The position numbers were made by a program, and so were the translations under genes. From positions 7,161-41,524 of the forward strand of contig CAMYIO010000014.1 in assembly GCA_947258515.1 (NCBI GenBank): a stretch of DNA of 34,364 nt, given 5' to 3'. The notes beneath the pieces were generated by a model, which saw only the letters and a program-made list of their open reading frames with translations, was not told where the DNA came from and did no database searches. Positions 1-34,364 of this stretch are shown piece by piece; position 1 is the stretch's first letter, and every line of letters starts with the position of its first letter. The stretch comes from an uncultured Ectothiorhodospiraceae bacterium. GTDB taxonomy: Bacteria > Pseudomonadota > Gammaproteobacteria > UBA9214.

Positions 1-1049
1 TGGATCAGTTCGGCGTCCTGCTACAGCCGGTGAATAATGCCCGCACAGCAACCGAACGTGTTATTACCCAGATACTTGATTCATTTGATATCCCGTTTTC
101 AAACAAGGGCAAGCAGTTGTGTATCAGCCTGACCATGGGCATCTCCTTTTTCCCGGAAGATGGTACCAACGAGGAATCGCTGCTAATCAACGCGGAAAGC
201 GCTATGCAACGGGCCAAACGCAATGGTTTGCCCTACCAGTATTTTGACCCGCGTAACGATGTCAGCCCGCTGGAGCAGTTGCGCTACTCGGGCCAGATTC
301 GAACCGCACTCGACAACAACGAATTTCTGCTGCATTACCAGCCGCAAATAGATATCCGGACCTCGCGCATCATTGGCGCTGAGGCCCTGTTACGCTGGGA
401 GCATCCTGCAGAAGGCACGGTCATGCCGAATCGAATTATCCCGGTCGCGGAACAACTGGGTATGATCACGTCGATTACCAACTGGGTACTGGTGACTGCC
501 TTGCGGCAATGCAAGCAATGGTCGCATGACGGCCTTTCGATTCCTGTCTCGGTGAATGTGTCCGCACGCTCGTTTCAGAATCCGCGGTTACTGGAGAAGA
601 TTGAGTGGGCGTTGCAGGAAGCAGGCGTAAGCGGTGACTGCCTCGAAATAGAGATCACCGAGGCCACACTGATGCAGGACCTCGACCGTGCCGCCGATGT
701 ACTGAACCGCCTGAGTGAATCCGGTGTTACCATCGCGATCGATGATTTTGGTACCGGCTATTCCTCGCTGTCCTACCTGAAGCAACTGCCCATACACACG
801 CTCAAGATAGACCAGTCGTTTATTATAGACGTGGCATTTGACCAGCAGGATGTGGCCATTGTCCGCTCAATCATCGACCTGGGGCACAATCTGGGTTACA
901 AGGTTGTCGCCGAGGGCGTTGAGAACAGCATGGCCTGGGACGTGCTCAACAACCTCGGTTGTGACACCGCCCAGGGATTTCACATCAGTAAGCCTCTCCC
1001 CGAACATCGCTTCTCCAGCTGGCTCGCCGAAAGCGGCCACACCGTCTGA
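1..1049 (+). CDS. GGDEF/EAL-domain protein, 5' partial; probable c-di-GMP phosphodiesterase
   Basis: The reading frame is open from the left edge (first full codon at base 3), so the start lies outside the window. The first residues, DQFGVLL, sit where a GGDEF motif would be. The preceding codon ends in TG and cannot encode glycine, so the GGDEF site is degenerate and probably not a cyclase. A complete EAL domain follows from about base 290. It has EALLRWEHP, SVNVSARSF, EIEITEATLM, DDFGTGYSSL, KIDQSF, AEGVEN and QGFHISKPL, which carry the metal-binding and catalytic residues of active c-di-GMP phosphodiesterases. Cleavage of c-di-GMP to pGpG is therefore inferred. Any sensory region lies upstream and is unseen. 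The next genes are flagellar regulators, which fits a role in the motile-to-sessile switch, but there is no direct evidence of coupling. Confidence 0.93.
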   Translation, partial: DQFGVLLQPVNNARTATERVITQILDSFDIPFSNKGKQLCISLTMGISFFPEDGTNEESLLINAESAMQRAKRNGLPYQYFDPRNDVSPLEQLRYSGQIRTALDNNEFLLHYQPQIDIRTSRIIGAEALLRWEHPAEGTVMPNRIIPVAEQLGMITSITNWVLVTALRQCKQWSHDGLSIPVSVNVSARSFQNPRLLEKIEWALQEAGVSGDCLEIEITEATLMQDLDRAADVLNRLSESGVTIAIDDFGTGYSSLSYLKQLPIHTLKIDQSFIIDVAFDQQDVAIVRSIIDLGHNLGYKVVAEGVENSMAWDVLNNLGCDTAQGFHISKPLPEHRFSSWLAESGHTV

Positions 1050-1074
1050 TAGCGATCGACCGTCAGCGTACGCA

Positions 1075-1098
1075 CCCCGGGCCATAAAATGGCCGGGC
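1075..1098 (+). terminator. GC-rich hairpin after the EAL gene, possible terminator
   Basis: A strong near-perfect hairpin lies 25 bases after the EAL stop codon: GGCCAT and ATGGCC around a two-base AA centre, extended by CCGG pairs with one bulged G. No clear T-run follows, so intrinsic termination is uncertain. It could also stabilise the 3' end of the transcript. Confidence 0.3.
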
Positions 1099-1294
1099 GC
1101 CTTCACTCGCCTTTGATGCATATCTGCGTCCCGGATCGCGCCAATATATTGTCTTTTTCCCGCCCCCTTGCCCTCTAAGTCAGAAATGTGACGCTGATCG
1201 GCCTTTCGCTACAGGCAAACTGTTAAGCTTGTTTGTCTTTTCTTATCAATAAGATAGACATTATTAGACAGAATCATCCGGTGTATTTTTCATG

Positions 1295-1311
1295 TTGGTA
1301 TGCATGTTGCC
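1295..1311 (+). promoter_or_regulatory. Sigma54 (RpoN) type -24/-12 promoter for fleN-fliA
   Basis: The element TTGGTATGCATGTTGCC has the GG and GC dinucleotides at 1297-1298 and 1309-1310, with ten bases between them. This is the diagnostic -24/-12 spacing of sigma54 promoters. The start of transcription would fall near 1322, giving a leader of about 85 bases before the fleN start chosen here. RpoN with a FleQ-type activator drives flagellar operons in Pseudomonas and Vibrio, so the site is plausible in context. No activator site was identified. Confidence 0.55.
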
Positions 1312-1363
1312 TTAGCTAATGCAGGCAGCGTCATCACACATAGAGCAAACACAGGAAAACAGC

Positions 1364-1420
1364 ATGAGTGGAACGGACACACAGCACCACGCGGGTGAAA
1401 CGACACATGCAACTCTCTGA
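1364..1420 (+). other. Possible 18-codon leader ORF overlapping the fleN start
   Basis: The ATG at 1364 is preceded by AGGA at good spacing (about 8 bases), a ribosome-binding site at least as good as that of fleN. Its frame ends at TGA 1418-1420, after the fleN ATG at 1407, so the two overlap in different frames. It could couple translation into fleN, or mark a base error near the true start. There is no evidence for a functional peptide. Confidence 0.2.
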
Positions 1421-2294
1421 TATCAAGCTGGGCCAGCTGGCGGAGACCCTGCCACGCACCTCTCAGGGCCCGGTACAGGTCGTCGCTGTCACAGGTGGTA
1501 AAGGCGGAACCGGGAAAACCAATATAGCAGTCAATCTGGCACAGGCACTGGCCAACAACGGGCAACGAACCCTGCTACTGGATGCCGACCTCGGCATGGC
1601 AAATGTCGACGTCATGCTTGGACTGGTCGCGACACATACCCTCTCTGATGTACTCGGCGGCGTCTGCCGGCTTGAAGACATCATGATGACCGTGAGCGAT
1701 AAGCTGCAGGTGATACCGGCAGCATCGGGTATCAAGCACCTTGCAAACATGGGACAGCAGGAATGTGCCGGACTGGTGCGTGCATTCAGCGACCTGAAAC
1801 AGCCGATTGATTTCCTGCTCGTCGATACCGCCACCGGAATCTCTGAATGTGTTGCCAGCTTCTGCCGGGCCGCTACCGAGGTCATGGTTGTTGTCTGCAA
1901 CGAGCCGTCCTCGATCAGGGACAGCAGCGCACAAATCAGGCTGTTTTCGTCCGAGTACGGCGTGAACCGTTTCCGCCTCCTGGCAAACAGGGTGGAATCT
2001 GCATACGAAGCACAAGAACTCTTTCAGAGCGTCATTGCACAACTTACAGACAACCACAGCCCGCAGGTTTCGTATGCGGGTTACATCCCGAATGACGAAA
2101 CCCTGCGCAAGGCCGTCGCGCAGCACAAGATTGTATTGAATGCCTATCCACGCAGCCGTGCGGCGATGGCCTTTAAAAACCTCGCCAGGCGGGTTGCCGA
2201 ATGGCCCCAGCCGGATCGGGCGGGCGGGCATATTGAATTCTTCGTAGAACGATTGATAAGTCATGAAAACATGGAAATGGAGGTGGTGTCATGA
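1407..2294 (+). CDS. fleN: FleN/FlhG-type MinD-family ATPase, flagellar number regulator
   Basis: This is a MinD/ParA-like ATPase of 295 residues that matches FleN/FlhG along its length. The deviant Walker A motif GGKGGTGKT lies near residue 35, followed by LLLDADLGMANVDVMLGL and LLVDTATGIS (Walker B region). The tail has AFPRSRA-like and HIEFFVERL motifs typical of FleN. In Pseudomonas and Vibrio it limits flagellar number by restraining the master activator FleQ and opposing FlhF. The ATG at 1407 has GGGTGA 8 bases upstream. A GTG at 1368 would add 13 residues but is worse placed relative to AGGA. The stop overlaps the fliA start as ATGA, so the two genes are translationally coupled. The usual partner flhF is not next door. 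Confidence 0.9.
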   Translation: MQLSDIKLGQLAETLPRTSQGPVQVVAVTGGKGGTGKTNIAVNLAQALANNGQRTLLLDADLGMANVDVMLGLVATHTLSDVLGGVCRLEDIMMTVSDKLQVIPAASGIKHLANMGQQECAGLVRAFSDLKQPIDFLLVDTATGISECVASFCRAATEVMVVVCNEPSSIRDSSAQIRLFSSEYGVNRFRLLANRVESAYEAQELFQSVIAQLTDNHSPQVSYAGYIPNDETLRKAVAQHKIVLNAYPRSRAAMAFKNLARRVAEWPQPDRAGGHIEFFVERLISHENMEMEVVS

Positions 2295-2974
2295 AGAATA
2301 ACGCAGCCAAGGTGGCCGTTGATTACAAGACAAGTAATGAACGGGTCGTGGAACACGAACAGCTGGTGAAGCGGATTGCCTTTCACCTGATGAGTCGGCT
2401 GCCCGCCAGCGTACAGGCAGATGACCTGATCCAGGCCGGCATGATTGGTCTCATAGAGGCATCCAGGAAGTTCGATCCCGAACAGGGTGCCAGTTTTGAA
2501 ACCTATGCAGGCATCCGTATACGCGGCGCGATGCTGGATGAGATTCGTCGAACCGACTGGACACCCCGTTCAGTACACAGAAAGGCACGCGATGTAGCCG
2601 AGGCCGTACGCCGGATCGAGAACGAGAAGGGCCGTGATGCACGTGATGTCGAAGTGGCAGAGGCGATGGGTCTTGGACTGGAGGAATATCACAAGATTCT
2701 TCAGGACGCGACAGGTTGCCGGATTTTCAGCTTTGAAGACCCCGGTACCATTGGCGAAGATGGTTACTCGACATCGATGGAGCAACCAAACCAGCCACTT
2801 GAGAGTCTGCAACACAGCGATTTCAAGGAAGGACTGGCCACAGCGATCAAGGGCCTGCCCGAACGTGAACGGCTGGTGATGGCGCTCTACTATGACGAGG
2901 AACTGAACTTGCGCGAAATCGGGGATATCCTCGGTGTCAGTGAATCCAGGGTTTGCCAGATTCACGGCCCCTAA
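2291..2974 (+). CDS. fliA: Flagellar sigma factor FliA (sigma28), C-terminally shortened
   Basis: The product (227 residues) is sigma28, which directs RNA polymerase to late flagellar and chemotaxis promoters. Region 2 is clear (DDLIQAGMIGLIEASRKFD, then YAGIRIRGAMLDEIRRTDW). Region 3 follows, and region 4 has LPERERLVMALYYDEELNLREIGDILGVSESRVCQIH. The protein then stops after GP. In E. coli FliA about 14 more residues follow this histidine, rich in arginine and lysine, and they complete the -35 recognition helix and tail. No other frame downstream supplies that tail. The start overlaps fleN by four bases. No chemotaxis genes follow, unlike the usual fliA-cheY order. The family call is firm; full activity is uncertain. 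Confidence 0.92.
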   Translation: MKNNAAKVAVDYKTSNERVVEHEQLVKRIAFHLMSRLPASVQADDLIQAGMIGLIEASRKFDPEQGASFETYAGIRIRGAMLDEIRRTDWTPRSVHRKARDVAEAVRRIENEKGRDARDVEVAEAMGLGLEEYHKILQDATGCRIFSFEDPGTIGEDGYSTSMEQPNQPLESLQHSDFKEGLATAIKGLPERERLVMALYYDEELNLREIGDILGVSESRVCQIHGP

Positions 2975-2985
2975 ATCATCTTCAA

Positions 2986-3453
2986 ATGCAGTGGTACACC
3001 CGGCGTGGCGGGGTTATTCGAGGCCCTTTCAGCGTAACTGAACTAAGCCGCCATTTCATCCTTGGTCGAATCTGCATGGAGGATGAACTCAGCCAGGACT
3101 GTGTCCGCTGGATCGCTGCAAGCCAGTGCAGCGAACTGTTACCCGGCGAGCTGCAGAACCTGTCGAACTGGGATGATTACCAGCAACGGGTCATCACCCG
3201 CATGCAGGTGGACGAACGCGAAAGCGAACGGCGCTGTCAGCAATGCAACACCCATTCCGAATATCATCCCGAGCGTCGCACGCTTGCAGACCGGCGTGGA
3301 AAGGATAACGATCGCCTGCTCAGCCAATACCTGTTTGGTCACCCGGATTCTTCAAGGGTCAACGCTTCACCCGGAAAGATCCTGCGTCTACTGTTGCTGA
3401 CCATGCTGCTGGTCACGGTCGTATTTGCCTGGCTGGTGCCTAGCCAGCGCTAG
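2986..3453 (+). CDS. GYF_2-like domain protein with C-terminal membrane anchor
   Basis: The predicted protein has 155 residues from the ATG at 2986, eleven bases after the fliA stop. The N-terminal part (WYTRRGGVIRGPFSVTEL, then a tryptophan in CVRWIAA near residue 45) resembles GYF_2/DUF4339 domains, which often mediate protein contacts. A polar middle has one CxxC (CQQC) and RRTLADRRG. The end is a single hydrophobic helix (ILRLLLLTMLLVTVVFAWLV) with a short basic tail, suggesting a tail-anchored inner membrane protein. The frame also opens upstream at TTG 2953, inside fliA. No strong ribosome-binding site is visible, so translation may depend on fliA. Its 3' end overlaps the convergent amrA gene by 14 bases. 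Function is unknown. Confidence 0.72.
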   Translation: MQWYTRRGGVIRGPFSVTELSRHFILGRICMEDELSQDCVRWIAASQCSELLPGELQNLSNWDDYQQRVITRMQVDERESERRCQQCNTHSEYHPERRTLADRRGKDNDRLLSQYLFGHPDSSRVNASPGKILRLLLLTMLLVTVVFAWLVPSQR

Positions 3454-4048
3454 GCGCGCCGTGCCCGGAAACGGCGATCCCGGTTGTCGCTGCAGCAAAG
3501 GATTCGGTCGTGTACTTCCAGATTTGAAGTGTACTTGACCAGTAATCCGGCGCGAGTCCGGCCTTCATCTTGAGTTGCCGTAAAAAGTCAGCCGGTTCGC
3601 CCAGCGACGCCCATACCGATGGCAGGAAGGTCCCCCTGTTGCCATTGTCCTGCAGCATCCATCCCGCCTCACCCGGTACCAGTTTATCCAGTAATTCCTG
3701 CTCGCTTGTGACGGCGACCGGCACTAACGGGCTTAATACCGACACCTCGATAGTCAGGTCTTCGACTTCTGACGTGTCAAGGGCAGGAAATCGCGGATCA
3801 CTGAAAGCCGCTGCATAGGCGTTGTCTGCAATACTCTCGACCAGGCTGGCGTGCGCTTCCAGCGTACCGATACAGCCCCGCAAGGCGCCCCCCTGCTTTA
3901 ATGTGACAAAGCTTGCACGCTGCGCTGCCAGAGGGGGCGGGTAATCCGCGGCATTCACGCGTGCGGGCTTGCCGTGCTGCAGCCCGCTGTTGATTGAATC
4001 CAGTGCGATAGACAGCAGCGTCGATTTTTCATCCGCGGAGTAGGACAT
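3440..4048 (-). CDS. amrA: AMMECR1-domain protein (AmrA)
   Basis: The 202-residue protein carries the AMMECR1 signature LRGCIGTLEA near residue 55, followed by ADNAYAAAFSDPRFP and the tail FLRQLKMKAGLAPDYW that is typical of the family. The ATG at 4048 is one base after the amrB stop (TAG-C-ATG), so the pair is coupled. Upstream in-frame codons reach 4129 but would overlap amrB heavily, so the shorter start is preferred. AMMECR1, MEMO and a radical SAM enzyme often occur together (the AmmeMemoRadiSam set); their bacterial function is poorly defined. The radical SAM partner is absent here. Confidence 0.88.
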   Translation of the reverse strand: MSYSADEKSTLLSIALDSINSGLQHGKPARVNAADYPPPLAAQRASFVTLKQGGALRGCIGTLEAHASLVESIADNAYAAAFSDPRFPALDTSEVEDLTIEVSVLSPLVPVAVTSEQELLDKLVPGEAGWMLQDNGNRGTFLPSVWASLGEPADFLRQLKMKAGLAPDYWSSTLQIWKYTTESFAAATTGIAVSGHGAPSAG

Positions 4049-4049
4049 G

Positions 4050-4838
4050 CTATTCCGACAGCAGGTAGGTCCCGTAGCCGACGACCTGGTCACGCGGCCC
4101 GGCGGTATCACCCGAGTTACGCAGGTCAATGGCCCTGATTTTCAGGTCATGATTCCTGGCATAGTGCAGCAGGCCCTTGACCCGGTTGCGTCCACAGGCA
4201 TCGTGATAATCGATTTGCTCGTAAGCCAGCGACTCGATTGCACGCGAGGTTGCCGCGTCACGCGCCCTGGCGCTTTCATAGTCGAGATAATGGCTGAGGT
4301 CCGAACTGATCACCAGCAAGGTTTCGCGGCCACCCCAGAGCATCTGGATGACTTCCGAAACATCTTCCGCCGATGCATCACCGACCAGCAGCGGTACCAG
4401 GGTAAAAGTGCCCAATACCCGCTGCAGGAATGGCAGGTGTACCTCGAGGCTGTGTTCCAGCAGATGCGCACCGTCATCAGTATGCACCTGTGGCAACAAC
4501 AGCACTTCATCGATGGACTCCCGGTCCAGTGCGATCTTGCCCAGTGGTGTTCTGAACGCACTGGCGGTGGGTGCCGCCAGGCCGGAGAAGGCCTCGCGAT
4601 GCGAGGGGCCGAGTAGTATCACCCGCTTTATCTGCCCGGCAACCGGTGCCAGGCTGGCGTAGCCACTGGCGGCAACCGGCCCGGAGTAGATGTAGCCCGC
4701 ATGGGGCACGATCATTGCCTTGGGTGGAGGGTATTCACTGCTGACATCGGCGAACAGTTCATCCAGCCGGGTTTGCAGCACCAGCGGATCAGCAGGATAG
4801 AAACTGCCTGCAACTGCCGGTTCCCTGGTCGTCATCAT
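4050..4838 (-). CDS. amrB: MEMO1-family protein (AmrB)
   Basis: This protein (262 residues) belongs to the MEMO family, related to class III non-haem iron dioxygenases. Conserved motifs are REPAVAGSFYPAD at the N-terminus, VPHAGYIYSGPVAASGY, LLGPSHREAF, LEHSLEVHLPFLQ, ISSDLSHY and DACGR. The histidines of PHAGY and GPSH and the cysteine of DACGR match the conserved pocket residues of the family. GGAG lies 8 bases before the ATG at 4838; a GTG at 4841 and another ATG at 4835 are alternatives. The gene follows glgB by about 32 bases on the same strand and may share its transcript. It precedes amrA with a one-base gap. The substrate is unknown. Confidence 0.9.
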   Translation of the reverse strand: MMTTREPAVAGSFYPADPLVLQTRLDELFADVSSEYPPPKAMIVPHAGYIYSGPVAASGYASLAPVAGQIKRVILLGPSHREAFSGLAAPTASAFRTPLGKIALDRESIDEVLLLPQVHTDDGAHLLEHSLEVHLPFLQRVLGTFTLVPLLVGDASAEDVSEVIQMLWGGRETLLVISSDLSHYLDYESARARDAATSRAIESLAYEQIDYHDACGRNRVKGLLHYARNHDLKIRAIDLRNSGDTAGPRDQVVGYGTYLLSE

Positions 4839-4870
4839 CACAGCTTCTCCAGGGACTCTTTAATGGCCGC

Positions 4871-7069
4871 TCATTCAGGCTGAATTTTCAGCACGACGCC
4901 GGCAAGCGGCGGCAGCGTCAAGGAGAAGGAGTGGGGACGCCCGTTGAAGGAGACAGGTTCAGTGGCTATCTGTCCGCTGTTGCCGACATCAGTGCCGTCA
5001 TAATAGCTGGAATCGGAATTCAGTAACTCCCGGTAGTTACCCTCAACGGGGACTCCGACACGGTAGTCGTGACGCGGCACGGGCGTGAAATTCATGACGA
5101 CGACGACAAAACTGTCACCATCGCATCGCAAGTAACTCAATACCGATGGCTGCGAGGCATTGCTGTCGATCCACTCAAAGCCGTCGGACGTGAAATCAGC
5201 ACGGTGCAATTCTGGATTATTGCGATACAGCTTGTTCAGATCGCCGACGAGCGTCAGTATGCCACGGTGGTTCGCGTATTCAAGCAGGTTCCACTCGATG
5301 CTGGCGTCGAAATTCCACTCTCGTCCCTGGGCGATTTCATTGCCCATGAACAGCAGTTTTTTACCGGGAAAGGTAAACATGTAGGTGTATAACAGGCGCA
5401 GGTTGGCAAAACGTTGCCAGTCATCCCCGGGCTGTTTGTAGAGCATGGATTGCTTGCCGTGCACCACCTCGTCGTGTGAAAACGGCAGCACAAAGTTTTC
5501 TGTGAAGGCATAGAGCAGGCCAAAAGTCAGATCATTGTGGTGGTACTGCCGGTGTATCGCGTCATGTGACATGTAACGCAGGGTGTCATGCATCCAGCCC
5601 ATGTTCCATTTCATGCTGAAACCAAGACCGCCGGTATCGACCGGACGACTGACGCCCGGCCAGGCCGTGGATTCCTCGGCCATGATCATGGTGCCAGGAT
5701 ACTCGGCATGGGTAATGGTATTCAGTTCGCGCAGGAACGCCACCGCTTCCAGGTTTTCTCGGCCACCGTAGATATTGGGCAACCATTCGCCGGCCTCGCG
5801 TGAATAGTCATGATATAGCATGGAAGCGACAGCATCGACGCGCAGGCCATCGAGATGAAACTCTTCCAGCCAGTAAATCGCACTGGAGATGAGGAAGTTT
5901 TTTACTTCATTGCGGCCGAAATTGTAGATCAGCGTACCCCAGTCACTGTGTTCGCCGCGACGCGGGTCATCGTGCTCGTAGAGGGCGCTGCCGTCAAAAC
6001 TTGCCAGCCCGTGAGCATCACGCGGAAAATGTGCAGGTACCCAGTCCAGCAACACGCCGATATTGTGCTGATGGCAATGATCCACAAAGAAACGAAAATC
6101 ATCCGGTTCACCGAAACGGCTGGTCGGTGCGAAATAGCCGGTGGTTTGATAACCCCATGAGGCATCCAGCGGGTGTTCGGTAATGGGTAACAGTTCGATG
6201 TGCGTGAAACCGGCCTGACTGACGTGTTCAACCAGTTCGGTGGCAAGCTGGCGATAGTTAAGGAAGTGCCCGTATTCATCGCGTTTCCAGGAGCCGAGAT
6301 GGACTTCGTAGACGGAGATTGGGTCTTTTTGCCAGTCTGAATCGAGTCGCTGTTGTATCCAGGCCGTATCCTGCCATGTGTAGGACTGCTGTGCCGGCAC
6401 GCGCGAGGCCGTGGCCGGACGGCGCTCAAAATGTTGCCCGTAAGGGTCTGTTTTCAGGAAGATATTACCTTGATCGCGGGTGCGTATCTCGTACTTGTAG
6501 GGCTGGCCGACACTCAGTCCCGGCAAAAATAACTCCCAGACACCACTGTTGCCGTGTACCTGCATGGCATGGCAACGGCCATCCCAGTTATTAAAATCGC
6601 CAACCACGCTAACGCGCTCTGCTGAAGGTGCCCAGACCGCAAACCGTACACCCTGTACATTGTCTATGCGCGCCCTGTGCGCACCGAGAATCCGGTAGAT
6701 GTGCCAGTGTTTGCCCTCACCGAAAAGGTGCAGGTCGAAGTCCGTGATTTGCGGTGGAAAACAATAGGGATCGTAAGCGACATGCTCCGCACCATGGCTG
6801 TCTCGCCATATCAGGCGGTAGCGATCGGGTACCTGATTCGCAGGCCCGTGCCAGGCAAACAGATCGGTGTTGCCCATACGGAGCATCGCGGCACCGTTTT
6901 CTGCAATACGGACCCATTCAGCACCGGGTATATGGGCGCGAATCAGGTCCGAGTCAGTGAAGTTATGTTTACCCAGCAGGCTGAACGGGTCATGGTGGCG
7001 CGCATCTATCAGACGCTGGATATCAGCGGAGATTGCTGCCGAAGAATTGTCGGGGTGGTCTTGCAACAT
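4871..7069 (-). CDS. glgB: 1,4-alpha-glucan branching enzyme
   Basis: GlgB makes alpha-1,6 branches in glycogen by cutting and transferring 1,4-linked chains. The 732-residue length is close to E. coli GlgB (728). An N-terminal domain and CBM48 ([24 protein letters not shown]) lead into the GH13 barrel. The catalytic residues are visible and offset by seven from E. coli numbering: Asp412 in [10 protein letters not shown], Glu465 in MAEEST and Asp533 in FSHDEVVHG. The ATG at 7069 is chosen because a TTG at 7120 would lie almost at the predicted transcription start. The gene is divergent from glgC, with about 145 bases between them. Confidence 0.97.
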
Positions 7070-7136
7070 TTGGAATGATGATCTGCTTGCGGGTTTCGGG
7101 ACGCCGGTAATTGATCCCAATTTTCAGCGCTGTGTA

Positions 7137-7166
7137 ACTATACAGTCAAACCTCTTGGCCATACAA
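7137..7166 (-). promoter_or_regulatory. Sigma70-like promoter for glgB
   Basis: On the minus strand, TTGTAT (-35) and TATAGT (-10, bases 7142-7137) are separated by 18 bases. This places the start of transcription near 7130 and gives a leader of about 60 bases to the ATG at 7069. It overlaps the predicted glgC promoter face to face. Confidence 0.4.
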
Positions 7167-7167
7167 T
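7139..7167 (+). promoter_or_regulatory. Sigma70-like promoter for glgC
   Basis: TATACA (7139-7144, four of six matches to the -35 consensus) and TACAAT (7162-7167, -10) are separated by exactly 17 bases. Transcription would begin near 7174, about 40 bases before the glgC ATG. Confidence 0.5.
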
Positions 7168-7214
7168 AACGGCTCACCAGATTTAACCCACACTGACAGC
7201 TGATTACTGAATCC

Positions 7215-8498
7215 ATGCCTGCTACCAACACACCCAGTTCTGAAAACCTGCGTTTCGTCAGCCGCCTGACCCAAAATACCCTGGCACTCATTCTGGCAGG
7301 CGGGCGCGGCTCGCGATTACGTCAGTTAACACTGTGGCGCGCCAAACCGGCGGTCCCCTTTGGCGGAAAGTTCCGCATTATCGATTTCCCGCTGTCGAAT
7401 TGCGTGAACTCGGGTATCCGCATGATCGGTGTTCTGACCCAGTACAAGGCCCATTCGCTGATTCAGCATATACAGCATGGCTGGAGCTTCCTGCGCGGTG
7501 AATTCAAGGAATTTATCGAGCTGCTACCGGCACAGCAGAGGATTCAGGACTCCTGGTATTCAGGTACCGCGGATGCGGTATACCAGAATCTCGATATTAT
7601 CCGCACGCACAAGCCGGATTATGTACTCATACTGGCCGGTGACCATGTCTACAAAATGGATTACGGCCCCATGATTGCTCACCACGTCGACACCGGGGCG
7701 GACATGACGGTGGGCTGTATCGAGGTGCCAATAGAGACAGCCAAGGCATTTGGTGTCATTTCTGTAGATGCTGACGGCCGTGTTATCGAGTTCAAGGAAA
7801 AACCGGCCGAACCGGAGCCCATTCCCGGCAGCACCGATACTGCGCTGGCCTCCATGGGTATCTATGTATTCAATACCTCGTTTCTGTATGAACAGTTGAT
7901 CAAGGATGCGGATTTGAGCACTTCAACCCATGATTTCGGTCACGATATCATCCCGGCCCTTATCGGCAAGTACCGTGTTTACAGCTACCCGTTCAGATCC
8001 TCCGAAAAGGGTCAAAATGCCTATTGGCGGGATGTGGGCACCCTCGATTCCTTCTGGGAAGCCAATCTGGAATTGATCGGGGTGCTGCCGGAACTGAACC
8101 TCTATGATGACCTCTGGCCTATCTGGACCTACCAGGAGCAGCTGCCTCCTGCCAAGTTCATATTCGATGACGATGACCGCCGCGGCATGGCGACGGATTC
8201 AATGGTGTCCGGTGGCTGCCTGATATCAGGGGCAACGGTACGGCATTCCTTGCTGTTCTCGAATGTCCGCGTCAAATCCTATTCCGTGCTGCAGGATGTC
8301 GTGGTGTTGCCCAATGCCCGCATCGGCCGTAAATGCCGCGTCACCCGGGCCGTCATTGATAAAAACTGCGATCTGCCCGACGGTACCGTGATCGGCGAAG
8401 ACCCCGAGGCGGATGCCGAGCGCTTCTATGTCAGCCCCAACGGGGTCGTGCTGGTTACACCGGAGATGCTTGGCCAAGAAATTCACCATGTCCGCTGA
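7215..8498 (+). CDS. glgC: Glucose-1-phosphate adenylyltransferase (ADP-glucose pyrophosphorylase)
   Basis: GlgC makes ADP-glucose from ATP and glucose-1-phosphate, the committed step of bacterial glycogen synthesis. The 427-residue protein has the nucleotide-binding motif [15 protein letters not shown] near residue 27, [43 protein letters not shown] and EFKEKP. A C-terminal left-handed beta-helix hexapeptide region follows ([23 protein letters not shown]). The family is usually an allosteric homotetramer. The stop overlaps the next gene by 11 bases, so this is an operon with the GH57 gene and malQ. No glgA is present in the window. Confidence 0.97.
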
Positions 8499-10194
8499 GT
8501 CACCACTCAACATTGTCATTTGCTGGCATATGCACCAGCCCCAGTACTGCGATCTGATCAGCGGCATCTACCAGTTACCCTGGTCCTATCTGCATGCCAC
8601 CAAGGACTACATTGACATGGCGGCACACCTTGAAGCCGTGCCGGAGGCGAGGGCGGTGGTTAATTTTGCACCGATCCTGCTGGATCAGTTGTCCGACTAT
8701 GCCGGGCAGGTCAATGGCTTCCTGTCGGAAAACAAGCCCATCCGTGATCCATTGCTGGCTGCACTGGCCTCTCCGGTGTTACCCGGCAGCAAGGAGCTGA
8801 GGATGGAGCTGGTCAGTGCCTGCCTGCGCGTCAATGAACTGCGCTCGATCAAGCGCTTTGAGCCTTATCAGAAACTTGCCGAGATGGCCCGCTGGTTTCA
8901 TGAACATCCTTCAGGCATGTTGTATGTCGGGGACCCGTTTATTACCGACCTGCTGGTCTGGTATCACCTGGCCTGGATGGGTGAAACCGTGCGTCGGAAA
9001 AACACGCTGATCCAGCAGTTGATGGAGAAGGGCACGGGCTTCACGCTGCATGACCGGCGGGAACTGGTAAAACTGATCGGGGAATTACTGTCCAGTGTCA
9101 TCGATCGCTATCGCGAACTCGCCGAACACGGCCGTATCGAACTGGCAATGTCGCCCTATGCGCACCCGATAGTGCCATTGCTGCTCGATGTTGAAACGGC
9201 ACGGGACGCGATGCCGGATGTTCTGATGCCGAACCTGTCGAGCTATCCAGGTGGCGAGGATCGGGCCCGCTGGCACATCAAGGAAGGTATCGAGACCTTT
9301 GAGCAGTATTTTGGAAAGCGACCAATCGGCTGCTGGCCATCAGAAGGCGGTGTCAGTATGGCGGCGCTGGCCCAGCTTGAAGAATTCGGCTTTACATGGG
9401 CGGCCAGTGGTGAATCGGTATTTCGTCACAGCCAGTCAAACCCGGCCAACAAGTCGATCTCCAGCAGCAGTCTCTACCAGGGTTTCAGGATGGCTGACGG
9501 GGAGCTGGCCTGTTTCTTTCGGGACGACGGCCTCTCGGATCTGATCGGCTTTACCTACTCGGACTGGCATGCCGATGATGCCGTGAGCAACCTCATCGAG
9601 CACCTGGAGAACATTGCCGCCAGTACCCGTGAACAGCACAACCCGCTGGTGTCCATCATCCTCGACGGTGAAAACGCCTGGGAACACTTCCCCGAGAATG
9701 GCTATTACTTCCTCAACACGCTCTACAAACGTCTGGCGGCACATCCCGACATCAGGATGACCACTTACTCCGACTACCTGAAGACCCGCCATAAACTTCC
9801 ACGCATCAAGAAACTGGTCAGCGGCAGCTGGGTTTACGGGACATTTTCAACCTGGATCGGTGACAAGGACAAAAACCGTGGCTGGGATATGCTCGGTGAT
9901 GCCAAAAAGGTATTTGATGCGACCCTGCTGGAAAACAGTCTCAGCAGCGAACAGGTGCTGGCAGCCCAGCACCAGTTGTCGATCTGCGAGGGCTCCGACT
10001 GGTTCTGGTGGTTTGGCGATTACAACTCGGCGGACACCGTCAGTGATTTTGAACGTATTTTCCGCATGCACCTCTCCAACCTCTACATCATGCTCGGCAA
10101 GGAACCGCCGGAATACCTGTCAATGGTATTTGCACACGGTGGCGGAGAACCTGTACAGGGTGGTGTCATGCGCAAGGGTCAGTACACAGCGTAG
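8488..10194 (+). CDS. Glycoside hydrolase family 57 alpha-glucan-active enzyme
   Basis: The GH57 family contains alpha-amylases, 4-alpha-glucanotransferases and branching enzymes that act on alpha-glucans. The 568-residue protein starts with the family opening motif [11 protein letters not shown]. The probable nucleophile is Glu286 in [10 protein letters not shown], and the probable acid/base is Asp393 in [25 protein letters not shown] lies in the C-terminal helical region. The ATG at 8488 overlaps the end of glgC by 11 bases; the same frame is open further upstream inside glgC, but the family N-terminus begins here. There is no signal peptide, so it is probably cytoplasmic. Its position between glgC and malQ suggests a role in glycogen or maltodextrin remodelling. 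Hydrolase versus transferase cannot be told from the sequence alone. Confidence 0.9.
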
Positions 10195-10227
10195 TCATAC
10201 GCTGAGCGGCCATCTATACAGCCTGGC

Positions 10228-11697
10228 GTGATAAACCCCCTCAATCACCGTCGTGCCGGGGTGCTGTTGCACCCGACGTCCCTGCCTGGCACACGCGAGC
10301 AGGGCAATATTGGCAGGGATGCGCGCCGTTTTGTGGATTTCCTGCAGACGGCGGGAATCAGTGTCTGGCAAATGTTGCCACTGGGACCGACGCATGCCGA
10401 CCATTCCCCTTATCAATGCCTGTCGGTGCATGCCGGAAACACCCGTCTGATTTGCCTTGATGATCTGGTTGCAAGCGGCTGGCTGTCGGCGGAGGCGGCC
10501 TGCAATGCGCCGTTTCAGGATTGCCTGGTGCAGGCAAAAAGCGGTTTTCAGGCCCTGGCAAGACCGGCACAGAAAGGGGCCTTCACGCGATTCAAACGTA
10601 CACATGCCTTCTGGCTGGACGACTACTCGCTGTACCAGGCCATCCGGCAACAGCATGACAACCGGCCCTGGTACCAATGGCCTGATGCGTTACGAGACTG
10701 GCATCAGGCATGTTCAGCCAGGGATGAATATACTGAATCGACAGACCAGGCCTGCTTTGAGCAATACCTGTTTTACAGCCAGTGGTCTGACTTGCATCGC
10801 TATGCGAATCAACACGGCGTGGCATTGTTCGGTGACATGCCCATCTATGTGGCTCATGACAGTGCCGATGTCTGGTCCAATGCCGGGATCTTCACTATCG
10901 ACAAGTCCGGAAATTCTGAAACTGTCGCCGGGGTACCACCGGATTATTTCTCTGCCACCGGTCAGCGCTGGGGCAATCCACTGTATCGCTGGGATGTGCT
11001 TGAGCAGCAGGACTATGGCTGGTGGGTGGATCGTTTCAAGACCCAGCTGGAACTGTTTGACCTGATAAGGCTGGACCATTTCCGTGGCTTCGAGAAATAC
11101 TGGGAGATACCGGCCACGGCAGACACGGCGATTGATGGTCGCTGGGTCGAAGGTCCCGGCAGCAAATTATTTGACCGCTTGCGTCAGGTGTTCGGCGGTT
11201 TACCGCTGATCGCTGAAGATCTCGGCATTATCACGCCTGAAGTCGATGCACTGCGGCTCGCCTATGCCTTTCCCGGAATGAAGATACTGCAGTTTGCCTT
11301 CGACGGGGGAGAGGACAACCCCTATCTGCCTCACAATCACGAGCGCTTGTCCATCGTCTACACCGGCACGCATGATAACGATACAACGCTGGGCTGGTAT
11401 GAGAGTCTCGACGAAGGCACCCGGGACACTGTTAACAGTCACCTCGCCCGGTACCGTAGCGACATGCCATGGCGACTCATGGAAGCGGCGCTGGATTCAG
11501 TCGCCATACTCGCTGTTTTTCCACTGCAGGACCTGTTGTCACTGGGCAGCGCGGGCCGCATGAATACCCCGGGGACCTCGGAAAACAACTGGTGCTGGCG
11601 TTTTAGCTGGTCGCAGCTGCAGCCGGAAATGGCCACGCAGCTACGCCAGCTGGTCGAACATTATGACCGGAATCCCCCGCCGCTCCCGCCGTCATAA
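10228..11697 (+). CDS. malQ: 4-alpha-glucanotransferase (amylomaltase)
   Basis: MalQ (GH77) transfers 1,4-glucan segments between maltodextrins. The 489-residue protein has the family opening AGVLLHPTSLPG and LPLGPTHADHSPYQ. The catalytic residues are visible: Asp283 in IRLDHFRGFE (nucleophile), Glu330 in LIAEDLG (acid/base) and Asp383 in GTHDNDTT. The length fits the short, plant- and Thermus-like amylomaltases rather than the longer E. coli form. The start is a GTG, 33 bases after the GH57 stop, with no strong ribosome-binding site. The 3' end overlaps the convergent glgP gene by six bases. Confidence 0.95.
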   Translation: MINPLNHRRAGVLLHPTSLPGTREQGNIGRDARRFVDFLQTAGISVWQMLPLGPTHADHSPYQCLSVHAGNTRLICLDDLVASGWLSAEAACNAPFQDCLVQAKSGFQALARPAQKGAFTRFKRTHAFWLDDYSLYQAIRQQHDNRPWYQWPDALRDWHQACSARDEYTESTDQACFEQYLFYSQWSDLHRYANQHGVALFGDMPIYVAHDSADVWSNAGIFTIDKSGNSETVAGVPPDYFSATGQRWGNPLYRWDVLEQQDYGWWVDRFKTQLELFDLIRLDHFRGFEKYWEIPATADTAIDGRWVEGPGSKLFDRLRQVFGGLPLIAEDLGIITPEVDALRLAYAFPGMKILQFAFDGGEDNPYLPHNHERLSIVYTGTHDNDTTLGWYESLDEGTRDTVNSHLARYRSDMPWRLMEAALDSVAILAVFPLQDLLSLGSAGRMNTPGTSENNWCWRFSWSQLQPEMATQLRQLVEHYDRNPPPLPPS

Positions 11698-14250
11698 CCA
11701 GATGATGTGACCGGTCTCGAAGGGATGAGACAGCAACGGGTGGCTCGGATACAGGCGCAGCTTGTAGAACTGTAACCCGGACAGGGGTGGTAACAGGTCA
11801 ATACTGAACACCGCCTCACCTTGCTCTGTTTTCCCTGCCGGTTTCAGGCTGATGTGTTCACGTTCCACGAAGCTGCTCTGATCGGAACGGGTTCCTATAA
11901 TGCATTCAAGTACCACGTCGTCGGCCGTCAATTCACCGAGGGCAACAGCGACCTCTATTTTCAGACTGTCGCCGGACATCAGCCAGCTCCTGGAGTTGTC
12001 AATGCGGCGCATGGACACACCCTGCCAGGCACTGTTGACCTTGGCCTTCCACGCAGCAAGTTCGCGCGCACCCTTGTAATCATCAGCACAGAGTTTCCTG
12101 TTCTGACGGCTCGCCGGGGCGTAAAAGTTGGTAATGTAATCCCTGACCATGCGCTGGGAATTGTAATTTGGTATGCATGATTTCATGGAGGCCTTGGATT
12201 TTTTTACCCAGCCCTCGGAATATCCCTGGGTATTACGGTCGTAGTAGAGTGGTGCGACCTTTCTTTCCAGCAGGTCCAGCAGTTCACTGGCTTCTTCGTG
12301 ATTGCGGTAATCAGGTTCAAAATGAGGCTCATGTGGCGTAATGGCCCAGCCATTTTCGCCGTTAAAACCCTCTGCCCACCAGCCATCCAGTACGCTGAGA
12401 TTGATAACACCGTTCATGCCCGCCTTTTGCCCGGACGTGCCACTGGCTTCAAGCGGGTATTCAGGCGTATTCAGCCAGACATCCACCCCGGTAACCAGTT
12501 TGCGGCCCAGCGCCAGGTCATAGCCTTCGAGCAGCAGAATATGGCCGATGAATTCAGGCATCAGTGAAAATTCATGAATGGTCCGAATCAGCTGTTGCCC
12601 GGGCACGTCACTGGGGTGGGCCTTGCCGGCAAATATCAGCAACACCGGGCGTTCCGGGTTTTTCAATATGCGGCTGAGACGTTCCGGGTCGGAAAATAAC
12701 AGGGTTGCCCGCTTGTAGGTCGCAAAGCGTCGTGCAAAACCGACTGTCAGGATATCCGATTCACCGCTGCTGACATGCTGTGTCAAACGGTCCATCAGGA
12801 CTTCGCTGCAGCCATTGCGACGACACTGATGCAATGCACGGTAGGTCACATTTTCAAACAGCTCTGTCTTCAGCGACTGGCGCAGGCTCCAGTAACTGTG
12901 ATCGGGTATTTCGTCAACACGATCCCAGTAGTCTTCATTCAGCAGTTCGTCGCGCCAGGCGCGACCAAAGCGCATGTCATACAGATTGGACCATTCACGT
13001 GCCAGGAATGTCTGCAGATGCACGCCATTGGTGACGTAACGGATCGGGTTTTCCCGGTAGGGAACATCCGGCCAGATATAGTGCTCCATCTCCGAGGCAA
13101 CCGTTCCGTGAATACGACTGACACCGTTGTGAAAACGCGAGCCACGCAGGGCCAGTGCTGTCTGGTTAAAGGTGCTGTGATTCTCCGGTGTTGCGCCCAG
13201 CTGCAGAAACTGCTGCATATCAATACCCAGGGCCTTGATATAGTTACTGAAGTAACCCGTTATCAATTCATGGTCAAAGATGTCATGACCGGCTGCGACC
13301 GGTGTATGCGTGGTAAAGACGGTACCGGCCGCGATCACTTCCAGTGCACAGGCAAAGTCAAAACCCTTCAGGGTGCCTTCGCGACAGCGCTCCAGGATCT
13401 GGAAGGCGGAATGGCCTTCATTGATATGCCAGACTGTCGGTTTGATCCCCAGCGCCCGCAATGCACGCACGCCGCCAATACCGAGCACAATCTCCTGCTG
13501 AATACGGATATTCCTGTCGCCACCGTAGAGCTGGTGGGTGATGATGCGGTCATGCTCCTGGTTCTTGTCAAGGTCACTGTCCAGCAGGTACACGCGGATA
13601 TGTCCCGCCTTGGCACACCAGACATGCAGGTAAACCTTGCGTCCCGGGAAATCGATCTCGATCTCCAGCGGATTACCCTCTTTGTCAAGGGACTGTGTAA
13701 CAGGCAGATCATAGAAATCGGATGGCGAGTAGTGGGAAATCTGGGTGCCGTGTTCGTCAATCGTCTGGTTGAAATAGCCCTGGCGATACAGGATGCCTAC
13801 CCCGACAAAAGGCAGGCACAGGTCGCTGGCGGCCTTGCAATGGTCGCCTGCCAGTATGCCAAGCCCACCCGAGTAGATGGGAAGGCTCTCGTGGAAACCA
13901 AACTCTGCACAGAAATAGGCGATCAGGTCTTCATCAGCATCGATGTGTTTGTTGATACCGTCAGGCATGGACTGTTGGTGGTAGGTGTCGTAGGCCGCAA
14001 GCACCCGCTGGTAATCTTCCATGAACACGCGGTCTTCGGCAGCTTCCTCGAGCCGTTCCTGCGAGACGCGCCGCAAAAAGGTTTTCGGATTGTGGCCGGA
14101 AGTGCCCCATAGATCCTGGTCAAGCCGGGTAAAGAGACGCCTGACCTGCCGGTCCCAGCTGTAAAAGAGATCATTGGCCAGATCTTCGAGTTGCTTCAGT
14201 GCCGCCGGGATATGTGGCTGTACTTCGAGGGAAAAGCGTGTACCTGACAT
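11692..14250 (-). CDS. glgP: Alpha-glucan (glycogen/maltodextrin) phosphorylase, DUF3417-containing type
   Basis: The enzyme releases glucose-1-phosphate from the non-reducing ends of alpha-glucans (GT35, PLP-dependent). The 852-residue protein has the N-terminal DUF3417 region (residues about 10-120, with LANDLFYSWDRQVRRLF) seen in the actinobacterial-type branch rather than in E. coli GlgP or MalP. Core motifs include YSGGLGILAGDHCKAASDL, WHINEGHSAF and FTTHTPVAAGHD. The PLP-binding lysine is near residue 609 in EASGTSGQKAGMNG. AGGA lies 7 bases before the ATG at 14250. The gene is 59 bases downstream of a tRNA-Leu on the same strand, with no terminator visible between them. With GlgC, GlgB and MalQ it completes a store-and-release set apart from glycogen synthase. 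Confidence 0.95.
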   Translation of the reverse strand: MSGTRFSLEVQPHIPAALKQLEDLANDLFYSWDRQVRRLFTRLDQDLWGTSGHNPKTFLRRVSQERLEEAAEDRVFMEDYQRVLAAYDTYHQQSMPDGINKHIDADEDLIAYFCAEFGFHESLPIYSGGLGILAGDHCKAASDLCLPFVGVGILYRQGYFNQTIDEHGTQISHYSPSDFYDLPVTQSLDKEGNPLEIEIDFPGRKVYLHVWCAKAGHIRVYLLDSDLDKNQEHDRIITHQLYGGDRNIRIQQEIVLGIGGVRALRALGIKPTVWHINEGHSAFQILERCREGTLKGFDFACALEVIAAGTVFTTHTPVAAGHDIFDHELITGYFSNYIKALGIDMQQFLQLGATPENHSTFNQTALALRGSRFHNGVSRIHGTVASEMEHYIWPDVPYRENPIRYVTNGVHLQTFLAREWSNLYDMRFGRAWRDELLNEDYWDRVDEIPDHSYWSLRQSLKTELFENVTYRALHQCRRNGCSEVLMDRLTQHVSSGESDILTVGFARRFATYKRATLLFSDPERLSRILKNPERPVLLIFAGKAHPSDVPGQQLIRTIHEFSLMPEFIGHILLLEGYDLALGRKLVTGVDVWLNTPEYPLEASGTSGQKAGMNGVINLSVLDGWWAEGFNGENGWAITPHEPHFEPDYRNHEEASELLDLLERKVAPLYYDRNTQGYSEGWVKKSKASMKSCIPNYNSQRMVRDYITNFYAPASRQNRKLCADDYKGARELAAWKAKVNSAWQGVSMRRIDNSRSWLMSGDSLKIEVAVALGELTADDVVLECIIGTRSDQSSFVEREHISLKPAGKTEQGEAVFSIDLLPPLSGLQFYKLRLYPSHPLLSHPFETGHIIWL

Positions 14251-14309
14251 CTATTGTTCCTGCCTAGTGATAAATTGCGAGATTCAAGAACCCCGATGAT
14301 GCTTGATAA

Positions 14310-14396
14310 TGGTGCCGAGGGCGAGAGTCGAACTCGCACGGTATTGCTACCGGTGGATTTTGAGTCCACTGCGTCTACCAGTTCCGCCACCCCGGC
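14310..14396 (-). tRNA. tRNA-Leu (anticodon CAA)
   Basis: The 87-base minus-strand sequence folds as a class II tRNA. The acceptor arms GCCGGGG and CCTCGGC pair with one G-U. The anticodon stem GTGGA/TCCAC encloses the loop CTCAAAA, giving anticodon CAA, which reads the leucine codon UUG. A long variable arm (CGGTAGCAATACCG) and the T-arm motif GTTCGACTC are present. CCA is encoded at the 3' end (14312-14310). Confidence 0.97.
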
Positions 14397-14431
14397 AATT
14401 AAGGGACCACAGGATGATACAAAGGCCGCTT

Positions 14432-14459
14432 AGTATAAAGATTCCGTGCCCATGGGCAA
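14432..14459 (-). promoter_or_regulatory. Sigma70 promoter for tRNA-Leu
   Basis: On the minus strand, TTGCCC (-35) and TATACT (-10) are separated by 16 bases. A GC-rich discriminator (AAGCGGCC) follows, as is common for stable-RNA promoters under stringent control. The start would be near 14425, about 30 bases before the mature tRNA. Confidence 0.6.
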
Positions 14460-14498
14460 GCGTCAGCCACTATCAGGCCTGTGCTACTATCCCGCGCC

Positions 14499-16660
<2,162 letters not shown>

Positions 16661-16714
16661 TACCGCGCTTTTATCGGGATCGGTCTCCTGTTGGACCTCC
16701 CAGGCGCAACCAAG

Positions 16715-16732
16715 GCCGTTATCGCAAACGGC
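16715..16732 (+). other. Small hairpin upstream of yajC
   Basis: GCCGTT and AACGGC form a perfect six-base stem around a six-base loop, 22 bases before the yajC ATG in the tgt-yajC gap. No T-run follows, so it is more likely an mRNA processing or stability element than a terminator. Its role is unknown. Confidence 0.25.
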
Positions 16733-16753
16733 ACAGAGGAGTGAGGACCAGGC

Positions 16754-17080
16754 ATGAATTTCTTTATTTCAGACGCACTCGCAGCAGCCCCGGAAGCACA
16801 GGCAAATCCAATCACGAGCCTGTTACCGCTGGTTTTTATTTTCGTGGTTTTTTACTTTCTGCTGATTCGCCCGCAAAGTAAAAAGGCAAAAGAACACAAG
16901 CAAATGGTCGAGGCGCTGGCCAAGGGTGATGAAGTCGTGACCAATGGTGGCCTGCTGGGCAAATTGACAAAGATCGGTGATAACTTCGTCGAGCTGGAAC
17001 TCGCTGATGGCGTCACTGTGAAACTGCAACGTAATGCGATTGCCAATATTTTACCGAAGGGAACAATGAAAGGGCTGTAA
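16754..17080 (+). CDS. yajC: Sec translocon accessory protein YajC
   Basis: YajC is a small inner membrane protein that associates with SecDF. The 108-residue protein has a short N-terminal region, one transmembrane helix (SLLPLVFIFVVFYFLLIRPQ) and the conserved cytosolic stretch RPQSKKAKEHK...GDEVVTNGGLLGKL. GAGGAGTGAGGA just upstream provides a strong ribosome-binding site. It lies 93 bases after tgt and 21 bases before secD. Confidence 0.96.
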   Translation: MNFFISDALAAAPEAQANPITSLLPLVFIFVVFYFLLIRPQSKKAKEHKQMVEALAKGDEVVTNGGLLGKLTKIGDNFVELELADGVTVKLQRNAIANILPKGTMKGL

Positions 17081-17101
17081 GGCCCTGCAAGGACTTTATT
17101 C

Positions 17102-18955
17102 ATGATAAATCAGTACCCCCTGTGGAAATATCTGCTGCTCGTTTTCGCACTGGTGATCGGCGCGATATATGCCTTGCCCAATGTCTATGGTGAGGACCCG
17201 GCACTGCAAATCTCGGGCAGCCGCAACGCGGCCATAGACGCCACTGCAAAAGGCAAGGTAATCAGTGCACTGCAAGCGGCTGACATAGCGGTGAAGGCGA
17301 CCGAGATGAAACCCGGCCAGTTACTGGTTCGTTTTAACGATACCGAAGCACAGCTCAAGGCGGTTGATTTCGTAAAGTCTGCGCTGGGAACAGACTACAT
17401 CATTGCATTGAATCTCGCGCCGGCCACGCCCGCCTGGCTGGAAAAGGCCAATGCGTTACCGATGTATCTGGGTCTCGATTTGCGTGGCGGCGTGCACTTC
17501 CTGATGGAGGTGGATATGAAGGCCGCTGCTGAACAGGCCATTGAACGCTACAGCAACGATATTCGCACGCTGCTGCGTGATGAGCGTATTCGCTACGCAT
17601 CGATCCGCGCGGAACAGCAGGCGGTGCGCGTCATGTTTCGCAGTGAGGCAGACCGGGAGCAGTCCCGCAAGTTGCTGAAAAAGGAGCTGCCGCTGCTGGT
17701 GCTTGAAGACATCGACACGGAAAACCCGGGCCTGCAGGCAAGACTGGACGAACAGGAAATCCGCGATATTGAAAAATTTGCCCTGCAGCAGAATATTTTA
17801 ACGCTGCGCAATCGTGTCAACGAGCTGGGGGTTGCCGAGCCGGTCATTGTTCAGCAGGGGGCACATCGTATTGTCGTGCAGTTGCCCGGCGTACAGGACA
17901 CCGTCGAGGCGAAGCGCATACTGGGCGCAACCGCGACACTGGAATACCGGGCGGTTGATTACGAGCACGACGTGCAGACTGCCGTCGCCGGCACCGTGCC
18001 GGCAGGATCTCGCCTTTATAAAGATCGTGACGGTAACCCGGTCCTGCTGAAAAAGGCAGTAATTGTGACCGGCGACCAGATCATCAACGCAAGTTCCGGC
18101 CTTGACCAGCAGACCGGCGGCCCCCAGGTGTCCGTCATGCTGGATGCCAAGGGCGCCCGCAGCATGCTGAACTTCACCAAGAAGAGTGTCGGCAAGCCGA
18201 TGGCGGTGGTGTTCATAGAAAACAAGAGCGAGACGAAACTGGTAGACGGCGTGCCGGTCAAGAGCAACAAGCGGGTTGAAGAAGTCATCAGTGTGGCAAC
18301 CATTCGCGACGTCTTCAGCAAGCGCTTCCAGACCACCGGCCTGGACAGTCCGCAGGAAGCGCATGAACTGGCCCTGCTGTTGCGGTCCGGCGCGCTGGCG
18401 GCACCGATCAATATCGTCGAGGAGCGCACCATCGGTCCGAGCCTTGGCAAGGACAACATCGAGCAGGGCTTCAAGTCGGTCGTTATCGGCTTTCTGGCCG
18501 TACTGGTGTTTATGGCGCTTTATTACAAGGTATTCGGACTGGTCGCAGACATGGCGCTGGCACTGAACCTGGTGCTGATTGTCGCCGTACTTTCACTGTT
18601 GCAGGCCACCCTGACGATGCCGGGTATTGCCGGTATTGTGCTGACAGTGGGTATGGCCGTTGATGCCAACGTGCTTATCTTCGAGCGTATCCGTGAAGAA
18701 CTGCGCAATGGCAACAGCCCCCAGGCCAGCATTCAGGCGGGTTACGAGAAGGCGCTCTCGACCATTGCCGATGCCAATATTACAACCTTGATCGCGGCCG
18801 TTGTGCTACTGAGTTATGGCACAGGGGCCATCAAGGGTTTCGCCGTGACGCTGGCCATCGGCATTGTCACTTCCATGTTTACCGCCATCCTCGGCACGCG
18901 CGCGGTCATCAACCTGATATATGGCGGGCGACGTATTGCACGTCTCTCGATCTGA
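17102..18955 (+). CDS. secD: Protein translocase subunit SecD
   Basis: SecD works with SecF to use the proton-motive force to complete protein export. The 617-residue protein is full length. It has an N-terminal transmembrane helix (WKYLLLVFALVIGAIYALPNVYG), the DLRGGVHFLMEVD motif opening the periplasmic P1 region, and GPSLGKDNI before five C-terminal helices. GMAVDANVLIFERIREE marks the RND-type core. AAGGA lies 9 bases before the ATG. Confidence 0.98.
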   Translation: MINQYPLWKYLLLVFALVIGAIYALPNVYGEDPALQISGSRNAAIDATAKGKVISALQAADIAVKATEMKPGQLLVRFNDTEAQLKAVDFVKSALGTDYIIALNLAPATPAWLEKANALPMYLGLDLRGGVHFLMEVDMKAAAEQAIERYSNDIRTLLRDERIRYASIRAEQQAVRVMFRSEADREQSRKLLKKELPLLVLEDIDTENPGLQARLDEQEIRDIEKFALQQNILTLRNRVNELGVAEPVIVQQGAHRIVVQLPGVQDTVEAKRILGATATLEYRAVDYEHDVQTAVAGTVPAGSRLYKDRDGNPVLLKKAVIVTGDQIINASSGLDQQTGGPQVSVMLDAKGARSMLNFTKKSVGKPMAVVFIENKSETKLVDGVPVKSNKRVEEVISVATIRDVFSKRFQTTGLDSPQEAHELALLLRSGALAAPINIVEERTIGPSLGKDNIEQGFKSVVIGFLAVLVFMALYYKVFGLVADMALALNLVLIVAVLSLLQATLTMPGIAGIVLTVGMAVDANVLIFERIREELRNGNSPQASIQAGYEKALSTIADANITTLIAAVVLLSYGTGAIKGFAVTLAIGIVTSMFTAILGTRAVINLIYGGRRIARLSI

Positions 18956-18976
18956 AGGCAGAAGGATTTTCTAAAG

Positions 18977-19915
18977 ATGCAACTATTAAAAGGCAAACTG
19001 AATATCAATTTCATGGGCAAACGACGGATTGCGATTATCCTGTCGGGGATCCTGCTGACCATTGCGCTCACCGCGCTGATCACCAGGGGACTGAACTTTG
19101 GCATTGATTTTACCGGCGGCACCCTCATTGAAGCGGGTTACCCGCAGGCAGTCGAGCTTGAGCCTATCCGTGCAACCCTTGCCGCGTCCGGTTTTGACGG
19201 TGCGCAGGTCCAGCACTTCGGCTCTTCACGGGAGGTGCTGATACGCATTGCCCCGCAGGCCAACAAGGAAAGTGCACAGCTTAGCGATGAAGTCGTCGCG
19301 GGCCTGCGACAGCAGAATGCCGGCGTGGAGATGCGTCGTATAGAATTTGTCGGTCCCCAGGTGGGTGAGGAACTCACCGAGCAGGGCGCACTGGCCATGA
19401 TCTATGCACTGATCGGAATTCTGATCTACATCATGGTGCGTTTTCAGTGGCGCTTTGCACCGGGCGCGGTGATCGCCCTGGTTCACGATGTAATGATTAT
19501 TATTGGCGTCTTTGCCCTGTTCCAGTTCGATTTTGACCTGACGGTACTGGCTGCACTGCTGGCCGTTATCGGCTATTCACTGAACGACACGATCGTGGTG
19601 TTCGACCGAATCCGTGAGAATTTCCGCAAGATGCGCAAGGGCACAGCGGTAGAAATCGTCAATACTTCACTCAACCAGACGATCTCGCGTACCTTGATGA
19701 CATCCATCACCACCTTGCTGGTGCTGACCTCGCTGTTTGTTTTCGGCGGTGAGGTGATTCATTCCTTTTCACTGGCATTGATACTGGGCGTTGTAGTCGG
19801 CACCTATTCATCCATCTACGTCGCCAGTACCGCAACACTGGCTCTGGGTGTTTCGAAGTCTGACCTGATGCCGGCGAAGGTTGAAAACAAGGAAGGCGAT
19901 GGCAGCATGGTATAG
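18977..19915 (+). CDS. secF: Protein translocase subunit SecF
   Basis: SecF is the partner of SecD. The 312-residue protein has the start helix (RRIAIILSGILLTIALTALI), FGIDFTGGTLIE, FVGPQVGEELTEQG, and the C-terminal membrane region with YSLNDTIVVFDRIRENFRK and the TSITTLLVLTSLFVFGGE helix. It begins 21 bases after secD and ends the operon. No obvious intrinsic terminator follows. Confidence 0.98.
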   Translation: MQLLKGKLNINFMGKRRIAIILSGILLTIALTALITRGLNFGIDFTGGTLIEAGYPQAVELEPIRATLAASGFDGAQVQHFGSSREVLIRIAPQANKESAQLSDEVVAGLRQQNAGVEMRRIEFVGPQVGEELTEQGALAMIYALIGILIYIMVRFQWRFAPGAVIALVHDVMIIIGVFALFQFDFDLTVLAALLAVIGYSLNDTIVVFDRIRENFRKMRKGTAVEIVNTSLNQTISRTLMTSITTLLVLTSLFVFGGEVIHSFSLALILGVVVGTYSSIYVASTATLALGVSKSDLMPAKVENKEGDGSMV

Positions 19916-19916
19916 C

Positions 19917-20120
19917 TCAGCAGTCTTCTTTGTATTTTTCCGGGAACGGGATAACTGTGGCTGAATGTTGCGCGGTATTTTCAGCTTCTTCGACTGCAAG
20001 GATGTCCATCTTGGCTGTTTCACTGCCGCGACAGGTTTCATGAGTGAAACCGAGCATTCCCTGCATCACATCGCGCATGATCATTTCCAGTGCGTTGCCG
20101 TTGATTCTTTTATTTCTCAA
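19917..20120 (-). CDS. Small hypothetical protein (67 aa)
   Basis: The frame starts at a TTG preceded by GGGTGA at six bases, an acceptable ribosome-binding site, and ends one base from the secF stop on the opposite strand. The product is soluble and acidic in its second half (AVEEAENTAQ) and ends VIPFPEKYKEDC. It has no transmembrane segment and no motif I recognise. A shorter version could start at one of several internal methionines. It may be real, but chance cannot be excluded. Confidence 0.4.
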   Translation of the reverse strand: MRNKRINGNALEMIMRDVMQGMLGFTHETCRGSETAKMDILAVEEAENTAQHSATVIPFPEKYKEDC

Positions 20121-20142
20121 GTTAAATCACCCTGTTCGATTG

Positions 20143-20157
20143 ATCACGATTCGTGAT
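20143..20157. other. 15-bp palindrome ATCACG-N3-CGTGAT
   Basis: A perfect six-base inverted repeat with a three-base centre lies just upstream of the possible small gene at 19917-20120. It is the size and symmetry of a dimeric repressor site, or a short hairpin. No regulator is known. Confidence 0.3.
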
Positions 20158-20213
20158 TTATGCATCGGCGCAGGGTAGTCAAACTTGAACGACAGGCAGG
20201 TCTGATGACCGGC

Positions 20214-20282
20214 TGAGATTACTATATAATTACTAATATATACAATTATTTATATATTATTATTCAGGTCTTTTCAATAAGA
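20214..20282. other. AT-rich intergenic island after suhB
   Basis: This stretch is mostly A and T, with overlapping TATATA/TATAAT-like runs in an otherwise GC-rich region. It follows the suhB stop on the minus strand. It could hold promoters for the small minus-strand gene or be a site of DNA bending. No clear hairpin plus T-run terminator is seen. Confidence 0.45.
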
Positions 20283-21080
20283 CTATTTGCCGAGTTCTGC
20301 GGTGACGAACGGGCGAATGGTTTTCAGTATTTCTGCAAATACCTTTGGATTGCCGGCGACAAGATTACCGCTCTCCAGGTAGGTGTGCCCACCCAGGAAA
20401 TCACTGGAGAGCCCGCCCGCTTCCTGGATCAAGAGGATCCCGGCCGCCATGTCCCAGACATTCAGGCCAATCTCCCAGAAACCATCGAGACGGCCGGCAG
20501 CGACGTAGGCAAGATCGAGTGCGGCAGCCCCTGGACGCCGGATGCCGGCTGTGCGCGGAAACAGCGCACGGAACATGTCGAGATAGGCGTCGAGATGATG
20601 CTGTGCCTTGAAGGGAAAACCGGTACCCAGCAATGCGCCTTCGAGTGAGTCCCGCTTTGTAACCCGCAGGCGCCGATCATTCAGCATCGCACCGGCACCG
20701 CGTGTTGCGGTGAATAATTCCTGACGCATCGGATCATACACCACACCCTGCTCCAGGCGGTCCTTGTGCCTGAGCGCAATGGAAACAGCAAACTGCGGGA
20801 AACCGTGCAGGAAATTGGTCGTGCCATCCAGCGGGTCGATGACCCACTGATACTCATCGCCCTCTTTCAGGCCACTTTCCTCGGCAAGAATGCCATGACC
20901 GGGAAAGGCCCTGCGCAGAACGCTGATGATCTCCTGTTCGGCCTGCCGGTCAACCTCGGTGACAAAATCGTTCCGGTCCTTGGAATGAACGGCCAGACTG
21001 TCCAGCCTCCCGAGGTTCCTGATTATGACATTTCCCGCACTGCGTGCTGCGCGGACCGCGATATTAAGTGTGGGGTTCAT
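20283..21080 (-). CDS. suhB: Inositol-1-monophosphatase family protein SuhB
   Basis: The 265-residue protein is a member of the inositol monophosphatase family. The metal-binding motifs are complete: ILAEESG near residue 65, WVIDPLDGTTNFLHGFP near 80-95 and LNVWDMAAGILLIQEAGG near 210-225. SuhB in E. coli dephosphorylates inositol-1-phosphate and also acts in rRNA antitermination complexes. The start ATG is at 21080. Neighbouring secDF and psd genes are housekeeping, and psd lies upstream on the same strand, separated by an inverted repeat. Confidence 0.95.
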   Translation of the reverse strand: MNPTLNIAVRAARSAGNVIIRNLGRLDSLAVHSKDRNDFVTEVDRQAEQEIISVLRRAFPGHGILAEESGLKEGDEYQWVIDPLDGTTNFLHGFPQFAVSIALRHKDRLEQGVVYDPMRQELFTATRGAGAMLNDRRLRVTKRDSLEGALLGTGFPFKAQHHLDAYLDMFRALFPRTAGIRRPGAAALDLAYVAAGRLDGFWEIGLNVWDMAAGILLIQEAGGLSSDFLGGHTYLESGNLVAGNPKVFAEILKTIRPFVTAELGK

Positions 21081-21145
21081 ACTGAATTTTCCTTACTGGT
21101 TCTAGCCGATGCATACAGAGCTGCAAGACCGGTATTATGGCCATT

Positions 21146-21213
21146 GAATCCACGGAAGAACACGGTAAATCAAATGTCTTACACATAATAATTTCGTGTT
21201 CTTGCGTGGATTC
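21146..21213. repeat. Large inverted repeat between psd and suhB (19-bp arms, one mismatch)
   Basis: The left arm GAATCCACGGAAGAACACG (21146-21164) pairs with the right arm (21195-21213), whose reverse complement is GAATCCACGCAAGAACACG. There is a single mismatch and a 30-base AT-rich loop. Beyond the arms a further GCCA matches after two mismatches. No T-run follows. The composition resembles dispersed intergenic repeats, but copy number cannot be seen from one window. Confidence 0.8.
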
Positions 21214-21269
21214 GCTGGCTATTGTATAAAACCGGCACTTTGCCTGACTTGGTTCCGCCGCCGTTGTTA

Positions 21270-22163
21270 TCACCTTGTAGTGATAGCAGGGTGAGCGATT
21301 ATTTGTCCCAGCTGGACTGGCTGTCCGGCCTGCAGGCTATCGTCCCAGACAATCAAGTCGGGCCCGTACAGGAGGATAACGGTCGACCCCATATTGAAAC
21401 GTCCCATTTCCTCACCACGCTGCAACTCAACGGCCTGGCTGCCTGATTGATCGATGACTGTTTTCTGCAGCGACATGGCCATCCGCGGATTGACGATGCC
21501 TGACCAGACGGTTTCCATGCAGGACACAAAAATGGCACCCACCATGATCAGGGCCATCGGACCCGCCGGTGTTTCAAACAGGCAGACCAGGCGCTCATTG
21601 CGCGCAAACAGCCCCGGTATGGCACGGGTCGTGTGTGCTGCCACACTGAAGAGACGACCCGGAATATAGGTCGTTTCAAGCAATCTGCCCGGGCAGGGCA
21701 TGTGAATCCGATGGTAGTCACGCGGTGACAGATAGAGCGTGGCAAACTTGCCGTTCCTGAACCGGGCCAGCTGTTCAGCATCGCCACCCAGCAAGGCCGC
21801 CAGTGAGTAGTCCCGTCCCTTTGCCTGTATCAGGCGCTCGGCAATGATGTCACCGGCCTGGCTGACATGGCCATCCACCGGACTGACAATTGACCGGGGA
21901 TCATCCGGAAACGGGCGTGTGTCCGCTTTCAGCGCGCGGGTAAAGAAGTGGTTGAAATCGCTATAGGCCTCAGCCCCCCGGGCCTCGGCGTCGTCCATGT
22001 TGACCCTGAAGTGTCTGATAAACAACTTGATCAGCAGGTTCTTGAAGCCGCTCATCCGCCAGCGGGTCATGCTTCGCACCAGCCGGGACAGCAGCTGATG
22101 CGGCAACAGGGCCAGCGGCCAGGACTTCAGCTGATCCAGCAGACTGGCAGGGCGTGTGGACAT
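21270..22163 (-). CDS. psd: Phosphatidylserine decarboxylase
   Basis: Psd converts phosphatidylserine to phosphatidylethanolamine at the inner membrane. The 297-residue proenzyme has the catalytic residues VSPVDGHVS (Asp), SPRDYHRIHMP (His) and the self-cleavage site FNMGSTVILLYG, where the serine becomes the pyruvoyl group. The site reads MGST rather than the LGST of E. coli, an expected conservative variant. It starts 12 bases after the PCu(A)C gene and is likely in one operon with it and the SCO gene. Confidence 0.96.
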   Translation of the reverse strand: MSTRPASLLDQLKSWPLALLPHQLLSRLVRSMTRWRMSGFKNLLIKLFIRHFRVNMDDAEARGAEAYSDFNHFFTRALKADTRPFPDDPRSIVSPVDGHVSQAGDIIAERLIQAKGRDYSLAALLGGDAEQLARFRNGKFATLYLSPRDYHRIHMPCPGRLLETTYIPGRLFSVAAHTTRAIPGLFARNERLVCLFETPAGPMALIMVGAIFVSCMETVWSGIVNPRMAMSLQKTVIDQSGSQAVELQRGEEMGRFNMGSTVILLYGPDLIVWDDSLQAGQPVQLGQIIAHPAITTR

Positions 22164-22175
22164 ACGACGTACAGC

Positions 22176-22649
22176 CTAGTGGTGATGGTGGGCGTGGCCG
22201 GTTTCTTCGGTGTTGCGAAGCACCGGTGTCTGTACGGTTACGCTATCTCCAGTGTCATCGTGTACCACCAGTATGACGGTGTCGCCATCCCGCAAGGCGC
22301 GCAGTGGATCAAACAGCATCAGGTGCAAACCACCCGGTTCGAGGGTTTCACTGCCACGGGCAGACAGTTGCAGCTTTTCGACGGGCAACATTTTTGCAAT
22401 GCCGTCTTCCACAACGGTGCGATGGATCTGGCTGTTGCCGAAATCCGGGCTGTCGATGCGGGTGATGGCAAGCGGTGTGTCCGAAGTGTTTTTCAATACC
22501 ATGTAGGCGGCGAGTACCGTGGATGTCGGCGGTGCCTCGCGTATCCATTGTCCCTCGACAACCACCGCGGGCCCTGCCATGGCAGTGGCAAGGAATGTCA
22601 GCAATATCAGGGACAGCAACGCGGCCGGCTGCCTGTTGTTTGAATTCAT
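22176..22649 (-). CDS. PCu(A)C-type periplasmic copper chaperone
   Basis: PCu(A)C proteins carry Cu(I) in the periplasm to the CuA or CuB sites of cytochrome oxidase. The 157-residue protein has a signal peptide (LLSLILLTFLATAMA) and the conserved metal motif: His in IHRTVVEDG, Met in AKMLPVEKL, and His-Leu-Met in GGLHLMLFDP. The C-terminus ends in a histidine cluster (HAHHHH) that may bind extra copper. The start overlaps the stop of the SCO gene by four bases, so the two are coupled. Confidence 0.93.
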   Translation of the reverse strand: MNSNNRQPAALLSLILLTFLATAMAGPAVVVEGQWIREAPPTSTVLAAYMVLKNTSDTPLAITRIDSPDFGNSQIHRTVVEDGIAKMLPVEKLQLSARGSETLEPGGLHLMLFDPLRALRDGDTVILVVHDDTGDSVTVQTPVLRNTEETGHAHHHH

Positions 22650-23293
22650 TGCGTGTCCTGCAACATCTTTCTGAAATCAATGGCAATCTTTTCGGCAGAC
22701 AGGGGCGGTGAAAAAACAGCATGATAACGACCGTCCGGATCGAACAGGAAAACGGCGGCCGTATGATCCATCAGGTAATTTCCACTGCCGGGTTCCTGCT
22801 CGACACGCTGATAGAGTATGCCCAACTGCCGGGTCAGCTGTTGCAGCCCCTCGTCGCTACCGGTGACACCGAGAAAATCACCATTGAAGTAGGTCACGAA
22901 CTCGGCCAGCCGCTCGGGCGTGTCGCGCTGCGGATCGACGGTCACCATGACAAAGCGGATGTCCTCATCTACATCCTGCAATCGTTGTGCAATGCTGTTG
23001 AGGACAGATAACGTCGTAGGGCAGACATCCGGGCAATAGGTATAGCCAAAGAACACGAATGACCAGCGCTGTTGCAGCGCGGCATTGTCAAATACCGCAT
23101 TGTTGTGATCAACCAGCTCAAACGGCTGTACGTCTCTTGCAACCGGAAAACGTGTCGCAGAGAGTTCATCCTCAACGGCCGGCCGCTGCAGCACCAGGCG
23201 TGCAGACCAGATGCCTGCGGCCGTGGCAAGAACGGCTATAATCACACCCTTGAGGATGAGGCGGGCGGTGGAATAGGTCCGGGGAGTCGACAT
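22646..23293 (-). CDS. SCO1/SenC family copper metallochaperone/thiol-disulfide protein
   Basis: SCO proteins assist CuA assembly in cytochrome c oxidase. The 215-residue protein has an N-terminal membrane anchor (LILKGVIIAVLATAAGIWSARLV) and a periplasmic thioredoxin fold. The metal and redox site is FFGYTYCPDVCPTTL near residue 85, with the third copper ligand His in YLMDHTAAVFLF near residue 175. MVTVDPQRDTPERL is also typical. It is the first gene of the copper-chaperone/psd operon, divergent from prmB over only 46 bases. Confidence 0.95.
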   Translation of the reverse strand: MSTPRTYSTARLILKGVIIAVLATAAGIWSARLVLQRPAVEDELSATRFPVARDVQPFELVDHNNAVFDNAALQQRWSFVFFGYTYCPDVCPTTLSVLNSIAQRLQDVDEDIRFVMVTVDPQRDTPERLAEFVTYFNGDFLGVTGSDEGLQQLTRQLGILYQRVEQEPGSGNYLMDHTAAVFLFDPDGRYHAVFSPPLSAEKIAIDFRKMLQDTQ

Positions 23294-23339
23294 GGGCTGC
23301 GATTATTCCATAGAGCCGGCTACGTTACACTACTCCTGA

Positions 23340-24305
23340 ATGCATAATGTCAACATCGCCATGATTTCAGCAATGAACACGCCACGTGCATTAATTCACT
23401 GGGGTGCCGACCGGTTTCGCGAGGCCGGCCTTGTTTTCGCACATGGCACCGACAATGCGCTTGATGAAGCGGCCTGCCTGGTAATGCATGCCTTGCAGAT
23501 CGGCTACGATCAGCCGGATGCCGTGCTCGATGAGGAGATAACCGGGGCCGACCGGCTGCGTGTCGTGAAATTACTGGAACAGCGCATGACCAGCCGCGAG
23601 CCGGCCGCCTACCTGCTACATGAAGCCTGGTTTGCCAATCTGCCATTTTATGTTGACGAGCGTGTACTGGTGCCACGTTCGCCGATTGCCGAATTGATAG
23701 ATGCGCAGTTCATGCCCTGGATAAAACCCGGGCAGGTAAGCAAAATCCTGGACCTGTGCACAGGCAGTGGTTGCATCGGTATTGCCTGCGCGCACGCGTT
23801 CCCAGCCGCCACGGTGGATCTGACTGACCTGTCCGCCGATGCCCTGGATGTCGCACGGGAAAATATCAGGCGCCACCATTTGAAGAATCGCGTAGGTGCG
23901 CTGCAATCGGATATTTTTTCAGCATTGCATGGGCGGGTATATGACATTATCGTTGCCAATCCACCCTACGTGCCCGCGGGGGAAATGCAGCAACTGGCGC
24001 CGGAGTTCGGGCACGAGCCGTCGATGGGCCTGCTCGCGGGGTCAGACGGTCTGGATGTTGTCGTACACATATTAAAGCACGCTGCCCGCCATCTTGATAA
24101 AAACGGCATCCTCATCGTCGAGGTCGGGCATACTCAGGAAATACTGGTTGCGCAGTTTCCGGATGCACCCTTCGTGTGGCTGGAGTTTGAGTACGGTGGC
24201 AACGGGGTCTTTATGCTGGAGGCGGCACAACTTCAATATTGTCAGCCGCTGTTTGACCAGGTGGTTTTACAACGAACAACGCTAGCTAACAGCCGAGGTG
24301 AGTAG
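23340..24305 (+). CDS. prmB: 50S ribosomal protein L3 N5-glutamine methyltransferase
   Basis: PrmB methylates a glutamine of ribosomal protein L3 using SAM. The protein closely follows the family: HWGADRFREAGLVFAHGTDNALDEA, FYVDERVLVPRSPIAELI, the SAM site ILDLCTGSGCIGIACAHAFP, the glutamine-binding VANPPYVPAGEM, and FVWLEFEYGGNGVFML. The full frame is 321 residues from 23340. Starts at 23361 or 23373 are also possible; none has a clear ribosome-binding site. A TACACT box at 23326 could be a -10 element, which would favour an internal start. prmB next to aroC is conserved in E. coli and Pseudomonas. Confidence 0.95.
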   Translation: MHNVNIAMISAMNTPRALIHWGADRFREAGLVFAHGTDNALDEAACLVMHALQIGYDQPDAVLDEEITGADRLRVVKLLEQRMTSREPAAYLLHEAWFANLPFYVDERVLVPRSPIAELIDAQFMPWIKPGQVSKILDLCTGSGCIGIACAHAFPAATVDLTDLSADALDVARENIRRHHLKNRVGALQSDIFSALHGRVYDIIVANPPYVPAGEMQQLAPEFGHEPSMGLLAGSDGLDVVVHILKHAARHLDKNGILIVEVGHTQEILVAQFPDAPFVWLEFEYGGNGVFMLEAAQLQYCQPLFDQVVLQRTTLANSRGE

Positions 24306-24307
24306 TA

Positions 24308-24625
24308 ATGAGTGGACGTGCCAAGACTGCGGATGAATATGCCAGCCTGGTTGAGCAGGTGATTGGCGAATTACAGGACATCATGGATGCCAGCCGCTTT
24401 GATTTTGATGCCGTGGAAAGCAATACGGATTATGTTGAGGTGCTGCTGAAAGAAATGCGAAACCTGCGTGCATCCATGGCCGATGGCAGCTACCAGTTTG
24501 GCCGCAATGATTTACCTTTCATGCGTATAGTGAAGGTGCACAATGACAGCGACTTGCCCTGTATCCGGCTGTTTTATGATATTAACCAGACCCATCGGCA
24601 GGGTCTGGATATTCAGGAAAACTGA
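24308..24625 (+). CDS. Conserved-looking small hypothetical protein (105 aa)
   Basis: The gene starts two bases after prmB, with GAGGTGAG as a strong ribosome-binding site, so it is cotranscribed. The product is soluble and mildly acidic. It is predicted mainly helical at the N-terminus (YASLVEQVIGELQDIMDASRF) and has MRIVKVHNDSDLPCIRLFYDINQTHRQG at the C-terminus. I do not recognise the family. Small genes between prmB and aroC occur in Pseudomonas, which supports a real gene. Confidence 0.75.
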   Translation: MSGRAKTADEYASLVEQVIGELQDIMDASRFDFDAVESNTDYVEVLLKEMRNLRASMADGSYQFGRNDLPFMRIVKVHNDSDLPCIRLFYDINQTHRQGLDIQEN

Positions 24626-24651
24626 GTACTGTAGCTGTTTACGGACCGCTA

Positions 24652-24852
24652 TCAGACTTTGGGGCGGTAGATCAGTCCCGGACGGATAAGCAATTCATCC
24701 TTGCCCAGCTGGTCCAGCGGAAACTCGCCGTCGATATTCTCGGCGATGCGATCGAATATGTACGTAACGCTGTGTGACTCGATGGTCTGGTAGATTGGCT
24801 GGCCGAGAAAATTGCCTGCCAGCGGGGCCCGCTGTGTTTCTGATTGTGCCAC
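24652..24852 (-). CDS. Small hypothetical protein (66 aa)
   Basis: The GTG start has AGGGAG at six bases, a very good ribosome-binding site, and the frame ends LLIRPGLIYRPKV. The product is soluble, with YQTIESHSVTYIFDRIAENIDGEFPLDQLGKDE as its central part. There is no signal peptide or membrane segment. It is convergent with the 105-residue gene and divergent from aroC. No family is recognised, but the start signal and composition favour a real gene. Confidence 0.6.
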   Translation of the reverse strand: MAQSETQRAPLAGNFLGQPIYQTIESHSVTYIFDRIAENIDGEFPLDQLGKDELLIRPGLIYRPKV

Positions 24853-24965
24853 GATGTTCTCCCTGGAAAATGCTCATTGATGGATACTGAAAACGTATCG
24901 GTTACGATTATCTGATCTTTAATTTAGGGGCGACGCTGCGCCCGTGTGTCGTTTACAATAGACGC

Positions 24966-26069
24966 ATGTCAGGAAACAGCTTTGGAAAATTATTCACCGT
25001 AACCGGCTTTGGCGAGAGTCATGGCCCGGCACTGGGCTGTATCGTCGATGGCTGTCCACCGGGACTGGAGCTGTCGGAAACTGACCTGCAAGGTGAACTT
25101 GACCGACGCAAACCCGGAAAATCACGGCATACCACCCAGCGGCGCGAAGCGGATGAGGTGCAGATCCTGTCAGGTGTGTTTGAAGGCACAACCACCGGCG
25201 CACCGATCGGCCTGATCATCCATAATACCGATCAACGCTCCAGGGATTACGCAAAAATCAAGGACCGCTTTCGCCCCGGACATGCGGACTACACCTACCA
25301 GCAAAAGTACGGCATCCGCGACTACCGTGGCGGCGGGCGCTCCTCTGCACGCGAGACCGCCATGCGGGTCGCCGCGGGCGCCATCGCCAGAAAGTACCTG
25401 CGACTGCGCCATGGCATAGAGATTCATGGTTACCTGGCGCAACTCGGCCCCATCAGGCTGGAGCTGAAAGACTGGTCTGCCGTGGACCAGAACCCGTTCT
25501 TTTCCCCGGATCCATCACGGGTGGCGGAACTGGAAACCTACATGGATGCCCTGCGCAAGGAAGGTAACTCGGTGGGCGCACGTATCAACGTTGTCGCAAC
25601 CGGCGTGCCACCCGGACTGGGCGAGCCGATATTCGACCGGCTGGATGCCGACATCGCACACGCACTCATGAGCATCAATGCCGTCAAGGGCGTTGAGATC
25701 GGTGCCGGCTTCGAGTGTGTTGCACAAAAAGGGACCGAGCACCGCGATGAAATTACGCCGGCAGGATTTCTCAGCAACCATGCCGGTGGCACGCTCGGCG
25801 GCATATCCAGCGGCCAGGATATCCTGGCGAGCATCGCGCTGAAGCCCACGTCGAGTATGCGCATCCCCGGGCAAACGATCGACATCGAAGGCAACCCGGT
25901 GGAAGTAGTCACTACCGGTCGGCACGATCCCTGCGTCGGTATCCGCGCCACTCCCATTGCCGAGGCCATGCTGGCTATCGTGCTGATGGACCACCTGTTG
26001 CGCCATCGTGCACAGAATATGGATGTAAGTTCCGCAACCCCGACGATCCCGGCCGCGCCAGCGGACTGA
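24966..26069 (+). CDS. aroC: Chorismate synthase
   Basis: AroC converts EPSP to chorismate, the last shikimate-pathway step, using reduced FMN. The 367-residue protein has the family signatures [79 protein letters not shown] and [25 protein letters not shown] box six bases before the ATG suggests a nearby transcription start and a very short or absent leader. Confidence 0.98.
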
Positions 26070-26110
26070 CAACAGCGCTTCTGACACGACGTGCACGGTT
26101 GTAGCGTGAC

Positions 26111-27174
26111 ATGATTTACTGGCGGCTGTCCGGTTTCTACCTGTTTTATTTTGCCTCGCTGGGCGCGCTGTTGCCGTACTGGGGCCTGTACCTGGAATCA
26201 CTCGATTTCAGCGTCACCGAGATCGGGCAACTGGTCGCGATACTCATGGCCACCAAGATCGTGGCACCGAACATCTGGGGCTGGATTGCCGATCACACCG
26301 GGCACCGCATGTCGATTGTCCGCATGGGCTCACTGCTGGCCGCGATTTCCTTTACCGGTGTGTTTATAGCAGATGGTTTCTGGTGGCTGGCACTGGTAAT
26401 GGCGGTATTCAGTTTTTTCTGGAATGCCGCACTACCGCAGTTTGAGGCCACCACCATGAACCATCTCGGACACTGCTGGGAACATCAGGTACGGGCGCGT
26501 TGCCACCGGTCCTCATGGGACTGTTTGTACTGATCTGGTTGAGCAGTTTAACCGTACCGGAGTCTGCCGCCGGGCATCTGCCGCTTGACCAGGAACCGTT
26601 ACGCAAGGTACTCAGGCAACCGGTGGTACTGTCGCTGCTGGCGGTGTGTTTTCTTGCGCAGGCCAGCCATGGCCCCTATTACGCATTCTTCAGTATCTAT
26701 ATGCAGCACTATGGCTACCCGACGGCGGTCATCGGGCAGCTTTGGGCGCTGGGCGTGCTGGCGGAAATCGGCGTATTCCTGCTGGCACCGGTATTGTTGC
26801 CCCGTTTCGGCAACCGCACACTGCTGATCACGGCAGTGGCGCTGACGACCCTGCGCTGGTTGTTGACGGCACTGTATGCCGACAGGCTGGCGGTCATCGT
26901 TTTCAGTCAGACCCTGCATGCCGCCAGTTTTGGGCTGTATCACGCCGTCATGATCTCGCTGATCCATTCGCTCTTTGTCGGCACACATCAGGGACGCGGG
27001 CAGGCCCTCTACAGCAGCATAAGCTTTGGCGCCGGTGGTGCCGTGGGCATCCTGGTCAGCGGATACCTGTGGACAGATATGGGACCACAGGCAATGTATT
27101 TGATTGCGGCGCTGACCAGCCTGTGTGCGTTGCTGCTTGTACTTTTTGCACTCAGGAAACTCCCCGGGAGCTGA
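26111..27174 (+). pseudogene. MFS transporter (HcaT-like), disrupted by internal deletion and frameshift
   Basis: Two frames together make one 12-helix MFS transporter of the HcaT/phenylpropionate permease-like type found after aroC in Pseudomonas. The first (26111-26533) has MIYWRLSGFYLFYFASLGAL, WGLYLESLDFSVTEIGQ and FFWNAALPQFEATTMNHLG, then runs into unrelated residues and a stop. The second frame continues from about 26480 with LLGTSGTGALPPVLMGLFVLIW and ends RKLPGS at 27174. The expected arginine-rich loop and fourth helix (RxWGSxGF-like) between them are missing, so about 100 bases appear deleted, out of frame. A single base error would not explain this. Confidence 0.8.
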
Positions 27175-27253
27175 AAGGAATGGATGGCTTCATTACCCGG
27201 TTACTATATACTTGGCGGTTTAGCAGGCCTCACGGGCAATCGGGCGATATTTG

Positions 27254-28663
27254 ATGTCCAGCAAGACACTCTACGACAAACTCTGGGATTCACACCTTGT
27301 TCGGCAGGACGAGGCGGGCACGGCACTGATCTATATCGATCGTCACCTCATCCACGAGGTGACCTCACCGCAGGCCTTTGAGGGACTGCGCCTCGCCGGT
27401 CGCAAGCCCTGGCGTACCGACTCCATCCTGGCGGTCCCGGACCATAACGTACCAACCACTGACCGTTCGCTGGGTATCGCTGACCCGATCTCCCGACTGC
27501 AGGTGGAAACCCTGGACCAGAATTGTGCGGAACTGGGTATTACGGAATTTCTCATGAATGATCCGCGCCAGGGAATCGTGCATGTCATCGGTCCGGAGCA
27601 GGGGGCCACCTTGCCCGGCATGACGGTCGTCTGCGGGGATTCACACACCTCCACGCACGGTGCGTTCGGCGCGCTTGCGTTTGGTATCGGCACCTCGGAT
27701 GTCGAACATGTACTGGCGACGCAATGCCTGATACTGAAGAAGTCAAAGAACCTGGAAATACGCGTCGACGGGCAACTGGCAGCGGGCGTTTCCGCAAAAG
27801 ACGTTGTGCTGGCCATCATCGGCAGGATCGGTACCGCGGGTGGCACCGGGTCTGCCATAGAATTTACCGGTACGACCCTGCGGGCGATGAGCATGGAGGG
27901 CCGCATGACGGTCTGCAACATGGCCATCGAGGCGGGTGCCCGGGCGGGCATGGTTGCGGTTGATGACACGACGATCAATTACCTGGGAGGCCGGCCCTAT
28001 GCACCGAAGGGTGAACTGCTGGACCGTGCCATCGAAAGCTGGAGAGCGCTTCACAGCGACCCGGATGCACGCTTCGCTCGGAGCGTCACACTGGATGCGG
28101 GCCTTGTACTGCCGCAGGTCACCTGGGGAACCTCACCGGAAATGGTGAGTGCGATTAATGAGGTGGTGCCGGACCCTGATGATGAAGCAGACAGCGTCAA
28201 GCGCGATGGCATGCGCAGGGCACTCGACTACATGGATCTGAAACCCGGGACCGCCATCACCGACATACACCCTGACCATGTGTTTATCGGTTCCTGCACC
28301 AATGCACGCATCGAAGACCTGCGTGCGGCCGCTGCCGCCATTCGCGGCCGCAAGGTTGCCGCGGGCATCAAGCAGGCGCTGGTCGTGCCTGGCTCGGGGC
28401 TGGTCAAGCGTCAGGCCGAAACGGAAGGCCTCGACAAGCTGTTCAAGGACGCCGGGTTTGAGTGGCGCGAGCCCGGCTGTTCCATGTGCCTGGCAATGAA
28501 TGCCGACCGTCTCGCGCCCGGTGATCGCTGTGCGTCAACGTCCAACCGAAACTTTGAGGGCCGCCAGGGACAAGGCGGTCGCACACACCTGGTGAGCCCG
28601 GCAATGGCCGCGGCCGCGGCCGTCACCGGACATTTCACCGATATATGCCAGGAACAGGGCTGA
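27254..28663 (+). CDS. leuC: 3-isopropylmalate dehydratase large subunit
   Basis: LeuC and LeuD together isomerise 2-isopropylmalate to 3-isopropylmalate in leucine synthesis. The 469-residue protein is full length, with [43 protein letters not shown] and the iron-sulfur cysteines in [12 protein letters not shown] and [11 protein letters not shown]. The ATG at 27254 is preferred over an in-frame TTG at 27251. It begins the leuC-leuD-leuB cluster; leuA is not in the window. Confidence 0.98.
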
Positions 28664-28680
28664 TTGCAGGAATCGCGAGA

Positions 28681-29328
28681 ATGGAAAAGTTCGATAAACA
28701 TCATGGCGTAGTGATGCCACTGGACCGGCACAATGTGGATACCGATGCCATTATTCCCAAGCAGTTCCTGAAATCGATCAAGCGCAGCGGCTTTGGGCAC
28801 AACCTGTTTGATGAATGGCGCTACCATGACCACGGCGAGCCCGGCATGGACCCCGGCAGTCGCGAAAAGAACCTGGATTTCGTCCTCAATCATCCACGTT
28901 ACCAGGATGCCACCATCCTGCTCGGCCGCCACAATTTCGGCTGCGGCTCGTCTCGTGAGCACGCCGTGTGGGCGCTGATGGATCATGGATTCCGCGTCGT
29001 CATTGCCCCCAGCTTCGCCGATATCTTTTTTAACAACGCCTTGAAGAACGGCCTGCTGCCCATCGTGCTCGATGAAGACGACATTGACCAGCTGTTCACC
29101 GCAGTACTGGAAACTCCCGGTTATCGCATCCGGGTCGACCTGCCGGCACAACAGATCAGTCTGCCAAACCGGCACACCATCCACTTTGACATCGATCCTT
29201 TCCACAAGGATTGCCAAATTCGGGGCCTGGACGACATCGACCTGACGCTGCAGCACGCTGCCGAGATTCGCTCTTTTGAGGAAAAGCGCCGCCTGACAGC
29301 GCCGTGGTTATTCAATAATCAGAATTAA
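28681..29328 (+). CDS. leuD: 3-isopropylmalate dehydratase small subunit
   Basis: LeuD is the small subunit partner of LeuC. The 215-residue protein starts [31 protein letters not shown], the usual family N-terminus, so the ATG at 28681 is chosen over frame extension into leu[22 protein letters not shown] and [21 protein letters not shown] are the conserved core. It begins 17 bases after leuC. Confidence 0.97.
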
Positions 29329-29350
29329 CTAGTTTATATATCGACTTAAT

Positions 29351-30433
29351 ATGAAACATAAAATTGCAATCTTACCAGGCGATGGTATCGGTCCCGAGAT
29401 CATCGCTGAAGCCCGCCGGGTGCTGGAGGTGCTGCAATCCGAACAGGGCCTGTCCATCGAGACCGAACAGGCCGATATCGGTGGTAGCGCCTATGACGCG
29501 CACGGCCACCCGCTGCCGGCATCGACACTGAAAGTGGCCCGCGAGGCGGATGCCATACTGCTGGGTTCGGTTGGTGGTCCGCAATGGGAAACACTGGAAC
29601 GGGCACTGCGCCCTGAACAGGGCTTGCTGGGATTGCGTTCCGAACTGGCGCTGTTTGCAAATTTACGTCCCGCAATCCTGTATCCTCAGCTGGTATCGGC
29701 ATCGACCCTGAAGCCGGAGGTCGTCAGCGGACTCGATATCATGATCGTCCGTGAATTGACCGGCGGCATTTACTTCGGCCAGCCACGCGGCGTTCGCACA
29801 CTCGATGATGGCCAGCGGCAGGGTTTCAATACACTGGTCTATTCCGAAACGGAGATAGAGCGCATCGGCCGATCTGCATTCGAGATAGCACGTAAACGTT
29901 CCGGACGGCTGTGCTCGGTTGACAAGGCCAACGTACTGGAGGTTTCAGAACTGTGGCGCGAGGTCATGACCGGACTTGCCGATGAATACACCGATGTCGA
30001 GCTGAGTCATATGTACGTCGACAATGCCGCCATGCAACTGGTACGGGAACCGAAGCAATTTGATGTCATGGTAACGGGCAACATGTTTGGCGACATTCTC
30101 TCGGATGCGGCCGCCATGCTCACCGGTTCTATCGGCATGCTGCCTTCCGCATCACTGGACAGTCAGGGCAAGGGTATGTATGAGCCCATCCACGGCTCGG
30201 CACCGGACATCGCCGGACAGGATATTGCCAACCCGCTGGCAACCATACTGTCTGTCTCGATGATGTTGCGCTACAGCCTGAACGAGGCAGCGCTTGCGGA
30301 GCGCATCGATACCGCTGTCGGCAGCGTGCTCGACACGGGTTTAAGAACGGCCGATATTGCCTCAGCCGGCACACAAACGGTGGGCACCCGCGCCATGGGT
30401 GACGCGGTTGTTGCCGCCCTGCAGTCCGGCTAG
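29351..30433 (+). CDS. leuB: 3-isopropylmalate dehydrogenase
   Basis: LeuB oxidatively decarboxylates 3-isopropylmalate to 2-oxoisocaproate with NAD. The 360-residue protein is complete: [39 protein letters not shown], the substrate-binding [49 protein letters not shown] and the NAD site [13 protein letters not shown]. The C-terminus [11 protein letters not shown] matches normal LeuB length, so the sequence that abuts its stop codon has not truncated it. Confidence 0.98.
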
Positions 30434-30530
30434 GAGCCTGTCGGACTTAGGTGATCGTAGCGAGCATGATGGGAGAACGAGTACAAATGGTCACGATTTC
30501 GAGGCGCATAGTGGGCCTACGCAACGAAAC
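30434..30530. repeat. Repeat/IS-end-like sequence between leuB and asd
   Basis: This stretch begins at the base after the leuB stop (GAGCCTGTCGGACTTAGG) and runs to about 30530, where Asd homology starts. It includes an imperfect hairpin with TTTCG (30497-30501) and CGAAA (30525-30529) as outer arms. From memory it resembles dispersed repeats and insertion-sequence ends in other proteobacteria that start with a GAGCCTGTCGGACTT-like terminal repeat, but I cannot name a family. The matching opposite end is not seen nearby, so it would be a remnant or solo end. Confidence 0.5.
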
Positions 30531-31545
30531 TCTTTATGATGTAGCTGTCGTGGGCGCCACCGGTGCCGTGGGCGAGGCCATGCTGGAAATCCTGGCTGAA
30601 CGCAAATTCCCGGTGAACACTGTCTATCCGCTTGCCAGTAGCCGCTCGGCCGGTAAAAAAGTGCCTTTCGGCAACACATACCTCACGGTTCAGGATCTTG
30701 ACAGCTTTGATTTTTCCAGGGTACAAATCGGCCTGTTCTCTGCCGGCGCCGGTATTTCCGAAAAATATGCGCCCATTGCCGCGGCCGCCGGTTGCGTCGT
30801 CATCGACAACACCTCGCAGTTTCGCTACGACGACGAGATCCCGCTGGTGGTACCCGAGGTGAATCCGCAAGCCATCGCCGACTACACACGTCACAACATC
30901 ATCGCCAACCCGAATTGCTCAACCATACAGATGCTGGTCGCGCTGAAGCCGTTACATGATGAAGCGGGTATCGAGCGTATCAACGTCTGCACCTATCAGG
31001 CGGTGTCGGGTACCGGCAAAGAGGCCATAGAGGAACTGGCCATGCAGACCGCCGAACTGCTGAACGGTCGCACCGCCAAGGCAACGGTCTACCCAAAACA
31101 GATCGCCTTCAATGTCTTGCCGCAAATCGATGTCTTCATGGACAACGGCTATACCAAGGAAGAAATGAAGATGGTCTGGGAAACCCGCAAGATATTTGCC
31201 GATGACTCGATTCAGCTGAGCGCCACCTGCGTTCGCATCCCGGTCTTTTACGGTCACTCCGAAGCCGTGCAGGTGGAAACTGACAAGCCGATCTCCGAAC
31301 AGGAAGCGAGGCAACTGCTTACTGCCATGCCCGGCGTGGTAGTGATGGACGAACGGGCCGCTGGTGGTTATCCCACTGCGGTTACTGAATCTGTGGGCCA
31401 GGACGCAGTTTTTGTGGGTCGAATACGTCAGGATATTTCCATGCAAAACGGCCTGAATATGTGGGTAGTTTCCGACAATGTTCGGAAAGGTGCAGCATTA
31501 AACTCAATCCAGATTGCAGAGCTATTGATAAAAGACTTTTTATAA
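30511..31545 (+). CDS. asd: Aspartate-semialdehyde dehydrogenase
   Basis: Asd reduces aspartyl-phosphate to aspartate semialdehyde, the precursor of lysine, diaminopimelate, methionine and threonine. The homologous part begins YDVAVVGATGAVGEAML at 30535. Other motifs are the NADP region LASSRSAG, LFSAGAGISEKYAP, the catalytic cysteine in NPNCSTIQM, and ATCVRIPVFYGHSEAVQVE. The GTG at 30511 is chosen: GAGG lies six bases before it, and it adds only eight residues to the usual N-terminus, giving 344 residues. ATG codons at 30466, 30469 and 30487 and GTG 30451 are longer alternatives. All of these starts lie in the repeat-like sequence after leuB. Confidence 0.95.
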   Translation: MGLRNETLYDVAVVGATGAVGEAMLEILAERKFPVNTVYPLASSRSAGKKVPFGNTYLTVQDLDSFDFSRVQIGLFSAGAGISEKYAPIAAAAGCVVIDNTSQFRYDDEIPLVVPEVNPQAIADYTRHNIIANPNCSTIQMLVALKPLHDEAGIERINVCTYQAVSGTGKEAIEELAMQTAELLNGRTAKATVYPKQIAFNVLPQIDVFMDNGYTKEEMKMVWETRKIFADDSIQLSATCVRIPVFYGHSEAVQVETDKPISEQEARQLLTAMPGVVVMDERAAGGYPTAVTESVGQDAVFVGRIRQDISMQNGLNMWVVSDNVRKGAALNSIQIAELLIKDFL

Positions 31546-31866
31546 TGAATACTTGCACGCGGTAGTGAAGATCTCGTCTAAGAAAAAATTTCACGAAATC
31601 CGGGCAGTTTTGAGCAGATTTCCTTAAAATTATCCTGAGTGTGCCTGATCACAGCTCAGAAGCGGAGGAAAAGGGCTTAATTTGAACCTTACTTCTTAAA
31701 TGTAGGTTGCTGTTTTTTAATGGATTAAACATTTAAGTGGAGGGTTGGCCAACGTTCACTGCGACATTATCGGTCAGCAACGTTGGTACGCAAAAGCAGT
31801 AAGCATTTGCGGCCTGACACTGAGTTCAATGGGATCAGGGAAATTATCGTTTGTAGGAAAGACTAT
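31546..31866. other. 321-base AT-rich leader between asd and fimV
   Basis: No gene is seen. The region contains two perfect eight-base inverted repeats: CTTAAATG/CATTTAAG (31695-31702, 31730-31737) and CCAACGTT/AACGTTGG (31749-31756, 31779-31786). The base composition is clearly lower in GC than the leu genes. No convincing sigma70 promoter or intrinsic terminator was found. Confidence 0.5.
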
Positions 31867-34364
31867 ATGATGCGCAAAGCTGCTGCCGTTCTTACCGCAA
31901 TCTGCTGTCTGATGGCCAGCCAGGTCTATGCTCTTGGCCTGGGCTCTCTTACCCTGGAATCCTCTCTGAATCAGCCGCTCAGTGCGCGAATCGAAATCGT
32001 CGATCTGGGCGGGGTAAGCCCGGCAGAAATCGTCGTGCAAATGGGTTCGCAGCAGGATTTTCAACGCTTCAATCTGGAGCGTACCAACTTTTTCTCCGAC
32101 GTCGATTTCACCATTGAAAGCACTGCGCAAGGTATCTTCGTGCTGCTGACCAGCAACCAGTCTGTGCGTGAGCCGTATCTGAGTTTTATTCTCGACACGC
32201 GCTGGCCCAGTGGCAGAATTCTCAGCGAACATACTGTACTCCTGGATCTGCCGGTATTCAGTGATGCCCGGTCCATAGCAGAACCCATCAATCAGCCGGT
32301 GAGCCCGGTAGTTGAAACTGAGCCCGGCGTTGACCGCCAGCAACCAGCCCAGACTCCAGCAACAACAACCGCAACCTCAACCGATATAGAAACAGAGCCA
32401 GAGCCTGAAGTTAATGTTGAGCCCGAGCTATCCGTTGAGCCGGAGCCAGCTCCTGTCTTCAATGGGACAGCAGTGGCGGAAAATGTAATCACTGAAGCGC
32501 CTGCGGTCCCTGACAGTCTGGAGATCCAGGAGACTGACACTCTATGGGAAGTCGCCATGAGAGTTCGTCCGGACAGCTCGGTGACCATTCAACAGACCAT
32601 GCTGGCTATTCAAAGGCTGAATCCTGACGCGTTTGTGGGCGGCAATATCAATCGACTGCGAGCTGGCGAGACGCTGCGGATTCCAGATTTGAGCCAGGTC
32701 CAGAGCATCAGTCAGCAACAGGCCGTATCCGAGGTAAGCCGACAGAATCAGCAGGCGGACCTCAATGTGCAGCCACTGACCGCGCCTGCCTCGGGTCCCA
32801 GCTCCCTGGCTTCCAGCGAGCAACAGGGTCAGCTCAGAGTGAACTGGATGCCCGAATCGAGGCGCTTGAGAATCAGCTTGCCTTGCAAGCGGAAGAGTCT
32901 GACCGCGCCAGTCTGCAACAGGCAGAGCTGGTGGCCCGCCTTAATGACCTGGATGAACAGATCGCTGCGGCCATGGAGATTATCAGTCTGCAGGATCAGC
33001 AGCTGGCTCAGTTGCAACAATCTCTTGCCGAGTCTGCAGTGCAGGCCAGTCTGCAGCAGGAGCAGCCGGTGGCGGAAGTCGAGCAACCAGTGGCAACTGT
33101 ATCCGAGTCGCAACCGGTCAGAACAGCTCCACCCAGTTTTCTGAATAGCGTGACAACGGTGCTGAACAATAATTCACTGATTCTTATTATTGTTTCGGTG
33201 CTGGTGGTGTTGCTGACGGTGATGTTGTTGATGAGACGCAACAGGGCGGTCACCGCCGAGGGGCTTGAGGTTGAATTCGATGATGCGGTAATGCCTCAAG
33301 ATGGTCCGGAAGTAGCTGGCGAGCAGCGCGTCGATAAAGTAGAGCCAGATGAGGAAGCGGTGTTGGCGGTGGCTGGTATGGCCGGTACAGCGCTTGCAAA
33401 TGACCAGCAGGAAGTGTCCGACGTCACAGACACCGGGGAGGCTGTCGGCGATTCGGACAACGAAGAGGCCGCTTTTGAGGATTTCGGTGAGGCGTTAGAG
33501 GAACAGTCAGAGCGCGTCGCTGAGACCGAGGCGGCAGTGGAAACGGCGTTGCAGGAAGAATCCTTGGCAATGACTGCCGACCAGGCGATCCAGGAAACTG
33601 ATCGGGAACAGGCAGAATTTACAGATCAATCAGAAGATGAAACTGAGTCCGAGCTAGAGGCAGAAGCGCTTGAGATTACCGGCATAAATGTCCCTGACCA
33701 AGCCGAGCAGGCTCAGGATGATGAAGCAGGTGAGCCCGAGGAGATCGTGGATTTCGAACTGGATACCGAAGTTGACTCCGAGCAAGAGGAAGAGCAGTCG
33801 GCTGAGGTGGTGGATTTTGACATAGACGAATTCCTTGATGAGGACCAAGCAGCGGTTGAGATGCAAGCTGATGAAGACCAGGGTGACTCATCTACGCCAG
33901 AGCAGGGTATAGATTTTGAGCTTGATACGGATTTCGACGATGAATTTGAGGGAGAGCCTGCGGACGAGAGTACCGGGATGGGCGTCGAGGAAGTTGAATT
34001 TACTGCTGAATCAGATAGCGGCGAGGTTGAACAGATTGACGTTGAGCAGGCAGGCGAGGCCGACGCGCAGCTGGATATTGATACTTCTGCGCTGGAAGGC
34101 GACGAAACCGAAGAAAATGCCGATAAAGACACCGCTCCCGGGGAAGATATCGAGTCACTTGATTTTGATCTGAGTGCTGAGGGCATTAGTGATGCTGACG
34201 ACGCAGATGGCGCTGATCTAGAATCTGTCTCAGACTCAGAAGTGGAAACGTTTGATTTCGAGCTGGGGGCCGTGGATGCCGGGGACGCATTGGCAGAAGC
34301 ACCGGAAGAAAATCAGCTAGCGGAACAAGAACAGGCTGCGGAAGATCTGGATAGCGTCGATTTT
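31867..34364 (+). CDS. fimV: FimV-like pilus/polar-hub protein, frameshifted and 3' partial
   Basis: FimV is a peptidoglycan-binding inner membrane protein needed for type IV pilus assembly and polar organisation. AGGAAAG precedes the ATG at 31867 by five bases (a second ATG is at 31870). A signal peptide ends near residue 22 (SQVYA). The FimV N-terminal motif LGSLTLESSLNQPLSARIEI follows, then a Pro/Glu-rich linker and a LysM domain (residues about 224-275). After GPSSLASSEQQG the frame breaks. Between about 32780 and 32840 the sequence continues in another frame with a coiled coil (ELDARIEALENQLALQ), a transmembrane helix (SLILIIVSVLVVLLTVMLLM, near 33170-33235) and a long acidic region that stays open to the window end. 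The break fits loss of one base. The asd-fimV order matches Pseudomonas. Confidence 0.85.

Follow-up and report, generated by a model that had tools for sequence, protein, structure and literature searches.

In the parts of two accounts on which we draw here (PMC2229807, PMC10969869), bacterial MITEs are short intergenic sequences that bear terminal inverted repeats, often end in TA and contain stem-loops. A stem-loop also lies between psd and suhB in the stretch of DNA that we analysed, the whole 34,364 bp of which we refer to as the window. Its arms of 19 nt each (21146-21164 and 21195-21213) carry one mismatch and enclose a 30-nt loop (21165-21194, plus strand), exactly as the first-pass annotation had described them. 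Alignment of 35 copies and inspection of the sequence mark this loop as AT-rich, and inverted-repeat searches extend the arms to 28 nt at 86% complementarity (21137-21164 and 21195-21222, plus strand). Among the seven inverted repeats in the window with arms of at least 14 nt lying within 120 bp, this one is the longest. The predicted RNA fold of the hairpin has an energy of -45.7 kcal/mol on the plus strand and -39.6 kcal/mol on the minus strand (z = -9.3 and -8.8, respectively), and 0 of 200 shuffles were equally stable.

Several lines of evidence indicate that this hairpin probably forms the palindromic core, 80 bp long, of a MITE-like element of ~190 bp that is non-autonomous and has spread through the genome and the genus. 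The first-pass annotation recognised the inverted repeat correctly but understated its extent, the repeated unit being larger than it supposed; its suggestion of a dispersed intergenic repeat or a MITE remnant is supported. Searching the arms across the genome, as it had proposed, returned dozens of copies: at up to three mismatches, the arm 23-mer occurs 56 times in its own genome (31 forward, 25 reverse; 29 exact), as against 0 for a reversed-pattern control. When matches are counted by strand, so that one palindrome can count on both strands, a 121-bp query gave 72 BLAST matches in this genome, and model R1 gave 105 matches among 135 scored of 720 candidates. The element is also common to relatives. 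At E<=0.01 the window sequence matched 20 of 40 genomes, its own included, corresponding to 19 of 23 from the same family and one of 17 from outside it; model R1, built from 17 copies taken partly from the genomes later searched, matched 21 of the 23 family genomes. The exact 23-mer is present in at least 98 stretches of named genomes, including Marinobacter, Tamilnaduibacter, Ectothiorhodospiraceae and Lysobacteraceae. There were no exact matches to it in viral contigs, and plasmid and phage collections held no match to the 80-nt consensus. Most sampled members of the bacterial family carry a searchable repeat family, defined by its arms together with TAGTACTG-type ends.

Two observations made on these copies concern assemblies. 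Contigs C23 and C161 both terminate within a single copy of the element (L005 and L006), likely the result of a fold-back assembly break at the palindrome, and copies were therefore counted with L005 but not L006, the two being one element. In addition, two loci titled Halobacteria archaeon (L129 and L112) contain this gammaproteobacterial repeat; L129 shares 71-77% identity with gammaproteobacterial loci over long stretches, from which we infer that the label of its bin is probably wrong.

Alignment of 35 full or near-full copies from the same genome defines the core as GCCACGGAATCCACGGAAGAACACGG-AT-rich loop-CCGTGTTCTTCCGTGGATTCCGTGGC (consensus GCCACGG...CCGTGGC), with limits that are sharp and common to the aligned copies and with arms composed of 9-nt units (..CACGGAA). 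In the window the core occupies 21140-21219 on the plus strand, window position 21140 corresponding to L001_1521. The sequence surrounding cores is 84-88% AT within 5-10 bp and 62-64% AT within 40 bp. Beyond the core lie conserved extensions, termed the A end (TAGTACTGGTTCAACCTGATAAAGATA..) and the B end (..TTGTTATCAGTTTGAAAGAGTACTA), which are partly inverted copies of each other. The A end of the window copy (21094-21139, plus strand) reads TACTGGTTCTAGCCGAT.., a degenerate version of TAGTACTGGTTCAACCTGATAAAGATA carrying ~14 additional nt, and adjoins the start of suhB; copy alignments place the B end, TATTGTATAAAACCGGCAC...TTGTTATCACCTTGTAGTGAT, at 21220-21284 on the same strand. The whole element thus spans approximately 21094-21284, give or take a few bases at either end. 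These limits derive both from alignment with copies from genus-mates and from a 184-position extended profile, positions 5-175 of which match window 21095-21279 (L001:1476-1660). Over its 191 bp the element has stops in five of six frames, with one minus frame open for 63 codons.

Terminal inverted repeats are present in the copies of genus-mates (TAGTACTGSTTCAAYCTGATAA versus TAATGCTCTTTCAAACTGATAA) and are degenerate in the window copy, which is a decayed member of the family. Less decayed copies from genus-mates (L239, L241, L242 and L243) share the same backbone and terminal repeats, some of them with different 9-nt arm units. By eye, among seven copies in which both outer ends could be read, TA stands at both borders in three, at one end only in three (one of them doubtful) and at neither in one. 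The element is supported directly by its dispersed copies, common boundaries and shared backbone, by the high AT content around it, by two arms that have decayed independently of each other and by the lack of a transposase gene inside it; its terminal inverted repeats, which are degenerate, and the TA at some of its borders likewise accord with the suggestion of a MITE remnant. Other repeats occur alongside this family. Comparison with the uninterrupted L242 reveals a further repeat (AAGGAACCCCTGATTAAT..) inserted in L241 with TTAA on both sides. A second dispersed repeat has one of its ends, CTAGGAGCCTGTCGGACTT, in the window at 30430-30448 (C14:37590-37608) and reaches ~30530. This end sequence occurs at 33 places in the same genome at up to three mismatches, 29 of them exact (reversed control, 1), often in inverted pairs 60-190 bp apart that resemble a CTAG-bordered MITE, and it adjoins a psd-type element in L018, L026 and L125.

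The element fills the gap between the two genes, whose names are those of the first-pass annotation. On one side, suhB (20283-21080, minus strand; an ORF of 265 aa) starts ~13 nt from the A end. On the other, the 3' end of psd (21270-22163, minus strand; 297 aa) lies inside the element, and the TGA of the TGATAA in the B-end terminal repeat (21267-21272, minus strand) is the stop codon of psd (21272-21270). Nearly all of the gap in this genome thus consists of a mobile-element insertion that also terminates the psd reading frame. We compared this site in eight relatives in which psd and suhB lie near each other within the sequence retrieved: the element is absent from seven and present only in G011, with its backbone in the opposite orientation. 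This reversal suggests that the copies in G011 and in the window arose by two separate insertions, or that an inversion has occurred. Copies elsewhere in the genome show a similar relation to gene ends. Sixteen of the 35 own copies lie in co-directional gaps, 10 in convergent and three in divergent gaps, with three overlapping a called gene and three at contig edges. Of 34 gene ends that run towards an element within 150 bp, 23 fall within its limits; for the A side, 11 of 15 are located from -4 to +20 relative to where the element begins (counts based on home-made gene calls, with duplicates such as L014, L016, L040 and L054 among those excluded and L031 counted twice).

We propose that a transposase supplied in trans and recognising TAGTACTG.TTCAA ends would have moved the element, that insertion would duplicate a TA, and that the mobilising enzyme has either been lost since or escaped our searches. 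The TAG and TGATAA within the ends would supply a stop codon to genes at the insertion site, which may be why insertions at gene ends are tolerated. We looked for an autonomous partner in the 23 family genomes, nearly all of which are drafts. The A-end pattern occurred at 18 places in six of these genomes, none with a transposon (L254 looked like a chance match and L248 runs off its contig), and the B-end pattern occurred at nine places in seven genomes, again with no transposon; these places are copies or remnants of the element, or chance or cut-off matches. Other features count against a MITE. Conservation is lower in the terminal repeats than in the core, an unusual pattern among MITEs, and there is no clean target duplication: at the core borders, none of 91 combinations of length and offset stood out and the best matches were inconsistent. 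Moreover, in Marinobacter the core occurs without these ends.

In an alternative that we consider unlikely, the 80-bp palindrome is itself mobile and inserts where other inverted repeats have their AT-rich centres, and an older element that happened to carry it in this genus makes up the outer ~110 bp. The higher conservation of the core relative to the outer ends would fit such a history, as would the identical arms in Marinobacter, where A or B ends were found at 0 of 39 loci in a test that is not very sensitive (positive at nine of 36 loci from the window's own genome). Relative to the ends, the core can also point either way (among 26 copies from this genome and its relatives, 10 are forward, 15 reverse and one unclear, end orientation being weak in a few, e.g. 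L003 and L142). However, such flips are explained by arm-to-arm inversion, which the long arms would allow, the junctions of the core are identical in aligned copies, and searches with the ends in the genus gave no backbone without a core. Two candidates for a core-less backbone in the window's genome, the decayed A-end matches L236 and L237, both retain decayed cores.

Concentric nesting of arms also counts in favour of a mobile core. In the 98 loci listed, all of which were covered in a later examination after a first one of 80, we distinguished 121 arm clusters, of which 10 consist of one pair set concentrically within another, the gaps on the left and right being of similar size; a further 36 are simple pairs and 75 are of other kinds. 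At L140, L086, L089, L107, L161, L162, L175, L181 and L105, outer GCCACGGAATCC arms enclose inner arms related to them, again at similar distances on the two sides. At the orthologous sites L130, L144, L154, L163, L127, L133 and L150 the outer arms are kept while the centre consists of other palindromes of short repeated units, of the ACCGCAAAGGCGCAAAGG or GTGAAACGTGAAACG type. From the Marinobacter nests and the outer arms kept at orthologous sites comes a more specific and more doubtful idea, namely that the GCCACGGAATCCACGGAAGAACACGG palindrome is a self-moving hairpin module that prefers the AT-rich loops of other inverted repeats and builds concentric nested palindromes, its arms staying near-perfect as loops and flanks diverge. 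Were this so, the contrast between arms and their surroundings would imply a dedicated enzyme or an arm-correcting process. If the observation of nested palindromes in Marinobacter holds, repeat loops would be preferred landing sites.

A conserved regulatory or mRNA-processing structure serving psd and suhB, such as a terminator, a 3' stabiliser or an RNase III site, is in our judgement very unlikely. The fold is very stable on the transcribed strand and copies often stand directly behind stop codons, both of which favour such a role. Yet the hairpin lacks a T-run, and the arrangement of an intrinsic terminator, a G+C-rich stem and then a T-run, was not found there. A terminator scan, whose two matches in total equal the number expected from shuffles, returned nothing on the hairpin, its nearest match (21270-21294, plus strand) lying outside. 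Against Rfam the hairpin had no match at the gathering threshold, and a permissive scan gave sub-threshold models only. Two further points argue against a function tied to these genes: the element is missing at the psd-suhB site in most of the relatives compared, and its copies lie in gaps of every gene orientation. Nor did the arms of the 14 exact 80-bp copies, partial copies being excluded, yield positive evidence for the mRNA-stabilising structure that the first-pass annotation had entertained. Canonical pairs numbered 352 of 406 as compared to a shuffle mean of 349.5, and two-sided compensatory pair changes numbered four as compared to 4.3, such that arm covariation did not rise above shuffles. 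Mutations in the arms are mostly one-sided which, with no compensatory excess, points to decay after insertion rather than to a maintained RNA. Any effect on psd-suhB mRNA, through RNase III cleavage or 3'-end protection, would be a by-product, and the MITE-like element accounts for the hairpin with no gene-specific function.

Least credible is a repeat of the REPIN type that depends on a RAYT (Y1) transposase for its movement, an explanation already disfavoured: the genome has four Y1_Tnp genes and the inverted-pair architecture resembles REPINs, but the arms occur at none of the four loci within the fetched flanks of up to ~1.5 kb, the repeat that flanks the Y1_Tnp gene of L051 is another one, of the GTAG type, and the GTAG-type REP motif is absent from the arms. 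As in REP-RAYT systems, the RAYT-like gene of L051 has GTAGGAGCGCTTCGCAAGCGCGAT-type inverted repeats nearby. A reading of the hairpin as an integron attC site was considered in the light of the attC core motif and dropped.

The family is of a MITE-like kind, an ordinary sort of genomic parasite, and seems to be unnamed so far: in the open literature, string searches with the arms and ends found no description of it, and topic searches led to known MITE or REP work or to unrelated studies. With REP/REPIN-RAYT systems it shares dispersed intergenic palindromes; it differs from them in having no link to the four Y1_Tnp genes and in arms that lack the GTAG REP motif. Its sequence is presumably unlike those of Correia/NEMIS, RUP and ERIC/RU-1. 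It is also set apart from these three by its internal palindrome, which is made up of 9-nt units, is conserved better than any other part and is found in either orientation. In the portions of the accounts used here, Correia/NEMIS, RUP and ERIC/RU-1 resemble it in being short, non-coding and intergenic, with terminal inverted repeats, a stable stem-loop and tens to hundreds of copies, and in their TA ends, TA being present at several borders of the element (PMC2229807, PMC10969869). YPAL/RU-2 of Yersinia, as far as the relevant part of one account describes it, is similar in that its inverted repeats are internal and its targets lie at or near dyad symmetry; YPAL termini, in contrast, lack TA and its target duplications measure 3-26 bp, whereas our element has partial TA borders (PMC2229807).
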